NCBI RefSeq assembly: GCF_000807675.2
Contig: NZ_CP019962.1
Location: 4,251,157-4,315,156 of the forward strand
Source: Eubacterium limosum
GTDB taxonomy: Bacteria; Bacillota; Clostridia; Eubacteriales; Eubacteriaceae
Length of the DNA: 64,000 nucleotides
Reading direction: 5' to 3'
The position numbers and the translations under genes were made by a program. The notes under the pieces were generated by a model. It had not been told where the DNA came from. It saw only the letters and a program-made list of their open reading frames with translations, and made no database searches. Each line of letters begins with the position of its first letter. The stretch's first letter is position 1. Shown here in pieces: positions 1-64,000 of this stretch.

Positions 1-981
1 TTGATTTATCATGCTGTCTAATGCTATTTTTAAATACTCTGGATTTTCTTTTTTATATAAAGACATTAAAACACTGTACTTTTTAGATGTCGCTTCATCC
101 TTAATCATTTGTAGATTTTCTTCACTTCCTATTATTTCATTGCTTCTATTTAATAATTGTTTAGCTGATTGCTGCCTATCGGCATATAATTCGTTATCAA
201 TTTGTTCTGTTCTTAATAAATAATCTCCAAAATCTTCAGCTGTGGGCATATCCTCTTGAACAATACCCTCTTGCTTTAAAAAAGCCTTTTTAACAGTATC
301 CAAAATTATTTTGACATCACCAGTAAAACTGATTCTTTCTAAGTATTTTAAATCCAATTGTAATTTCTCTTCCCAAGTAATTGCATTTCTCCCATTTACT
401 TGAGCCAATCCACTGAGACCTGGTTTAGCCGTATGACGCATTCTCTGCTCATCTGTCATAAACGTCATATCCCGTACTAATTGCGGTCTAGGCCCTATGA
501 TGGACATTGTTCCATTTACTATATTAAAAGCTTCTGGCAGCTCATCCAGTGATGTCGAACGCAGCCACGCCCCAAATTTAGTTAATCTGACAGCATCTGG
601 AAGCAGATTGCCATCTTCATCCTTTTCATCAGTCATTGTGCGAAATTTATACATCTTGAAAATTGTTTCTTTACCATCTGATTCAATGAGTCCTGGCCTA
701 TCCTGAGTGAACAATACTGGGGACCCTAACTTAAATTTCACCAATAAAGCAACAATTACATATAAAGGACTAAACACGATGATTGCACTTCCTGCACATA
801 CTACATCCATAGCACGTTTTACATATTTTTCATAGAACCCCATTTTTCTGGTGGAAATTGAATTCATAGCGTTTGCTTTATATACAAGTTTATTTGCTCG
901 CCTTTTTAATATATGTGCGGCAACTGCTGTAACAGCCACAGTTCCTCCAGCAATTATCCCGATTATTTTCTTTTTAGACAC
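1..981 (-). CDS. Sugar transferase fused to family-2 glycosyltransferase (partial)
   Basis: The frame is open from a GTG at 981-979, preceded by AGGAGA at good spacing, to the window edge, so the C-terminus is missing. An N-terminal membrane segment and Lys/Arg-rich stretch lead into a bacterial sugar transferase domain of the WcaJ/PglC type. The reading includes KMYKFRTMTDE, LRSTSLDELPEAFN, GPRPQL and KPGLSGLAQVNGR. These enzymes attach the first sugar phosphate to undecaprenyl phosphate at the inner membrane. After a ~60-residue linker the same frame continues into KYSVLMSLYKKENPEYLK, a typical start of a GT2 glycosyltransferase. So one polypeptide appears to carry both the initiating and a later transferase. 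It follows the DegT gene by 22 bp and closes the visible part of a surface-polysaccharide operon. The sugar-transferase call is firm; the full length of the GT2 part cannot be seen. Confidence 0.85.
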   Translation of the reverse strand, partial: MSKKKIIGIIAGGTVAVTAVAAHILKRRANKLVYKANAMNSISTRKMGFYEKYVKRAMDVVCAGSAIIVFSPLYVIVALLVKFKLGSPVLFTQDRPGLIESDGKETIFKMYKFRTMTDEKDEDGNLLPDAVRLTKFGAWLRSTSLDELPEAFNIVNGTMSIIGPRPQLVRDMTFMTDEQRMRHTAKPGLSGLAQVNGRNAITWEEKLQLDLKYLERISFTGDVKIILDTVKKAFLKQEGIVQEDMPTAEDFGDYLLRTEQIDNELYADRQQSAKQLLNRSNEIIGSEENLQMIKDEATSKKYSVLMSLYKKENPEYLKIALDSMINQ

Positions 982-1003
982 CGTATTCTCTCCTAAATAC
1001 CAT

Positions 1004-2275
1004 TTATTCAAAACAAGCTCTAATCACTTCTATAATTCTATCCTGCTGTTCTGCTGTCATCTTATTGTCACTTGGTAAACATAATCCTCTATGGAAGATG
1101 TCCATTCCGACATCTAAAGGATTTCCATCCGCACCAACTAAACCACCTGATATGTATGCATTCGTTTTTGCTCTGCCGTCACCTTCTCTAGTTACAAATC
1201 CATTCATACGATAGATTGGCTGCATATGCATCGGTTTCCAAATTGGTCTACCTTCTGCATTGATACTTGCGATAGCATCTAGAATTTCTGTAGGACAGCT
1301 CTTTCCAGCTTCTGGAGTATAAAGAACTTCTTGCTCTCCCCTTACCTGTTTACACATTGCTTCAGGATTGATGATCATACAAGACAGCCAGTAGTTTGGT
1401 ACGCTCTTCTCAGCATCAAAAGGATTCATGGATACAGGTAAGTCTTTTAATCCTTCTTTATATCTTTCATAGATAGCTTTTTTCTGTGCAATATGCTCAT
1501 CAAGATAAGGTAACTGACCTCTAACAACTCCAGCAATCACATTACTCATTCTATAGTTATATCCTAGCTCTTCATGCTGATACCATGGTGCATTCTCTCT
1601 TGACTGAGTAGACCACTTACGAATCTTATTAGCATCCTCTAAGCTATCAGTTAAGAACATACCTCCTGCACTTCCAGTAATAATCTTATTTCCATTAAAA
1701 CTGATAGCATTATAGTTTCCAAAAGCTCCTGTCTGTTTTCCTTTATATGTAGCACCAAAAGACTCCGCTGCATCTTCGATAATTGTTGCTCCATGTAAGT
1801 CACAAATCTTTTTTATTTCATCAATCTTTCCAGGTGTACCGTAAAGATGTGCTACTACAACAACTTTAGCATCTGGATATAATTCGAACGCTTTTTTCAA
1901 CGCAACTGGATCCATATTCCAAGTATCATATTCCGTATCAATAAAGACAGGTTCTCCACCTTCATATACAACAGGGTTAATCGTTGCATCGAACGTCATA
2001 TCACTCGATAGAATTTTTTGCGACGGTTTTACACCTGCTAACTTAACTGCCATATGTAAAGCAGCTGTCCCTGCTGATAAAGCTACTGCGTATTTACAGC
2101 CTATTTTTTCACAGGTAAGTCTTTCTATCTCATTAATATTAGCGCCTACAGTGGACATCCAGTTTGTCTGATATGCATCCGTCATATATTCAAGTTCTGA
2201 ACCATGCATAGTCGGACTGCTTAACCAAACTTTATTTTCAAATTTCTCAAACTCATGATTCGTTGGATTGAACAT
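1004..2275 (-). CDS. DegT/DnrJ/EryC1/StrS family aminotransferase
   Basis: A 423-residue PLP enzyme of the sugar aminotransferase family. Such enzymes transaminate a nucleotide-linked keto-sugar, usually giving a UDP-4-amino sugar for surface glycans. Visible family marks are ALSAGTAALHMA near residue 65, EDAAESFGA with the PLP-binding Asp168, and SFNGNKIITG with the likely Schiff-base Lys197. The start ATG has a GAGGGA site upstream. It sits between the UDP-sugar dehydrogenase and the sugar transferase on the same strand, which supports a role in capsule or O-glycan synthesis. The exact sugar substrate cannot be told from sequence. Confidence 0.88.
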   Translation of the reverse strand: MFNPTNHEFEKFENKVWLSSPTMHGSELEYMTDAYQTNWMSTVGANINEIERLTCEKIGCKYAVALSAGTAALHMAVKLAGVKPSQKILSSDMTFDATINPVVYEGGEPVFIDTEYDTWNMDPVALKKAFELYPDAKVVVVAHLYGTPGKIDEIKKICDLHGATIIEDAAESFGATYKGKQTGAFGNYNAISFNGNKIITGSAGGMFLTDSLEDANKIRKWSTQSRENAPWYQHEELGYNYRMSNVIAGVVRGQLPYLDEHIAQKKAIYERYKEGLKDLPVSMNPFDAEKSVPNYWLSCMIINPEAMCKQVRGEQEVLYTPEAGKSCPTEILDAIASINAEGRPIWKPMHMQPIYRMNGFVTREGDGRAKTNAYISGGLVGADGNPLDVGMDIFHRGLCLPSDNKMTAEQQDRIIEVIRACFE

Positions 2276-2384
2276 TTTAATTTCCCTCGCTTTTTATTTT
2301 GTCTCAATTTATTTTTTATTCTTTATCATTAAAAATTCTATGATGTACTTTATCTCAAAATTTTAGATTTTATTCATAATTGTT

Positions 2385-3035
2385 TTGGTCAAAAAAACGA
2401 CCAATAATCCACCACAATCCTGCGGTGAATCTGGCCATTTCCTCCGTTCAATATTTTTCTATCACTCTAATCGCAGATCAATCCAGAGTACCCAAGAAGC
2501 CATCTTAACCTCTCAGGTTCTCAAAATCCACTTCACAATCCAGAAAAAACAAAATCGGATATGACCTAGACTTCCAAAACCCTTGTAAAATCAAAGCTTT
2601 CTCTTGGTTGTCCCTATTATATAATTATCGATAAATTTTATTTTCAAATTTTCAAACTGATAACTTCCTGAATTAAACATATTCAATCCTCTTGTTCGCT
2701 GTTAGTTTGCTTATTTTTATTCTTGCTTGTATTTGAAATCTGTGCTAACTTTTATACAGATATTTATATCGTTTCTTACGCTCATGAAGAACAAAAAATG
2801 ACCATTAGCCCACCGATAGCATTTACACCGAGCCTGGTCAATTTGTTAATTTCCTCCATTCACTTTTCCACTCTATATTGTGTGTCAATTCAGCGTATTC
2901 AAGAAGTCATCTTAATCTCTTTGATTCTCGAATCTAATGTATAATCCATAGAAAATTTCATGATCGGAACTTGACCCAGACTCTCGAAACCCGTATAAAA
3001 CAAATTTTTTCTTGGTTGTATCTGTTAAATATTGC
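2385..3035 (-). repeat. Two diverged direct repeats in an 837-bp intergenic region
   Basis: The gene-free stretch 2276-3112 is AT-rich and holds two related units, about 2390-2630 and 2795-3030. Shared blocks include AAGAAGCCATCTTAACCTCT versus AAGAAGTCATCTTAATCTCT, GACCTAGACTTCCAAAACCC versus GACCCAGACTCTCGAAACCC, and CTCTTGGTTG versus TTCTTGGTTG in the same order. Read on the minus strand, both end in a GGAGGAAAT-like segment and then similar short peptides, so they may be remnants of a duplicated small gene or a repeated leader. No intact reading frame is seen. Confidence 0.7.
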
Positions 3036-3112
3036 TATCACTTTTTCTCTAAGTTTTACACCGTTATCTTGATAGCAAAATAAAAGATAGCAGTTCCATA
3101 CAAAATCACAAT

Positions 3113-4342
3113 TTAGTCTCTTTTGAATTGATCTCTCGTATAGACTTTTTCGACCACATCATCCAGACAAGGATCATAGCGGTTCGCAAGGATGCAGGAA
3201 CTTTTGGTTTTAAAAGCCTCTAAATCATTGATTACGATTGAACCAAAGAAAGTTTCTCCATCTTTAAGAACCGGTTCATAAATTATTACAGTAGCGCCTT
3301 TTGCCTTAATACGTTTCATGATTCCCTGAATAGAACTCTGGCGGAAATTGTCTGAATTGCTTTTCATGGTCAGGCGATAAATGCCCACGATGACTTCTTT
3401 CTCTTTACCTCTGTTCCAATTGTCATTCGCTTCATAAGCTCCGGCGATCTCTAAAACCCGGTCTGCAATAAAATCTTTCCGGGTTCGATTGCTTTCTACA
3501 ATTGCAGAGATCATGTTCTGCGGAACATCCTGATAGTTTGCGAGAAGCTGCTTTGTGTCTTTCGGCAGACAATAGCCACCGTATCCGAAAGATGGATTGT
3601 TATAATGTGTGCCAATTCGCGGATCCAGGCAAATACCTTCAATAATCTTTTTGGTATCTAATCCCTTCATTTCTGCGTAGGTATCAAGCTCATTGAAATA
3701 TGAGACCCGTAAAGCCAGATAGGTATTGGCAAAGAGTTTGACTGCTTCTGCTTCTGTAAATCCCATGAATAATACATCAATATTATCTTTTATCGCACCT
3801 TCTGCTAGCAGCTGGGCGAAGGACTCGGCTTTTTCTTTACTCTCTTCATCGCAGCCTACAATAATACGTGATGGGTAAAGATTATCGTACAGTGCCTTTG
3901 ATTCCCTGAGGAACTCTGGGCTAAAGATGATATTTTTAGTTCTGCACTTATCTCGGATGCTTTCTGTATAACCAACGGGAATGGTGGACTTAATGACCAT
4001 CATTGCCTCAGGATTCACGCTCAAGACCATTTCAATCACTGCTTCGACAGCAGAAGTATCAAAAAAGTTTTTTTTGCTGTCATAATTCGTTGGAGCCGCA
4101 ACAACCACAATTTCAGCATTTTTATAGGCGTTTTCTCCATCCAGAGTCGCTGTCAGATTAAGCTTTTCTTCTTTTAAAAATTTTTCAATATAATCATCAT
4201 GAATTGGGCTTATACCCGCATTAATCTGATCTACCTTTTCTGGAATAATATCAACGGCAGTGACTTCATTATGTTGTGCCAGCAGTGTGGCGATTGAGAG
4301 CCCCACATACCCTGTTCCAGCAACCGCAATTTTCTTTTTCAT
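3113..4342 (-). CDS. ugd: UDP-glucose 6-dehydrogenase family nucleotide-sugar dehydrogenase
   Basis: A 409-residue NAD-dependent UDP-sugar dehydrogenase. It oxidises a UDP-hexose in two steps to the uronic acid, feeding acidic surface polysaccharides. The N-terminal Rossmann fold begins with [13 protein letters not shown] at residues 9-21. The central domain carries [10 protein letters not shown] near 141, and the catalytic cysteine lies in [11 protein letters not shown] (Cys258). Length is normal. It lies 35 bp downstream of the epimerase in the same direction, so the two could convert UDP-glucose to UDP-glucuronate and then UDP-galacturonate. UDP-ManNAc or UDP-GalNAc dehydrogenases are alternatives. 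Confidence 0.85.
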
Positions 4343-4377
4343 ATTCTATCTGTTCCTTTTATTTCTTTGTTTGTTCG

Positions 4378-5430
4378 TCATACTTTATAAAAGACTTTGT
4401 ACCATTCTGCGAATCTTCTCAGACCAGTACGCAAATCGGTATTCGGTTTGAATTCAAAAGTGCTCTCTAATTCACTCGTATCCGCGTATGTAACTGGCAC
4501 ATCACCGGGCTGCATTGCCACAAGCTCTTTATGATTTTCAAAGTTATAATCATCTGGTAATACTTCTGCTTTCACCAATTCTTCGGACAAAATTTGTACA
4601 AAATCTAAAAGATTTTCAGGTTTTGAATTTCCGATATTATAGACAGCATACGGCGGAATTGGCAGACCATCTTCACCGTTTTTTTTATCTGGCGCACCCT
4701 GAATCACTCTTTTTACACCCTCGACAATATCATCCACATAAGTAAAGTCTCTCAGGCAATTTCCATAGTTGAATATCTTGATGCTTTCCCCGGCTCTCAG
4801 TTTATTTGTGAAGCTGAAATAAGCCATATCTGGTCTGCCGGCGGGGCCGTAAACGGTAAAAAATCGAAGTCCTGTAGACGGAATGTTATAGAGCTTTGAG
4901 TACGCATGTGCCATCAACTCATTGGATTTCTTTGTTGCAGCATAGAGCGACACTGGGTTATCCACTTTATCTTCTGTACTGTAAGGAACTTTTTGGTTTA
5001 CACCATAAACGGATGAAGATGAAGCATAGACCAGATGTTCCACTGGATAATGACGGCATGCCTCAAGGATGTTGTAAAATCCAATCAGGTTACTCTCGAT
5101 ATACACGTCTGGATTTGTAATGCTGTAGCGTACGCCCGCTTGGGCGGCAAAGTTTACCACAATTTCTGGTTTGTATTTTTCAAACAGATTAACAATTATT
5201 TCCTTATCTGCAATATTTCCTCTTACAAAAGTCCATCTGCCACCTAATGCTTCAATCTGCTCCAATCGCCACGCTTTTATGCTCACATCATAGTAATCAT
5301 TCATATTGTCAATACCGATAATGGATATAGATGGAACTGTACGAAGCAGCTCTGTCACTAAATTCGAGCCGATAAAACCCGCAGCACCTGTGATCAATAT
5401 TGTTTTATGATCCAGATCAATGTGATTCAT
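4378..5430 (-). CDS. UDP-glucuronate 4-epimerase-like NAD-dependent epimerase
   Basis: A 350-residue extended short-chain dehydrogenase. GAAGFIGSNLV at residues 15-25 is the NAD-binding loop. YASSSSVYG and the catalytic Tyr163/Lys167 pair (YAATKKSNE) follow. RFFTVYGPAGRPDMA and a DFTYVDDIVEG segment are typical of the LspL/CapI UDP-glucuronate 4-epimerase group. The adjacent UDP-sugar dehydrogenase fits that substrate. It is the first gene of the visible polysaccharide run. The 4-epimerase call is strong as a family, less certain for the exact sugar. Confidence 0.85.
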   Translation of the reverse strand: MNHIDLDHKTILITGAAGFIGSNLVTELLRTVPSISIIGIDNMNDYYDVSIKAWRLEQIEALGGRWTFVRGNIADKEIIVNLFEKYKPEIVVNFAAQAGVRYSITNPDVYIESNLIGFYNILEACRHYPVEHLVYASSSSVYGVNQKVPYSTEDKVDNPVSLYAATKKSNELMAHAYSKLYNIPSTGLRFFTVYGPAGRPDMAYFSFTNKLRAGESIKIFNYGNCLRDFTYVDDIVEGVKRVIQGAPDKKNGEDGLPIPPYAVYNIGNSKPENLLDFVQILSEELVKAEVLPDDYNFENHKELVAMQPGDVPVTYADTSELESTFEFKPNTDLRTGLRRFAEWYKVFYKV

Positions 5431-5530
5431 AGTTTTAACTCCCTAATTTTTTTTCTTAGTTAAATCTATATTTTTATTTAAAACTCGTAGCACTCACGAT
5501 CATAAGCTGATCCTTTAATCTTTACTTTCA

Positions 5531-5577
5531 TCGCATTGTGTTTTCTTTCATTTATATGTAAAGAAAACACAATGCGA
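5531..5577. repeat. Perfect 18-bp inverted repeat beside the TnpB-like gene
   Basis: Arms 5531-5548 and 5560-5577 are exact reverse complements separated by 11 nt. No T-run follows on either strand, so this is not a classical intrinsic terminator. It lies about 120 bp beyond the stop codon of the TnpB-like gene and could be an element-end hairpin or part of a 3' RNA. Confidence 0.75.
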
Positions 5578-5698
5578 CGCGAAATAAAAACAGGTGGTGC
5601 TAAGCCTGTACTTTTGGCCCTATAGACGAAAAGCACACCCATGAATTTCTCCACAGGATTTAAAGATTAAATTTATAATCTATTTATTATTCTTCTTA
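5578..5698 (-). ncRNA. Candidate TnpB-associated 3' RNA region (omegaRNA-like)
   Basis: In TnpB loci the guide RNA usually overlaps the 3' end of tnpB and runs to the element's right end. Here the 121 bases after the stop contain a small hairpin on the minus strand (ACAGG and CCTGT arms around 5590-5612) followed by TTTTATT. The call is by position only; no omegaRNA core can be recognised by eye. Confidence 0.3.
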
Positions 5699-6997
5699 TC
5701 ATGCAGCGCCCGCATAAAACCGCTCATAAAACCCTTTTCCCAGATTCCTCGCACTGTTCAGCGCCGTACTCCCCCGGTGGCCTTCTTTACAAATGAAGTT
5801 CTTTCCGCCGTAGAAGTTGACGCTGGGGTTCTGGTACTCGGTGTTATGCCTAGCGATGGGGGCATCGCAGTGGTAGCATCGGGTGCTGACGTAGTAGGGC
5901 TTGCTGGTCATGGCGACCAGGCCTTTCTGCCAGGCTTTGTACTGGACGTAGCGGACAATGCGCCTTCCGATAAAGTCATAAGGGGTTTTGCCCAGGTAGG
6001 GCTTTTTCGCCTGGTCGAAGCTTTCTTTGAGCTCGGGCAGGACGATGAGTTTGGCGCCCTGTTTGAGGGCGTAGTCGACAATCTTTCGGCTTACCTCATG
6101 GGCGTAATGATCGGTCAGGCGGGTAATTTTGTCGTAGTATTTTTTGTTTGGTCGTTGCTCTTGCGGAACGCTGAGGGCAGCGTTCCCTACAGTGTGCGTC
6201 ATAAACCTGGGGGCCTTGTTCCCAACAATGCCGCGTTTGGTATACCCTAGAAGCTGCTTCCTACGGTGGGCCAGTTCTTTTCCGCCTTTAATGAAATATG
6301 GGGCGGTGGCGCGACCGTCTGCTTCGATGGTGGTACAAACCGCGAGGCTGTCGGAACCGGTTAAGGCCACGGCGACAAACTTTTCGTTTTGCCGCACGCG
6401 CTCCTTGGCGGTCCGGCTGTCCTTTACGATCTCCTTGACGGGGATGTGGAGCATGACTTTTTTCTTCTTGATGACAATGGTCGGGCTCATGAGCTCGGCG
6501 TCTTTGGGGAAGGGTCTGCCCGTATAACGGTGCTTGACCCAGGCCCAGGTTTTGCCGGTGTAGAGCTTAAGCAGTATACTTTTCTCGTCAAAGTCTTTGT
6601 ACATGCCTTTGTAGTAGAGCATGGACATATGCAGACGCTTTGGCGGGCTGGGCTTTCCGCTTTTTATCGTGCCTTCCTGCCACGCCTTGAGCTTGCCCAC
6701 ATAGCTTCTATACATGCTGATGGCCGCGTTGATGGCGGCGCGCCTAAAGTACAGGGGGATTTTCTCAAAGGGCAGGGGCGTTTCGGGCGGGGTGCCATCT
6801 CTTTGTTTTATGGTCTGCAGCTCTAAATGGCGCAGTAAATTCTGATTGGTGAGGCTGAGGGCTTCGGGCTGCTTCTCGAGCAGCTTGTAGTAGAATGCCA
6901 GGACAGCGTCAAAGAGGGACTGGGTTTGCTTAAACCAGTCTAAATGCTTGTAATTCAGCTGTATTTTGTACGTCGTGATGGCGTATCCCGCACTCAT
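5699..6997 (-). CDS. TnpB/IS605 OrfB-like protein, apparently nuclease-dead
   Basis: A 432-residue protein when started at the ATG at 6997, which has GTGAGGT just upstream; an in-frame ATG 16 codons earlier has no comparable site. The layout is TnpB-like: N-terminal YKIQLNYKHLDWFKQTQ, helical middle, then a RuvC fold with a zinc ribbon. At each catalytic position the acidic residue seems lost. RuvC-I reads VAVALTGSDSLAV where the family has a GIDLG-type Asp. RuvC-II reads LIVLPELKE where the family has LEDL. RuvC-III reads GSTALNSARNL where the family has DRDVNAA. The zinc ribbon keeps Cys374 and Cys377, followed by Cys403 and His407. There is no TnpA nearby. The DNA is GC-rich between AT-rich flanks, suggesting transfer. 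It may be a TldR-like RNA-guided DNA-binding repressor or a decayed TnpB. Confidence 0.8.
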   Translation of the reverse strand: MSAGYAITTYKIQLNYKHLDWFKQTQSLFDAVLAFYYKLLEKQPEALSLTNQNLLRHLELQTIKQRDGTPPETPLPFEKIPLYFRRAAINAAISMYRSYVGKLKAWQEGTIKSGKPSPPKRLHMSMLYYKGMYKDFDEKSILLKLYTGKTWAWVKHRYTGRPFPKDAELMSPTIVIKKKKVMLHIPVKEIVKDSRTAKERVRQNEKFVAVALTGSDSLAVCTTIEADGRATAPYFIKGGKELAHRRKQLLGYTKRGIVGNKAPRFMTHTVGNAALSVPQEQRPNKKYYDKITRLTDHYAHEVSRKIVDYALKQGAKLIVLPELKESFDQAKKPYLGKTPYDFIGRRIVRYVQYKAWQKGLVAMTSKPYYVSTRCYHCDAPIARHNTEYQNPSVNFYGGKNFICKEGHRGSTALNSARNLGKGFYERFYAGAA

Positions 6998-7020
6998 AAC
7001 TGACCTCACTTTTATTCGTG

Positions 7021-7395
7021 GACTGTTGGTAGTCTGCGAGTACAATACCGGAAAAATCGCAAGCGTGTACGTTATAAAGAATTATGACCAGATCATTGAC
7101 CAGATTGTAAAAATAACTTTTGTAAATTAAAATTCGTGTGATGCAGATTTTACCTTATTATATATAGATGAAAACTGACCAGATTTTGACCAGTCTGTAA
7201 AAAAGTGAAAAATAAAGAAAATCAGGATTTATCGTTAGAATAAAAACATAAAAGTGATTTTAAAGAAAATTATTTAAAAAATTCAAAAAATGGGTGCATT
7301 TTTCATGAGGGAATGTTATAATAAATCACGCAGTTGAAAAACAAATCATTTTCTTAAATGAATAATTAAAAAAAGTTCGCAGACTACCAACAGTC
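7021..7395. repeat. 19-bp inverted repeat bracketing the TnpB-like promoter region
   Basis: GACTGTTGGTAGTCTGCGA at 7021-7039 recurs as its exact reverse complement at 7377-7395. The second copy forms one side of the terminator hairpin at 7375-7402. The 486-bp stretch 6998-7483 otherwise contains only AT-rich DNA, four TGACCAG motifs and two terminators. Confidence 0.8.
7085..7193. promoter_or_regulatory. Four TGACCAG direct repeats, possible operator
   Basis: TGACCAG occurs at 7085-7091, 7097-7103, 7176-7182 and 7187-7193, as two pairs spaced 12 and 11 bp. Three copies are followed by AT and one by TC. About one helical turn of spacing within each pair suggests a protein-binding array upstream of the TnpB-like gene. 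The binding protein is unknown. Confidence 0.5.
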
Positions 7396-7409
7396 TGCGA
7401 ACTTTTTCT
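7375..7409 (-). terminator. Intrinsic terminator, 11-bp stem
   Basis: Arms 7375-7385 and 7392-7402 pair perfectly around ACCAAC. T-runs lie on both sides, so it can act in both directions. It is the second terminator downstream of the ydbC-like gene. Confidence 0.8.
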
Positions 7410-7424
7410 ACTTAAAAGCAACGT

Positions 7425-7455
7425 AAAAAACGGACCCTCTCGAGTCCGTTTTTTT
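7425..7455 (-). terminator. Intrinsic terminator after the YdbC-like gene
   Basis: The stem AAAAAACGGAC / GTCCGTTTTTT surrounds CCTCTCGA, with A- and T-runs on the two sides. It lies 28 bp past the stop codon of the YdbC-like gene. Confidence 0.85.
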
Positions 7456-7483
7456 CTCTTTTTTATTCGTTTTTCTAATAAAT

Positions 7484-7702
7484 TTAAAGCTCTAACTCAT
7501 TCAAAATGTTACGCAGCTCGACCACTTCATCGATGGTCAGGGTTACGCCCTTACGCATTTTTTCATGGTTTGCGTCCCATTCACGAATATCGTATTTGGG
7601 TTCGCGGTCATTCCAGCTGACCAGGTTTAATTCCTTCTGCCAGCCGCTTGCTCCTTCGGATAATACTCCAACTTCTTCTACTACTTTAAACGAAAATGCC
7701 AT
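7484..7702 (-). CDS. YdbC/PC4-like ssDNA-binding family protein
   Basis: A 72-residue protein of the YdbC family, a small PC4/p15-type domain that binds single-stranded DNA and is common in Firmicutes. Recognisable features are the central WNDREPKYDIREWD and the KMRKGVTLTIDEVVELRNIL C-terminal helix. The length matches the family. It lies 39 bp downstream of the glutaredoxin gene and probably shares its transcript, which ends at two stacked terminators. Its cellular role is not well defined. Confidence 0.8.
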   Translation of the reverse strand: MAFSFKVVEEVGVLSEGASGWQKELNLVSWNDREPKYDIREWDANHEKMRKGVTLTIDEVVELRNILNELEL

Positions 7703-7741
7703 ATTTCCTCTTCTTCCTTTTAATTATTTATCTTATCCCGC

Positions 7742-7999
7742 TTATGCGAGCATTTTATCAAAGTCTCCCTGATTATCAAGCTCGGCCAGCTCGGTATAGC
7801 CGCCGATAAACTTTTCATCGACAAAAATAAAGGGAACCGTGTGCTGTCCGGTCTTTTCGGCCAGTACCTGTTTCATCTCATTATTGCCGTAAATGTCGAC
7901 ATCCTTGTAAGTCAGGCCCTTTTGGTCTAACAAACGCTTTGCGTTATTGCAAAATGGGCAGTGGGGCCAGGTATATAATCTTATTTCTTTCATCATCAA
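7742..7999 (-). CDS. Glutaredoxin (GrxC-type)
   Basis: An 85-residue thioredoxin-fold protein with the redox motif CPFC in TWPHCPFCNNAKRLL. It also has the TVPFIFVDEKFIGGYTE segment that contains the cis-proline and glycine turn of glutaredoxins. It reduces disulfides or glutathione-type mixed disulfides in the cytoplasm; thiol partners in clostridia may differ. The ATG at 7999 is followed by two further Met codons, so the exact start is uncertain by one or two residues. Confidence 0.87.
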   Translation of the reverse strand: MMMKEIRLYTWPHCPFCNNAKRLLDQKGLTYKDVDIYGNNEMKQVLAEKTGQHTVPFIFVDEKFIGGYTELAELDNQGDFDKMLA

Positions 8000-8190
8000 A
8001 CATCCTTCCGTTTCTTATGTTTATATCCTGATTGGCTATTTTTATTCAAGCTTTGATAATATCGGTCCTTTTCTTTACCATTTTACCTTATTCTGGCAGA
8101 GTGTCAAGAATTAAAAGTAAAAAACAATGGCCTTTCAGCTTTTTTTAATGTATTATAGTGTTTAGTAAACAAGACAAAGGAGCTTTTTTT

Positions 8191-8820
8191 ATGAATGAAG
8201 TAACTACCATTGACCATCCTCTGGTCACCCATAAGCTAACCTTACTCCGTATGAAGGATACACCGTCTAAGGATTTCAGAGAGCTGGTCAAGGAACTGGC
8301 CACGCTCATGGCCTATGAAGTCACCAGGCGCTTTCCCCTTAAAGATATTGAGATTGAAACGCCCATCTGTAAAACCACCAAGCAGGTGCTGGCAGACAAG
8401 GATGTGGTTATCGTGCCGATTCTGCGCGCTGGTCTGGGCATGGTCGAGGGCTTTACCCATGTTATCCCCAATGCCAAAATCGGGCATATCGGCTTATTCC
8501 GCGATCCTGAAACGCTGGAAGCCGTGGAGTATTACCGCAAGCTGCCCACGGATATCGCTGAGCGCGAGGCCATCATCACCGATCCCATGCTGGCCACTGG
8601 CGTCTCCTCTGTCCACACCATTGACATCTTGAAGGACGCGGGTTGCAAAAATATTAAGTTGGTTGTTATTTTAGCTTCTCCGGAGGGTATAAAGGCTGTA
8701 CAAGCAAAACACCCCGAGGTACCTATTTATTGTGCTTGTATCGACGAAGGGCTGAACGATCATTCCTATATTGTTCCAGGCCTTGGCGATGCGGGAGACC
8801 GCCTCTTCGGGACTAAATAG
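8191..8820 (+). CDS. upp: Uracil phosphoribosyltransferase
   Basis: A 209-residue enzyme that makes UMP from uracil and PRPP for pyrimidine salvage. The start at 8191 has an AAAGGAG site eight bases upstream, which favours it over the longer frame beginning 33 bases earlier. Family marks include [13 protein letters not shown] and the PRPP-binding [15 protein letters not shown] uracil-binding C-terminal segment [20 protein letters not shown] follows. It is the first gene of a two-gene unit with an APC-type permease 18 bp downstream. The permease is not of the usual uracil-permease (UraA) family, so the pairing is slightly unusual. Confidence 0.95.
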
Positions 8821-8838
8821 GACAGGAGGTCTGTTACC

Positions 8839-10185
8839 ATGACAACAGACACAATCAAAAAACGTTATGGACTGTTTACAGCCATTGCCATGATTATCGG
8901 AATCGTCATCGGTTCCGGTATTTTTTTTAAAAGCGATAATATTTTAATTGCCACCGGCGGCAATGTCGTTCTGGGTGTAATCATCTTCTGCTTTGCGGCC
9001 GTCAGCATTATTTTTGGAAGCCTGACGGTGGCGGAGCTGGCCTCCCGAACCGACGAGCCCGGCGGGGTACTCACTTATGCCCGAATTTTTATAAACCCCA
9101 TGGCAGGCTCGGCCTACGGCTGGTTTCAAACCTTTGTCTATCTGCCCACCATCACCGTCGTGTTATCCTGGGTTTCGGGCATTTACTTTTGTATTTTCTT
9201 TAACATCAATGCCTCGCTGGAGCTTCAGTGTCTCGTGGGTTTTGGCCTGCTGACAGGTTTGTACCTCATGAACATGCTCTCGGCCAGGCTTGCCGGGCTT
9301 TTTCAGAACGCTGCGACGGTCATCAAGCTGATTCCACTTCTGATCATTGCGGTAGCGGGACTGGTCCACGGGAATACAGAAACCGCCACAGCCGCCATGC
9401 CGGCCCCAGCCACCGGGATGCTTCACGCTTCCTGGATTATGGCGATCCCCTCGGTGGCCTTCTCCTTTGACGGATGGATCATCTCCACCTCGGTGGCTCA
9501 TGAGATCAAAAACAGCCGGCGGAACCTGCCCATTGCGCTGGTCATCAGCCCCTTGTTTATTCTGCTCATGTACATCCTCTACTTTGTAGGTGTCACCAAC
9601 CTGCTGGGCGCCCCGGCCATTATGCAGCTGGGCGACGCTCACCTGGACCAGGCGGCGGCCATGGTTTTTGGCCCTTTTGGCGCTAAGCTTATCGGCTTCT
9701 TTGTTTTAATCTCTGTGCTTGGCGGTCTGAACGGTCTGGTCATGGGGATTTCGCAGATGCCCTACTCCCTGGCGCTTCAGAAAATGATCCCAGGCGCGGA
9801 TAAGCTCAAGGTTCTCACACCAAAGTCGGATTTTCCACTCAACTCGACCATCGCATCCTACCTGATTGTTACCTGCTGGTTTGTCGTCCATTATTTCACA
9901 CAGCGCTTTGGACTGCTGACCAACTCCGATGTGTCAGAAATCGCCATTGTGGTCTCTTACCTGCTCTACCTTCCTTTATACTACCAGGTCTTTAAACTTG
10001 GGAGAAAACAGCAGATTGGGGCTTTCAGAGGCATTCTGTGTCCGGTTCTGGCAGCGGTCGGCTCGCTGATCATCTTTTCAGGCGGTCTGCAAAGCCCGCT
10101 GTTTATTCTCTACATTGCCATCTGCCTTGTTTTTCTGGCTGCCGGCATGGTTTATTACCAAAAAATAACAAAAGCGCAGGTCTGA
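8839..10185 (+). CDS. APC-superfamily amino acid permease
   Basis: A 448-residue integral membrane protein with about twelve hydrophobic segments. The first, GLFTAIAMIIGIVIGSGIFF, carries the GSGIF loop that binds the amino acid carboxylate in LeuT-fold APC carriers. SVAFSFDGWIISTSVAHEIKN around residue 210 is typical of the LAT/serine-threonine exchanger group (YfnA/SteT-like). The start at 8839 has an AGGAGG site upstream. It is translated just after upp, and its stop codon lies inside the loop of the terminator at 10171-10200. The substrate is unknown; a neutral amino acid is likely. Confidence 0.85.
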   Translation: MTTDTIKKRYGLFTAIAMIIGIVIGSGIFFKSDNILIATGGNVVLGVIIFCFAAVSIIFGSLTVAELASRTDEPGGVLTYARIFINPMAGSAYGWFQTFVYLPTITVVLSWVSGIYFCIFFNINASLELQCLVGFGLLTGLYLMNMLSARLAGLFQNAATVIKLIPLLIIAVAGLVHGNTETATAAMPAPATGMLHASWIMAIPSVAFSFDGWIISTSVAHEIKNSRRNLPIALVISPLFILLMYILYFVGVTNLLGAPAIMQLGDAHLDQAAAMVFGPFGAKLIGFFVLISVLGGLNGLVMGISQMPYSLALQKMIPGADKLKVLTPKSDFPLNSTIASYLIVTCWFVVHYFTQRFGLLTNSDVSEIAIVVSYLLYLPLYYQVFKLGRKQQIGAFRGILCPVLAAVGSLIIFSGGLQSPLFILYIAICLVFLAAGMVYYQKITKAQV

Positions 10186-10200
10186 TGCCTGCGCTTTTTT
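10171..10200. terminator. Terminator overlapping the permease stop codon
   Basis: The arms AAGCGCAGG and CCTGCGCTT flank TCTGATG, which contains the permease TGA, and TTTTTT follows. On the minus strand the same hairpin would end the transcript of the 139-residue gene at 10423. Its right arm plus T-run is repeated at 10409-10421 on the other side of the repeat element. Confidence 0.85.
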
Positions 10201-10204
10201 CGTG

Positions 10205-10415
10205 TCAAAAAACTCAAGAGACGAAGTCTTTTACCTAAGGAAGAAAAAAGCGTCCTGCGGACACTCCGCTCAGGGCTATAGCTTCTTCACTACAGCAGAA
10301 GCTTGGATCTTATTAATGTCCGGCCGTTCAGGTAATACGGCACGATTCCTGGCCGTTTACCGCAGCGCCTGGATCTTTTTTCTTATCTGGATAAAAGACA
10401 TAGTCTCGGCCTGCG
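10205..10415. mobile_element. Repeat element copy 1 (~220-bp MITE-like, terminator-associated)
   Basis: The element begins TCAAAAAACTCAAGAGACGA and ends in TAAAAGACATAGTCTCGGCC. It contains GTCCTGCGGACAC, CTTCTTCACTA, GTCCGGC and GATTCCTGGCCGTTTACC, blocks also found in order in the copies at 21794 and 41736. The ends pair imperfectly with each other (GAGAC...CTTTTACC...GGAAGAAAAAA with TTTTTTCTTAT...GGATAAAAG...GTCTC). GCCTGCGCTTTTT occurs on both sides (10187-10199 and 10409-10421). No open reading frame fits, so the element is non-coding. Confidence 0.8.
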
Positions 10416-10422
10416 CTTTTTC

Positions 10423-10842
10423 TTATGCTTCTTTTGAATCGTCTTTATCCTTGGTTTCTTCTTCCTCGATTATTTCCGCGTCAGAAACGGCTTCTTCGTC
10501 TGTATCTTTGGCTGCTTCTCCGTTTTCTTCCTTTGTTTCTTCTTTGGTTTCTTCTTTGGCTTTCATTTCTTCTTCTCTGGCCTCAAGCTCTGCAATCTTT
10601 TCTTCTTTTTCTAAAATTTTGCGGCACAGCACATCACAAGGATCGTCACTGTCTTCAGCCAGATTTTCTTTTCGGGCTTCATAAACCGTTTTACCCAGCT
10701 CGGCAAAAAGCGCCTCGAGCTCGTGCTTTTCGGACACAATGGTGGTTTTTACCTTTGCGGCTTCTGCCAGGTCGCCGAGCATATCGGCTGTTGCGGCGGC
10801 CACGTCATTCAGGGTTTTTCCCAAATCATCAAAAATTGTCAT
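10423..10842 (-). CDS. Acidic coiled-coil protein of unknown function
   Basis: A 139-residue protein I do not recognise as a named family. Residues 1-60 form an amphipathic helical region (FDDLGKTLNDVAAATADML) resembling short clostridial proteins next to zinc-ribbon domains. A CDVLCRK segment follows, then a long Glu/Lys-rich heptad stretch (EKEEKIAELEAREEEMKAKE). The C-terminus is almost only Glu, Asp, Lys and Thr. It has no signal peptide or membrane segment and is probably a soluble rod-like or disordered cytoplasmic protein. It stands alone, convergent with the permease, with repeat element copy 1 between them. Confidence 0.75.
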   Translation of the reverse strand: MTIFDDLGKTLNDVAAATADMLGDLAEAAKVKTTIVSEKHELEALFAELGKTVYEARKENLAEDSDDPCDVLCRKILEKEEKIAELEAREEEMKAKEETKEETKEENGEAAKDTDEEAVSDAEIIEEEETKDKDDSKEA

Positions 10843-10947
10843 TCTTTTTCTCCTTATATGTTAGTTTTAAAAAATCAAGGGTATATATCTTTCTGGCAGG
10901 GAAACCACACCGGTCTCCTTTTATATAAATTAATTTTTTACTCCTCT

Positions 10948-10992
10948 CAAATCCCCGGTCAGCGCCAAAGTGGCCGGGGGTCTCCTTTTTTT
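10948..10992. terminator. Hairpin with T-run in the 10843-11054 gap
   Basis: CCCCGGTCA and TGGCCGGGG pair around GCGCCAAAG, followed by TCTCCTTTTTTT on the plus strand. No plus-strand gene ends here, so it may shield the acidic-protein promoter or be part of an unseen short transcript. The rest of this gap shows nothing else. Confidence 0.55.
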
Positions 10993-11054
10993 GATAATTC
11001 TATTTTAGCACGAAAGCTTTAAAGAAAGATTTATCTTTTCCACAAAATCAGATA

Positions 11055-12635
11055 TTACTGATTATCTTTTTTATAAATATCCAGATCTCCCCGGCTGTAG
11101 TCATCATATTGACGCAGGTGCTTCATAGCGCGGTAATAAGAAGCCATCATCAATACCATTAAAAGCGCAATGGGCAGGCCACATACAATGGAAGCCGTCT
11201 GCAGGGCCTCTGTTCCGCCAACACTCAGCAAAACAGCGGCGGTTACCGCCATTATGCTCCCCCAGAATATACTGATGCTCCTGGGCGGTGCCGCCTCTCC
11301 CGTTACATCTTTAAACTGTTTCATAGACATGGCGGATATGGACATGGTCATCGACTCGGCCAACGTGACAAAAGACAATACCACGATAACAAGGGCTACC
11401 ACGTTCATGACGGCACTCCACGGCAGCTGTTTAAAGAAAGCGTACAGGGCCATGTCTGATCCGGTTTGCTCAATGAGCTCACCGATATTGGCGCCGTAAA
11501 ATTTTTCAAGAAGAATGCTTCCTCCGCCAAAAATACCAAACCAGGCAAAGGAAAACACTACCGGCGCAATGAGATTTATGACCACAAATTCCCGTATGGT
11601 GCGCCCATAGGCCAGCTTTACTAAAAACAGGCCGATCAGCGGCGCAAAAACCATCCACCATGTGTTAAAGAATACATTATTAGCCCCGATCCACCCTGTT
11701 TTCTCAATGGGGTCAAGAAACAGGGACAGGTTAATAAAATCATTAAAATACTGCCCCACAGCCGTAATGGTCAATTCCGTTACCCCCACAGGGTCTACCG
11801 CAATAAAGGCAAAAATCAAAACGAAAAAGTATAGCACGGTATTCAGGTTGCTGATGTATGTAATGCCCCGGTGCAGCCCGGAGATGCTGGATAGCGTATA
11901 AAACAGGGTGATCACTGCTATGACCACAACCCAACTGTACAAATTGCTTGTAAATCCCATAATAATATCGAATCCCCGGGCGATCTGCAGTGTGGCGAAT
12001 CCAAGCGAGGTCGCAATTCCTGCAATGATCGCGAAAATAACCAGTGCATCGACGGCATTTCCGGCCGCGCCATAGATTTTATCCCCCGCAAGGGGGTACA
12101 GCGCCGTACAGACCCGATAATCTTTTTTGCTATTATAGATTAAGAAGACAACGCTCAGGCCCGCCGCTGTATAAATTGAGTAGGGATGGATGCACCAGTG
12201 CAGAAAAGTATATTTCAGGGCGCCGAAAACAGCAGCGCTGGATAAAGGCGCAGCGTCTAAAAATGGCGGCGGATTATAGATAAACTGTATCGGCTCATAA
12301 ACACCGTAGTAATTAATCCCCACTGCTATTCCTGAGGTCAGGGCGATTGCAAACCAGACAAATTTATTTATCCTGGGCACTGCCTCTGGGCCTCCCAGCC
12401 GGATTTTTCCATATTTGCTAAAACCAGCCCACAGGCAAAATATAATGGCCGAAAACGCGACAAGCGTGATAAACCATGTAAAATTTTTCAATACAAACGC
12501 AAGTGCTGTGTCGGCAGCTTTTGAAAAAGCCTCTGGCGCAATGCAGGCAAATGCCACAAAGAAAATAAGGGCGGCTCCGGAAATCAGCAGCACATGCCAA
12601 TTGACCATTTTCAGCACCCTTTTGTTTTTATACAT
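11055..12635 (-). CDS. BCCT-family betaine/carnitine/choline transporter
   Basis: A 526-residue carrier with about twelve membrane segments. NKFVWFAIALTSGIAVGINYYG corresponds to the conserved TM3 region and GWIGANNVFFNTWWMVFAPLIG to the Trp-rich TM8 region of BCCT proteins. These import or exchange quaternary amines such as glycine betaine, proline betaine, carnitine or choline. It lies downstream of four MttB-type methyltransferases on the same strand, so it most likely supplies their substrate or exports the demethylated product. A hairpin terminator separates it from the last mttB gene, so expression may be partly independent. Confidence 0.9.
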   Translation of the reverse strand: MYKNKRVLKMVNWHVLLISGAALIFFVAFACIAPEAFSKAADTALAFVLKNFTWFITLVAFSAIIFCLWAGFSKYGKIRLGGPEAVPRINKFVWFAIALTSGIAVGINYYGVYEPIQFIYNPPPFLDAAPLSSAAVFGALKYTFLHWCIHPYSIYTAAGLSVVFLIYNSKKDYRVCTALYPLAGDKIYGAAGNAVDALVIFAIIAGIATSLGFATLQIARGFDIIMGFTSNLYSWVVVIAVITLFYTLSSISGLHRGITYISNLNTVLYFFVLIFAFIAVDPVGVTELTITAVGQYFNDFINLSLFLDPIEKTGWIGANNVFFNTWWMVFAPLIGLFLVKLAYGRTIREFVVINLIAPVVFSFAWFGIFGGGSILLEKFYGANIGELIEQTGSDMALYAFFKQLPWSAVMNVVALVIVVLSFVTLAESMTMSISAMSMKQFKDVTGEAAPPRSISIFWGSIMAVTAAVLLSVGGTEALQTASIVCGLPIALLMVLMMASYYRAMKHLRQYDDYSRGDLDIYKKDNQ

Positions 12636-12655
12636 AGCGATTCCTCTCCTTTTAA

Positions 12656-12688
12656 AAAAAGCAGAGACAAAGCCTGCCTCTGCTTTTT
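12656..12688 (-). terminator. Terminator-like hairpin between MttB and BCCT genes
   Basis: AAAAAGCAGAG and CTCTGCTTTTT pair around ACAAAGCCTGC, giving an 11-bp stem with a T-run on both strands. It lies just after the mttB stop at 12693 and could attenuate transcription into the BCCT gene. Confidence 0.75.
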
Positions 12689-12692
12689 AAAT

Positions 12693-14126
12693 TTATATCT
12701 CCAGCCTGTAGCATTCCGGAATATACGGTTCAATGACAGATAAACGGTCTTTTGAAATTTCCGGAGGACGATAGCTCTCCAATCGTTTTTTCACAGCCGG
12801 CTCCATCGATTCCTTTAAAGATTTTGAGCCGCTGTTTTGCCATTGGTTTGGGTCTTCCTTATTCATGTATTGCGACTGGTAGAATTCTTCCCGGTACATT
12901 TTGGGCGTCCGTCCCTTTAAGAACGTTCCCCTCGCACCTGTCGCCTTGATTTCCTCGAAACAGAAGCGGTCTTCTGAACAGTTTACCCCCTTCAGCAGAT
13001 GTGTGGTCATTTGTATGATCTCTTCATCCATCAGAAACTTTTCAAAATTTATGACATTGAAGGTTCCCAGTGTCCCGCAGGCATGCTCGATAAAATTAGA
13101 CCCACAGTCTAAACTTGCGTAAAGCATCATCATGCTCTCAATGCCTGACTGGGCATCAAAATCTTTTGCGTCACTGAGCCCGCCGCCTGTCCTGAAGGGT
13201 AAGTGATAATAATCCGCAAGCCCTGCCGTTACATAGCAGACCAGCGCCGTCTCGGGCGACCCAATGCTCAGCTGAATGGTGTGCATATTTGTTGATGCCG
13301 AGGTATTACCATAGATCACCGGTATACCTGGTCTCAAAAGCTGGGCCAGCACAATCCCAGCCAGCTGCTCTGCGTTTGTCATGGCCATCATCGAGACGAC
13401 AGACGGCGGCGCGGTCATCAGCGGCATGGCGCAGGGCACAATCCACAGGGGTTGGTTCGCTTCACAGGTCGCAAACAATTTTTCGATGGGTGCATTGTCA
13501 AAGGTGAGCGGGGACAGGGAGTTCAGCATTGGTAAAATATGGTATTTGTCATTGCCCTCAAAACGGTTGACAATCTGTATGGTTTTTTTAAACAATGCTC
13601 TTAAGTGGCTCTCTTTTCCAGAAGCCAAGGTATTAGGATAAAGCGTCACCGTCGGCTTATTGGCATATTTCATTTGAAGCGCCATATTGGCAAAAGTTTT
13701 TTGTTCGGATGTAAAATTTTTGGTTTCCGCCAAAAGGTTAATATGTGACCCTGTGATCACCGGGCTGGTATCCGCCAGCTTAAACTGGTCAAATATATCC
13801 GCATTATCCATTTTTCTTATTTCTTTGCCTGTCTGAATATAAATGTTACTCCCAAGCGGCCTGAAAACAGTATTATCTCCCCCTATTACCAAATCGCCCT
13901 TAAAAGAAGAAAGAATGAACTGAGACGGGATATTCTGCAGGGCCTCCATCAATGTTTTTTCATCAATAAATACCGTATCATTTTCCACCCGGACGCCGTG
14001 ATCTTTAAATACCTCCAGCGCTTCCTGGTTTTCAAACTTTACCCCAACCTCGTTGAGAATACGCAGTGTCTGCTCATGGATTTTTTCAATCCCTTGTTTT
14101 GAGATGTACTTTTCATAGGATTTCAT
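12693..14126 (-). CDS. MttB-superfamily methyltransferase (non-pyrrolysine), paralogue 1
   Basis: A 477-residue member of the trimethylamine methyltransferase superfamily without an internal amber codon, so it is a non-Pyl type. Known non-Pyl members (MtgB, MtpB, MtcB, MtyB) demethylate glycine betaine, proline betaine, carnitine or butyrobetaine and methylate a corrinoid protein. Family blocks are CAMPLMTAPPSVVSMMAMTN, PVIYGNTSAS, PFRTGGGLSDAKDF and GARGTFLKGRTPKMYREEFY near the C-terminus, ending NKEDPNQWQNSG. It is the last methyltransferase gene of the run, 22 bp after paralogue 2. The substrate cannot be assigned by eye. Confidence 0.9.
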   Translation of the reverse strand: MKSYEKYISKQGIEKIHEQTLRILNEVGVKFENQEALEVFKDHGVRVENDTVFIDEKTLMEALQNIPSQFILSSFKGDLVIGGDNTVFRPLGSNIYIQTGKEIRKMDNADIFDQFKLADTSPVITGSHINLLAETKNFTSEQKTFANMALQMKYANKPTVTLYPNTLASGKESHLRALFKKTIQIVNRFEGNDKYHILPMLNSLSPLTFDNAPIEKLFATCEANQPLWIVPCAMPLMTAPPSVVSMMAMTNAEQLAGIVLAQLLRPGIPVIYGNTSASTNMHTIQLSIGSPETALVCYVTAGLADYYHLPFRTGGGLSDAKDFDAQSGIESMMMLYASLDCGSNFIEHACGTLGTFNVINFEKFLMDEEIIQMTTHLLKGVNCSEDRFCFEEIKATGARGTFLKGRTPKMYREEFYQSQYMNKEDPNQWQNSGSKSLKESMEPAVKKRLESYRPPEISKDRLSVIEPYIPECYRLEI

Positions 14127-14148
14127 CGCTGTTCCCTTACATCCCGCC

Positions 14149-15588
14149 TTATATCATTTCCTTATATGCATCGGGCAGATAAGGCTGAAGCAGATCGTTC
14201 TGCTCTTTTGTAATTTCTGGCACTGTGTAGGATGCCAGGCGCTTTTCAACGTCCTGCTGGGCCACGTCGACCACGCTGATACTTCCCTTATTCTGCCATT
14301 GGTTCGGGTCATCCTTATTAAAATATCGGGCGAGATAAACCTCTTCGCGATACATCTTAGGGGTACGGCCTGTCAGGAAAGCGCCCCTTGGGCCAACCTT
14401 TTTAAGGGTATCCATGCAGAATTTTTCATCACTGCAATCAATTCCCGCAAATAACCGCTGATTCATTCTCTGAATTTCTTCATCAATCAGGAACTTGCGA
14501 AAGTCGGTTACATTAAATGATCCCATGCAGCCACAGGCGTGTAAAACAATATCGGCGTTGACGTCCTGTGTCGCTGTAATCATCATCATGGATTCAGCCC
14601 CCGCCTGAATATCTGCATCTTTCGCATCGCTGAGTGATCCGCCGGTTCTGAAGGGCAGGCCGTAGTAGTCTGCTAAACCGGCTGTGGCGTAAACGACCAA
14701 TGCGCATTCGGGCGCTCCAATTGCAAGCTGGACGGTCCGCATATCTGTCGCGCCCGAGGTGTTCCCGTAAACAACCGGCACATTCGGATTTAATAATTTC
14801 GCCAGTACATAACCACCCAGCACCTCGGCGTTTGTCATTGCCACCATAGAAGCAATGGAAGGCGGCGCAGTCATGAGCGGCATGGCGCAGGGAGCGAACA
14901 TAATGCCCTGATTTGCCTCACAGAGGACAAATACCCGCTCTAACGGATCATGATCCATGGTGAGCGGCGATAAAGTATTTAAAATATAAACGTTATGTAC
15001 CGCGTCGTTTCCTTCAAAATCATTTAAAAGCTGTACACTTTTTTCAAAGGCTTCTTTGATGGCTTTTTTATCGGACAGCGCAAAGGTGTTGGCGGTTGTC
15101 AGAAACAGTGGCTTATGCCCATATTTTAAGATCAGGGCAATGTTGCTGAATATTTTCTGGTCTAAGGTAAATCCCTTGGAATAATCCTGGAAATAATTGA
15201 TGGTCCCAAAATCAAGGATATCGCTGGTATCCTCGAGCTTAAACTGGTTTAGTGTATCCTCATTGCTCATTTTCCGAATGGCCCCATCTGGATAATGACA
15301 ATATACATTGCCGCCGATCGCGCCATTGTATTGTTTGCCGCTGCCGATTTCCAGATCCCCTTTACAGGATTTTACCGTAAAGGAGCGCTGCGCGTGGCGG
15401 AGGGCCTCGGTCACCATTTTTTCATCAATAAAAACGGTTTGTCCTTCCACACGGGCCCCATGCTTCCTGAAAACCTCCAGGGCTCCCTCATGCTCAAACC
15501 GCATACCGATTTCTGATAAAATTTTTAATGAGTATTCATGAATTTTTTCAATTTCTTCTCTGGATATAAAACGTTCATAGCTTTTCAT
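14149..15588 (-). CDS. MttB-superfamily methyltransferase (non-pyrrolysine), paralogue 2
   Basis: A 479-residue paralogue of its neighbours, sharing CAMPLMTAPPSIASMVAMTN, PVVYGNTSGATD, PFRTGGSLSDAKDADIQAG and GPRGAFLTGRTPKMYREEVY. It differs from the other three in NKGSISVVDVAQQDVEKRL at the C-terminus and carries HACGCMGSFNVTD in the core. No amber codon interrupts it. It starts 23 bp after the sigma54 activator's stop, so activator and methyltransferase are probably cotranscribed. The expected partner, a corrinoid protein, is not encoded in this window. Confidence 0.9.
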   Translation of the reverse strand: MKSYERFISREEIEKIHEYSLKILSEIGMRFEHEGALEVFRKHGARVEGQTVFIDEKMVTEALRHAQRSFTVKSCKGDLEIGSGKQYNGAIGGNVYCHYPDGAIRKMSNEDTLNQFKLEDTSDILDFGTINYFQDYSKGFTLDQKIFSNIALILKYGHKPLFLTTANTFALSDKKAIKEAFEKSVQLLNDFEGNDAVHNVYILNTLSPLTMDHDPLERVFVLCEANQGIMFAPCAMPLMTAPPSIASMVAMTNAEVLGGYVLAKLLNPNVPVVYGNTSGATDMRTVQLAIGAPECALVVYATAGLADYYGLPFRTGGSLSDAKDADIQAGAESMMMITATQDVNADIVLHACGCMGSFNVTDFRKFLIDEEIQRMNQRLFAGIDCSDEKFCMDTLKKVGPRGAFLTGRTPKMYREEVYLARYFNKDDPNQWQNKGSISVVDVAQQDVEKRLASYTVPEITKEQNDLLQPYLPDAYKEMI

Positions 15589-15611
15589 TTTTCATTCTCC
15601 TATCTGGATAT

Positions 15612-17063
15612 CTATCCCAAAATTTTATATTTTCTCATTTTATTTTGTAAATTCTGTCTTGAAATATTCAAAAGCTTTGCCGCCTGGGTCACATTGTGGT
15701 TATTTTGCTTTAATGCTTTAATAATCGTTTCTTTTTCAAAATTATCGACCATCTCCCTGAGATTTTTATTGGCGCCTAAGCTCAGAGAAGCCGTCTGTTT
15801 TTCTTCGATCACCTTGTACCGGTCCAGCAGGTATTCCGGCAGACATGCGCTTTCCAGCGCGTAGCAGTCGTTTCCGGCCAAATACAGGCTTTGGGTAATG
15901 ACATGCCGCAGCTCTCTTACGTTCCCCGGCCAGTCATGCTTCAGCAGAATTTTTCTGCTTGTTTTTGACAAGCTGTTTATTTTTTTCCCAAGGAAGGAAG
16001 CGACCTCAGAAATATAATAGTTTGAGAGGGCGATAATATCTTCCCTTCGGTTTTTCAGCGGCGGCAATTGAAGATTAAAAACGCTGAGCCGGTAATAAAG
16101 GTCTGAGCGCAGCCGGTTTTCCCTGATGGCCTCGAGGGGGTCCTGGTTAATGGCGGCGATAATACGGACATTCGCAACAATCTCTTTGTTCCCGCCCACT
16201 CTTCTAAACCTTTTCTCTTCCAGTACCCTCAGCAATTTGGACTGGATCGTAATGTTCATAGAATTCAGCTCATCCAGAAAAAGTGTCCCGCCTTCGGCCT
16301 CTTCAAAGAGCCCCTTCCGCTCTTTCGCGCCAGTAAAGGAACCGCTCCTTACGCCAAAAAGTGTGCTCTCTAAAAGATTTTCAGGGATAGCGCTGCAGTT
16401 AACAGCCACAAAATGATTCTTTTTCCGATCACTGATATTATGGATGCTCTGGGCAAAGACCTCTTTTCCTGTTCCCGTAGCCCCGGATATCATAATCGGT
16501 ACGTCCGTTTTTCCGGCCAGCTTTGCCTTTTCAACGCACTGCTTCATTTCGTTGCTTTCTCCTATGATATCCTCAAAGGTGTACTGTGTGTTGTTATGCA
16601 GCTTGACAGCGCTCAGCGCCCCGTTATCATGGTTTTTCTTATTGATCGTATCTATGAGGTTAAAATACTCGGATATCTCACGGTAGGTGCCCACGCTCAT
16701 TTCAATGTTTCCATTTTCATCAAAAACTGGAAAGGAATTAAAAAGCACTGTGCACTCCTTGCCATTTTTTGTTTTATAATAAGAAAATGTGTCTTTGTAG
16801 CAGCGCCCGTCCTTCAGGGTGTTCAACAGTAAAGACCGGCTCTCATCATCCAGGCTGATGGTCTTATCCGGATCGTTCGGCTTATAGATTTCATTGGGAT
16901 TTTTACCGATCGCATCCTCTCGTTTCATTTCCTCAATACGTTCACAGCCTTTTGAATAAGCGACAATTTTTTTGTTTTTATCGACAACCAGCACACAGAA
17001 ATCCTCTATTTTTTCAAGGCATTCTGCCGGCATCAATTTTTGATCTGTTTTCCCATTTTTCAT
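15612..17063 (-). CDS. PAS-domain sigma54-dependent transcriptional activator
   Basis: A 483-residue bacterial enhancer-binding protein. Residues ~15-135 look like a PAS sensor (FCVLVVDKNKKIVAYSKGCE). The AAA+ domain has Walker A SGATGTGKE at 193-201, a sigma54-contact loop reading GSFTGA at 241-246 instead of GAFTGA, and Walker B GGTLFLDEL at 258-266. The C-terminus is a Fis-type helix-turn-helix (NVTQAAKLLNISRQNLQNKM). The gene lies inside the methyltransferase run. It very probably acts on the sigma54 promoter at 21446-21461 through the palindromes upstream of it. The PAS ligand may be the quaternary amine, but that is inference. Confidence 0.92.
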   Translation of the reverse strand: MKNGKTDQKLMPAECLEKIEDFCVLVVDKNKKIVAYSKGCERIEEMKREDAIGKNPNEIYKPNDPDKTISLDDESRSLLLNTLKDGRCYKDTFSYYKTKNGKECTVLFNSFPVFDENGNIEMSVGTYREISEYFNLIDTINKKNHDNGALSAVKLHNNTQYTFEDIIGESNEMKQCVEKAKLAGKTDVPIMISGATGTGKEVFAQSIHNISDRKKNHFVAVNCSAIPENLLESTLFGVRSGSFTGAKERKGLFEEAEGGTLFLDELNSMNITIQSKLLRVLEEKRFRRVGGNKEIVANVRIIAAINQDPLEAIRENRLRSDLYYRLSVFNLQLPPLKNRREDIIALSNYYISEVASFLGKKINSLSKTSRKILLKHDWPGNVRELRHVITQSLYLAGNDCYALESACLPEYLLDRYKVIEEKQTASLSLGANKNLREMVDNFEKETIIKALKQNNHNVTQAAKLLNISRQNLQNKMRKYKILG

Positions 17064-17155
17064 AAAGCACCTCTTGTTTTTTGGTGATGGTATTTTAACC
17101 TAAAATACTGGCATGTCAAAATGGTCTTGTTCTTTATTAAGACTCACTATTTTGT

Positions 17156-18598
17156 CTATATCTTTTCTCTATATTCAACAGGAATATAAGGTGTAAGCAG
17201 GTCATTTTGTTCTTTTGTAATATCGGGCGCCTGATAGGAGGCAATGCGCCGCTCAACCTCCTCTCTGCAAATTTCATAAACACTTTTGGCCCCCTTGTTC
17301 ATCCATTGATTAGGATCTTCTTTATTCAAAAATTGAGGAAGATAGAACTCCTGCCGGTACATCTTTGGCGTCCTGCCTTTCAGAAAAGTGCCCCGCGCGC
17401 CGGTTTTTTCAATTTCGTCAAGGCAGAAACGGCTTTCATCACAGTCAATACCGCTTATGAGACGGTTACACATGGCTGTTATTTCCTCATCAATAAGATA
17501 CTTCTCAAAGCTGATAACATTAAACGAGCCCATAATTCCGCAGGCGTGGGCGATCAGATCGGCGCCGCAGTCCAGCGTTGCAAAGGTGATCATCTCCGAC
17601 TCGATTCCTGCCTGAATATCAAAATCCTTGGCGTCGCTCAGCGCTCCCCCTGTCCTGAATGGCATATGATACAAATCTGCCAATCCTGCCGTCGCATAAC
17701 AGATCAGCGCAGACTCTGGAGCGCCGATACTCAGCTGCAGAGTCCTAAGATTTGTACCTGCCGAGGTATTTCCGTAGACAACCGGCAGGCCCGGCCGGCA
17801 AAGCTGTGTGAGGACAATCCCCGCCAGGGTTTCGGCATTTGTCATGGCCATCATGCCCGCGATTGACGGGGGCGCTGTCAAAAGAGCCATCCCGCAGGGG
17901 CTGATCCACAACGGCTGGTTTTCATCACAATGCGCTAAAATGCGCTCGACGGGGTCATGATCATAGCATAGCGGCGACAGCGTATTTACCCCGTAAGAAA
18001 CCACATATTTTTCTTCCTCCTCCACGCCTTCAAAACGTTTGACCAGCCGGATTCCCTCCGCGAAAGTTTCCCGCACGCTTTCCTGCTCAGAAAGGGCGAA
18101 GGTTCTTGGCATAAGCGCCACAGGCGCTGTATGGCTGTATTTTAAAGCGATCGCAATATTTGAAAATATCTTTTGTTCTTTGCTGAAATGCGCTGTTTCC
18201 AGAAAACCGTTTACGTCGTTACTGTTGACCACCTTGCTTGTCTCACCTAATTTAAACTGCCTGATAATATCGTCATTGTGCATTTTGCGAATACGGCCGT
18301 TTTCCGATAAATAGATCGCTCCGTCCGCCGGGCGCATGATTCTGGAGCCGCGTCCTACCTCGTAGCTTCCTTTTAAGGAAAACCGTGTAAAGCCCTCCGG
18401 CACTGTGGCTAGCGCGTTTTGGACCATTTTTTCATCCAGATAAACCGTATCATTCTCAATCACAGCGCCGTTTCTTTTGAAAATATCGAGGGCTTCCGGA
18501 TGCTCAAACCGGATTCCTGTATTTTTTAATATGTACAGACTTTTTTCATGTATCTTCTCAATTTCTTCTTTCTTTATGTACTTTTCATATGCTTTCAT
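17156..18598 (-). CDS. MttB-superfamily methyltransferase (non-pyrrolysine), paralogue 3
   Basis: A 480-residue protein when started at the ATG at 18598. A longer frame to 18682 would overlap paralogue 4 and lacks family similarity in its extra 28 residues. Family blocks are LTAPPSIAGMMAMTN, PVVYGNTSAGTN, PFRTGGALSDAKDFDIQAG and GARGTFLKGRTPKMYRQEFY, ending NKEDPNQWMNKG. The start lies 4 bp after paralogue 4's stop, showing translational coupling. A 92-bp gap separates its end from the activator gene, without a clear terminator. The reaction is expected to be methyl transfer from a methylated amine to a corrinoid protein. Confidence 0.9.
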   Translation of the reverse strand: MKAYEKYIKKEEIEKIHEKSLYILKNTGIRFEHPEALDIFKRNGAVIENDTVYLDEKMVQNALATVPEGFTRFSLKGSYEVGRGSRIMRPADGAIYLSENGRIRKMHNDDIIRQFKLGETSKVVNSNDVNGFLETAHFSKEQKIFSNIAIALKYSHTAPVALMPRTFALSEQESVRETFAEGIRLVKRFEGVEEEEKYVVSYGVNTLSPLCYDHDPVERILAHCDENQPLWISPCGMALLTAPPSIAGMMAMTNAETLAGIVLTQLCRPGLPVVYGNTSAGTNLRTLQLSIGAPESALICYATAGLADLYHMPFRTGGALSDAKDFDIQAGIESEMITFATLDCGADLIAHACGIMGSFNVISFEKYLIDEEITAMCNRLISGIDCDESRFCLDEIEKTGARGTFLKGRTPKMYRQEFYLPQFLNKEDPNQWMNKGAKSVYEICREEVERRIASYQAPDITKEQNDLLTPYIPVEYREKI

Positions 18599-18602
18599 CG
18601 GG

Positions 18603-20039
18603 CTAGATCCCTTCTCTGTAAGCTTTCGGGATAAACGCGTCCAATAATCTGCATTGGTCTTTTGTCCGGTCTGGCGTCTCATAGGCCTCCAGACGCTTTT
18701 GAACCTCGTTCCCGGCTTTCTCTTTAATGCTGATTCCCCCTGCGTTCTGCCACTGATTTGGGTCCTCTTTATTGAACAAAGACGCTTTATAGAACTCTTC
18801 TCTGTACATCTTCGGTGTTCTGCCCTTTAAAAACGTTCCCCGTGGCCCAACCTTCCGGATGGCGTCAAAGCATAATTTCTCTTCCGAGCAGTCAATCCCG
18901 CTTCGCTCACGCTCAAGCATGCCAATAATTTCCTCATCCATAATAAATTTTTCAAGGCTCAATACATTAAAGGTGCCCATTGTCCCGATGGTATGGTAGA
19001 TTACATCCGGCTGAACATCAATCGTTGCCTTTAGGAGCATCATCGTTTCAGCGCCAGCCTGTCCGTCTAAATCCTTGGCGTCTGATAAGGAGCCGCCTGT
19101 TCTGAAGGGCAGACCATAGCGATCCGCCAGCGCGGCAGTTCCGTAGGCGATTAACGCTGTTTCGGGTGTGCCGATGGTCAGCTGAAGTGTTTTTAAGTCT
19201 GAAGATCCCGATGTATTCCCATAGACAAAGCCCGTTCCTGGCCGTATCAGCTGTATGAGTACCAGCCCTGCCAGTATTTCCGCATTGTTCATTGAGAGGA
19301 TGCCCGCCACCGAGGGCGGTCCTGTCAGCACTGGCATTGCGCAAGGTGATAAAATCAATGGCTGGTTCTCGTCGCAGGCCGCAAAAATCTTTTCGATTGG
19401 CGCGCTGTCATAGGTCAAAGGCGACAGCACGTTCAGGCTTCGATAGCATACATACCGGTCCCGGATCCCTTCAAATTCCTTAATCAGCTGGATACCTTTC
19501 CGCGTCAAATCATAAACAGCTCCGGGACCCAGGCCCAGGGTCATTTCATTGGCATTTATATGGCTTTTCCCCGAATATTTTAAGTCCATGGCGTAAACGC
19601 CAAATATTTTTTCCTCATCTGTAAATTGCTTTGTATCCGGAAACTGGTTCAGTACGGCGGAGTCGATGACAGGGCTCATGATTCCCATTTTAAACTGATT
19701 AATATTGTCTTCATTCGTTGTTTTTCGGATTTTTTCCCCATCCTGAATGTAGATGTTGGAAGCAAGGGCGATTTTCATCATGCTGCCTCCGCCAATTTCC
19801 ATATTTTTATAGGAATTGGAATAAAGCATAAATTTTTCAGGCGCTGTTTTTAAAGCGGCATCCAGCATTTTCTCATCAATAAAAACAGTCTCGCCCTCTA
19901 CTCTTGCACCGTGCTTTCTAAATACATCCAGCGCGCGCTCATTTTCAAAATTAACACCGATTTCTGATAGTATTCTCAACGTATTTTCATGTATTTTTTC
20001 AACGGACGCTTTTGAAATATACTGTTCATAGGCTTTCAT
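18603..20039 (-). CDS. MttB-superfamily methyltransferase (non-pyrrolysine), paralogue 4
   Basis: A 478-residue paralogue, the most divergent of the four in the N-terminal half (SNSYKNMEIGGGSMMKIA). It retains SPCAMPVLTGPPSVAGILSM, FVYGNTSGSSD, PFRTGGSLSDAKDLDGQAG and GPRGTFLKGRTPKMYREEFY. Where the others read MTAPP or LTAPP it has LTGPP, and it has HTIGTMGTF where others have HACG. These differences suggest another substrate or a changed pocket. It is the first methyltransferase after the MFS carrier (19 bp) and so is closest to the sigma54 promoter. Confidence 0.9.
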   Translation of the reverse strand: MKAYEQYISKASVEKIHENTLRILSEIGVNFENERALDVFRKHGARVEGETVFIDEKMLDAALKTAPEKFMLYSNSYKNMEIGGGSMMKIALASNIYIQDGEKIRKTTNEDNINQFKMGIMSPVIDSAVLNQFPDTKQFTDEEKIFGVYAMDLKYSGKSHINANEMTLGLGPGAVYDLTRKGIQLIKEFEGIRDRYVCYRSLNVLSPLTYDSAPIEKIFAACDENQPLILSPCAMPVLTGPPSVAGILSMNNAEILAGLVLIQLIRPGTGFVYGNTSGSSDLKTLQLTIGTPETALIAYGTAALADRYGLPFRTGGSLSDAKDLDGQAGAETMMLLKATIDVQPDVIYHTIGTMGTFNVLSLEKFIMDEEIIGMLERERSGIDCSEEKLCFDAIRKVGPRGTFLKGRTPKMYREEFYKASLFNKEDPNQWQNAGGISIKEKAGNEVQKRLEAYETPDRTKDQCRLLDAFIPKAYREGI

Positions 20040-20058
20040 ATTCTATCTTCTCCCCATT

Positions 20059-21342
20059 TCACACAGATGCTTCTGTGTTTTTTTTATCCGCAATTTTCCC
20101 TTCTTTTTGAATCACTGCCAGCTTTGCGATGGTCTCCTTATTTCGTTTATGAAAAATAATGGAGATAATACATGCAAATACGGCGCCTGCCGCTGCCGCT
20201 ATAAAAATAAAGCGGTATGCCAGCTCCGGCGGATAGGTATCCAGCCAGTTACCGATGATGATCGGCATAAAGCTATCAGGTAAAAACCCAATGGTCGAGA
20301 TAATCCCAATGACGGTACCCGACATATACATTGGAATATCCGCTTCTGGCAGGGTTGCAAAATAAATACCTCTGGCTGCCCCAAGGATAATATATCCCAG
20401 CGCTGTTCCGATAAATACCAGAATCACAAGAGAGGCCTGCTGTGGAATAATCGCGATAAAAATATTGATGACTGCCAGCAGCGCGGTTACAATAATCAAC
20501 AATTTTGAAATCCCGGTTTTATTGCTGACATTTCCTGAAATCAGGGCTCCGATGGGCTGCATATAATCCCTGAACATGCCCAGAATCGCTCCCAGAGTTA
20601 TAGACAGGCCAAACATCTGCGTCCCGTATGGTGTCATGTAAGGCGTTGTCGTGCAGGAAATAAACGCGCCAAAAACAATAAAGGACATCAGCCAGACGTT
20701 TGGGTTTTTCAGACAGGTTAAAAGAATCTTCCCAATGCCGAGATTTTGGTCCTTATCTGGTTCATCTCTTTCAAAGAAAATCCAAATGAGAATTCCGATT
20801 AATATACAGGCGCCGCCAAAGATGAAAATAACCACCTGCATACCTGTTACAATATTGGAAAACTGGCTGAAAATAAAAATGGCAATTGTCCCAAGAACTG
20901 CTGCCAGAATACTTCTGGTCCCCTCAACATCTCCCTGGGCTTTCCCCTCTTCACCTGGTCTGGCAAAAATACGGATCGCTTTGATCAAAGCCGACCAGAA
21001 GGTTAAGGTGGTGGTAACCCCTAAAATAGCAAAAAGCACTACCGCGACACGATAATCGGGAATTGTGCCAAACCCAACGCACAACAGCCCTGAAGCCACA
21101 TATGAAAAAGCCAGCAGCTTTCTTGCTGAAAACTTATCCGCTACCAATCCTCCTAAAAAATATGTGGCAATTGTCATGGTTGTGTAAGCGCTTGTCATAA
21201 TTCCAAGCTCCACGTTTGTGACATTGAACGCCTGGATTAACGCGTCATAAAAGCTTGCTTTCATATAAGGCACATAATAGATAATGCTTGCGCCACACAG
21301 GCAAATAAATTGAATCGCTCGTTTAAAATCAAATTTTTTCAT
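20059..21342 (-). CDS. MFS transporter
   Basis: A 427-residue major facilitator with twelve predicted membrane segments. The loop after TM2 reads GGLVADKFSARKLL, the A-motif of the superfamily. The overall form resembles bacterial oxalate/formate- or hexuronate-type carriers, but the substrate cannot be read. It is the first gene downstream of the sigma54 promoter and precedes four MttB genes, so uptake of the methylated substrate or export of the product is likely. Together with the BCCT protein the cluster has two different carriers. Confidence 0.88.
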   Translation of the reverse strand: MKKFDFKRAIQFICLCGASIIYYVPYMKASFYDALIQAFNVTNVELGIMTSAYTTMTIATYFLGGLVADKFSARKLLAFSYVASGLLCVGFGTIPDYRVAVVLFAILGVTTTLTFWSALIKAIRIFARPGEEGKAQGDVEGTRSILAAVLGTIAIFIFSQFSNIVTGMQVVIFIFGGACILIGILIWIFFERDEPDKDQNLGIGKILLTCLKNPNVWLMSFIVFGAFISCTTTPYMTPYGTQMFGLSITLGAILGMFRDYMQPIGALISGNVSNKTGISKLLIIVTALLAVINIFIAIIPQQASLVILVFIGTALGYIILGAARGIYFATLPEADIPMYMSGTVIGIISTIGFLPDSFMPIIIGNWLDTYPPELAYRFIFIAAAAGAVFACIISIIFHKRNKETIAKLAVIQKEGKIADKKNTEASV

Positions 21343-21445
21343 TTTTTCCCCCTTGGATTATTATAAAAACATTGTTACCGCGAGCCTTCAGCCTTCTTGT
21401 ACGCATTGTTCCCCCTTTCACATAAGACGGCTTGAAATTAATATT

Positions 21446-21461
21446 TGCAAATTTTGTGCCA
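21446..21461 (-). promoter_or_regulatory. Consensus sigma54 (-24/-12) promoter
   Basis: On the minus strand the sequence reads TGGCACAAAATTTGCA, an exact fit to TGGCAC-N5-TTGCA. It lies ~105 bp upstream of the MFS start codon and points at the MFS/MttB run. The activator encoded at 15612-17063 is the obvious partner. Confidence 0.88.
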
Positions 21462-21572
21462 AGCATATTTTTTATTTTTTTACGAAAATTTACTCAAAAT
21501 CCTTTTTTTATATCTTTTTTTCTTTTATGACGATGCTAAATATAGAGTTTGGTTTTTTTATTATTCTTTTTA

Positions 21573-21600
21573 CACAAAAAATTGCGCGCAATTTTTTGTG
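21573..21600. promoter_or_regulatory. Perfect 28-bp palindrome, likely enhancer (UAS)
   Basis: CACAAAAAATTGCG is followed directly by its exact reverse complement. The centre lies about 130 bp upstream of the sigma54 promoter, the usual distance for an enhancer-binding protein site. Confidence 0.75.
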
Positions 21601-21643
21601 CGTCTCACTTTAAAACCTTTACATTGTAAGTTTACATTCTATT

Positions 21644-21666
21644 AAGCGCAATATTTTTTTGCGCTT
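21644..21666. promoter_or_regulatory. Second GCGCAA/TTGCGC inverted repeat, likely enhancer
   Basis: AAGCGCAA and TTGCGCTT flank a T-rich spacer. The half-site core GCGCAA is shared with the 28-bp palindrome 70 bp away, suggesting two sites for the same activator. Confidence 0.6.
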
Positions 21667-21713
21667 TGAGCTTGAATTTCATATTTTTTTGTAAATTAAA
21701 TATTTTCGGCAAA

Positions 21714-21751
21714 TAAAAAAAGCATTCATTCCTGTAAAACTGGAATGAATA
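21714..21751 (-). terminator. Intrinsic terminator upstream of the sigma54 control region
   Basis: Read on the minus strand, ATTCATTCC and GGAATGAAT pair, followed by GCTTTTTTTATT. It would stop transcripts arriving from the DUF362 gene before the sigma54 region. Confidence 0.75.
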
Positions 21752-21766
21752 CCTCTAAAATAAAAA

Positions 21767-21788
21767 GCTGCCTGAACGATCAGGCAGC
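21767..21788 (-). terminator. Terminator stem, outer copy flanking repeat element 2
   Basis: GCTGCCTGAACGATCAGGCAGC is self-complementary and followed on the minus strand by TTTTTATTTTA. An almost identical hairpin lies at 22027-22048 on the other side of the element. Confidence 0.8.
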
Positions 21789-21793
21789 CGAAT

Positions 21794-22019
21794 TGTCAAA
21801 AAACCCAAGAGACGAAGCCTTTTACCTAAGGAAGAAAAAAGCGTCCTGCGGGCACCACTTTCACGCAGATAGCTTCTTCACTAAAGTAGAAGCTTGATCT
21901 CACCAGTGTCCGGCTGTTCCGCTAAAGCAGCACGATTCCCGGCCGTCTACCACAACGCCTCGACCTTTTTTCTTATCTGGGTAAAAGGCACAGTCTCGGA
22001 CTGTGTCACTTTTTTGACA
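21794..22019. mobile_element. Repeat element copy 2 (~220-bp MITE-like, terminator-associated)
   Basis: This is the most complete copy: TGTCAAAAAACCCAAGAGAC at one end and CACTTTTTTGACA at the other. Imperfect terminal inverted repeats extend ~35 bp inward through GCCTTTTACC / GGTAAAAGGC. The internal blocks match copies 1 and 3 in order. It is flanked by near-identical hairpins (21767-21788 and 22027-22048) that look like a duplicated terminator stem. It has no coding capacity. Confidence 0.85.
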
Positions 22020-22026
22020 GTCTAAA

Positions 22027-22048
22027 GCTGCCTGATCGTTCAGGCAGC
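22027..22048 (-). terminator. Hairpin after the DUF362 gene, inner copy flanking repeat element 2
   Basis: GCTGCCTGATCGTTCAGGCAGC differs from the outer copy at two positions. It lies just after the stop at 22056 and has only TTTA after it on the minus strand. Efficient termination may therefore need the outer copy. Confidence 0.7.
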
Positions 22049-22055
22049 CTTTTCA

Positions 22056-23183
22056 CTATTTTACTTCAATCAATTCATATTGTCTGGTTCCAAGCCCGAT
22101 TTTTTCTGCGTGCTCCAGACATACGCGCCAGTCCGTTTCCGGGTGTGTGCAGGTAAAACGGTCGTGGTCTTCAGGGTCATGGACATGGTTTTTATGAATC
22201 TGATCTGCCAGATAGCTGCCGGGGATGATGGGCGCTTTGTTGCAAGCGTCGGCGCATGCCATGTCAAGAGCTACCGGATCATAAGAAGCAAACATGCCGA
22301 CATCCTGAATAATCGGCAGGTCATTTTCGGCATGGCAGTCGCAGAATGGTGAAACGTCCATTACCAGGCTGATATGAAAATTCGGACGGCCTTTTACAAC
22401 CGCCAGACTGTACTCAGCCATCTTCTTGTTGAGCACGTCAAAGCTTTCGTCATTTGGCGTAGCGATGGCATCAAAGGGGCAGATCCCGATACAGCGTCCG
22501 CATCCTACACATTTGTCATGGTCAATTACGGCTTTTTCCGGATATGAGATGGCATTCATCGCACAGATATCCTTACAGACTTTACAGTCGCGGCATTTCT
22601 TTTCAATGACATGGGGCTTTCCGGCATTGTGCATTTCCATTTTTCCGCGTCTGGAGCCGCAGCCCATCCCTATGTTCTTAAGAGCGCCTCCAAAGCCCGT
22701 GTTTTCATGGCCTTTAAAATGGCTCAGTGTAATGAAGATGTCCGCATCCATAACAGCGCGTCCTATTTTTGCCTCTTTGATGTATTCACCATTCACCGGC
22801 ACTTCCACCTCATCGGTTCCCTTAAGGCCATCGGCAATGATCAGCTGACAGCCGGTAGTAAATGGATTATAGCCATTTTCATAGGCAGCGTCGAGATGCT
22901 CCAGGGCGTCCTTCCGGCGCCCTACATACAGGGTGTTGCAGTCTGTCAGAAAGGGCTTGCCGCCCTGCTCTTTAATCAGCTCCACCACAACCCTGGAAAA
23001 ATTTGGCCGGAGATAGGCGATATTTCCAGGCTCTCCAAAATGGATTTTAATGGCTGTAAATTTATTTTCAAAATCAATTTCGGTCATTCCTGCCTCAATG
23101 ATCAGCTTCTTAAGCTTTTGCAGGAGATTCATTTTGGGATTTGCCCTGAAATTCGTAAAGTAGACCTTTGCTTTTTCGTTCAT
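22056..23183 (-). CDS. DUF362 domain protein with two 4Fe-4S clusters
   Basis: A 375-residue protein. The N-terminal DUF362 domain contains GEPGNIAYLRPNF, TDCNTLYVGRRKD and LSHFKGHENTGFGG. A bacterial ferredoxin insert follows with two CxxCxxC clusters, CRDCKVCKDIC and CVGCGRCIGICPFD, around residues 196-235. The rest of DUF362 resumes afterwards. Such proteins are frequent in acetogens and clostridia, and their role is unknown beyond likely electron transfer. It is monocistronic, between the ABC exporter and repeat element 2. The start has the context GGCGTTAAATAAATATG, with a moderate ribosome site. Confidence 0.88.
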   Translation of the reverse strand: MNEKAKVYFTNFRANPKMNLLQKLKKLIIEAGMTEIDFENKFTAIKIHFGEPGNIAYLRPNFSRVVVELIKEQGGKPFLTDCNTLYVGRRKDALEHLDAAYENGYNPFTTGCQLIIADGLKGTDEVEVPVNGEYIKEAKIGRAVMDADIFITLSHFKGHENTGFGGALKNIGMGCGSRRGKMEMHNAGKPHVIEKKCRDCKVCKDICAMNAISYPEKAVIDHDKCVGCGRCIGICPFDAIATPNDESFDVLNKKMAEYSLAVVKGRPNFHISLVMDVSPFCDCHAENDLPIIQDVGMFASYDPVALDMACADACNKAPIIPGSYLADQIHKNHVHDPEDHDRFTCTHPETDWRVCLEHAEKIGLGTRQYELIEVK

Positions 23184-23282
23184 ATTTATTTAACGCCTCC
23201 TTGAATTGTTCCAAATTATTTTATCATAAACCCGTCGGTTTCGGTACTTGTTTTAATATCTTGTAATCGTAAAGTAAAACAG

Positions 23283-25031
23283 CTATTCGTTTCCCTCAAA
23301 CTGGCTGTTATAAAGCTTTGTATAAAAGCCGTTCTGCGCCAGCAGGGTCTCATGGTTTCCCCGCTCAATAATACGCCCCTGGTTCATAACCAGAATCGTA
23401 TCGGCGCTGCGGATGGTCGACAGGCGGTGGGCAACCACAAAGCTGGTCCTCCCCTTCATCATATCATTAAAGGCGTTCTGGATGCGTACCTCTGTCCGTG
23501 TGTCAATGCTGCTGGTCGCTTCATCCAGGATCAGCATAGGCGGTTTGGTCAGCATCACTCTGGCGATACAGAGGAGCTGGCGCTGTCCCTGGGAAAGATT
23601 GTCCCCGCCTTCGGCAATCTGGGTATCATACCCCTTTTCAAGCTGCCTGATAAAGCTGTCCGCATAGGCTTTTCGAGCCGCCTCAAGGATCTCCTCATCG
23701 GTGGCGTCCGGCCTGCCATAGGCTATATTTTCCCGGATCGTTCCAGAGAACAGCCAGGTGTCCTGAAGCACCATGCCGTACTGCCCCCTGAGGCTGCTGC
23801 GGGTAACGCTTTTTACCGGATGCCCGTCCACTGCAATACTGCCGCGGTTCACATCATAGAAGCGCATGAGCAGGTTGATAATCGTGGTTTTTCCGCAGCC
23901 GGTCGGTCCGACCAGCGCGATCCGCTGCCCTGGCTCAGCAGTGATGTTCAAGTCCTTAATAAGGCGTGTATCCGGCTGATATGAAAAGTCTGCATGCTCC
24001 ACACACACCGCGCCTTCTGCCGGTGGCAGTGCCGGCAGCTCTGCGTCACTGGGCTCAGGCCGTTCATCCAGCAGGGCGAAAACTCTCCTGGCCGAGGCAA
24101 AGGCTGTCTGGATTTCTGTCAGCACGCCGGTCACCTCATTAAAGGGCTTGGTGTACTGGTTAGCATAAGACAAAAAGCTTGACAGCTGCCCGACGCTCAG
24201 GCCTCCTCCAATGACTAAAACAGCCCCGGTTATGCCCACAGCGGCATAAACCATAGCGTTGACAAATCGTGTGGAGGGGTTGGTCAGCGAGGAGTAAAAC
24301 TGGGCGCGCACGCCGCAGCGGTAAAGACGCTGGTTGATGGCCTCAAACGCCTGCTCTGCCTTTTCTTCATGGCTGAAAGCTGTAACGACCTTCTGATTTC
24401 CAACCATCTCTTCTACGAAACCGCTCAGGTCACCGCGCACCACAGACTGCTCTTTAAACTTACTGTATGAAAGCCTCGCGATGATCCCTGCCACAAAGAT
24501 GGATAAGGGCGTTACCAGCACCACAACTACCGTGATGCTCATATTGATTGACAGCATGAACGCCAGCGTACCCAGAATCGTCACCACTCCGGTAAAAAGC
24601 TGGGTCAGGCCCTGAAGCAGGCCATTTGAAATCAGCTCGATATCATTGACAAAACGGCTCATCAAATCGCCGTGAGAATGGCTGTCGATATATTTCAGCG
24701 GCACAGTATTAAACTTCTCAAAAGCATCTTTTCGGATATTCTGAATCGTTTTATAGGTAATCTGGTTGGTGCACAGGCTCATGAGATACTGGAAAACAAC
24801 GGTAACGCCGATATTAACCCCGAGAATGATCACATAGCGCATAATGCCTGAAAAATCCACCTGACCCGGCCCTACGATATAATCGACCCCGTGGCCGATC
24901 AAGATGGGCATCCATAAGGACAGTGCGATGCTGATTATTGCGCAGACAAGGCCCAGAAAAAGAAAAATGCCGTTTGGCTTTGCATAAGCCCATAATCTTG
25001 GGATAACCGGTACTTTATTTTCTTTTCTCAT
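23283..25031 (-). CDS. ABC exporter half-transporter, subunit 2
   Basis: A 582-residue fusion of a six-segment membrane domain and an ATPase. Walker A is GPTGCGKTT, the signature NLSQGQRQLL is slightly degenerate, and Walker B is MLILDEATSSID with an intact Glu and an H-loop HRLS. Its start overlaps the stop of subunit 1 (ATGA), so the two form one translation-coupled pair. Pairs like this act as heterodimeric multidrug exporters of the BmrCD/LmrCD type. This subunit carries the catalytic Glu next to Walker B. Confidence 0.9.
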   Translation of the reverse strand: MRKENKVPVIPRLWAYAKPNGIFLFLGLVCAIISIALSLWMPILIGHGVDYIVGPGQVDFSGIMRYVIILGVNIGVTVVFQYLMSLCTNQITYKTIQNIRKDAFEKFNTVPLKYIDSHSHGDLMSRFVNDIELISNGLLQGLTQLFTGVVTILGTLAFMLSINMSITVVVVLVTPLSIFVAGIIARLSYSKFKEQSVVRGDLSGFVEEMVGNQKVVTAFSHEEKAEQAFEAINQRLYRCGVRAQFYSSLTNPSTRFVNAMVYAAVGITGAVLVIGGGLSVGQLSSFLSYANQYTKPFNEVTGVLTEIQTAFASARRVFALLDERPEPSDAELPALPPAEGAVCVEHADFSYQPDTRLIKDLNITAEPGQRIALVGPTGCGKTTIINLLMRFYDVNRGSIAVDGHPVKSVTRSSLRGQYGMVLQDTWLFSGTIRENIAYGRPDATDEEILEAARKAYADSFIRQLEKGYDTQIAEGGDNLSQGQRQLLCIARVMLTKPPMLILDEATSSIDTRTEVRIQNAFNDMMKGRTSFVVAHRLSTIRSADTILVMNQGRIIERGNHETLLAQNGFYTKLYNSQFEGNE

Positions 25032-26764
25032 TGGCTGGCCTCCTGACTGCTCAGCTGTGAAAGGCAGATTTCGCGGTATACACCGCAGGTCTTAAAAAGC
25101 GTTTCATGGCTGCCGAATCCTGCCATTCTTCCCTGATCCAGCACGATGATCCGGTCGGCGTTTTTTACAGTGGTGACCCGCTGTGACACCATAAGCACCG
25201 TCATGCTGTCGGTTTCTTTCTGTATGGCCTTTCTGAGGGCCGCGTCTGTGGCAAAGTCAAGGGCGCTGGCACTGTCATCCAAAATCAGAATCTCAGGACG
25301 GCGCACCAGTGCTCTGGCGATGGTCAGGCGCTGCTTCTGGCCTCCAGACAGGTTCTTTCCGCCCTGGTATATTTCAGTGTCTAACCCCTTTGGCATTTTT
25401 TGAATGATTTCAGCCGCCTGGGCAATTTCCAGCGCCCGACCGATTTCCTCATCATTTGCCCGTGGATTTCCCCATTTCATATTCTCCCGGATCGTTCCGG
25501 TAAAAAGGACTGCTTTTTGAGGAACCATGCCGGTTTTTAATCGCAGCTGCTCCAAAGGGTATTCTTGTACCCTGATCCCATCTACGCGAATATTTCCCCC
25601 GGTTACATCGTAAAAACGGGGAATCAGATTGACCAGTGTACTCTTCCCCGAACCTGTACCGCCGATAATGCCGATAGTCTCACCCTTTTTAATCGAAAAG
25701 CTGAGATTTCTCAGGGCATACTCATTATTTTGATTGTAAGAAAAAGAAACATTTTCAAATTTTATTTCATCATCCGTTTCGGCGGATACTTCGGATAAAC
25801 GCGCACTGCCTGGGGTGATTGCAGGCCTGGTATCAAAAACCGCATTAATCCTCGCCGCGCTGGCGGCTGCCTTGGTAAAGATCACCACAAGATTGGCCGC
25901 AACGATCAGCGCCAGCAGAATCTGCGTCATATAATTGATAAAGGCAATCACCTCTCCCTGGCTCAGATCACCGGCGTTGACACGGATGCCGCCAAACCAG
26001 AGGATAAAGAGAATGGCGACATTGACAATGGCATAGGTAAGAGGATTGAGCAGCGACGAAATACGCCCGGCCTTCAGCGATGCTTTCATCAGATTCTCAT
26101 TTGCCGCCGCAAAACGGGCCGTCTCGCTCTCCTGCTTTGAAAACGCCCGGATTACCCGTACCCCGTCCAGATTTTCACGGGTAATGAGTGAGATCCCATC
26201 AATCTTCGACTGAATTTTTTTGTAAACCGGCACGGCACGGCTCATGACAAAATAGATGGTCAGCGCAATGAGCGGCGCCGCCACCAAAAAGACAACTGAC
26301 AGCTTGAGATCAATAGTCATTGCCATAATCGTCGCACCGATAATTAAAAAAGGTACCCGCAGTAAAAGCCGGATGCTCATGGCCACTGCCACCTGCAGCT
26401 GGTCGATATCATTGGTTATCCGGGTAATGAGGGACGGGGTTCCGATTTTATCAAGCTCGGCATAGGAAAGCCGGTTAATGTGCGCAAAAAAATCACGCCG
26501 CATAAGTGTGCCGGTCCCCTGAGAGGCCCTGGCGGCAAAATATTGAGCAATCAGTGCAAAGCACAGGCCTGCCGCACCCAGAGCCACTATCAGCCCTCCC
26601 ATATGATAAACATACCGGGTATCACCATTTTTTATTCCCACATCAATAATGCTGGCCATAACAAGCGGGACAATCAGCTCAAAAACCGCCTCGGTCAGCT
26701 TGAAAAATGGTCCGAGGATCATCTCTTTTTTAAAGTGCTTAAGATAATGCGCTAGTTCTAACAT
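25028..26764 (-). CDS. ABC exporter half-transporter, subunit 1
   Basis: A 578-residue membrane domain plus ATPase: Walker A GGTGSGKST, signature NLSGGQKQRL, and Walker B ILILDDSASALD. The residue after the Walker B Asp is Asp instead of the catalytic Glu, and the H-loop reads SQRVT without His. That makes one site degenerate, as expected in heterodimeric exporters. It is divergently oriented to the LysR gene, with a 114-bp shared control region. The LysR protein probably regulates it. Confidence 0.9.
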   Translation of the reverse strand: MLELAHYLKHFKKEMILGPFFKLTEAVFELIVPLVMASIIDVGIKNGDTRYVYHMGGLIVALGAAGLCFALIAQYFAARASQGTGTLMRRDFFAHINRLSYAELDKIGTPSLITRITNDIDQLQVAVAMSIRLLLRVPFLIIGATIMAMTIDLKLSVVFLVAAPLIALTIYFVMSRAVPVYKKIQSKIDGISLITRENLDGVRVIRAFSKQESETARFAAANENLMKASLKAGRISSLLNPLTYAIVNVAILFILWFGGIRVNAGDLSQGEVIAFINYMTQILLALIVAANLVVIFTKAAASAARINAVFDTRPAITPGSARLSEVSAETDDEIKFENVSFSYNQNNEYALRNLSFSIKKGETIGIIGGTGSGKSTLVNLIPRFYDVTGGNIRVDGIRVQEYPLEQLRLKTGMVPQKAVLFTGTIRENMKWGNPRANDEEIGRALEIAQAAEIIQKMPKGLDTEIYQGGKNLSGGQKQRLTIARALVRRPEILILDDSASALDFATDAALRKAIQKETDSMTVLMVSQRVTTVKNADRIIVLDQGRMAGFGSHETLFKTCGVYREICLSQLSSQEASQ

Positions 26765-26878
26765 TTCTCTTCTCCTGTCTTTACGTCTTATCAGGACTAT
26801 GTTATCATAAAAACAACCATATGAATAATATTTAGTTTATATATCTTCTATATAAAAAACAAATAGAAAGGAGTCACA

Positions 26879-27739
26879 ATGGATCTCAAACAGCTGCTTT
26901 ATTTTAAAACAGTGGTGGAGGAGGGGACAATCTCCGCCGCGGCTAAAAAGCTAAATCTCTCTCAGCCTCCGCTCAGCCAGCAGATCAAACAGCTGGAATT
27001 CGAGCTGGGTGTCACGCTGATGGAGCGCGGCGCCAGAAAAATCACGCTGAACGAAGCAGGCAGAGTGTTGTATGAAAAGGGCTGTACCCTGCTCACACTG
27101 GCAGAACAGACCGTGCAGGAGCTCCGCGATATTCACGACGGCCTGGAGGGCACGCTCACCCTCGGCACTATCTCTTCTTCCGGCGCTATCATTTTGTCGG
27201 ACGCGCTCCCGGCTTTTCATTCCCTGCACCCGCATATCCGGTTCGAGCTTCACGAAGGTACCACTTTTCAGGTTATCGATTTCTTAAATGCTGGCATCAT
27301 CGAGCTCGGTATTGTCCGCACGCCCTTTCATTCAGAAGGATTTGAAACACATTTTTTAGAGTCTGAGCCCATGGTAGCAGTTGGCACTCCTGCTTTTTTT
27401 GAGAGCATCAACTCTGATATTATTACCCTCCAGGCGCTGTCCCAAAAGCCGCTGATCTATTATCGCCGCTTTGAGTCTCTGATTGAAGGCGCTTTTGAAT
27501 CGGCAGGCTTGCCCTCAAAGGCGGTCTGCAAAAATGATGATGCCCGGACGTCTCTCATGTGGGCCAATGCTGGCATCGGCGTTGCGGTAATCCCCAGCTC
27601 CGCCAGCCGGATCATCGCCTCTGCCGATACTGTCTGTAAAAATATTGACGCCAAAGTTCTGAATACGCAGGTAGCCCTGATCTGGCGAAAGGGACATACC
27701 CTGAGCCGTATCGCCCGTTCTTTTTTGACCTTTTTTTAA
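26879..27739 (+). CDS. LysR-family transcriptional regulator
   Basis: A 286-residue regulator with the typical N-terminal winged helix: MDLKQLLYFKTVVEEGTISA, then AAKKLNLSQPPLSQQIKQLE. A type-2 periplasmic-binding effector domain follows (LGTISSSGAIILSDALPAF). AGGAG precedes the ATG. It is divergent from the ABC exporter genes, an arrangement in which LysR proteins usually control the neighbouring operon and themselves. The ligand is unknown. The close form is the CidR/GltC-like Firmicute group. Confidence 0.9.
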   Translation: MDLKQLLYFKTVVEEGTISAAAKKLNLSQPPLSQQIKQLEFELGVTLMERGARKITLNEAGRVLYEKGCTLLTLAEQTVQELRDIHDGLEGTLTLGTISSSGAIILSDALPAFHSLHPHIRFELHEGTTFQVIDFLNAGIIELGIVRTPFHSEGFETHFLESEPMVAVGTPAFFESINSDIITLQALSQKPLIYYRRFESLIEGAFESAGLPSKAVCKNDDARTSLMWANAGIGVAVIPSSASRIIASADTVCKNIDAKVLNTQVALIWRKGHTLSRIARSFLTFF

Positions 27740-27766
27740 CATTGTAGCCTTCTTTCGTTTTCACCC

Positions 27767-27795
27767 TTGACAAACCACAATATCTGGTGTATCAT
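27767..27795 (+). promoter_or_regulatory. Promoter of the cobalamin-riboswitch transcript
   Basis: TTGACA at 27767-27772 and TATCAT at 27790-27795 are separated by exactly 17 bp. The start point would lie about 20 bp before the aptamer. Confidence 0.75.
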
Positions 27796-27811
27796 ATGGT
27801 TAGTTAAATAT

Positions 27812-27960
27812 TGAATGATCCTATGTTCAAGGGAAAAAGGTGAAAATCCTTTGCTGTAATCGCAGCTGTAAGGTAAAATGCCCGTTTCAATCCACTGTCC
27901 TCACGGATGGGAAGGGAAACCGGATGATATTACCGAGCCAGAAGACCTATATAGGAGTTT
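27812..27960 (+). ncRNA. Cobalamin riboswitch without a downstream gene
   Basis: The aptamer core is clear: AAGGGAAAAAGGTGAAAATCC, then GCTGTAATCGCAGCTGTAAG (B12 box), CCACTG, GGATGGGAAGGG, and GAGCCAGAAGACCT. The order and spacing fit the cobalamin family. A terminator follows at 28022-28055, but the plus strand then carries no gene. The next gene is convergent. The switch therefore controls a short RNA, an antisense extension, or a lost gene. Confidence 0.88.
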
Positions 27961-28021
27961 ATTCTTAAGTGCCTCCGATTTAGAGGGTTTGAGAGCTACC
28001 ATGTACCATGTTAGTATTTTT

Positions 28022-28055
28022 TATCCTTCTTCGCACCCGGAGAAGGATTTTTTAT
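28022..28055 (+). terminator. Terminator of the riboswitch transcript
   Basis: ATCCTTCT and AGAAGGAT pair around TCGCACCCGG, with TTTTTTATTT after. An outer pairing ACCATGTAC / GTACATGGT (about 28000 and 28073) encloses it and could be a switching helix. Confidence 0.8.
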
Positions 28056-28107
28056 TTCTCCTCCTTCCCGTGTACATGGTTGGACTTCAATGAACACAGA
28101 ACCTACA

Positions 28108-28240
28108 TCTCCAACAATTTAATCATCGCTCAATATTTGACACTTGTTTGGGATTAAAATCTGCCATTTTAAAACGCCAAAAGGGGTGGTGTGTAACACC
28201 CCTTTCCCCAAACAATTTAAACGGTTCCCAATATTTATTA
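28108..28240. repeat. Short imperfect direct repeat and hairpin behind the riboswitch
   Basis: AACAATTTAATCATCGCTCAATATTT-like sequence near 28112 recurs as AACAATTTAAACGGTTCCCAATATTT-like sequence near 28210; similarity covers ~26 bp. Between them is a hairpin (GGGGTG / CACCCC, ~28182-28203). No gene lies here; the stretch 28056-28322 is otherwise empty. Confidence 0.55.
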
Positions 28241-28322
28241 AAATACTGTGTATTATTTATTAATACCGTCCTCCTTTTTTCTAGCTTTAACGCCTGAAAA
28301 GATTAATCAATTTCTCAAAAAC

Positions 28323-28356
28323 AAAAATCCCGCTGAGTTTATCAGCGGGATTTTTG
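28323..28356 (-). terminator. Terminator after the cohesin-like gene
   Basis: AAAAATCCCGCTGA and TCAGCGGGATTTTT form a 14-bp stem with T-runs on both strands, ending the minus-strand unit and any plus-strand read-through from the riboswitch. Confidence 0.88.
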
Positions 28357-28367
28357 TTTTCATTTTT

Positions 28368-29123
28368 TTATAAGATTTTTTTGCGTTTAAAGGCCATCAG
28401 CCCTGCCAGCATGACAATAAGTATGCCCGATGTTATAAAGGCCGCGGCGCCAGGGTCTGTAATGACGCCGGTCGATGGGTTTCCAGAACCGTATGGCGCA
28501 GCGGACGACGGCGCAGCAAGATTTTCTGTGCTGTCTGGATTCTCATTGTCCTGGCCGTTTTCCGGACTATCTGGCCTGGTGTCCGGCTTTTGATCAGGAT
28601 CTGATGTATCCTGATGCTCGATAACCAGATTATCGTCGGAATCTTTATCCAGTCCGATTAGCTCAACTGTGCTCTTCTGATAATCCGAAACATCAACCAT
28701 TTCAAGATGGCTAGCTTCAATGGTGTATTTTTCACCTGTTTTTCCCTTAACTGTCAGCGTGCCGATGTCAATTTTGCCTGCTGGCAGCTGCCCTTTTCGG
28801 GTAACGGCCAGCGTGGCTTCTTTTCCATCATTTTTTGTGATAATTTTCACACGGCTGTCCTCTGTGCTGAGGGTACTGCCTGCCTGGATTGTTCCGGTAA
28901 AGGCTGCTCCGTCACCGGAAATTTTTAATTCAAGGGAAAAGCCTTTAATGGCTTTATCCCCCAGATTCGTCAGCGTAAGATTAACCTGATTCGCGCTTTC
29001 TCCTTTTGTGACCAACAGCTCAGGTCCGTTATCTGCTGCCATGACTGGCATTGAAAAAAGGATTGCCATGAGGGTTGCAAGACAGCCTATGCCTATTTTT
29101 CTCAGTTTTTTATTTTGCTTCAT
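28368..29123 (-). CDS. Secreted cohesin-like protein with sortase-type anchor
   Basis: A 251-residue surface protein. Residues 1-30 are a signal peptide ending VMAAD. Residues ~35-155 are a beta-rich domain resembling cohesins or related ligand-binding modules (NQVNLTLTNLGDKAIKGFSL, GKIDIGTLTVKGKTG). A Pro/Asp-rich wall linker follows at 170-210. The C-terminus is NPSTG at 215-219, a hydrophobic segment and KRKK, which matches a sortase sorting signal with a non-LPXTG motif. It starts 10 bp after the M60-type gene, which carries a dockerin. The pair may bind each other so that this protein tethers the peptidase to the cell wall. The cohesin assignment is tentative. Confidence 0.72.
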   Translation of the reverse strand: MKQNKKLRKIGIGCLATLMAILFSMPVMAADNGPELLVTKGESANQVNLTLTNLGDKAIKGFSLELKISGDGAAFTGTIQAGSTLSTEDSRVKIITKNDGKEATLAVTRKGQLPAGKIDIGTLTVKGKTGEKYTIEASHLEMVDVSDYQKSTVELIGLDKDSDDNLVIEHQDTSDPDQKPDTRPDSPENGQDNENPDSTENLAAPSSAAPYGSGNPSTGVITDPGAAAFITSGILIVMLAGLMAFKRKKIL

Positions 29124-29133
29124 TACTGCTCTC

Positions 29134-32100
29134 CTATTCCTCTGGTATCTGTTCGCCGGTCAGCCTGATGTTCGGCAGGCTATCGGGTAATTCTACGTCA
29201 AATGTATCACTGGTCAGGCGCTGCCCTTCATTTGTTTCCATGTTATTAACTCGGTATAGCTCAACCTTAACCGCCCCCGGAAGCTTCTTCATATCCAGCT
29301 GCTCCTTATCAATCCAGTAAATCCAGGTTCCCTGGCTGATTTCACCGATATTACCATTTTCCGGTATATTGGCCATAAAGATACTTGCTGCTTCATTATC
29401 CTTACCGACAACATTGTTGCCGTCCTGATCTTTCAGCAGCACAGCATTAAAGCCCGGATGTCCGCGATAGCTGCCTGTAAAGATAAGGGATCCAGCTTTA
29501 ATGGCCGGCTGGTCTGGATCATAGACGAAATCCTCTTCCAATAGTCCTATGCCATTCTGCTCAAGCTCCACATTATCTCCCGGAGGTCCAATAATATCAA
29601 ACTCTGCCGCGCTTACGCCTGCTGCACCATTTGCTATGATCCGCACATACTCTGCCCGGTAGGTGATCAGCTGGTTCGCACCCTCCTGGTCCTTTTCATT
29701 AAAGTAAACGGTCGCTTCAGGCTTTTCTGTGGTCATTGCGAAGCTGCCCTTTGCGGCATCCTGCCATTTCACACCATCCTCACTTACCTGGATGGTATAA
29801 TTTTTGATGGTATTCTCCACAAAGGCTCCATCTTTTACTGCTGCTGTGTATTTAAAGCCGACAACAGGCATATTTTCATGCAGATTGATGGTAATCTGCG
29901 GATTGTTTGTGGTCTTAGTTCCTTCATAGATACTGCTATAATCATTGTCATAGAGCTTGGCCAGCGCCGGGTGGCTTAAACCTGAGCCCGTACAATCCTC
30001 GATATATTCATCGCCTTCCGAAGTCATATCTGTATCCATGGTCCATTTTGTCTTCGCGATGCTGCCGTCATGCTGGATTTTGATCGGTTCGAGCGCCAAA
30101 GCTTCGGTTTTATTCAGGTAATTGTCATAAGCGACCACCTCGTATTTCAGCACACGATTGTTCATGGAGGAAATCACGTCTGTATAGGTATTGTCTGTTG
30201 TAAAGCCAACTACCTCGCCATTTCGGATAATTTCATAGCCTAAAATCGCTTCGGAACTTTTGTTTACGCCCAAATTGAAACTAATCTGTTTTGAGTCCTT
30301 CCCATCTTCCACTTTATGGTTCAGAGTCGCCTCAACCTTTGTATTCTTAGCCATCGCCGGCGCTTTTTCAATCCGTTTGTGTCTGGCGCCGTCGTTCAGG
30401 TAGTAGATTGCCCGTTCCTCTTTGGGATACTTGCTCACATATTCAATGGTTTCTTCGTTTGGCGTCAATCCCCACTTTTCAAAATAAGCGGTTAAGTCTT
30501 TCTTGGCTGTATCACTCGCCATACGGATTAACAGGTTATCCTTATCTGTCTTCATCGTATTTCTTCGGTAATTTTGATACAGGCGGCCATAGAAGCTGTC
30601 GGGATCATCGAGATTGTTGTAGGTATCATCATACGCGAGGTGCAGCTGCCAGAACATGCCCAGCTGTGTGAATACATTGCTCGCGTAGCCCTTTGTGCCA
30701 GAAGTGACCTTCTGGTAAATCCCAGGGTAATCGGCCCGTGCTTCTGCTTTTTCGTCAAAGGTTTTTACAAGCTGAGACAGAATATTATTGGAGGTTTCAC
30801 CGTAGACCATGTCACCCTCATCGGTCACATGTCCAATTTCATGGGCGATCCCCCAGCCATAGAGGTTTCCGCCTCCCATGGTTCCATCCGCCTGTTTCGT
30901 ATGTGGCCGTCCGTGTGTCATGCCGCCGACTGAGCCATACTCAATGCCGATATGCTGGCCGGTAGCATACATAAACGCGCCGGTAAACATACGGGTATAC
31001 CGGATATTAATTCTGGAACCAGGCCATTTATCTTTTGCATCCTCCGCATCTCTGGACAGTCCTTTTGAATTATAGGTGATGTCCATCAGCTGTTCCATGG
31101 CCAGGCTATTCTGATAAAGCTGTTCAATCTGTTCGCTTTCGCTGCCGTTAAGGGCTTCGAGCACAGCTGTCGCCGGCACAGAAAGCAGCATCTGGTTTGT
31201 CATAATATCTGTACTGTTGTAAATGCTGGATTTTTTATCCCATTGATATTTCGATTCTTCACCGGCATACATGTCCGGCACTTTGGCGACAAAATCTTTC
31301 AGTTCTTTAATATAGGACTGGATCGCTGCTTTTGAGTCATTTTCATCTGTAATTCCCGTTAAATTCAAGTACGGGATCTTTGTTGCTCCCGCCACTCTTA
31401 CCTTGATATCCTTACCGGATGGGCTGGCGTTTGGATAACGGATATACAGGGCTCCGCCGCGTTCACTATCTTCGCCGCCAATCTGCTCAAGGGTAATTTC
31501 ATTCTTCCCTTTCTTTAAATTAACGGTCTTGCTCCAGCCTGTTTTGACGTCAGGATGGTATTGAGTATAGACAAGCTGCGGGAGGACACTCCCTTCTGTT
31601 CCCACATAAACATTGATGGTATCGCCTGCTTTTGCGGCCAGGCCCAGCGGCTGAAAATCATTCAGCGCCATGGCAAAGCCCAGATTGCCATTTTTGGCGT
31701 TTGATACATTCTGGTCCACAAGAACCGTATCATCAATATTGGTTTCACTCAGAATCGCTTTTGCCAGCGTGAGCTCTGAAAGGATGGAATCCTTATCCGG
31801 ATGGAACTCTCCGCTCACAGCATCTGGAGTATTGGCGCGCTCAATAAGCTTATCCACAACCTCCATGGTTACACTGTCCCTCAGTTCCACATGTAAATCA
31901 TCCACGAACAGAGCGTTTGTTTCATCTGCCAGACTGTCATAGGCGTAGAATTTTATTTCCGAAATGCGGCAGCGCGCATTCGGAGCGCCTGGCCAGTAGA
32001 GCGCCGGATTCATCTGAATTTTTACAGGTTTAATCTTTTCATTGATGCGGATACGGTAGTATTCTTTTCCATTGGTGCTCTTTTTCGCCTGAACCACAAA

Positions 32101-34371
32101 ATCTTTTCCGATGTTCAGGTCGTGTGCCTGCCCGGCCTCATCCCACCAGCGGATTTTCATGTATGCGTTATAAGTACTTGGCTCACCTTCGCCGCGCACC
32201 AGCACTATATCATTCATTTCATAGGACTGGTCAAATTCTACGACCGGCGCCTGAAGCTTGCCTGACCAGCCGCCGGCATCCCAGCCCCCATAGTTCCAAT
32301 ACGAGGAATAGTCATTGTCCACAATATCAAATTTATCATAGGCCTGTTCATAATCACTTTCCTTTAAATAGGGATAAGTGACGTCCTTAATATGGGCAGT
32401 GGGCTGGTTAATCTCACCGGCACGGTTGATCAGCTTATAATTTGAGGTAACCGGCGGCTCGATGGATTCTGTGGCGCAGGTATATACAGATGATTTTGCC
32501 CCTTCGCCAATGGCGTTATAGCCGGTCAGATAAACCTCATATTCAGCCTGATCCTTAAGGTTTTCAATCACATAGCTGGTGTTTTCTAAACCCCCAACCT
32601 TGGTGTATTCACCGTTTCCCTTTTCACGGTAGTAGACATTATATCCGGTAGAATTTTTTTGTTTTTCCCAGTTAACTGTAATCTGGCGGTATCCGCCTTT
32701 TAGCGTGATCCCCTCTGGCTGCTCAGGCACTGAGGTTGGCAGCGGTATTCCTATTACGGGCGCGCTAAAGCCGCTTTCCCAGTTTCCGCCCTCTGATCGG
32801 TTAACAGACTGAACCGAAATTTTATACTCCACAAAGTTGGTCAGATCACTGATCGTCAGGGAAGTTCCATCCACAGGCGTCAGTACAGTCTCTGCCTTAC
32901 CGCTTTTGGGGTCCGTATAACTCATTTTGACCTCATAGCCTGTTACATTACTCTGTGCTTCCCAGCTGACACTCAGGCTTTCATTGCCAGAGGCTACCTG
33001 AACGTTTGTCGGGATGCTCGTCACCTGCTCGACAATCTTATCCTTGGTATTATTCAAGAATTCAACCTTTGAAATTTCCGCCAAATTACTGCTCGCCTTA
33101 TTGGTTTCTTTTACAATGATCGTAACCTTTTTAATCGCGACCTGCCCTTTCAGGTCAACAACAATGGTTGACGGGGAGGCTTCATCGGTTAAAAAGAGAT
33201 AATCCGCCTTGTCCTGAAGGTCAAACTTATAGCTATGTATCTCTTCAAATTCATCGGTCACCTCAATGGTTCCCCTCTTTGGCGCATTTTCAAGCCCCAG
33301 TTCACTTGGGGCAATGCGAAGCTCTGTCGCTACGACTGGCTCCTTCATTACAAGCGGAATTAACAGAGGCGTATCCTCTGAAATGCTGCTTCCATCCTCC
33401 CTGGCAAACTGAACCATGCCTGCCTGATCGGAGGCTGTGCTGAAAAGCTGGGCAATATCGCCGCTTTTTATCGTCACAGGATCCGTTTTATCTTTTTCGA
33501 AAGTCACGTTGCCGGGATCTACAATCGGGGAGGTGTCACTGATCTGTACTTTTCCTGAGTCATGGGACACACCCATATTTTCCTGTAAATAGACCAGATC
33601 GACAATATCCACGGTTCCATCTCCATTCAGGTCACAGTCTGCTTCAGAAGAACCAAGGCTTTTCATGACCGCATCGTAATCGGCATCGTCAATGCTGCCG
33701 TTTTGGTCGACATCGCCTGTTAAAATTGAACCGCCCATAAATTCGACACGCTTGGAGCTGCCCTGGAGGCTTACCTGCGCCTGGGCTGGTACCATCCCCT
33801 TGTCAGAGACTGTGACGGTGTAGTCGCCAATTGGCAGGCTGTAAAAATTGACATTGGCAAAATAAATCTTCGCATCGGGCTCCTGCTCATTGCAAAGAAC
33901 GTTGCTGCTGTCCACTCCATTGGAATCTCTGTCAAAAAGCAGTGTCTTATACTGGATGCTCCTGCTGCCAAAATCCGTTGTGGCTTTTTCACTGATGACA
34001 TCCTTTAAAGGAATTTCCTTGGACGTACCGTCGCTGGCTGCCAGAGTCAGGACTGCTGTTTCTGACAGCTTTGTCTTCGGCTGGTTAAAGTGGATTTCCA
34101 CCTCGATATTTCCCACCAGGTCAGCAGACGCTCCTGCATAGATGACACCTGCCTCTTTATTTTCCGGCTGAGGCTCAGGAGACTCAACCGCCTCAGAAGA
34201 TGGCTTCTCCGCACTTTCCGCTGTCTCACCCTCTTCCTGATTTTCTGTCACGGTATCATTCTCTGTCATTTGGGCAGCAGGCTCCTGTCCTGATTCTTCC
34301 GCCAGAATAGATACCGGAAAGCTCGCAAACAGCATAACAACTGACATAAAACAAGCTAACCATTTTTTCAT
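29134..34371 (-). CDS. Large secreted M60-like metallopeptidase with dockerin and Fn3 domains
   Basis: A 1745-residue extracellular protein. A signal peptide (1-24) and an acidic linker precede an all-beta domain. A type-I dockerin with two calcium loops, DVDQNGSIDDAD (220-231) and DLNGDGTVDIVD (247-258), follows. Two fibronectin-III-like modules (about 455-640) and F5/8-type C carbohydrate-binding-like segments come next. A zinc motif HEIGH lies at 1177-1181 with Glu1192 as possible third ligand, matching the M60/enhancin-like (mucin glycoprotein) peptidases. A second F5/8C-like module and an Ig-like C-terminus follow. It has no wall anchor itself. It heads an operon with the cohesin-like anchored protein and lies behind a c-di-GMP riboswitch. 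A role in degrading or binding host mucin-like glycoproteins is likely. Confidence 0.82.
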   Translation of the reverse strand: MKKWLACFMSVVMLFASFPVSILAEESGQEPAAQMTENDTVTENQEEGETAESAEKPSSEAVESPEPQPENKEAGVIYAGASADLVGNIEVEIHFNQPKTKLSETAVLTLAASDGTSKEIPLKDVISEKATTDFGSRSIQYKTLLFDRDSNGVDSSNVLCNEQEPDAKIYFANVNFYSLPIGDYTVTVSDKGMVPAQAQVSLQGSSKRVEFMGGSILTGDVDQNGSIDDADYDAVMKSLGSSEADCDLNGDGTVDIVDLVYLQENMGVSHDSGKVQISDTSPIVDPGNVTFEKDKTDPVTIKSGDIAQLFSTASDQAGMVQFAREDGSSISEDTPLLIPLVMKEPVVATELRIAPSELGLENAPKRGTIEVTDEFEEIHSYKFDLQDKADYLFLTDEASPSTIVVDLKGQVAIKKVTIIVKETNKASSNLAEISKVEFLNNTKDKIVEQVTSIPTNVQVASGNESLSVSWEAQSNVTGYEVKMSYTDPKSGKAETVLTPVDGTSLTISDLTNFVEYKISVQSVNRSEGGNWESGFSAPVIGIPLPTSVPEQPEGITLKGGYRQITVNWEKQKNSTGYNVYYREKGNGEYTKVGGLENTSYVIENLKDQAEYEVYLTGYNAIGEGAKSSVYTCATESIEPPVTSNYKLINRAGEINQPTAHIKDVTYPYLKESDYEQAYDKFDIVDNDYSSYWNYGGWDAGGWSGKLQAPVVEFDQSYEMNDIVLVRGEGEPSTYNAYMKIRWWDEAGQAHDLNIGKDFVVQAKKSTNGKEYYRIRINEKIKPVKIQMNPALYWPGAPNARCRISEIKFYAYDSLADETNALFVDDLHVELRDSVTMEVVDKLIERANTPDAVSGEFHPDKDSILSELTLAKAILSETNIDDTVLVDQNVSNAKNGNLGFAMALNDFQPLGLAAKAGDTINVYVGTEGSVLPQLVYTQYHPDVKTGWSKTVNLKKGKNEITLEQIGGEDSERGGALYIRYPNASPSGKDIKVRVAGATKIPYLNLTGITDENDSKAAIQSYIKELKDFVAKVPDMYAGEESKYQWDKKSSIYNSTDIMTNQMLLSVPATAVLEALNGSESEQIEQLYQNSLAMEQLMDITYNSKGLSRDAEDAKDKWPGSRINIRYTRMFTGAFMYATGQHIGIEYGSVGGMTHGRPHTKQADGTMGGGNLYGWGIAHEIGHVTDEGDMVYGETSNNILSQLVKTFDEKAEARADYPGIYQKVTSGTKGYASNVFTQLGMFWQLHLAYDDTYNNLDDPDSFYGRLYQNYRRNTMKTDKDNLLIRMASDTAKKDLTAYFEKWGLTPNEETIEYVSKYPKEERAIYYLNDGARHKRIEKAPAMAKNTKVEATLNHKVEDGKDSKQISFNLGVNKSSEAILGYEIIRNGEVVGFTTDNTYTDVISSMNNRVLKYEVVAYDNYLNKTEALALEPIKIQHDGSIAKTKWTMDTDMTSEGDEYIEDCTGSGLSHPALAKLYDNDYSSIYEGTKTTNNPQITINLHENMPVVGFKYTAAVKDGAFVENTIKNYTIQVSEDGVKWQDAAKGSFAMTTEKPEATVYFNEKDQEGANQLITYRAEYVRIIANGAAGVSAAEFDIIGPPGDNVELEQNGIGLLEEDFVYDPDQPAIKAGSLIFTGSYRGHPGFNAVLLKDQDGNNVVGKDNEAASIFMANIPENGNIGEISQGTWIYWIDKEQLDMKKLPGAVKVELYRVNNMETNEGQRLTSDTFDVELPDSLPNIRLTGEQIPEE

Positions 34372-34445
34372 GTTCTTTTCCTTTCCTTCTCTTATATAAG
34401 TACTCCCAGTCTTTTACCGCTTATCTCATTACGCTCGTATGAACA

Positions 34446-34473
34446 AAAAACGGCTGCGAAAGGGCGCAGCCGT
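34446..34473 (-). terminator. Riboswitch expression-platform terminator
   Basis: On the minus strand CGGCTGCG and CGCAGCCG pair around CCCTTT, followed by TTTTTTG. It lies between the c-di-GMP aptamer and the start codon at 34371, so it can switch the gene off or on. Confidence 0.85.
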
Positions 34474-34477
34474 GCGG

Positions 34478-34590
34478 TGTCCACCGATGATGATGGATTT
34501 CCGTAGCAGCTGGCTGCCATTACCGTTTACCGGCTTCAGGCCCTTTAGTTTTGCGTCTCTGCCTTTCAACAGATTTGCCCTTTTTACGTT
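34478..34590 (-). ncRNA. Cyclic di-GMP-I (GEMM-I) riboswitch
   Basis: The minus strand reads GGGCAAATCTGTTGAAAGGC, then AGAGACGCAAAACTAAAGGG, CCTGAAGCC and ATGGCAGCCAGCTGC. GAAA, GACGCAAA, GGGCC and the GNCAGCCAG-like tetraloop receptor follow the class-I order. Together with the terminator it forms a leader for the M60/cohesin operon. The remainder of the 34372-34738 gap shows only a PhoU terminator. Confidence 0.82.
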
Positions 34591-34687
34591 TTAAAAACGT
34601 TATTAAATTAAAATCACTATAGACTATGTCTCATTATAACAGGCACGATTCTCCGCGTCAAGAATCATTGATTATTTTGCATTAAAA

Positions 34688-34722
34688 AGAAAAAGACCAG
34701 AGTAAAAAGCTACTCTGGTCAA
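34688..34722 (-). terminator. Terminator after phoU
   Basis: GACCAGAGTA and TACTCTGGTC form a 10-bp stem; on the minus strand it is followed by TTTTTCTTTTT. Confidence 0.85.
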
Positions 34723-34738
34723 AAATAAAAGCTAGAAC

Positions 34739-35416
34739 TTACTCGTCTTCAGGAATTGTGTTTAAATCATTAAAATCCATATAATTTCCGGTCACAATAA
34801 AATATACTGTTTCAAAAATATTGGTGGCATGATCGCCGATTCTCTCCAGATGACTCCCAATAAAGGAAAAACTCATGGCCTGAAGAGCCATCTCCGGATT
34901 TTTGTTGATTTCTGCAATACAGTCACTGTGCAGGGTATTGTTCAAACGGTCAATTTCATCCTCATACCGGATCACATCGTCCATTTTGCTGATATCCTCA
35001 TCAATATAAGCCTCTATACACATTTTCAGCTGGTCTTCCACCATCTTTGCCATCTGCGGAATATTATCAAGTTTTTTATAGTATTCCTCTTTGCGCAGAC
35101 AGATCACTTTTTGGCAGATATTAACCGCTAAATCCGCGATTCTCTCAAGATTTGTAATAATCTTATAGGTTGAAGAAAGCCTTCTCAAATCCCCTGCGAC
35201 CGGCTGCTGTCTTGCAATAACCTCACTGACAATCTGTTGAAGCTGAATTTCCTTTAAATCCACGATATCATCACGGCTGATAACACTTCTGGCCAGTTTT
35301 ACATTCTGTTCTTCCAGCGCTGTAATTGAATCGGACAGCATCCGTTCTGCCTGAGAAGACATCAGCAGAATTTCATTCTTAATGGTTTTTAATTCTTCAT
35401 TATAAACTTCTCTCAT
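34739..35416 (-). CDS. phoU: Phosphate transport regulatory protein PhoU
   Basis: A 225-residue protein of two three-helix bundles, with metal-binding-like E(R)xxD repeats: TNLERIADLAVN near residue 85 and SHLERIGDHATNIFE near 195. The start at 35416 has AAAGGAG seven bases upstream; the longer frame begins at 35434, overlapping the pstB stop. PhoU links Pst transporter status to the PhoR/PhoB-type sensor and limits phosphate uptake. It is the last gene of the pst operon. Confidence 0.93.
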   Translation of the reverse strand: MREVYNEELKTIKNEILLMSSQAERMLSDSITALEEQNVKLARSVISRDDIVDLKEIQLQQIVSEVIARQQPVAGDLRRLSSTYKIITNLERIADLAVNICQKVICLRKEEYYKKLDNIPQMAKMVEDQLKMCIEAYIDEDISKMDDVIRYEDEIDRLNNTLHSDCIAEINKNPEMALQAMSFSFIGSHLERIGDHATNIFETVYFIVTGNYMDFNDLNTIPEDE

Positions 35417-35430
35417 TATTCGCTCCTTTA

Positions 35431-36192
35431 TCAACCAAATCGTCCGGTAATGTAATCTTCAGTACGTTTATCTTCCGGATTCATAAAAATGGTGTTGGTT
35501 TCATTATACTCGATGATTTCTCCCATAAGGAAAAACGCAGTCCTGTCTGAGATTCTGGCCGCCTGCTGCATGGAGTGTGTTACGATAATAATGGTATAAT
35601 CCTTTTTAAGCTCCTCCATCAGGTCTTCAATTTTTGAAGTGGCAATAGGGTCAAGGGCAGAGGTTGGTTCATCCATCAGAATAACCTCTGGCTGCATGGC
35701 AATGGTTCGGGCAATGCAGAGACGCTGCTGCTGCCCGCCGGAAAGGCCAAGTGCCGACTTGCCCAGACGGTCGCTGACCTCATCCCACAGCGCAGCGCTC
35801 ACCAGGCTGTCATGGACAATTTTATCAAGTTTCTTCTTATCTTTCAAGCCCTGGCATTTTGGACCATAGGCGATATTGTCATAAATACTCATCGGGAATG
35901 GGTTAGGCTTCTGAAAAACCATGCCCACCTTTGTTCTGAGCTGGATAACATCCGTATCTTTTTCATAAATATTTTTGCCGTCAAAATTCAGCGTCCCCTC
36001 AATACGGACAGAGTCGATTAAATCATTCATACGGTTCAGGCAGCGTAAAAATGTGGATTTACCACAGCCGGAGGGACCGATAAAAGCAGTTACTTCATTC
36101 TCATAAATATCAATATTGATTTTCTTCAGGGCCTGAAAATCGCCGTAATATAAATCCAGATCCTTCACATCAAATTTTTTCTTCTTATCCAT
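35431..36192 (-). CDS. pstB: Phosphate ABC transporter ATP-binding protein
   Basis: A 253-residue ATPase with Walker [12 protein letters not shown], signature [13 protein letters not shown] and Walker [14 protein letters not shown], followed by H-loop VTHSMQQA. The ATPIAT-type stretch [11 protein letters not shown] and the [13 protein letters not shown] end are characteristic of PstB. It lies between pstA (11 bp gap) and phoU. It powers high-affinity phosphate import. Confidence 0.96.
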
Positions 36193-36203
36193 TTTAACCT
36201 CGT

Positions 36204-37409
36204 CTATTTCTTATGGGCAACATCCAGCTTGTCTGCTGCCAGCCTCGATAAAATATTCAATACAATAACGATCAATACAATGACAATGCCAATGGCACAG
36301 GCCAGCTCAATGTTTCCCTCTTCCTTAGCCACATAGTAAGCCTGAACCGTCAGTGTGCTTCCCGGTGAAAACAACGTTCCTGGAATCTGCGCAACGGTCC
36401 CCGCCGTCAGCAGCAGCGCTGCCGATTCGCCGATTACCCGGCCAATACTCAGGAGCACCGCAGTCACAATACCAGGAACCGCCGAAGGCAGCACTACTTT
36501 AAACACTGTCTGAAGCTTGGTTGCGCCAAGAGCCAGTGAACCTTCACGATAGCTGATTGGAACAGTTTTAAGGGCTTCTTCCGTGCTTCTTATAATAACC
36601 GGAAGCAGAATAATCGCCACCGTTAAACTGCCTGACAGTAAGGATATCTGAAATTTCAGTGCGACAACGAAAAACGCCATCCCAAAGAGACCAAAGATAA
36701 TCGACGGAATACCCGAGAGACACTCTGTGGCAAACCGGATCGCGTTGACCAGTCTGCCTGGCTTGGCATATTCGGTCATGTATATGGCCGCCAAAATACC
36801 GATTGGCAGCGCAATGATCAGTGACAGGAACACCATATACAGTGTGGTGATAATATTGCTGAAAATACCACCGCCTGGGTTGACCACCTTCAGCTTGAGC
36901 GTACTGCCGCCATCGTCGATCAGCTGGGCGATTTCCTGCAGTGATAAATCCGTCACGTCGGTGCCATCCACGCTCTCAAGCACATAATCTGTTTTGACCG
37001 CTGTGCCCTTACCCGTTGTATCCTTCGTGGCATTTAAGCTCGAGTCTTTTTCGATATAACTGAAAACCACCTGTTTGTGCTGTTCATTTCTCTTTGAATA
37101 GTCGACCTTCATAATAGCCGCCCCTAAAGACTCGATATAAAGCGGCTCGCCATCCGGCGTTTCATACTTTTTATAGTAATCCGATTTTGACAAAAGATCC
37201 GCTTCATTGATCGAGAGAGGAACCTCTTTTTTTTCTGCCATCTGATAGCCGACCTTATCATTAAAATCGCGGGTGATAAAGTTCCAGTCCACCATACCAA
37301 TCCCTTTTACAAAGATAAAGCCAATGATAAATAATAAAATACCAAGAGTAATGGCTGTGGCAGCGTAAATAATTCCCTTTACGCAATTGTCTTTTACTTT
37401 TCTGCTCAT
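36204..37409 (-). CDS. pstA: Phosphate ABC transporter permease PstA with PDZ-like insert
   Basis: A 401-residue permease, ~110 longer than the usual ~290. The transport core begins near residue 185 ([20 protein letters not shown]) with the EAA loop [15 protein letters not shown]. The extra stretch between the first membrane helix and the core, about residues 45-180, includes [20 protein letters not shown] and [14 protein letters not shown]. It reads like an extracellular PDZ-type domain. It follows pstC by 5 bp. The insert may touch the binding protein or phosphate; that is inference. Confidence 0.92.
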
Positions 37410-37414
37410 GCTCC

Positions 37415-38296
37415 TCAGCCTCCAATTTTTGATTCGACAAATTTATTAACGATAAAATTGATGATCATAATAAATACAAACAGAACCACACCGGTGGAGA
37501 ACAGAAGCTGCTGATGTACCCCAGAAGCATAGCCCATTTCAAGGGCAATATTGGTGGTTAATGGCCTGATCTGGTCAAAGAGGCTGGTGGGAATACCGGC
37601 GATAGGATTACCGCATACCAGCATAACCGCCATGGTCTCACCAATCGCCCGTCCGATGCCCAAAATAATACCTGTGATAATACCCGATCTGGCTGCTGGG
37701 ATAATCACCTTGAAAATGGTCTGGATCTTAGACGCGCCCAGGGCCAGGGAACCCTCGCGGTACGCGTCAGGGACCGCGGATATGGAGGTTTCAGAGATGC
37801 TGACCACCGTCGGCAGGATCATGACGGCCAAGACAATGATCGTCGCTAAAAGGGATTCACCCTGGGCCATAGGCGAAATTTTCAGCACATAGGGCACAAT
37901 GATCCCAAGGCCAAAAACACCGTACAGCACTGAGGGAATACCAGCCAGCAGCTCAACGGCAAACCGGACTATTTTTCCAATCCGTGTGCCTGCCAGCTCT
38001 GAGATAAACACAGCCGTCAGCAGCGCGATGGGTACACCAATGACAATGGCCCCCAGGGTCGCGTAAACTGAGCCGACAATCATGTAAAAAATACCATACA
38101 TATCTGATCCAGGCCGCCATTCTGTCCCTGAAATGAACTTCCAGAAGGAGTAAGAGCCGTTAACAAAAGGCTCCAGCCCATTGACAAATACATAGATGGT
38201 AATGGTAACGACGCTGATGATCGATACAAGGGCGCAAAGTAAAAAAATCTTTTCAACAACTTTCTCGCCTACTTTGGTTTGTTTCTTTTCTTCCAA
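37415..38296 (-). CDS. pstC: Phosphate ABC transporter permease PstC
   Basis: A 293-residue permease with six membrane segments and the EAA loop [42 protein letters not shown] after the first helix is typical of PstC. It pairs with PstA to form the channel for phosphate delivered by PstS. It lies in the order pstS-pstC-pstA-pstB-phoU. Confidence 0.95.
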   Translation of the reverse strand: MEEKKQTKVGEKVVEKIFLLCALVSIISVVTITIYVFVNGLEPFVNGSYSFWKFISGTEWRPGSDMYGIFYMIVGSVYATLGAIVIGVPIALLTAVFISELAGTRIGKIVRFAVELLAGIPSVLYGVFGLGIIVPYVLKISPMAQGESLLATIIVLAVMILPTVVSISETSISAVPDAYREGSLALGASKIQTIFKVIIPAARSGIITGIILGIGRAIGETMAVMLVCGNPIAGIPTSLFDQIRPLTTNIALEMGYASGVHQQLLFSTGVVLFVFIMIINFIVNKFVESKIGG

Positions 38297-38343
38297 GTAA
38301 ATGATCTCACTTTCTTAAAGAATTTTATTTTAAAAGCAGAATC

Positions 38344-39180
38344 CTATCTCACGCTGATTCCGCCATTTTTTTCTACAATGGTCTGTCCCTCGTCTGTCAT
38401 AATAAAATCAAGAAAAGCTCTGGTCTGCGGTGTGAGGTTTTTTTCATTATAAAGCGCTAAAAATGGCCGTGACAGGCCATAGCTTTCATTTAGCACATTT
38501 TCCATGGTCGCCTCCACCCCGTCTACCCTGAGTGGTTTGACAGAGCGGTCCACAAAGGTAATGGACACATAGCCGATGGCATTGGGATTTGCCGAGACTG
38601 TGGACTGGACATTGCCGTTGCCCTCCTTGACTGTAGCGCTGGGCTTCAGCTGTTCTGTAAAATCCAGAAGCTCTTCCACCGCGGTTCGTGTTCCGGCGCC
38701 GTCTTCTCTCGATACCACCGCTATGGGGCGGTCTTCACCGCCGACTTCCTTCCAGTTAGTAATCTTCCCGGTGTAAATCGCCTTAATCTGATCTTTGGTC
38801 AAATCTTCTACAGAGTTTTCGTCATTGACGATCACTGCGATGCCGTCATAGGCAAATACCAGCTCAGTCAGATCTGTCTTTTCTGACTCCTTTAGCTCTC
38901 TGGAAGCGCAACCAAAGGAATATGTCCCATTCGCAGCGTTTTTAATGCCATCTGAAGAACCAGTGCCGCTGTAGGTAAATTTTACCGCCGGATGCAGTGC
39001 CCCAAATTCCGCGCCCTCGGCGTCTATAATTTTTTGAACAGAGGTGGAGCCCCCGCCGTTTATCTCTCCTGAAATTTCGCTTGAATAGGCAGGCAGTTCC
39101 TCATTGCCGCAGCCAGAAAACGAAAAAGACAGCAGAACCAGCACTGTCAATGCCGCGATCCAAGACAAAGATCTTTTCAT
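38344..39180 (-). CDS. pstS: Phosphate-binding lipoprotein PstS
   Basis: A 278-residue lipoprotein. The signal peptide ends FSFSGCGNEE, with the lipobox Cys at residue 24. The phosphate-binding loops GGGSTSVQKI (around 43) and SREDGAGTRTAVEEL (around 160) are conserved. TYSGTGSSDGIKNAANG provides further ligands. It is the first gene of the operon, preceded by Pho-box-like repeats. Confidence 0.95.
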   Translation of the reverse strand: MKRSLSWIAALTVLVLLSFSFSGCGNEELPAYSSEISGEINGGGSTSVQKIIDAEGAEFGALHPAVKFTYSGTGSSDGIKNAANGTYSFGCASRELKESEKTDLTELVFAYDGIAVIVNDENSVEDLTKDQIKAIYTGKITNWKEVGGEDRPIAVVSREDGAGTRTAVEELLDFTEQLKPSATVKEGNGNVQSTVSANPNAIGYVSITFVDRSVKPLRVDGVEATMENVLNESYGLSRPFLALYNEKNLTPQTRAFLDFIMTDEGQTIVEKNGGISVR

Positions 39181-39262
39181 TATTCATTCTCCTTCATGAT
39201 TAACCTAAATTTAACATTACGGTAATCATATCAAAGAAAGCCGCCGGATTCGTGCAGAGAAT

Positions 39263-39290
39263 GTTAAACCAATGTTAAATTCAGGTTAAA
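39263..39290 (-). promoter_or_regulatory. Pho-box-like array upstream of pstS
   Basis: GTTAAA occurs at 39263, 39274 and 39285, exactly 11 bp apart; on the minus strand the repeats read TTTAAC. TTTAAC and TTAACC also occur near 39200. Such TT(A/T)ACA-like repeats at 11-bp spacing are the PhoP binding pattern in Firmicutes. The rest of the 39181-39540 gap holds only a terminator. Confidence 0.65.
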
Positions 39291-39499
39291 TCGCACCACT
39301 TACACTCCGGTTTATCACACGCTGTATTTTGCCTTAAATCTTTTTTTATCTGATCAGAATCTTGTTTTTCTGTTCAGGACTCTTCAATTATAGCGAACCC
39401 ATGTTAAGAGCGTATTACGAACAAGTTAAGGCTCAAAAATGTCACGTTTTCATAAAACTTTTTTGATTTGACACCATATTTCCTTTATACCCAAAAAAT

Positions 39500-39536
39500 A
39501 AAAAAGCCCATTGGAAATCTCCAATGGGCTGTAAGG
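39500..39536 (-). terminator. Terminator after the cytidylate-kinase-like gene
   Basis: AGCCCATTGGA and TCCAATGGGCT pair around AATC, followed by TTTTTTA on the minus strand. Confidence 0.85.
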
Positions 39537-39540
39537 TTTT

Positions 39541-40182
39541 TTAACCTCTTGCCTTTTTTCGTATATTTCGTTTTTCAATGAAAGATTTGATAATATCCAC
39601 ACAGCTGTCTTCGCCTAAAGCGCCGCTGTTCAGGCACAGGTCATAGTTATCTGCCTGTCCCCATTTTTTGTCTGAATAATAGCTGTAGTAATTGCTTCGT
39701 CTTTTGTCAATCTTTTTAACCGTCTCCTCAGCCTTCTTCAGATTCAAATCATAGATTTTAGATACCTGATTAACCCGCTCCTCAAAATCCCGGTGAATAA
39801 AGACATCCACAGTATCCTCATCATCCCTGAGAACATAATTTGCGCAGCGCCCCACAATAACACAGGAGCCTTCGGCCGCAAATTTACGGATCACATCAGA
39901 CTGGGCTAAAAACAAACGGTCGGTCATTGGCAACTCGACAGTTGGTGAAAAATGTCCGGCGCCAAAGAACGAACTGGTGGCAATGGAGTACAGCAGGGAA
40001 TTGGTTGGAGTTTCTTCCAGGTCCTTAACCATTTCCGGATTAATACCGCTTTCCTTAGCGCCTTCGTCAATAAGCTCCTGATCATAAAACGGAATTTCCA
40101 GTGCTTTTGCCAGTTTCTTTCCGATGTTTCTTCCTCCGCTGCCAAACTGACGGGCAATGGTTATAATAATACGTTCACTCAT
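39541..40182 (-). CDS. Cytidylate kinase-like family protein
   Basis: A 213-residue P-loop kinase. It opens with RIIITIARQFGSGGRNIGKK, where the nucleotide loop is a GSGG form typical of the family that NCBI labels cytidylate-kinase-like. EIPFYDQELIDEGAKESG and VIVGRCANYVLRD follow. True Cmk proteins differ, so the natural substrate is unknown. It lies 14 bp after the MATE gene. Confidence 0.85.
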   Translation of the reverse strand: MSERIIITIARQFGSGGRNIGKKLAKALEIPFYDQELIDEGAKESGINPEMVKDLEETPTNSLLYSIATSSFFGAGHFSPTVELPMTDRLFLAQSDVIRKFAAEGSCVIVGRCANYVLRDDEDTVDVFIHRDFEERVNQVSKIYDLNLKKAEETVKKIDKRRSNYYSYYSDKKWGQADNYDLCLNSGALGEDSCVDIIKSFIEKRNIRKKARG

Positions 40183-40196
40183 GTCTGCTTCCCCCT

Positions 40197-41609
40197 TTAT
40201 TCATTGGTTTCTAACTCTAGTTTACCTGTTTTTGCCAATAAATTCAAGTGTTTCATTTCAAACATGACTAAAACCAAGGCTAACAAAAAGGCCATGGCAT
40301 CTGCAATCGGTCCTGCGTATAGGGCGCCGGTGACACCCGTAAAGGCAGGAAGAATGATAAACAGCGGTATCAGAAAAAGAATCTGCCTTGACAGCGAAAT
40401 CAAAGTAGCCTTTAGCGGTTTACCGATGGCCTGGAAAAAGATCGAGGTGACCATCTGAAAACCGTTTAAAAAGCAGACAGCCAGAAAAACGCGAAAGGTC
40501 CTGAGTGCAAAATCATTATACAATGCGTCCTCCTGTCCAAAAATATTGACAATGCCCTGTGTGCAGAATTGAAACAGCAAAAATCCGATACAGGCAAACA
40601 CCGTCGCGATTCCCGCAGACATAAAAAAGGTTTTCTTCACACGATCGTAATTCTGCGCTCCGTAATTATAGCCGATGATCGGCTGTGAGCCAACGCCGAT
40701 TCCAATAAGGATAGACATCAGAATCTGGTTTACCTTCATGACAATGCCAATGGCAGATAAAGGGATCTCCGCGCCATATGGTGACATTGCCCCGTAATAT
40801 GCCAGTACATTGTTGGTCACAATGACAACGACCGTAACTGCCAGCTGGTTTACACAGCTTGAAATGCCAAGTGAACAGACCATTTTACAGATTTTTCCTT
40901 TTAATTTCAGATACTCTTTTTTTAAAGCAATATTCTTAAAACGCACCAGATAAAACATCGTAATGACAAAGGTGGCGATCTGTCCAAGAATAGTCGCAAA
41001 AGCAGCCCCCGAAACGCCCCATCCAAAGATAAAAATAAATATTGGATCCAGAATGGTGTTGATAATAGCGCCTACAATCATAGCGGCCATCGAAAAACGA
41101 GGACTTCCATCTGCGCGAACAACTGAATTCAACCCAGCGCCCACCAGTACGAAGGGCAGACCAATAATAATAACACGTGTATAGGCTTCAGCATAGGGAA
41201 AAACAGTTTCCGTTGCACCAAACAGATGAAGCATCGGTTTTAACAGGAGCATCCCAAAAATAAAAAAAAGAATTCCAGCAATCGTCAGCATGGTAATCGT
41301 GTTTCCCACACCTCTGGCAGCTTCCTCATTTTTCCCCTCGCCCAGTTTCAGGCTAAAATAAGCCGCACACCCGTCGCCAATGAGCAATGCGATGGCTAAA
41401 GAGATGGTTACCAATGGAAAAGCTACATTTGTGGCGGCATTTCCAAGGTAGCCTACCCCCTGTCCAATAAATATCTGGTCAACAATGTTATAAAGTGCAT
41501 TGACAAGCATTGACACAACGCAGGGCACTGCAAACTTAGCGATAAGCTTTCCAATTCGCTCAGTCGCAAAATACGAACTATCTTGTTTTTTAATCATTTC
41601 TTCCGACAT
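40197..41609 (-). CDS. MATE-family efflux transporter
   Basis: A 470-residue carrier with twelve membrane segments, started at the ATG at 41609 behind GAGAGGAG; a longer frame to 41657 lacks a good site. ALYNIVDQIFIGQGVGYLGN and GIGVGSQPIIGYNYGAQNYD are characteristic of MATE exporters of the Na+- or H+-driven MepA-like group. It would export cationic drugs or metabolites. Confidence 0.9.
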   Translation of the reverse strand: MSEEMIKKQDSSYFATERIGKLIAKFAVPCVVSMLVNALYNIVDQIFIGQGVGYLGNAATNVAFPLVTISLAIALLIGDGCAAYFSLKLGEGKNEEAARGVGNTITMLTIAGILFFIFGMLLLKPMLHLFGATETVFPYAEAYTRVIIIGLPFVLVGAGLNSVVRADGSPRFSMAAMIVGAIINTILDPIFIFIFGWGVSGAAFATILGQIATFVITMFYLVRFKNIALKKEYLKLKGKICKMVCSLGISSCVNQLAVTVVVIVTNNVLAYYGAMSPYGAEIPLSAIGIVMKVNQILMSILIGIGVGSQPIIGYNYGAQNYDRVKKTFFMSAGIATVFACIGFLLFQFCTQGIVNIFGQEDALYNDFALRTFRVFLAVCFLNGFQMVTSIFFQAIGKPLKATLISLSRQILFLIPLFIILPAFTGVTGALYAGPIADAMAFLLALVLVMFEMKHLNLLAKTGKLELETNE

Positions 41610-41708
41610 ATTCTCTCCTCTCTTCTTTATTAAGTAAAACTCAATCAATAGTTTCACACGAAACTAATTATAAATTTAAACCCGTTTAATGTCAATGAAA
41701 AATAAAAA

Positions 41709-41729
41709 AATCCGTCGCAATGACGGATT
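41709..41729 (-). terminator. Terminator stem, outer copy flanking repeat element 3
   Basis: AATCCGTC and GACGGATT pair around GCAAT, with TTTTTTTATT after the stem on the minus strand. Related sequence recurs at 41963-41982 on the other side of the element. Confidence 0.75.
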
Positions 41730-41735
41730 CAGCGC

Positions 41736-41956
41736 ATCAAAAAACTTCAAGAGACGGAGCCTTTTACCTAAGGAAAAAAAGAGTCCTGCGGGCACTGCCT
41801 TTAAACTTGTATCTTCTTTAATAAAGTAGACGTTTGATCCCTCCAGTGTCCGGCATTTCCGGTAAAAAGTATGATTCCCGGCCGTTTACCGCAGCGCTTG
41901 GACCTTTTTCTTATCTGGATAAAAGGCGTAGTCTCGGCCTGCGCCACTTCTTTGGC
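41736..41956. mobile_element. Repeat element copy 3 (~220-bp MITE-like, terminator-associated)
   Basis: The copy begins ATCAAAAAACTTCAAGAGAC and ends TAGTCTCGGCCTGCGCCACT followed by TCTTTGGCA. Blocks GTCCTGCGGGCAC, GTCCGGC, GATTCCCGGCCGTTTACC and CTTATCTGGATAAAAGGC correspond to copies 1 and 2. It lies between the flavin reductase stop (41994) and the terminator at 41709. This 41610-41993 stretch contains no gene. Confidence 0.82.
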
Positions 41957-41993
41957 AAATTGAATCCGTCATCATGACAGATCTATCATTTTC

Positions 41994-42731
41994 TTACCGT
42001 GTTGCCCGGTAATATGCATAGGTCATTGGCTCTGCTTTATGAAAAGCCTCGCCGCCGACAACTTTACCGATAAACATATTGTGTGTTCCGAGGTCAACCG
42101 TTTTTTCTACCTCCAGCTCAATGAAGCATAGGGTATTTGGCAAACCAGGGCAACCTGTTTTTTCACCTGTAATATAAGAAACATCTTTAAATTTATCTAC
42201 GGTGTGCCCACTCTGAAAACCAAAATGCGTTACCAGATCATGGTTATTCTGACCAAGAACAGAAACGCCGAACACGCCGGATTTTTCGATCATTTCAGCT
42301 GTGCGGGTTCCTTTGTTGATGCATACACAGCCGCGCAGCGGCGTGTCTGTAATCTGAATGAAGCTGTTCGAGGTCATACCGTTAATTTTGTCCCCGTCCT
42401 TTGAAGAAATGATATACAATCCATAGCTGACATTAAACAGCAGGCTTTGCAGCTTATCCTTTTCTTCCTTAGAAAGGCCATCCTCGGGCTCATCCTCTAC
42501 CAGCACAAATTTATCCGGTCCCACACCACAGATCGGGCATTTTTCCGGCGGTGTATCGCCCTCATGAATGTAATTGCAGACTGTGCAGCGCCATCTTTTA
42601 GGCTTTTCTTCTTCGATTAATTCAAACTTATCCGGTCCCACACCACAGATCGGACACTCTGCCGGCGGAGTATCACCTTCATGAATATAACCGCAGACCG
42701 TACATCTCCATTTTTTCAAAGTATTCACCAC
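41994..42731 (-). CDS. Flavin reductase with two N-terminal rubredoxin-like domains
   Basis: A 245-residue redox protein. Two short rubredoxin-like repeats bind one iron each, with ligands Cys10/13/26/29 and Cys49/52/65/68 (CTVCGYIHEGDTPP and CPICGVGPDKF in both). A flavin reductase-like FMN-binding domain follows from about residue 95 (LLFNVSYGLYIISSKDGDKI, NGMTSNSFIQITDTPLRG). This resembles Hrb of Moorella, where flavin reductase and rubredoxin transfer electrons from NAD(P)H to flavodiiron proteins for oxygen or NO detoxification. Here the rubredoxin parts are doubled and N-terminal. It is a single-gene unit. Confidence 0.87.
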   Translation of the reverse strand: MVNTLKKWRCTVCGYIHEGDTPPAECPICGVGPDKFELIEEEKPKRWRCTVCNYIHEGDTPPEKCPICGVGPDKFVLVEDEPEDGLSKEEKDKLQSLLFNVSYGLYIISSKDGDKINGMTSNSFIQITDTPLRGCVCINKGTRTAEMIEKSGVFGVSVLGQNNHDLVTHFGFQSGHTVDKFKDVSYITGEKTGCPGLPNTLCFIELEVEKTVDLGTHNMFIGKVVGGEAFHKAEPMTYAYYRATR

Positions 42732-42872
42732 TTTCTTTTAATTTTCTACTCTCAATAATAAAACATTTTAGAATAATTTTAATTTAAAAAACAGTCTTTG
42801 TCAATTCTATTATATACCCATTTTTACTTTTTATAAACAAACAACGAAATATTCTCATGTTTTTCCATTTAA

Positions 42873-42906
42873 AAAAGAGCCTCATTAAAGAATGAGGCTT
42901 TTTCCG
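42873..42906 (-). terminator. Terminator of the branched-chain amino acid operon
   Basis: GAGCCTCATT and AATGAGGCTT pair around AAAG, and on the minus strand a run of T follows. It directly follows ilvB. Confidence 0.85.
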
Positions 42907-42907
42907 A

Positions 42908-44575
42908 TTATTCATAATAAATTTCATCAATTGGTTTTCCAGCCGGAACCATCGGGTATACACCCTCTTCCTTGGAAATATTGCAATGAACAAGCACCGG
43001 CTCCTTCATATCTTTGATCTTTTCAAGCGCATCATCCAGCTCTTCAAGGCTGTTAACCTCAAAGCCCTTGATGCCGCTGGCAGCCGCCAGCTGGAGATAG
43101 TCCGTGGTTCCCTGATCTAGATCAGTCTGGGCATAACGTTTTTCATTGAAAAGCTTCTGCCATTGACGCACCATGCCAAGCGTCTGGTTATCAAAGAGGA
43201 ATATCTTAATGGGCAGGTTATAACGCTTCACCGTAATAAGCTCCTGACAGTTCATACGGAAGCTTCCATCGCCCGCAACCAGGATAACATCTTTATCCGG
43301 TTTAGCGAGTTGAACACCCACCGCAGCGCCTAAGCCAAAGCCCATGGTGCCAAGCCCGCCAGAGGTAACATACTGGCCTGGGAATTTAAATTTCCAGTAC
43401 TGGCCAACCCACATCTGATGCTGGCCAACCTCGGTTACAACATAAGCGTCTTCAAAAACATCGTTGATATGCTCCAGCATATTTTTAGGGTTGTATTCAT
43501 TTTTAGGCCGTTCAGGCAGCGGCCATTCCGCGATCTGTTTATACCATTCAGGATGCTTCTTCTCTTCCACCAGCTTAGAGAGAGCTGGCAGCACATCCTT
43601 GATATTAGCCTGAATATGAACATTAACCTGAATATTCTTTTCAAACTCTGTCGGGTCAATATCAATGTGAATAATTTTTTTATCTCGCATAAATTCATTA
43701 ATATTGCCTGTCACGCGGTCACTGAAGCGGGCGCCTACGGCGATCAGGGTATCACAATTGATCACCGCCAGATTGCACTCCTGAGAGCCGTGCATTCCGA
43801 CAAAGCCCAGTGAAAGCGGGTTGTCTCTCGGAATACAGCCCAGCCCCATCAAAGAATTGGCAACAGGAATCCCTGCTTTTTCTGCAAAGGCGACCAGCTC
43901 TTCGCTTGCGCCAGATTTTAAAACACCGCCGCCAGCATAGATCATGGGCCGTTCAGCGCGGTTAATAAACTCCGCGGAACGAACCAGCGCATCGCGGCTT
44001 GGCGTTGGAAAATAGTTTACAGGCTTCCGTTCATCGCTCAGAGGAACATATTCTGTTTCCGTCATAAAGATATCTTTTGGGATATCAATGACAACAGGAC
44101 CCGGCCGGCCTGTAGATGCAATGTTAAACGCTTCGTAAATGGATGGCGCCAGCATGGAGACATCTCTTACCTGAAAACTGTGCTTTGTAATCTGCATCGT
44201 TACGCTGACAATATCAACTTCCTGAAAAGAATCCTTTCCTAACAGGGATTGTGCCACCTGCCCGGTAAAGACAACCAAAGGCACAGAGTCCAGATACGCA
44301 TTGGCGATTCCGGTAATGGCATTGGTGGCTCCCGGGCCAGATGTGGTAATCGCGACACCTACCTTACCGCTGACACGCGCATAGCCATCAGCCGCGTGAA
44401 CGCCATTTTGTTCATGGCAGGGCTCGATCTGAGCAATTTTATGATCCATCCGGTAGAAAGCATCAAAAAGTGGTATGACAACGCCTCCCGGGAAAGAGAA
44501 AACATGTTCAACTCCCAATTCTTCGAGACAGCGTACGACAATCTCTGATCCTAATAATTTTTCTGCTTTTTTCAT
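42908..44575 (-). CDS. ilvB: Acetolactate synthase large (catalytic) subunit
   Basis: A 555-residue ThDP enzyme when started at 44575, behind GAGGAGAGAACG; the longer frame to 44608 lacks a ribosome site. It condenses two pyruvates to acetolactate, or pyruvate with 2-ketobutyrate. Visible are the catalytic Glu in EPCHEQNGVHAADGYAR, the FAD region GLGCIPRDNPLSLGFVGMHG and the ThDP motif VAGDGSFRMNCQEL. It is the last gene of the operon. No small regulatory subunit (ilvN) is encoded beside it, which is unusual. Confidence 0.94.
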   Translation of the reverse strand: MKKAEKLLGSEIVVRCLEELGVEHVFSFPGGVVIPLFDAFYRMDHKIAQIEPCHEQNGVHAADGYARVSGKVGVAITTSGPGATNAITGIANAYLDSVPLVVFTGQVAQSLLGKDSFQEVDIVSVTMQITKHSFQVRDVSMLAPSIYEAFNIASTGRPGPVVIDIPKDIFMTETEYVPLSDERKPVNYFPTPSRDALVRSAEFINRAERPMIYAGGGVLKSGASEELVAFAEKAGIPVANSLMGLGCIPRDNPLSLGFVGMHGSQECNLAVINCDTLIAVGARFSDRVTGNINEFMRDKKIIHIDIDPTEFEKNIQVNVHIQANIKDVLPALSKLVEEKKHPEWYKQIAEWPLPERPKNEYNPKNMLEHINDVFEDAYVVTEVGQHQMWVGQYWKFKFPGQYVTSGGLGTMGFGLGAAVGVQLAKPDKDVILVAGDGSFRMNCQELITVKRYNLPIKIFLFDNQTLGMVRQWQKLFNEKRYAQTDLDQGTTDYLQLAAASGIKGFEVNSLEELDDALEKIKDMKEPVLVHCNISKEEGVYPMVPAGKPIDEIYYE

Positions 44576-44618
44576 CGTTCTCTCCTCTATTTCTCTGGTT
44601 AGCAGCAAATATAAATCA

Positions 44619-44653
44619 ATCGTACTGCCAGATATAATATCTGGCAGTACGAT
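44619..44653. repeat. Perfect 16-bp hairpin between ilvD and ilvB
   Basis: ATCGTACTGCCAGATA and its exact reverse complement flank TAA. There is no strong T-run. It may stabilise or separate transcripts of the two genes. Confidence 0.75.
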
Positions 44654-44678
44654 ATTTTATAACAGCCGCTAGACCTGA

Positions 44679-46337
44679 CTATTCTAAAATAGCTCCCTTA
44701 TTTGCAGAAGACACAAGCTTTGCATAACGGGCCAGGTAACCCGTCTTAATTTCCGGTTCTTTTGGCGTCCAGCCTTCCCTACGTTTAGCCACTTCTTCCT
44801 CACTGACCTTCAGCTCAATGCTGCGGTTGGGAATATCAATGGAAATGATATCGCCTTCCTCTACAAAAGCGATTGGGCCGCCGGCCGCCGCTTCTGGTGA
44901 AACATGACCGACACAGGCACCTCTGGTAGCGCCGCTGAAACGGCCATCTGTAATCAACGCAACAGAGCTGCCAAGCCCTCTTCCCATGATGGCAGAGGTT
45001 GGGTTCAGCATTTCGCGCATGCCCGGGCCGCCTTTTGGTCCTTCATAGCGGATTACCACCACATCACCGGCGTTAATCTGATCATTATTGATGGCCTCCT
45101 GTGCTGCTTCCTCGCTCTCAAACACTCTGGCAGGGCCTTCATGCTTAAGCATTTCCGGTACGACCGCAGACTGTTTAACCACACAGGTATCTGGTGCCAG
45201 GCTGCCTTTCAGAACCGCAATACCGCCGGTTTTGCTGTAAGGATTTTCAACAGGGCGGATAACCTCAGGATTCAGATTATGAACCCCTTCGATATTTTCG
45301 CCCACTGTTTTTCCTGTGACCGTGATTAAATCTGTTTTTAACAGGCCAAGCTTGTTGATTTCACTCATAACCGCATAAATCCCGCCGGCAGCGTTCAAGT
45401 CTTCCACATAGGTATGGCCCGCAGGCGCCAAATGACACAGATTCGGTGTTTTCTCGCTGAGCTCATTGGCAATTTCCAAATTCAGATCCACACCACATTC
45501 ATGGGCAATCGCCGGCAGATGCAGCATCGAATTCGTGCTGCAGCCCAGCGCCATGTCCATTGTTAATGCGTTTCTGAAAGCATCCGCTGTCATAATATCC
45601 TTTGGTCGAATATCTTTTTCGAGCAGCTCCATGATCTGCATACCCGCACGTTTAGCCAGACGCAGACGTTCAGAGTAAACGGCCGGGATTGTGCCGTTGC
45701 CGCGCAGCCCCATGCCCAAAACCTCAGTCAGGCAATTCATGCTGTTAGCAGTATACATCCCCGAGCAAGAGCCACAGGTCGGACAGGTATTACATTCATA
45801 CTCTTCCAATGTTTCCTGAGACATTTTCCCGGCAGTATAGGAGCCCACCGCTTCTGACATACTGGAAAAGCTTGTTCTCAAATCGCCTACCCGTCCGGCC
45901 AGCATTGGGCCGCCGCTGACGAAAATAGCAGGCAGATTAAGACGGGCTGCCGCCATTAAAAGCCCGGGAACATTTTTATCGCAATTTGGAATCATTACCA
46001 AAGCGTCAAAGGCGTGGGCCATTGCCATGGCTTCGGTAGAGTCGGCAATCAGATCTCGGGTAACCAGCGAATATTTCATCCCCTGATGGCCCATTGCTAT
46101 CCCATCACAGACAGCGATTGCTGGAAATTCCAGAGGAACCCCACCAGCCAGACGAACACCAGCTTTTACGGCTTCTGTAATTTTATCGAGATTCATATGC
46201 CCCGGAACGACTTCATTATAAGAGTTAACAACGCCAATCAAAGGTCTTGTCATTTCTTCTTCGGTCAAGCCAAGCGCTCTCAGAAGCGCCCGCTTCGGCA
46301 CATTCTGCATTCCTGATTTTATGGAATCACTACGCAT
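44679..46337 (-). CDS. ilvD: Dihydroxy-acid dehydratase
   Basis: A 552-residue Fe-S dehydratase converting dihydroxy-acids to 2-keto acids in valine and isoleucine synthesis. Cluster-binding cysteines occur in PNCDKNVPG and [33 protein letters not shown]-type and [20 protein letters not shown] segments are conserved. It lies between leuB and ilvB in the operon. Confidence 0.96.
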
Positions 46338-46354
46338 AATTTTTCTCCTTATTA

Positions 46355-47416
46355 TTATAGATTAGAAATAATTTTTTCACCCATTTCGACACAGCCGACA
46401 ACATTGCTATTGTCACCGGCAATATCGCCGGTGCGGTAACCCTGAGCAAGTGTCTTTTTCACTGCGTCCTCAATATTGTCCGCCTCATCCGAAAGGCCTA
46501 AGGAATAGCGCAGCATCATTGCGACAGACAGCACTGTGGCAATCGGGTTGGCTTTATCCTGCCCAGCGATATCTGGCGCTGAGCCATGAATCGGTTCATA
46601 CATGCCAAACTTGCCTTCGCCCAGGCTGGCCGAAGGCAGCATTCCGATCGACCCGGTAAGCATGCTGGCTTCATCGGATAGAATGTCTCCGAAAAGATTT
46701 CCTGTCAAGATAACATCAAACTGATGCGGATTAATGACAAGCTGCATGGCCGCATTATCGACATACAGATGGTCCAGCTCGACATCGGGGTATTCCCTGG
46801 CAATTTCAAGAACCACTGAACGCCAGAAGCGTGAAGTTTCAAGAACATTTGCCTTATCGACACTGGTTACCTTTCCGCCGCGCTTTTTCGCGCTGTCAAA
46901 GGCTACCCGGGCAATTCTTTCTACCTCTGGCCGCGTGTAATTCATTAAGTCAGAAGCGCCGAAATCGCCGTCTTTTTTCTTTTCCCCAAAATATACATCG
47001 CCGGTCAGTTCACGGACGACTAAAACGTCCAGACCATCGCCGATAATCTCGGATTTTAACGGTGAAGCGTCTCTCAGCTCTTCAAAAAGCATGGCTGGTC
47101 TCAGGTTCGCGAACAAGCCAAGAGCCTTGCGAATGCCTAAGAGGCCGGCCTCTGGTCGCTTGTCCCCTGGCAGGTTATCCCACTTTGGACCGCCGAGGGC
47201 ACCTAACAATACAGCGTCACTGGCTTTACAGATATCCACCGTTTTCTGCGGAAGCGGTGTGTCGCAGGCATCAATAGCTGCGCCCCCTGCCAGAACTTCT
47301 GTATAGTCAAAGGTATGATTGTACTTTTCACCAATTTTATCCAGCACTTTCATGCTGGCTTCTACGATTTCAGGACCGATTCCGTCCCCTTTAATAACTG
47401 CTATTTTATAATTCAT
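46355..47416 (-). CDS. leuB: 3-isopropylmalate dehydrogenase
   Basis: A 353-residue NAD-dependent beta-decarboxylating dehydrogenase. [19 protein letters not shown] opens the protein. [26 protein letters not shown] and the metal/substrate segment [19 protein letters not shown] follow, with [18 protein letters not shown] near the end. In this pathway the enzyme likely also serves methylmalate from citramalate. It lies 17 bp before ilvD. Confidence 0.95.
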
Positions 47417-47455
47417 TGATTTTTCTCCTCTGTAACCTACTCAATTTTTTTCAAA

Positions 47456-47482
47456 GCACAGGCTGGAAATCCAGCCTGTATA
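47456..47482. repeat. Hairpin between leuD and leuB
   Basis: ACAGGCTGG and CCAGCCTGT pair around AAAT without a T-run. Like the hairpins at 44619 and 50939 it lies in an operon junction. Confidence 0.65.
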
Positions 47483-47490
47483 TAATGAAG

Positions 47491-47982
47491 CTAAATGAGA
47501 TTCTCGTTGACGTAATTTACCAGGCCGCCTGCTGCGATCAGCTTCTGCATAAATTCAGGGAATGCCTGTCCCTGGAAGCTCTGTCCCTTGGTCACGTCAG
47601 TGATAACGCCAGAGTCGAAATCCACTTCTACTTCGTCGCCTGCTTCAATCGCTGCCACCGCTTCCGGACATTCCAGAATCGGCAGCCCGATATTGATGGA
47701 ATTGCGATAAAAAATACGCGCAAAGCTATTGGCGATTACACAGGAGACGCCTGAGGCTTTGATGGCAATGGGCGCATGCTCTCTTGAAGAGCCGCAGCCA
47801 AAATTATCATCAGCGACGATGATATCGCCGTCCTCCACGCGTTTTATAAAATCCTTATCAATATCCTCCATACAATGCTCCGCTAATTCCAGAGGATCGC
47901 TGGTGTTCAGGTATCTTGCGGGAATAATAACGTCTGTATCAACATTGTTGCCATATCTAAATACTTTTCCTTTTGCTTTCAT
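47491..47982 (-). CDS. leuD: 3-isopropylmalate dehydratase small subunit
   Basis: A 163-residue swivelling domain of isopropylmalate isomerase. The start is the ATG at 47982, behind GGAGG; a longer frame overlapping leuC is a shadow. [20 protein letters not shown] opens the protein, and [18 protein letters not shown] with [20 protein letters not shown] complete the family pattern. It works with LeuC and probably also isomerises citramalate. Confidence 0.95.
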
Positions 47983-47998
47983 GATGCGTTCCTCCTTT

Positions 47999-49261
47999 TT
48001 ATAATTCTTCTGGTCCGGCAATACGGCCCAGGATAGCAGATGCCGCCGCAACCTCGGGGCTCGCCAGATAGACTTCCGAGTCCACATGGCCCATGCGTCC
48101 GACAAAGTTACGGTTTGTTGTGGAAACACAGCGTTCTCCCGCTGCCAGAATCCCCATATGTCCGCCCAGGCATGGCCCGCAGGTCGGTGTGCTCACCGTT
48201 GCGCCCGCTTCAATAAAGTCTTTTAAATATCCCGCTTCCATACAATCCAGGTAAATCTGCTGAGTTGCTGGAATAATCAAAACACGGATTCCTTTGGCAA
48301 CATGCTTACCGCGCATCAGATCTGCGGCCTTTTTAAAGTCTGAGAAACGTCCATTGGTGCATGAGCCGATAACAACCTGGTCAATCTTAACCGGTTCAGT
48401 AATTTCATCAACGGTTTTAGTGTTTTCAGGCAAGTGCGGGAATGCCACCGTAGACTTGATATCTGCCAGATTAATATCGTACACAGCGTCATACTCGGCG
48501 TCGGCGTCTGCTTCAAAGGCCTTGTATTCCTTGGTGGAATGTTCCTTCATATATTCGATGGTCTTATCGTCGACAGGGAAGATACCATTTTTACCGCCAG
48601 CTTCAATGGCCATATTTGCAATGGTGAAGCGATCATCCATCGTCAGGCTTGACACACCCTCTCCGGCAAATTCCATTGATTTATAAAGCGCACCATCCAC
48701 ACCAATCATTCCGATAATGTGAAGAATCAGGTCTTTTCCTGAAACACCTTCTTTGAAAGCGCCAGTCAGATTGAATTTAATGGCAGACGGCACCTTAAAC
48801 CAGGCTTTACCGGTTGCCATACCAACCGCCATGTCGGTAGAACCCACACCGGTTGAGAAAGCCCCAAGCGCACCATAGGTACAGGTGTGAGAATCTGCCC
48901 CAATCACGACATCGCCGGCAACAACCAGCCCCTTTTCCGGCAGCAGAGCATGCTCTACACCCATTTCGCCGATTTCAAAATAGTTGGTGACATCCTGCTC
49001 ACAGGCAAAACAGCGCACCTGTTTGCACTGCTCCGCAGCCTTAATATCCTTGTTCGGCGCAAAATGGTCTGGGACCAGCGCAACCTTGTCTTTGTCAAAA
49101 ACGGTTTCCTTATTAATATTTTTAAAAACATTGATGGCTACCGGTGAGGTAATATCATTCCCCAACACCAGGTCCAGGTCTGCCATGATCAAATCACCCG
49201 GTTTTACGGATTCCAGACCAGCATGTGCCGCCAATATTTTCTGAGTCATTGTCATACCCAA
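47999..49261 (-). CDS. leuC: 3-isopropylmalate dehydratase large subunit
   Basis: A ~420-residue aconitase-type protein. Fe-S ligands lie in [13 protein letters not shown] and [13 protein letters not shown]. The probable start is a TTG at 49261 giving an [16 protein letters not shown]-terminus, with AAGGAGA eight bases upstream. A GTG at 49270 is almost on top of that ribosome site, and the next ATG is too far. With LeuD it isomerises isopropylmalate, and probably citramalate. Confidence 0.93.
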
Positions 49262-49283
49262 AATGATCACTCTCCTTCTTAAT

Positions 49284-50879
49284 TTATATAAATTTAAACT
49301 CTTTCAATTTTCTTTCCATATCGTTGAGAAGCTTGTACTCAATCGAATCGATTAACGCGATAAGGCTGGCTTCAATAACGTCAGTGGAAACGCCGACGTT
49401 TGTCCAGATATCCTCGCCATCTGTGCTTTCGATTAAAACACGGACTTTCGAGGCTGTCGCGCCTTTATCAATCACGCGGACCTTAAAGTCTGTGAGGCGA
49501 ACCTCCTTAATTTTGGGATAAAAGACCTCCAGAGCTTTTCTGAGCGCTTTATCCAAAGCATTTACAGGGCCGTCACCTTCAGCAGCGTTGATTTCAGACT
49601 GTCCCTCAACATTGACCTTTACAACGGCAGAAGCGCTGAGTGCCCGGCCTTCAACAGGCTTTTCACCGATGGTTTTAAAATCTTCAATCTGAAAAAACGG
49701 CCGGTATTTTCCAAGTTCTTTGCGAATCAAAAGCTTGATACTGCTCTCAGCACCTTCAAATTGATAGCCCTGATACTCGAGCTCTTTAATTTTGTCCATC
49801 ACCCGCGTGGTTTCTTCTGATTTTTTTGTCAGGCTTGGATCAATTTCATTGATCAGCTGGATAATGGTACTGCGCCCGGCAACCTCTGACATTAAAATCC
49901 GCCGCTGGTTCCCTACAGACTCTGGTGGAATATGCTCAAAGGAAGTCGGCGCTTTTAATACCGCGTCAATATGCATGCCGCCCTTATGAGCAAAGGCGCT
50001 TTTACCCACAAAGGGTTCTCGCCCGGACAAAACATAATTGGAAATTTCCGCGATACGGATGGCCGAGCTGGTCAGCTTTTCCATTGACTCTGGGCTCAGG
50101 CAGTCATACCCCAGCTTTAGCTGAAGATTGGGAATAATCGAAGAAAGATTGGCGTTTCCACATCGTTCTCCATAGCCTAAAAAAGTTCCCTGCACCTGTC
50201 TTGCCCCGGCCTGTACTGCCATAATACTATTTGCTACGCCCAGACCACTGTCATTATGGCAATGAATGCCGACGGCAATGCCGACTTCACTGGCAACATG
50301 CTTTACAATCTCCATGATTTCCATGGGGAGAGTACCGCCGTTGGTATCACAAAGGGCGACGCATTCGGCTCCGCCGCGCTCAGCTGCTTTCAGAACCTCA
50401 ACAGCATATGCCGGGTCCATCTTGTAGCCGTCAAAGAAATGTTCTGCGTCAAAGGTTACAGCCTTTCCACTTGCTTTTAAAAAAGCCATCGTATCCTCAA
50501 CCATCGCAAGATTTTCGTCCAGTGTCGTTTTAATAATCTCTGTGATATGAAAAGGCCACGCTTTTCCAAAAATAGCAACTGCCGGTGTATCCGCCTGAAT
50601 AATCGCCTGCAGGTTTGCATCATCTTCCACATCAATGCCGCTTCTTCTTGTACTGCCAAATGCGCACAGCTTTGAATGCTTCAGTTCAATATCCTTAACG
50701 CGTTCAAAAAACTCGATATCCTTTGGATTTGATCCCGGGTTACCCGCTTCGATGATATCAATGCCTACCCGGTCCAGCGTTTCCAGTACCCGGATTTTAT
50801 CCTCTACAGAAAAGGATATTCCTTCTGCCTGGGCTCCATCCCTAAGGGTAGAATCGAATAAAATTATTTTTTCGGACAT
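49284..50879 (-). CDS. cimA: Citramalate synthase
   Basis: A 531-residue HMGL-like TIM barrel enzyme with [20 protein letters not shown] at the start, [17 protein letters not shown] and the metal-binding [12 protein letters not shown] long C-terminal LeuA-type regulatory domain (about residue 400 onward) carries [19 protein letters not shown]. The Gly-Ser-Asn-Pro segment and NGG distinguish CimA-type sequences from isopropylmalate synthases. It condenses acetyl-CoA with pyruvate, giving isoleucine from pyruvate without threonine, which suits an acetogen. No leuA is in the window. Confidence 0.92.
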
Positions 50880-50936
50880 TCTTGTTCCTCTTTCTACTCT
50901 CCGTTACGAAGGGATTTTAGCAATTTGTTTATTTTA

Positions 50937-50974
50937 TGAAAGAAGGCAAAAGGATAACCTTCTGCCTTCTTGGT
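50937..50974 (-). terminator. Attenuator-like hairpin between ilvC and cimA
   Basis: AAGAAGGCA and TGCCTTCTT form a 9-bp stem with a 14-nt loop; only a weak T-run (TTCAT) follows on the minus strand. It may lower transcription past ilvC. Confidence 0.55.
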
Positions 50975-50995
50975 GAATAAGCGTTAACTGGACAA

Positions 50996-52024
<1,029 letters not shown>

Positions 52025-52033
52025 TTATATAAA

Positions 52034-52365
52034 AAAACCGCCTCTTTGTATACAATTCTGTCATTGTATAAAAAGAGGCGGATAATATATACATATCCAC
52101 GGTACCACTCTTCTTTAAAACAGCCTCACGGCCATTTCCTCTTCAGGTCGGAACAGACATTTGTCTTTCTTAACCCTAGTCATTTAACGCTGACACTCCT
52201 GTTACAGGATAACGGCTTCCCCTACTAGTTTGGTAAACTTTCAGGTCAGCAGCTCGCAAGTGAGTATTACATACCCCTTTATTGTTGGCATCACACCATT
52301 CGCCAACTCTCTGGAATAAAGACCTACGGTATCTTTCTCTTGGTCATAGCTGTTAGATATTTTTG
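52034..52365 (-). ncRNA. T-box leader of the ilv-leu operon
   Basis: The minus strand contains the T-box AGTGGTACCGTGGATATG at about 52096-52113. The terminator lies at 52034-52083 (CCGCCTCTTT and AAAGAGGCGG arms, T-run). Upstream is a long stem-I region with AGAGAGTTGGCGAATGGTGTGA-like sequence. A possible specifier in stem I reads TAATACTCACTT, giving CTC (Leu) at 52264-52262, followed by A. Uncharged tRNA-Leu would then induce the operon. The codon is inferred by eye only. Confidence 0.88.
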
Positions 52366-52376
52366 ATGTTGAAAAG

Positions 52377-52405
52377 ATTATATCTGTTTCTAAAACCTTT
52401 GTCAA
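52377..52405 (-). promoter_or_regulatory. Promoter of the T-box/ilv operon
   Basis: On the minus strand TTGACA and TATAAT are separated by exactly 17 bp, just upstream of the leader's stem I. Confidence 0.85.
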
Positions 52406-52497
52406 CACTTATTTTTGCTTGTTTTAATTTTAACAACCTGAAACCGCTTACCCCCAATGGAATTATTTTTATTTTATCACTTTAGAGGCTTAAATCT

Positions 52498-52552
52498 TAA
52501 AAGCACAGCGAAAAGACTTTTATTTTACTATGCCTCTTTCCGCTGTGCCATT
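52498..52552 (-). terminator. Terminator after the GH13-TadA gene
   Basis: GCACAGCG and CGCTGTGC pair across a long partly paired loop; TTTTA follows on the minus strand. Confidence 0.65.
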
Positions 52553-52559
52553 GTTTTAT

Positions 52560-54452
52560 CTAACGGTTATTTTGAAAAAAACGTTCAAGCAGTTCCTGGC
52601 ATTTCTCTTCACAGATACCGGAATAAATTTCCGTTGCATTTGAAAGCATTGGATGCTTTCCCAGCTCTGCCGTTGTCTCGACACCGCCAAACCGCGTTTC
52701 CCATGTCCCGTAAACCAGTTTCCTGATTCGGCTTTGAATAACTGCCCCCATACACATGGGGCACGGTTCCGCTGTCACATAAAGTTCACAGTCGTCCAGA
52801 CGCCATCGTCCAAGTTTTTTTGAAGCCTCACGAATAACAAGCATCTCGGCATGTGCCGTTGGGTCCTGCAGCGTTTCTTTCTGGTTGTGGGCCGCTGCTA
52901 TGATCTCTCCATTGTGCAAGATCACTGCCCCAACAGGCACCTCACCTTCTTCGATGCCCCTTTCAGCCTCCTCTATTGCTTTAGACATAATATCCTGCAT
53001 GGTCATCCCTATAGGAGTTTCAAGAGTCTGGTCGCATTTCTCCTCTCGGGATTTGATCTCCCCAGCGGACTGCTCTTCTGCTTGGCTGCTGCTTGGCTGT
53101 TCTGTTATTTCCTCGACGACAAGACCGCAGCTCTCATCTACCAGAACACGTCCAGAATCTCCAGGAATTTCAACACTGCCGTCACACTCCACAATTTCGT
53201 TATTATACAAATCCCTAAATTTTCCTCTCAGGTCATGGTGCTCAACTCTGACAGAATTCTCCTCGCTGTTAAACAGGGCGTAGACCTGTTCATTTTCAAA
53301 ACGCCTCATGAATCCCATTTGCTGCGACTTTACAAATAATTCTTTATAATCGCCGTAGCGTATTGCTCTCGACGCCCTTCTAACCGCCGCCATACGGCAG
53401 ATTTTCTGATATAAATCACAGCGCTCATCAAAATGCATGCTTTCATAATTTGGTCTGAGCGGCGCGTCTGTCCCATTCCCTTTTACACCCTTGGCGCCCT
53501 GTTCGCTGCCATAGTAAATCGAAGGAATCCCCGGCATGGTATAAAGCATCAGATAAAGCGGATACAACCACGCTTCACGGGTCAGGGTTGAGGCCACCCG
53601 GTCTACATCATGGTTGTCCACAAAATTGAAAGTATAAAAGCTTTTGTAAATGCCATACTCGCCAAAAAGGCGGTTCAGGGAAAAGGAAATCTCAAAGTAG
53701 TTTTTGGTATTCAGGCTGGAATACAACCCTTTGTAGTCCTCATAATTGGTTACAGAATCAAGATGCCCCTCCTGTACCAGCACATTATAATCGCCGTGGA
53801 CACTCTCACCGACAAACCAGAAGTCCTGCTTCAAATTTTTGGAAAAATCACTAAGCTCTCTTAAAAACTCAGTGCTCATAACGTTGGCAGCGTCCATCCG
53901 GACGCCGTCTATATGAAATGTTTCAATCCAAAAACGCATGACTTCTTTTAAATAATCCTTTACCTCTGGATTATAAAGGTTCAGTTTGACAAGATTGTCA
54001 TGCCCCGCCCAGTTTTCATAGCTAAGGCCATCGTTAAAGCTGTTATTTCCCCAAAAATTAACGCCGAGGAACCAATCTTTATAACGCGAGTTTTCCCGGT
54101 TCTGTTTCATATCCTGAAAAGCAAAAAAATCCCTTCCTACATGATTAAAAACACAGTCCAGCACCACCTTAAAACCACTATCATGGAGTTTGTTCATAAG
54201 CGCCGCTAAATCTTCATTTGTGCCCAGACGCCTGTCAACCGTATAATAGTCTGTTGTGTCGTATCCATGCGATACTGAACTGAACAGAGGCCCAAGCAAA
54301 ATCGTATTAATGCCCAGCTTTTTTAAGTATTCCAGAAGATTCTCTATTTTCCAGAGGCGGTGCTTTGTTTGTCCGCACTGCTCCTGGTATTCCTCAGCTC
54401 CGGCAAAGCCCATCGTAAAAATGTGATATACATTAAAGTCGCCAAAATCCAT
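52560..54452 (-). CDS. GH13 alpha-amylase-family protein fused to tRNA adenosine deaminase TadA
   Basis: A 630-residue bifunctional-looking protein. Residues 1-440 form an amylase-type barrel with the catalytic set Asp187 (DGVRMDAAN), Glu216 (FVGESVHG) and Asp279 (FVDNHDVDR), followed by a small beta domain. Residues ~450-480 are an acidic, Ser/Gln-rich linker. Residues ~483-628 are TadA, with zinc/catalytic HAE at 534-536 and PCPMC at 563-567. TadA converts A34 to inosine in tRNA-Arg and is usually a free ~150-residue protein. No second tadA is in the window. Two ATG codons at the domain border (residues 483 and 485) follow an ATAGGG, so a separate TadA may also be made by internal initiation. 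Confidence 0.88.
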   Translation of the reverse strand: MDFGDFNVYHIFTMGFAGAEEYQEQCGQTKHRLWKIENLLEYLKKLGINTILLGPLFSSVSHGYDTTDYYTVDRRLGTNEDLAALMNKLHDSGFKVVLDCVFNHVGRDFFAFQDMKQNRENSRYKDWFLGVNFWGNNSFNDGLSYENWAGHDNLVKLNLYNPEVKDYLKEVMRFWIETFHIDGVRMDAANVMSTEFLRELSDFSKNLKQDFWFVGESVHGDYNVLVQEGHLDSVTNYEDYKGLYSSLNTKNYFEISFSLNRLFGEYGIYKSFYTFNFVDNHDVDRVASTLTREAWLYPLYLMLYTMPGIPSIYYGSEQGAKGVKGNGTDAPLRPNYESMHFDERCDLYQKICRMAAVRRASRAIRYGDYKELFVKSQQMGFMRRFENEQVYALFNSEENSVRVEHHDLRGKFRDLYNNEIVECDGSVEIPGDSGRVLVDESCGLVVEEITEQPSSSQAEEQSAGEIKSREEKCDQTLETPIGMTMQDIMSKAIEEAERGIEEGEVPVGAVILHNGEIIAAAHNQKETLQDPTAHAEMLVIREASKKLGRWRLDDCELYVTAEPCPMCMGAVIQSRIRKLVYGTWETRFGGVETTAELGKHPMLSNATEIYSGICEEKCQELLERFFQNNR

Positions 54453-54508
54453 AAGGTTCCTCCTGTTAATGCTGTTTTCTTTTGATTATAACACTTTTTC
54501 CTTTAATA

Positions 54509-55126
54509 TTATGTAATTTTCTCAACCTTAACAGGTTTTTCTTTTAATAAATATATCGCATCGCAGATCTTTGTAAGCTCATTCCGGTTATGGCTTACAT
54601 AGATAACTGTTTTGGGATCTTGCCGCCAAAGGCGTTTGAAATCTTCAGCCATACGGTCCTTAAGCTCATAGTCCAGACTGCTGAAGGGCTCATCCATCAA
54701 CAACAGGCTCGAAGGATAACAAAAAGCCCTGGCTATGGAAACACGCTGGCGCATTCCGCCGCTCAGAGCTTTTGGATAATAATCTGCATACTCTGCCAAG
54801 CCCACCATTTCAAGAATGGGTGCCACGGTCGATTCCTGCTCTTTATCCAGTACAAAGCACAGATTTTGTTTAACCGTCCGCCAGGGTAAAAGGCGGTCCT
54901 CCTGAAAAATATAAGAAACCTTCCCATCCTCTACACCTTCAATAATGCCGCTGTCTGGAGCTGTGACGCCAGCCAGAAGGTTCAGCAGCGTGGTTTTTCC
55001 GCTGCCCGACGGCCCCATAATTCCGGTGATCTTATTTTCTGGAAATTTTATACTGAAATCACAATAAATCACTTCATTTCCATAAGCCTTTGTCAAGTTT
55101 TCTATTTTAATATCCATAATCGTCAC
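54509..55126 (-). CDS. ABC transporter ATP-binding protein (SSU/NMT1 type)
   Basis: A 205-residue ATPase, short for the nitrate/sulfonate/bicarbonate class. Walker A is GPSGSGKTTLL, signature LSGGMRQRVSIAR, Walker B LLLMDEPFSSLD and H-loop YVSHNRNELT. Its start overlaps the permease end by 20 bp. It powers the importer with the two upstream genes. Confidence 0.9.
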   Translation of the reverse strand: MTIMDIKIENLTKAYGNEVIYCDFSIKFPENKITGIMGPSGSGKTTLLNLLAGVTAPDSGIIEGVEDGKVSYIFQEDRLLPWRTVKQNLCFVLDKEQESTVAPILEMVGLAEYADYYPKALSGGMRQRVSIARAFCYPSSLLLMDEPFSSLDYELKDRMAEDFKRLWRQDPKTVIYVSHNRNELTKICDAIYLLKEKPVKVEKIT

Positions 55127-55889
55127 CGGCCTTTATTTTTCTCAAAAACCAAACAGTCAGTTTTTCAAGGGTAAAACTGCATATTACGACAATCAGCGTC
55201 CATGAGAACAGTGTCTCTGTTTCCAGATATACTTTAGCGTAGTATAAATTCATTCCCACAGACGGGAGGGCATTGGCTAAGACCTCAGAGGTTACGGTTG
55301 ATCGCCACCCCATTCCGATAACATTCATTAAAGCAGAAGCGAAGTAAGGCTTTAATGTGGGCAGATAGATATCTTTTAATACACGCTTAAAGGGCACATG
55401 GTACAGCGCCGCCATCTCCAGAAGGTTTCTGCTGGTATTTTGGATGCCCTCCACCACATTCGTCCAGGTAATAGGAAAACAGACAAGAAAGGTGACCATC
55501 AGCGGTACCCAGCCTGACTTGATCCAAAGGTTAATCAAAATACTGACCGACACTACCGGCAGCGTCCTCACAACTGTGACAAACGGCAGCATCAATTCAT
55601 AAAGAACACGGTTAAGACCGCTGAGCATTCCGACCACTGCCCCAAGCGCCACAGAGACAGCAATCCCGCCAAAAACCCGGATTAAGGTCATTCCAAGATC
55701 TTCAAAAAATCCGGCTTCACCAACGACTCCAGCCACACCGGTCAAGGTTGTCCACGGCGATGGAAGAACGAGGCTGTTTCCCACCATACTGGCTCCAAGC
55801 TCCCAAATACCAATCCAAAAAAGGATTGCCAGAAGTTTTAAAACTCCTGGCGGCATTTTTTTAATATGTGAGTCCGTAGAAATCTTCAC
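55107..55889 (-). CDS. ABC transporter permease (SSU/NMT1 type)
   Basis: A 260-residue permease with about six membrane segments and the EAA-loop region LEMAALYHVPFKRVLKDIYL. GMGWRSTVTSEVLANALPSVG is typical of the SsuC/TauC/ThiX family. Its start overlaps the binding-protein gene by 29 bp. Confidence 0.9.
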   Translation of the reverse strand: MKISTDSHIKKMPPGVLKLLAILFWIGIWELGASMVGNSLVLPSPWTTLTGVAGVVGEAGFFEDLGMTLIRVFGGIAVSVALGAVVGMLSGLNRVLYELMLPFVTVVRTLPVVSVSILINLWIKSGWVPLMVTFLVCFPITWTNVVEGIQNTSRNLLEMAALYHVPFKRVLKDIYLPTLKPYFASALMNVIGMGWRSTVTSEVLANALPSVGMNLYYAKVYLETETLFSWTLIVVICSFTLEKLTVWFLRKIKAGDDYGY

Positions 55890-56865
55890 CCGGTACCTTT
55901 CCTCCTACCGATTTTGGTTCAAAAGAAACCAGAACATCAAAGTATTTCTGCAGGTCTCCTTTGGCGTCAGACGGTGTAATAAAAACAATACTGCAATTTG
56001 GAATAGCTTTCTGAGCCATCTGCTGATTATCCATAATTTTTGCTTCCACAACATCATTGGCAGCGCGCTCATCAGCAACATTGACCGTTTCAACCGAGGT
56101 TTTATATGCCTCCATGAACTTTTTGACAATCGTTGGGTTCTTTTCAGCCCATTCCTTGTTTACTACTACACAGCCCATCTCCAGCTTTGTTCCGTCTGTA
56201 GCTTTCTCCCAGGCATCCGTCATGTCGACAGCCAACTTCAAGTTTTCATTCTTAGCAAGAGTCGCTGTGGCAAAAGGCTGCGGCAGCATGGCAATGGAGC
56301 CTTCTCCAGACGCAAGCTTCGCGGCCGCTTCACTGTGTTCCCCAAACCATTCAATGGTTACGTCAGTCCCTGGTGTCAGGCCATTTTTATCTAACAGATA
56401 GTTTAAGACATATTCCGGTGTAGAACCCTGCCCGGTAGCGTAAACCGTCTTTCCTCTGAGATCCGCCATGGAATTGATATTCTCACTTTTATCCGCTACT
56501 ATTGATAAAGTTCCCAATGTGTTCACAGCACCCAAAATAACTTTACCCTCTGTTTTATTATACAGGGTGGCCGCCAGATTGGTTGGCACTGCCGCAATCT
56601 GATAATCACCATTGATGATTCCCGCTGTCACTTGGTCGGGGGCTGTGGCGATTGTCCATTCAGGCTCTACCTGCTCTCCCAGTTCAACACCTTCGGCGAT
56701 CATTTCGGCCATGCCCATTCCTGTTGGGCCAGACAACGCAGCAATTTTAACTGTCTGTGGCTCTGGTTTTGGTTCTTCCTCTACCTGCTTCGTTGAGCAG
56801 CCAGCACTCATTAAAACTACTGCCAAAAGGCATCCGACAAACGTAAGCCATCTTTTTTTCTTCAT
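55861..56865 (-). CDS. ABC transporter substrate-binding lipoprotein (NMT1/SSU type)
   Basis: A 334-residue lipoprotein with lipobox MSAGCSTK (Cys23). The periplasmic-binding fold starts with KIAALSGPTGMGMAEMIAEG. TAPDQVTAGIINGDYQIAAV and YATGQGSTPEYVLNYLLDKN fit NMT1/SsuA-like proteins for taurine, sulfonates, thiamine precursors or purines. The GPTGMGMAEM form recurs in clostridial proteins without known ligand. It heads the importer operon behind an attenuator-like leader. Confidence 0.87.
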   Translation of the reverse strand: MKKKRWLTFVGCLLAVVLMSAGCSTKQVEEEPKPEPQTVKIAALSGPTGMGMAEMIAEGVELGEQVEPEWTIATAPDQVTAGIINGDYQIAAVPTNLAATLYNKTEGKVILGAVNTLGTLSIVADKSENINSMADLRGKTVYATGQGSTPEYVLNYLLDKNGLTPGTDVTIEWFGEHSEAAAKLASGEGSIAMLPQPFATATLAKNENLKLAVDMTDAWEKATDGTKLEMGCVVVNKEWAEKNPTIVKKFMEAYKTSVETVNVADERAANDVVEAKIMDNQQMAQKAIPNCSIVFITPSDAKGDLQKYFDVLVSFEPKSVGGKVPGEDFYGLTY

Positions 56866-56899
56866 TTCAAAACTCCTTTAAACGTTATTTCGAATGTAT

Positions 56900-57045
56900 A
56901 CCCATAAAAATCAAAAAACTTCCAGCCGGGGCAGGAAGTATGCAACCTAAAAGAAACCCATGCACAACATGCGTTTTTTGATTTCATCTTCCTTTCAAAT
57001 CAGGCTACTAAACCTTGTCTGTTAGGGTATTTCATCTTTTTTAGT
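56900..57045 (-). promoter_or_regulatory. Leader with terminator and alternative pairing upstream of the ABC importer
   Basis: On the minus strand a terminator (ACTTCC and GGAAGT arms, then TTTTTTGATTTTT, about 56906-56939) precedes the gene. Upstream, AAATCAAAAAAC is exactly complementary to the terminator tail GTTTTTTGATTT, and GGAAG could pair with the terminator's ACTTCC arm. That offers a competing fold. The segment ACCCTAACAGACAAGGTTTA may belong to an aptamer, but I cannot match it to a known class. Confidence 0.5.
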
Positions 57046-57111
57046 ATATCATAGCTCCAATATTCTGGCAAGGATTACATTTCCACTCTTTTCAGCGTTG
57101 TTTTTACACAA

Positions 57112-57154
57112 AAAACAGCGAAGACAGAACTGCAAAGTCTGCTTTCGCTGTTTT
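57112..57154 (-). terminator. Terminator after the Fe-alcohol dehydrogenase gene
   Basis: AAAACAGCGAA and TTCGCTGTTTT-type arms pair around an inner GACAG/CTG stem, with T-runs outside. Confidence 0.75.
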
Positions 57155-57158
57155 AAAC

Positions 57159-58274
57159 TTATTGAGATATATTATTAAGAATTTCCAGTACTTCATCAGC
57201 GGTTGGCATGAGAGGTGTTGTCTGAGTGCAGGTATCTACCAGAGCATTCTCTGCAAGCTGACGTTTTCCAGCTTCAAACTCATTTCTATCCATTCCCCAT
57301 GCAATCAGAGAAGTAGGCATTTCCGTTTTTTCCATAATATCCCGGATGTACGCGATCAGCTTATCCACAGCAACTCTGGCCGTGTCTGTAAAAGGCGCGA
57401 TACCCGTAACCTTAGCGAGCTGTGCGTAACGATTCAGACATCCCTCATCGCGGCTGTTAAAAGTAACCACATGCGGCAGTAAAATCGCATTGGCCAGTCC
57501 ATGCGGAATATGAAACATACCGCCCAGGTTATGTGCAATGCCATGATTAATGCCCAGTCCCGCTTTATTAAAGGCCATACCTGCCATGGTTGACGCTACC
57601 TGCATCTGTTCACGGTGGTAAGTATTGTCTGGATCGTTATATGTGATCAAAAGCGACTGTGTAATAATCTGAACAGACTTTTCAGCGAAACAATCTGAAA
57701 AATTATCTCTTCCCTGGGCTACATAAGCTTCCAGAGCATGTGTTAATACGTCAATACCAGTATTGGCCACGATCGGCTTGGGGACGCTTCTTGTAAAATC
57801 CGGATTTAAAAGTGCCACAGCCGGCAACATCATTGGATCTGCAAAAAGGTGCTTGACCTTTGCCTGTAAATCAGTGATAACCGTTGCGGCGGTTGCGTCT
57901 GACCCGGTACCGCTTGTGGTTGGAATCGCAATAAACTCAAAAACCTTCCCCGTTTGCTTGGCTGTAAAGAAAAGGATCGCTTTAGCGGCATCGATGGCTG
58001 ATCCGCCGCCGAAGGCGACGATCACATCACAGCTGCTTGCCATGAGCCGCTTCATACCGGCTGCAACTTCTTCAAGTGGTGGGTCTGGCACCACATCTGT
58101 GAACAGTACAACTTTATTTGAATCGTCTATTTCTTTTAAAATTCGGGTTACAGACTGGTTTTCTGCCAGAAACTTATCGCAGACAATGAAGATTCCCTGA
58201 TTCTTGTACTGATTAAAATATTCAAGGCAGTCAACGCCACTGATGACCTTTGTATTTAATTCAAAAACTTCCAT
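57159..58274 (-). CDS. Iron-containing alcohol dehydrogenase
   Basis: A 371-residue group-III dehydrogenase when started at the ATG at 58274, which has AGAAGGG upstream; an ATG at 58304 is also possible. NAD binding is by VAFGGGSAIDAAKAI. The metal site includes HALEAYVAQGRDNFSD, HGIAHNLGGMFHIPHG and the downstream HV. It reduces aldehydes or ketones, or oxidises alcohols; 1,3-propanediol- or butanol-type dehydrogenases are close. The gene is monocistronic. Confidence 0.9.
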   Translation of the reverse strand: MEVFELNTKVISGVDCLEYFNQYKNQGIFIVCDKFLAENQSVTRILKEIDDSNKVVLFTDVVPDPPLEEVAAGMKRLMASSCDVIVAFGGGSAIDAAKAILFFTAKQTGKVFEFIAIPTTSGTGSDATAATVITDLQAKVKHLFADPMMLPAVALLNPDFTRSVPKPIVANTGIDVLTHALEAYVAQGRDNFSDCFAEKSVQIITQSLLITYNDPDNTYHREQMQVASTMAGMAFNKAGLGINHGIAHNLGGMFHIPHGLANAILLPHVVTFNSRDEGCLNRYAQLAKVTGIAPFTDTARVAVDKLIAYIRDIMEKTEMPTSLIAWGMDRNEFEAGKRQLAENALVDTCTQTTPLMPTADEVLEILNNISQ

Positions 58275-58393
58275 ATTACCCTTCTGGTATTTATCCATGT
58301 ACATAAAGCTTCCAGATAGAATATTAGTATTTTATCCTTTCAATTCACTTTTTAGAAGAAAAAATCCCGTCGACATCATGTAAATTTTTATCA

Positions 58394-58430
58394 TTAAAAA
58401 AGACCAAGGCCTGAGTATTGGTCTTTTTAA
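58394..58430 (-). terminator. Terminator after lon
   Basis: AAAAAGACCAA and TTGGTCTTTTT pair around the loop GGCCTGAGTA. Confidence 0.85.
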
Positions 58431-58433
58431 TCT

Positions 58434-60821
58434 TTATAAAATCATTGAAGGGGTGTGGTCCTTATCTTCCGGTTTGTTTAATAAAACATCAAATTTCAGG
58501 TCGCATTCCGGCAAATCAACGCCAAGAGCCTCTTTAAGGACATCCTCAATCGTATCGACGAAAACAAAAGTCAGTTCATTTCGCACTTCTTCTGGAATAT
58601 CCTCAACATCTTTTTGATTCTCTCTGGGAAGCAGCACTTTTTCAATGCCGCTGCGGTGAGCTGCGATAACCTTTTCTTTAATTCCTCCAACTGGCAGTAC
58701 CTGGCCGCTCAGGGTAATCTCACCGGTCATAGACAGTTTGCTGTCTACCGGTTTTCCAAGAACTAAGGATGCCAGAGCAGTGGTTAAGGTTACACCCGCG
58801 CTTGGGCCATCCTTGGGTGTTGCACCGGAAGGCACGTGGATATGTGTATCGTAGGAGAAATAGTTAAACCCATTGCTTTCACCGCCGAGACGGGAACGAA
58901 TCAAACTCATGGCAATGGTAGCACTTTCTTTCATGACATCGCCCAACTGGCCGGTTAAAGTCAGTTTTCCGTTTCCTGGCATAATAGTGGCCTCTGTAAA
59001 GAGGATTTCTCCGCCAACAGCAGTCCACGCCATACCGGTTACCACGCCAGGTTTATTGTTTTCACCCGCTTTTTCATGGCGACGTGTTTTATTGCCAAGA
59101 ATTTCTCTTAGATTGTCTTTTGTAACTGCCAGCTCTTCACATTTTCCGGAAACGATACGTTCCGTTGCCACACGGGCAATTTTTGCCAATTGCTTGGTCA
59201 GTCCTCGGACACCCGCTTCTGCGGTATAGTCTTCAATGATCTGAAGCAGTGCTTCGTCGCTGATGGTCAGCTGACTTGCACTAAGACCATGGTCGTCCAA
59301 TACCTTCGGAATCAGATGATCCTTGGCAATATGCAGTTTCTCACGGTTTGTGTAGCTGGAAAGTTCAATGATTTCAGCTCTGTCTAAAAGCGGTGCTGGA
59401 ATGGTGCTCAGATCGTTGGCAGTCGCAATGAAGAAAACATCGGACAAATCATATGGTACCTCCAGATAATGATCCGCAAATGTATTATTTTGTTCTGGAT
59501 CTAAAACTTCCAAAAGTGCCGCAGACGGGTCACCCTGGTTTGAAATACCCAGCTTATCAATTTCATCAAGGATGAAAACCGGATTCATGGTTCCCGCGTC
59601 ATTGATTCCCTTGATAATGCGTCCAGGTAAGGCGCCAACATATGTGCGGCGATGGCCACGGATTTCAGATTCATCTCTGACGCCGCCAAGGCTGACACGT
59701 ACGTACTCACGATCCAGCGCTTCAGCTATACTCTTTCCAAGGCTTGTTTTACCTGTTCCCGGAGGTCCGGCTAACAGCAGAATGGAGCCCTGTTTATCTT
59801 CTTTCAGCTTCATAACAGCTAAATGCTCAATGATACGTTTTTTCACATCATCGATACCATAATGGTGCGAGTCAAGCACATTTCTGGCCTTACCAATATC
59901 AATTTCCTTAATTTCACTGTGCCAAGGCAGCTCAAGCAATAAATCGAGATAATTCTGAATGACGTTAACCTCCGCACTTCCCTGGGCCGCAGCCTCCAGC
60001 TTTTTAAGCTCTTTCATCGCTACCTTGCGGACTTTTTCCGGCATATCGGATTCTTCGATGCGCTTTCTGTAATCTGCTTCCTCTTCCTCTTCAGTATCCA
60101 TCTCGCCCAGCTCAGCGCGAATATTTTTCAGCTGCTCTCTGAGCATGGCTTCTCTGTAAGCTTTATCCTTCTGCTTGGAATACTTCTTGCTGATTTCAAG
60201 CTGCAGATGAACCGAATCCTTCTCGCGGATCACATAATCAATAAATTTAAGCGCCCGTTCTTTTTCTGAATCAATCTCCAAAAGCTCCTGCTTGCTGGAA
60301 ATTGGAATCCCCATCATGGGAACAGTATAGCCGATTACCTCTTCAATCGAATGGAACCCTTCAAGCAGCTTGACAAAATAATCTGCTCCCTTAAAGTTAC
60401 GTCCAATATCTCCCATGATACCTTTGATATAGTCAATCATTTCTGCCTGCTCGGTTTCATCCAAATCATGAATATCCTCGAGTTCATAATAATCGCCTAC
60501 AAGTCCTTCACCATCGTTGGCAATATTGCTGACGCGCACCCTTCCTAATGTATTAATATCAATAATATATCCGTTGTCTGCACGCTGAATATTATCAAAG
60601 TTCAAAAGCACTCCAACAGAGTAAAAAGATTCACCCGTCAGGAGGTCGTATGCATGATAATCTTTTGTCGTTACGCCGACAGCCAAGGTGTCGTTGCGAA
60701 CGATCAGTTTTTTTATATTTTGGCCAATCACTTCATTTACAAAAATACGGCTTGCCACACCAGGATAGATAACCGTCTCAGTAATTGGAATGATCGCTGT
60801 ATGCTTCATTTCTAAATTCAT
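58434..60821 (-). CDS. lon: ATP-dependent protease Lon
   Basis: A 795-residue protease when started at 60821 behind GAGGAGG; a frame five codons longer starts at a weaker site. An N-terminal substrate domain (IIPITETVIYPGVASRIFVN) and coiled helix precede the AAA+ domain with Walker A GPPGTGKTSLG and Walker B VFILDEIDKLG. The Ser-Lys protease has GPSAGVTLTTALAS and KVIAAHRSGIEKVLLPREN. It degrades damaged and regulatory proteins in the cytoplasm. It lies upstream of no other gene in the same unit; marR is 36 bp before it and may be cotranscribed. Confidence 0.96.
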   Translation of the reverse strand: MNLEMKHTAIIPITETVIYPGVASRIFVNEVIGQNIKKLIVRNDTLAVGVTTKDYHAYDLLTGESFYSVGVLLNFDNIQRADNGYIIDINTLGRVRVSNIANDGEGLVGDYYELEDIHDLDETEQAEMIDYIKGIMGDIGRNFKGADYFVKLLEGFHSIEEVIGYTVPMMGIPISSKQELLEIDSEKERALKFIDYVIREKDSVHLQLEISKKYSKQKDKAYREAMLREQLKNIRAELGEMDTEEEEEADYRKRIEESDMPEKVRKVAMKELKKLEAAAQGSAEVNVIQNYLDLLLELPWHSEIKEIDIGKARNVLDSHHYGIDDVKKRIIEHLAVMKLKEDKQGSILLLAGPPGTGKTSLGKSIAEALDREYVRVSLGGVRDESEIRGHRRTYVGALPGRIIKGINDAGTMNPVFILDEIDKLGISNQGDPSAALLEVLDPEQNNTFADHYLEVPYDLSDVFFIATANDLSTIPAPLLDRAEIIELSSYTNREKLHIAKDHLIPKVLDDHGLSASQLTISDEALLQIIEDYTAEAGVRGLTKQLAKIARVATERIVSGKCEELAVTKDNLREILGNKTRRHEKAGENNKPGVVTGMAWTAVGGEILFTEATIMPGNGKLTLTGQLGDVMKESATIAMSLIRSRLGGESNGFNYFSYDTHIHVPSGATPKDGPSAGVTLTTALASLVLGKPVDSKLSMTGEITLSGQVLPVGGIKEKVIAAHRSGIEKVLLPRENQKDVEDIPEEVRNELTFVFVDTIEDVLKEALGVDLPECDLKFDVLLNKPEDKDHTPSMIL

Positions 60822-60856
60822 AAATGTCCTCCTCAATTTTATTTAAATCCATAACG

Positions 60857-61276
60857 TCAATTCAGTTTATTCAACAGGGTTATGAGTGTATTAATTTCTG
60901 ACTCATCCAGACAAGCTTCAATGCGTTCGATCAGCCGAAGTTGGGTCAGTTCCTCTGCCCGAGCAATGCGTTTTCCTTTGGGTGTCAGGTGGATGTAGCA
61001 CACCCTTTTATCTTTATCTGATTTCTCTTTGTAAACACAATCCCAGGAAATAAACTTATTGATCACTTCCGTTATGGTTGGCTTAGAATTTGATGTAAAA
61101 TCAGCCAGCTTGCTAAAGGTCATATTGTTGTTTTCATCAATGATCCGTAAATAATAAACCTGTTTACGAGTCAGTGCTTTGGCCTGGCATTCATGGCTGA
61201 TGGTCTCGCTACACTGGCTTCCTAGTTCTAAAAGCTTCATGTATGCCTGATAGAGCTCATGTCTTTTACATGTCAT
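60857..61276 (-). CDS. MarR-family transcriptional regulator
   Basis: A 139-residue winged-helix regulator, started at the ATG at 61276 with AAAGGTGG upstream; a GTG three codons earlier is possible. LTRKQVYYLRIIDENNNMTF, KLADFTSNSKPTITEVINKF and DKRVCYIHLTPKGKRI are the typical recognition helix and wing. A strong promoter precedes it, and an operator-like repeat covers the start region (61302-61320), so it likely represses itself. A near-identical operator lies at the unexplained promoter at 63089. It is followed by lon at 36 bp. Confidence 0.9.
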   Translation of the reverse strand: MTCKRHELYQAYMKLLELGSQCSETISHECQAKALTRKQVYYLRIIDENNNMTFSKLADFTSNSKPTITEVINKFISWDCVYKEKSDKDKRVCYIHLTPKGKRIARAEELTQLRLIERIEACLDESEINTLITLLNKLN

Positions 61277-61301
61277 TTTGTCCACCTTTTACCATAATTA
61301 A

Positions 61302-61362
61302 TTAGTTAGCATTAACCTAACTTTACAAGCATAATTATAGCCCTATCCTAACCAAGTGTCAA
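61302..61362 (-). promoter_or_regulatory. marR promoter and operator
   Basis: On the minus strand TTGACA (61362-61357) and TATAAT (61339-61334) are 17 bp apart. Downstream at 61302-61320 the plus-strand sequence TTAGTTAGCATTAACCTAA is an imperfect palindrome overlapping the start point. Confidence 0.8.
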
Positions 61363-61395
61363 GACAGGGCTACCTTGCCTAAAGTTTTAATTAAG

Positions 61396-62052
61396 TTAAT
61401 CCATAATCGTTACGGTTTCAAAAAAGCGGTCAAAATGTGCTATTCGATAATCCGCCAGATGGACATCAACCTGACCTTCCGGAGCGCTGAGATACGCTGT
61501 ACACTGCATACCGGCCCGCTTGGCTGCCAGAATCCCGCTGCCAGAATCTTCAATGACCATACATTTTTCAGGCGCTACATTCAATAATTCTGCAGCGCGC
61601 AAAAAAATATCCGGAGCCGGCTTACCCACAGCGACGTGATCTCCTGAAACCCTTACATCAAAAGCGTCCTCTAAATCAAACAATTCCAACACACGATTAA
61701 TCGCAGGAACGGTTGAGGAAGAGGCGATTGCGATGCGGTACCCTTTATCCCTTAAGGTCTTCAGAAAAACATCTACACCCTCCATCATGGTTTTCTGATT
61801 TTCATCGCTGAATAAAAAGTCCAGATATAGATTATTTTCATATTCTGCCAGTTCCTCAGCGCTCTGTTCAAAACCAAATCGTTCTTTCAGCTCCCGCCAC
61901 CAGTCAACTGTCACTCTGCCCATGCTTTTCACTGCGTCTTCTTCAGACATCTCCAAGCCCATTTCGGCGTACATATCCAACTCAATTTGTTTATAGTCTG
62001 GTTCAGAATCAATAATGACTCCATCCATATCAAAAATGACTGCCTCGATCAT
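61396..62052 (-). CDS. HAD-superfamily phosphatase (beta-phosphoglucomutase-like)
   Basis: A 218-residue hydrolase. Motif I is FDMDGVIIDSEP with nucleophile Asp8, motif II IASSSTVPA, motif III GKPAPDIFLRA and motif IV VIEDSGSGILAAKRAG. The helical cap is of the C1 type. Sugar phosphate or phosphoglycolate-type substrates are probable, but the exact one cannot be told. Confidence 0.9.
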   Translation of the reverse strand: MIEAVIFDMDGVIIDSEPDYKQIELDMYAEMGLEMSEEDAVKSMGRVTVDWWRELKERFGFEQSAEELAEYENNLYLDFLFSDENQKTMMEGVDVFLKTLRDKGYRIAIASSSTVPAINRVLELFDLEDAFDVRVSGDHVAVGKPAPDIFLRAAELLNVAPEKCMVIEDSGSGILAAKRAGMQCTAYLSAPEGQVDVHLADYRIAHFDRFFETVTIMD

Positions 62053-62139
62053 TTCATCTCCTCAAAAAAATATTTCCTATATAAATACTGCAAACCGCTT
62101 CCGCAAGCTCATATCACTCCAAAGCATCTAACGCCGAGG

Positions 62140-62796
62140 TTAGATCAGAAAGCGAATTTCTGACAGTTGTCCGCTTTCAGAAAAACGAAAGGCCTGCTCA
62201 ATAGTATTATCCAGCGTTTCTTTGTCAATGGCTAAAATACGAAACGTGTTGCGTACCAGATACTCCACAACCTTGTGTGCATCAAAAGGCAACTCTCTGT
62301 CGTAATAATCCATATATATTTCCTTTTGCGCGCCATAATTCGTAATGGCATATGCGTCCAGATCATCTTTCTCATATGATTTATTGAAAAAATCAAGACA
62401 TGATCGATTGAATGTCTTAATTAAATACAAACGCTCTTTACGGCTGGCATCTTTTTCCAATATTTCATAATAAAACCGAGCATTTTTTGAGTCTTTAAGG
62501 ATATCATCAAAAAAACAAATCAGCGTAAAACAGTATTTTGTAAACAGTGTTGCCTCCTGTCCCAAAGTCTCACTGATAGAGTTGTAAAGCCCCATGAAAT
62601 ATGTATTGTAAATCTCACCTACTAAATCTGTCTTTTTTTTGAAATAATAGGTCATCGTACCAAGCTTTACACCTGCTTCTTCTGCAATATCCTGGATTCC
62701 TGTATTGGTATAACCGCGTTCATAAAACAGCTTTTTTGCAGTATTCATTATATTTTCTCGGGTCTTTTTCCCTTTAGTTGTTAATTTTTCGGCCAT
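62140..62796 (-). CDS. TetR/AcrR-family transcriptional regulator
   Basis: A 218-residue regulator with the N-terminal DNA-binding domain TRENIMNTAKKLFYERGYTN, TGIQDIAEEAGVKLGTMTYY, then a helical ligand domain without recognised ligand residues. It stands alone; its target cannot be told. The region upstream (62797-63088) is AT-rich and shows no gene. Confidence 0.9.
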   Translation of the reverse strand: MAEKLTTKGKKTRENIMNTAKKLFYERGYTNTGIQDIAEEAGVKLGTMTYYFKKKTDLVGEIYNTYFMGLYNSISETLGQEATLFTKYCFTLICFFDDILKDSKNARFYYEILEKDASRKERLYLIKTFNRSCLDFFNKSYEKDDLDAYAITNYGAQKEIYMDYYDRELPFDAHKVVEYLVRNTFRILAIDKETLDNTIEQAFRFSESGQLSEIRFLI

Positions 62797-63088
62797 ACTT
62801 CACCCTGCTTTCTTTAAGTACTAATGGAGAATTTTATTTTCCAATACAGTAATTGTACCATTTGATTCTCATGATAACAACCAATATTCTCAGTAAAAAT
62901 ATCGTCTTTTTCGCTGTTTTTTTATATTTTCTTTTTCAATAATCGTTTTATTTATATTTTGATATATAATTCAATCACTACCATCTAAGCCTTGGTATTG
63001 CAAAAGAAAATTACATAAACAAAGTTACATCAATAACGAAAGAGTTTCATTTTGTAATAAAATAAAAATAATTTTTTATATTTTATAC

Positions 63089-63117
63089 TTGACAGTTCTT
63101 TTTCTTTGTTGTATACT
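63089..63117 (+). promoter_or_regulatory. Consensus sigma-A promoter of an unexplained transcript
   Basis: TTGACA at 63089-63094 and TATACT at 63112-63117 are 17 bp apart. The operator-like sequence TTAGTTATGCTTAACTTAA at 63129-63147 overlaps the start point and matches the marR operator at 15 of 19 positions. Confidence 0.8.
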
Positions 63118-63123
63118 TAAGTC

Positions 63124-63512
63124 ATAAGTTAGTTATGCTTAACTTAAGCAGCTAAACTGAACAACAACACACTCTCTGATTAATGCAGCCAATCAGATGA
63201 AGATTATCGAAGCACAGCGATAATCACTCACCGTAACATGTGAGAAGTATTCCTATTAAGACAAATCCTTTTAACAATCAACTTCGTTCAAATACCAATG
63301 AATTGTTTAATCCACTTTCAAAAGCTGCTGAAACTAACTTATTAATTTCTTCAAAAGTGTTTCGGGAAATGATACTCCTTCTTTTGGAGCCTGCCAAGGG
63401 CAGGCAGGCTCCTTTCCCAACACATCCAATTAACCTCTCTTGAATTGATGAATGCTATCATTCATTGTTCATTAAACAGCCTGCAGGCTTTACTGACAGG
63501 CTTTTTTTATTT
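63124..63512 (+). ncRNA. Candidate structured RNA or small-peptide transcript
   Basis: Between the promoter and a terminator (AGCCTG/CAGGCT then TTTTTTTATT, ~63478-63512) lies a chain of hairpins: CTGATT/AATCAG (~63175), GATTATCG/CGATAATC (~63201-63224), CTCA/TGAG (~63227), and a 10-bp GGAGCCTGCC/GGCAGGCTCC stem (63386-63412). A GTG-initiated 67-codon frame at 63240-63443 has no ribosome site and no known similarity. I favour a non-coding RNA but cannot exclude a small peptide. Confidence 0.5.
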
Positions 63513-64000
63513 AGACTTTATAAAAGCTCAGCTCGCAATAATCATCTCCCTGCCCTTTATAATAAGGACGACTAAATCCAACTTTATCTTCCATACCTTC
63601 AAAAGCAGTTTTTTCAAATTCACAAAATAAAGGAGCTAAAATGACGCAATCATTTGCTTTTAAAACATCAAAAAATAGACAGGCTTTAATATCAAAGCAC
63701 AACTTGCTGCGTGTATTTTCAATCAATTCAATATCCCATTCTTTTTCAGAAAAATAATCGCTATAACCTTCCGCTACCTTTTTTCGATAGTTCGCAAAAA
63801 AGAACGGCGTTGACGACAGCCTCTCCAGCTCTCTAGACATTAAAACAGCATACCCTTTCATAAGCGCTTTTAATATTTCCTCGGTTTGCTGCCATGAAAT
63901 TTTTATCTTAAGCAATGCCTGATATAACGCTATTGTGCGCAGCACAATCTCCCGCATCTGCGGCAGCTCGCCCTTTGTCTCTTCAGACGATTCTTTTGTC
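63511..64000 (-). CDS. ATC hydrolase-like protein (partial)
   Basis: The frame is open to the right window edge; the first internal ATG is at 63957, but residues before it (KGELPQ) continue the protein, so the true start is probably outside. The C-terminal pattern CFDIKACLFFDVLKANDC, LAPLFCEFEKTAFEGM and GDDYCELSFYK resembles the L-2-amino-thiazoline-4-carboxylic acid hydrolase family, often annotated in Firmicutes without proven substrate. It is convergent with the RNA unit at 63124. Confidence 0.7.
   Translation of the reverse strand, partial: TKESSEETKGELPQMREIVLRTIALYQALLKIKISWQQTEEILKALMKGYAVLMSRELERLSSTPFFFANYRKKVAEGYSDYFSEKEWDIELIENTRSKLCFDIKACLFFDVLKANDCVILAPLFCEFEKTAFEGMEDKVGFSRPYYKGQGDDYCELSFYKV

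Follow-up and report, generated by a model that had tools for sequence, protein, structure and literature searches.

A probable MITE-like element of Eubacterium limosum flanked by duplicated terminator hairpins

In the genome of Eubacterium limosum we observed a family of short repeats lying between two copies of a hairpin, and at orthologous sites where congeners lack the repeat the hairpin is present only once. The repeat is best explained as a non-autonomous DNA transposon of the MITE-like kind, about 220–240 bp long and with imperfect terminal inverted repeats, which inserts at the centre of the terminator dyad and duplicates the hairpin. We give this reading a probability of roughly 0.8.

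The analysis started from a stretch of 64,000 nucleotides at G000:C1:4251157-4315156 (the window) and from an earlier note on it, which described a repeat that has terminal inverted repeats, targets terminators and appeared to have duplicated a terminator stem on insertion. That observation was confirmed, and the note had understated it. Unoccupied orthologous sites bear out the duplication. The following features of the window are referred to below (strand in brackets where one applies).

21790..22023 (+): the 234-bp focal copy, flanked by two hairpin copies, from inspection of the sequence
21764..21789: left hairpin of the focal copy, one copy of the duplicated terminator stem-loop, 26 nt
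22024..22049: right hairpin of the focal copy, the second duplicate, 26 nt, with a T-run on its outer side
22056..23183 (-): gene of 375 aa whose 3′ end adjoins the focal copy, an open reading frame with ferredoxin-type NCBIfam matches only below the cut-offs
10201..10409 (+): second copy, lacking the right terminus through loss
10170..10200: hairpin left of the second copy, with an A-run and a T-run; 10410-10421 repeats the right half of this hairpin
41730..41962 (+): third copy of the element
41709..41729: hairpin on the left side of the third copy
41963..41983: diverged hairpin-like sequence on the right side of the third copy

Copies, ends and distribution

The three copies reported earlier for the window were recovered by nhmmer, with core matches at 10206-10424, 21797-22018 and 41740-41955, all on the + strand. 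The element is real, but the true ends of the focal copy lie a few bases further out than first proposed, at 21790-22023. Aligned with each other, the flanks of this copy scored 21 in direct and 25 in inverted orientation, against 99th percentiles of 11.5 and 13.0 for mismatched pairs. The flanks of the third copy scored 10 and 12, both under the 99th percentile and not significant for that copy alone.

The two hairpins bounding the focal copy had been called near-identical. So they are, apart from one loop, which is reverse-complemented; such a flip is not seen in most copies, and plain duplication does not account for it.

The ends of the element are imperfect inverted repeats with CAGNSTGTCAAARAA at both ends, as is usual for a MITE. 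Beyond the duplication, each end reads CAGNSTGTCAAA in the inward direction (left CAGNGTGTCAAAAAACC, right CAGRCTGTCAAAGAAGTGG), although individual copies vary. These end bases are missing from unoccupied sites and therefore belong to the element. The ends pair with each other in the predicted folds of both strands, as had been suggested.

As a BLAST query, the focal copy gave 45 matches in its own 4.42-Mb single-contig genome (G000). The wider covariance-model search proposed in the earlier note was carried out with a model built from 44 copies. At E <= 0.01 it matched the own genome 89 times, G002 58 times, G003 37 times, G001 17 times and G004 not at all. Partial and divergent matches, and those on the opposite strand, are included in these counts; of the 89, 61 reached at least 100 bits. 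The family is present, then, in three of the four other congeneric genomes searched. The focal copy contains no open reading frame of at least 80 aa, and with its 89 matches the repeat has the character of a MITE: short, multicopy and without coding capacity. Rfam gave no match for the element at gathering score anywhere in the window, and the 11 matches within 21700-22100 were every one far below that score. Elsewhere in the window Rfam placed two riboswitches, a cobalamin one at 27806-27968 (+) and a c-di-GMP-I one at 34502-34589 (-).

Among 41 genomes searched by BLAST the repeat was found in four, all of the same genus, and in none of the 36 outside it, with at most 19 candidates scored per genome. 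Applied to 391 genomes of the class with five candidates scored per genome and stricter filters, the model matched only the own genome and, weakly, a single 101-bp place in G404, which we take for chance. Phages, plasmids and E. coli genomes gave no match. An exact 24-mer, an insensitive probe, occurred in 12 stretches of genome_contigs, a collection from which the own genome is possibly absent, all of them E. callanderi FD, and in none of viral_contigs. Within the genomes searched, the element is thus restricted to the genus. The portions of the open-licence literature covered by our search contained no description of it.

The hairpin as a target-site duplication

Sixteen copies with clear flanks were traced into three congeners by their flanking sequence, the left and right flanks being aligned separately. 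In a congener without the element the two flanks overlap on a single hairpin, and the occupied site carries two. At 9 of the 16 traced sites one or more congeners showed an overlap of 21 bp or longer; the overlap was 10–12 bp at two sites, and no clean overlap was found at five. The overlaps by site were as follows.

L009: 21 and 21 bp
L012: 27, 25 and 27 bp
L020: 30 and 31 bp
L022: 29 and 30 bp
L024: 27, 27 and 22 bp
L026: 25 and 9 bp
L032: 23 and 25 bp
L038: 31, 39 and 14 bp
L042: 29, 29 and 29 bp
L010: 12 bp
L028: 10 bp
L014, L030, L031, L033: no overlap
L016: overlap confused by local repeats

The hairpin is a target-site duplication, mostly of 21–31 bp, and in having one the element again agrees with a MITE. 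Congeners differ by insertion: G003, for instance, shares the element at L010, L014 and L032, and G001 and G002 lack it there. The generalisation that every copy lies in a recognisable terminator with a duplicated stem, which the earlier note had left to be checked, was not upheld.

For a broader view we compared the flanks of 75 copies (90 nt on each side; 57 from the own genome, 10 from G003 and four each from G001 and G002, some of them mutually orthologous) with 3000 mismatched left/right pairs, whose 99th percentile served as the threshold. Flanking direct repeats exceeded it in 41 of the 75 copies, and 34 had no significant flanking repeat. Outside tandem or complex loci the count was 33 of 60, or 26 of 43 in the own genome only. 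The flanks aligned better in direct orientation in 49 of the 75 copies and in inverted orientation in 18, with eight ties.

The position of the dyad was measured in 33 usable duplications, which remained after repeats scoring below 12, distant repeats, identical duplications and tandem or complex loci (L029, L035, L037, L041, L063 and L167; the tandem L058 was retained) had been dropped. In 25 of them the inverted repeat went beyond 99% of its own shuffles. An earlier measure of the offset from the centre had searched within 5 nt only and was repeated without a bound: in 27 of the 33 rebuilt empty sites, the best inverted repeat lay no more than 3 nt from the midpoint of the duplication, compared with 11% for shuffled sequences. 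We dropped the idea that the length of the duplication tracks that of the hairpin. The correlation of rho 0.79 came from a measure with a built-in bound; without the bound it fell to rho 0.18 (p 0.36), and a fold-based measure gave rho 0.32 (p 0.07).

A terminator-like hairpin with a T-run was found in the flanks of 43 of the 75 copies; 36 such hairpins lie on the left, reading outward, and 18 on the right. Random 75-nt segments contain one in 2.6% of cases, which makes the chance expectation for two flanks about 5%.

At five of the 16 traced sites (L009, L020, L026, L028 and L031) the same hairpin is accompanied in a congener by another insert, about 120–270 bp long. With one such insert as the query, BLAST gave 61 matches in G001, 17 in G003, nine in the own genome and three in G002. 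These matches make up a second repeat family (family II), which has another interior and uses the same hairpins as the first. Its copy at L105:901-1160 has the same kind of hairpins and a palindromic interior rich in GTTGAAAGTGG. Family II is common in G001, and the first family is less frequent there. In G003 the L030 site holds a copy of the first family in reverse orientation, through either an independent insertion or an inversion.

Tandem copies joined by a hairpin also occur, for instance at L058 (hairpin-element-hairpin-element-hairpin), as expected from recombination between duplicated hairpins. L063 (G000:C1:3105152-3106136) is an array in which four divergent copies are spaced at about 247 bp, with one further copy in the opposite orientation at 3106221-3106463. 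L065 and L062 (G000:C1:1461276-1461605 and 1433876-1434204) are about 330 bp long; they have the ends of the family but share a different interior, in which short hairpins abound. Copies of about 95 bp were considered as minimal mobile forms and rejected as such: by eye, several seem to have arisen by internal deletion between CCTTTT repeats, and the deletions differ in two copies whose flanks are similar in two genomes.

Orientation and the folded interior

The forward strand of the element is the C-rich strand at 43 of 48 own-genome loci (p 1.4e-8 if the loci are independent). The same holds at 9 of 10 loci in G003 and all four in G002; G001, with two of four, has no bias. In the four genomes together the count is 58 of 66 loci, tandem loci being reduced to one copy each, and these 66 are not independent because copies in different genomes are partly orthologous. 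Among the loci examined, the sign of the GC skew switches in two intervals, about 0.67–0.81 Mb and about 3.7–3.9 Mb, with one locus at 3.12 Mb near zero, and the orientation of the element flips in the same intervals.

Transcription is a poorer guide. All three copies in the window have the same orientation relative to the gene whose 3′ end they occupy, and the earlier note had remarked on this; genome-wide the relation is not fixed, as a gene 3′ end faces only the right end at 31 loci and only the left end at 14. At the 12 loci where the two rules conflict, replication was followed in ten and transcription in two. With genes taken as crude open reading frames and skew as a local value rather than one relative to a mapped origin, orientation follows the direction of replication better than that of transcription.

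The earlier note had left the choice between a MITE and a long folded RNA. Our results favour the former, and we keep the latter as a lesser rival, in which a structured RNA or 3′-UTR regulatory element is under selection, the hairpins are part of its architecture and spread took place by unrelated means. We consider this unlikely, although the folding data speak partly for it. As RNA, a 242-nt stretch with the focal copy folded better on the + strand than all 200 dinucleotide shuffles (z -5.06), and on the - strand three of 200 shuffles were equally good (z -2.34). A consensus fold of the + strand, from 69 aligned copies (those of the 75 scoring below 120 were dropped), consists of a long basal stem and three inner helices, and changes of the wobble type favour the + strand in 156 cells against 89.

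Against it, the hairpins differ between sites and correspond to the one hairpin present where the site is unoccupied. The covariation term of RNAalifold is small (-0.62 for 44 copies), and 7 of 27 pairs changed on both sides. As DNA, the two strands fold about equally, with no strand preference (z -4.00 on +, -4.59 on -). Since genes enter from the right only at 31 loci and from the left only at 14, no single strand is always the read-through transcript. The lack of any Rfam match at gathering score also argues against a structured RNA.

A 130-nt part alone is unremarkable in its fold (z -0.23). The most conserved parts are the arms of the stems, one short inner strand excepted. Such conserved, folded parts of the interior exceed the needs of a passive MITE, and this counts against the MITE-like reading. 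The folded interior may have a function, either in RNA form or as DNA used by the enzyme, and a mobile element could well contain such a function.

The putative transposase, related systems and consequences

For the MITE-like element we infer a transposase and a step coupled to replication. The transposase, supplied in trans or now lost, would insert the element at the dyad centre of intrinsic terminators. Its two joining points would flank the hairpin, mostly 21–31 bp apart, so that gap filling would duplicate the hairpin; the direction of replication would mainly set the orientation.

A full-length element with the same ends, which the earlier note had proposed looking for, was found neither with a left-end model in the own genome nor in end-pattern scans of candidate transposase loci. 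The left-end model (60 nt) gave 87 matches at E <= 1, of which the 64 at E <= 0.001 all lie on known copies or remnants. With 150 of 4128 first-look candidates scored, it revealed no unpaired left end pointing to a long partner in the own genome. The end pattern of family II, with one mismatch allowed, occurred at 46 places in five genomes, with no inverted pair 1–4 kb apart.

An rve-domain model, which is not specific to IS1202, picked out four genes in the own genome and ten in three congeners. The end pattern formed no pair around any of these loci; one-sided matches were seen at L160 and L182, against a background of 8 per 64 kb. Ten loci with IS30-type homologues were examined for inverted and direct repeats and none fits, nor did the end-pattern scan of IS30-type loci other than L144, L152 and L159 show one with the ends of the element. 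Among rve-domain, IS30-type and Y1 genes, the classes covered by the search, there was no autonomous copy or matching transposase. Many MITEs have no known autonomous partner.

One IS30-type transposase gene adjoins a gene whose translation reads as a putative Rep/helicase of small circular replicons, at L055/L141 (G000:C1 ~237435-238469) and likewise at L143 in G001 and L142 in G002. L141 and L143 share about 2.4 kb across the IS30-type and Rep/helicase-like genes, in which no terminal repeats were found.

The strong replication-strand bias, the hairpin targets and the folded ends could also point to an HUH (Y1) transposase of the REPIN-RAYT or IS200/IS605 type, which would move the element as single-stranded DNA, with the lagging strand setting its orientation. 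Y1 genes are indeed present in the genome. However, all three Y1 matches, at two loci, carry an in-frame stop, neither element model matches around them, and no intact Y1-type gene flanked by the repeat, as in REPIN/RAYT systems, was found. Moreover, the element makes a target duplication, and to our knowledge REPIN-RAYT and IS200/IS605 systems make none. We therefore hold an HUH mechanism to be very unlikely. Highly improbable, in our opinion, is a Cas1-like integrase that duplicates a palindromic repeat on insertion and builds repeat-element-repeat arrays: the palindrome is duplicated and L058 has such an array, but its units are nearly identical, unequal recombination between hairpins explains it more simply, and nothing in our data links such an enzyme to the ends of the element.

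The precedent for the reaction that we propose for the MITE-like element is IS1630. In Mycoplasma fermentans strain M64, four of seven complete copies are described as having duplicated junctions of 16, 23, 25 and 26 bp (PMC3317919, citing Calcutt et al. 1999). IS1630-like members of the IS30 family duplicate inverted repeats of about 16–26 bp, similar to the hairpins of mostly 21–31 bp duplicated here. IS1630 is 1.2–1.4 kb long and encodes its own transposase, whereas the element has no coding capacity. Because the IS30-type genes examined in the own genome and its congeners lack the ends of the element, we do not file it as an IS30-family or IS1630-like member.

The long-duplication subgroup of the IS1202 family is a second candidate type. 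Its duplications are given as 16–28 bp, and the outer ends of its Acinetobacter members as 5′-TGT/ACA-3′ (PMC10132070, PMC10045372); for this group, the abstract of PMC10132070 states that no target was found. The element resembles them in having TGTC four or five bases inside its ends. It differs in that its ends begin with CAG and that the rve-domain model led to no IS1202-type transposase, and we prefer to call it MITE-like rather than a member of IS1202.

BOX, RUP, SPRITE and BrickBuilt repeats are likewise short, non-coding, intergenic, folded and present in many copies. SPRITE shows enrichment at the 3′ ends of genes, and terminators are predicted to flank BrickBuilt in 10 of 19 cases. 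Duplication of a whole terminator hairpin on insertion is not described for any of the four in the sections consulted (PMC3049150, PMC4596501, PMC10969869).

A bolder version of the mechanism, which we put forward tentatively and think rather doubtful, is an enzyme that would recognise the terminator hairpin or cruciform at replication forks and join the element across its foot, and that would be shared by at least two element families of the genus. Joining across the foot would mean that the duplication is set by DNA structure and not by a fixed spacing of cuts. Against this, the length of the duplication did not track that of the hairpin in the unbounded measure. If such a structure-guided enzyme existed, terminators would be replication-linked landing sites and gene 3′ ends would be steadily rewritten.

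Insertion of the MITE-like element would also be expected to affect neighbouring transcripts. As the whole T-run is not inside the duplication, the gene-proximal hairpin has no full T-run on its inner side. The hairpin beside the stop codon is thereby separated from the T-run, so termination should shift to the far hairpin, about 260 nt further on. Each insertion is thus predicted to part the proximal hairpin from its U-tract and to lengthen the 3′ UTR by about 260 nt.

In the literature consulted, long duplications at palindromes are on record for single insertion sequences, and how long-duplication elements choose their targets is largely unsettled. Here, tens of insertions together with unoccupied sites in congeners fix the target as terminator hairpins and the duplication as the hairpin itself, and they offer the direction of replication as a candidate rule of orientation.
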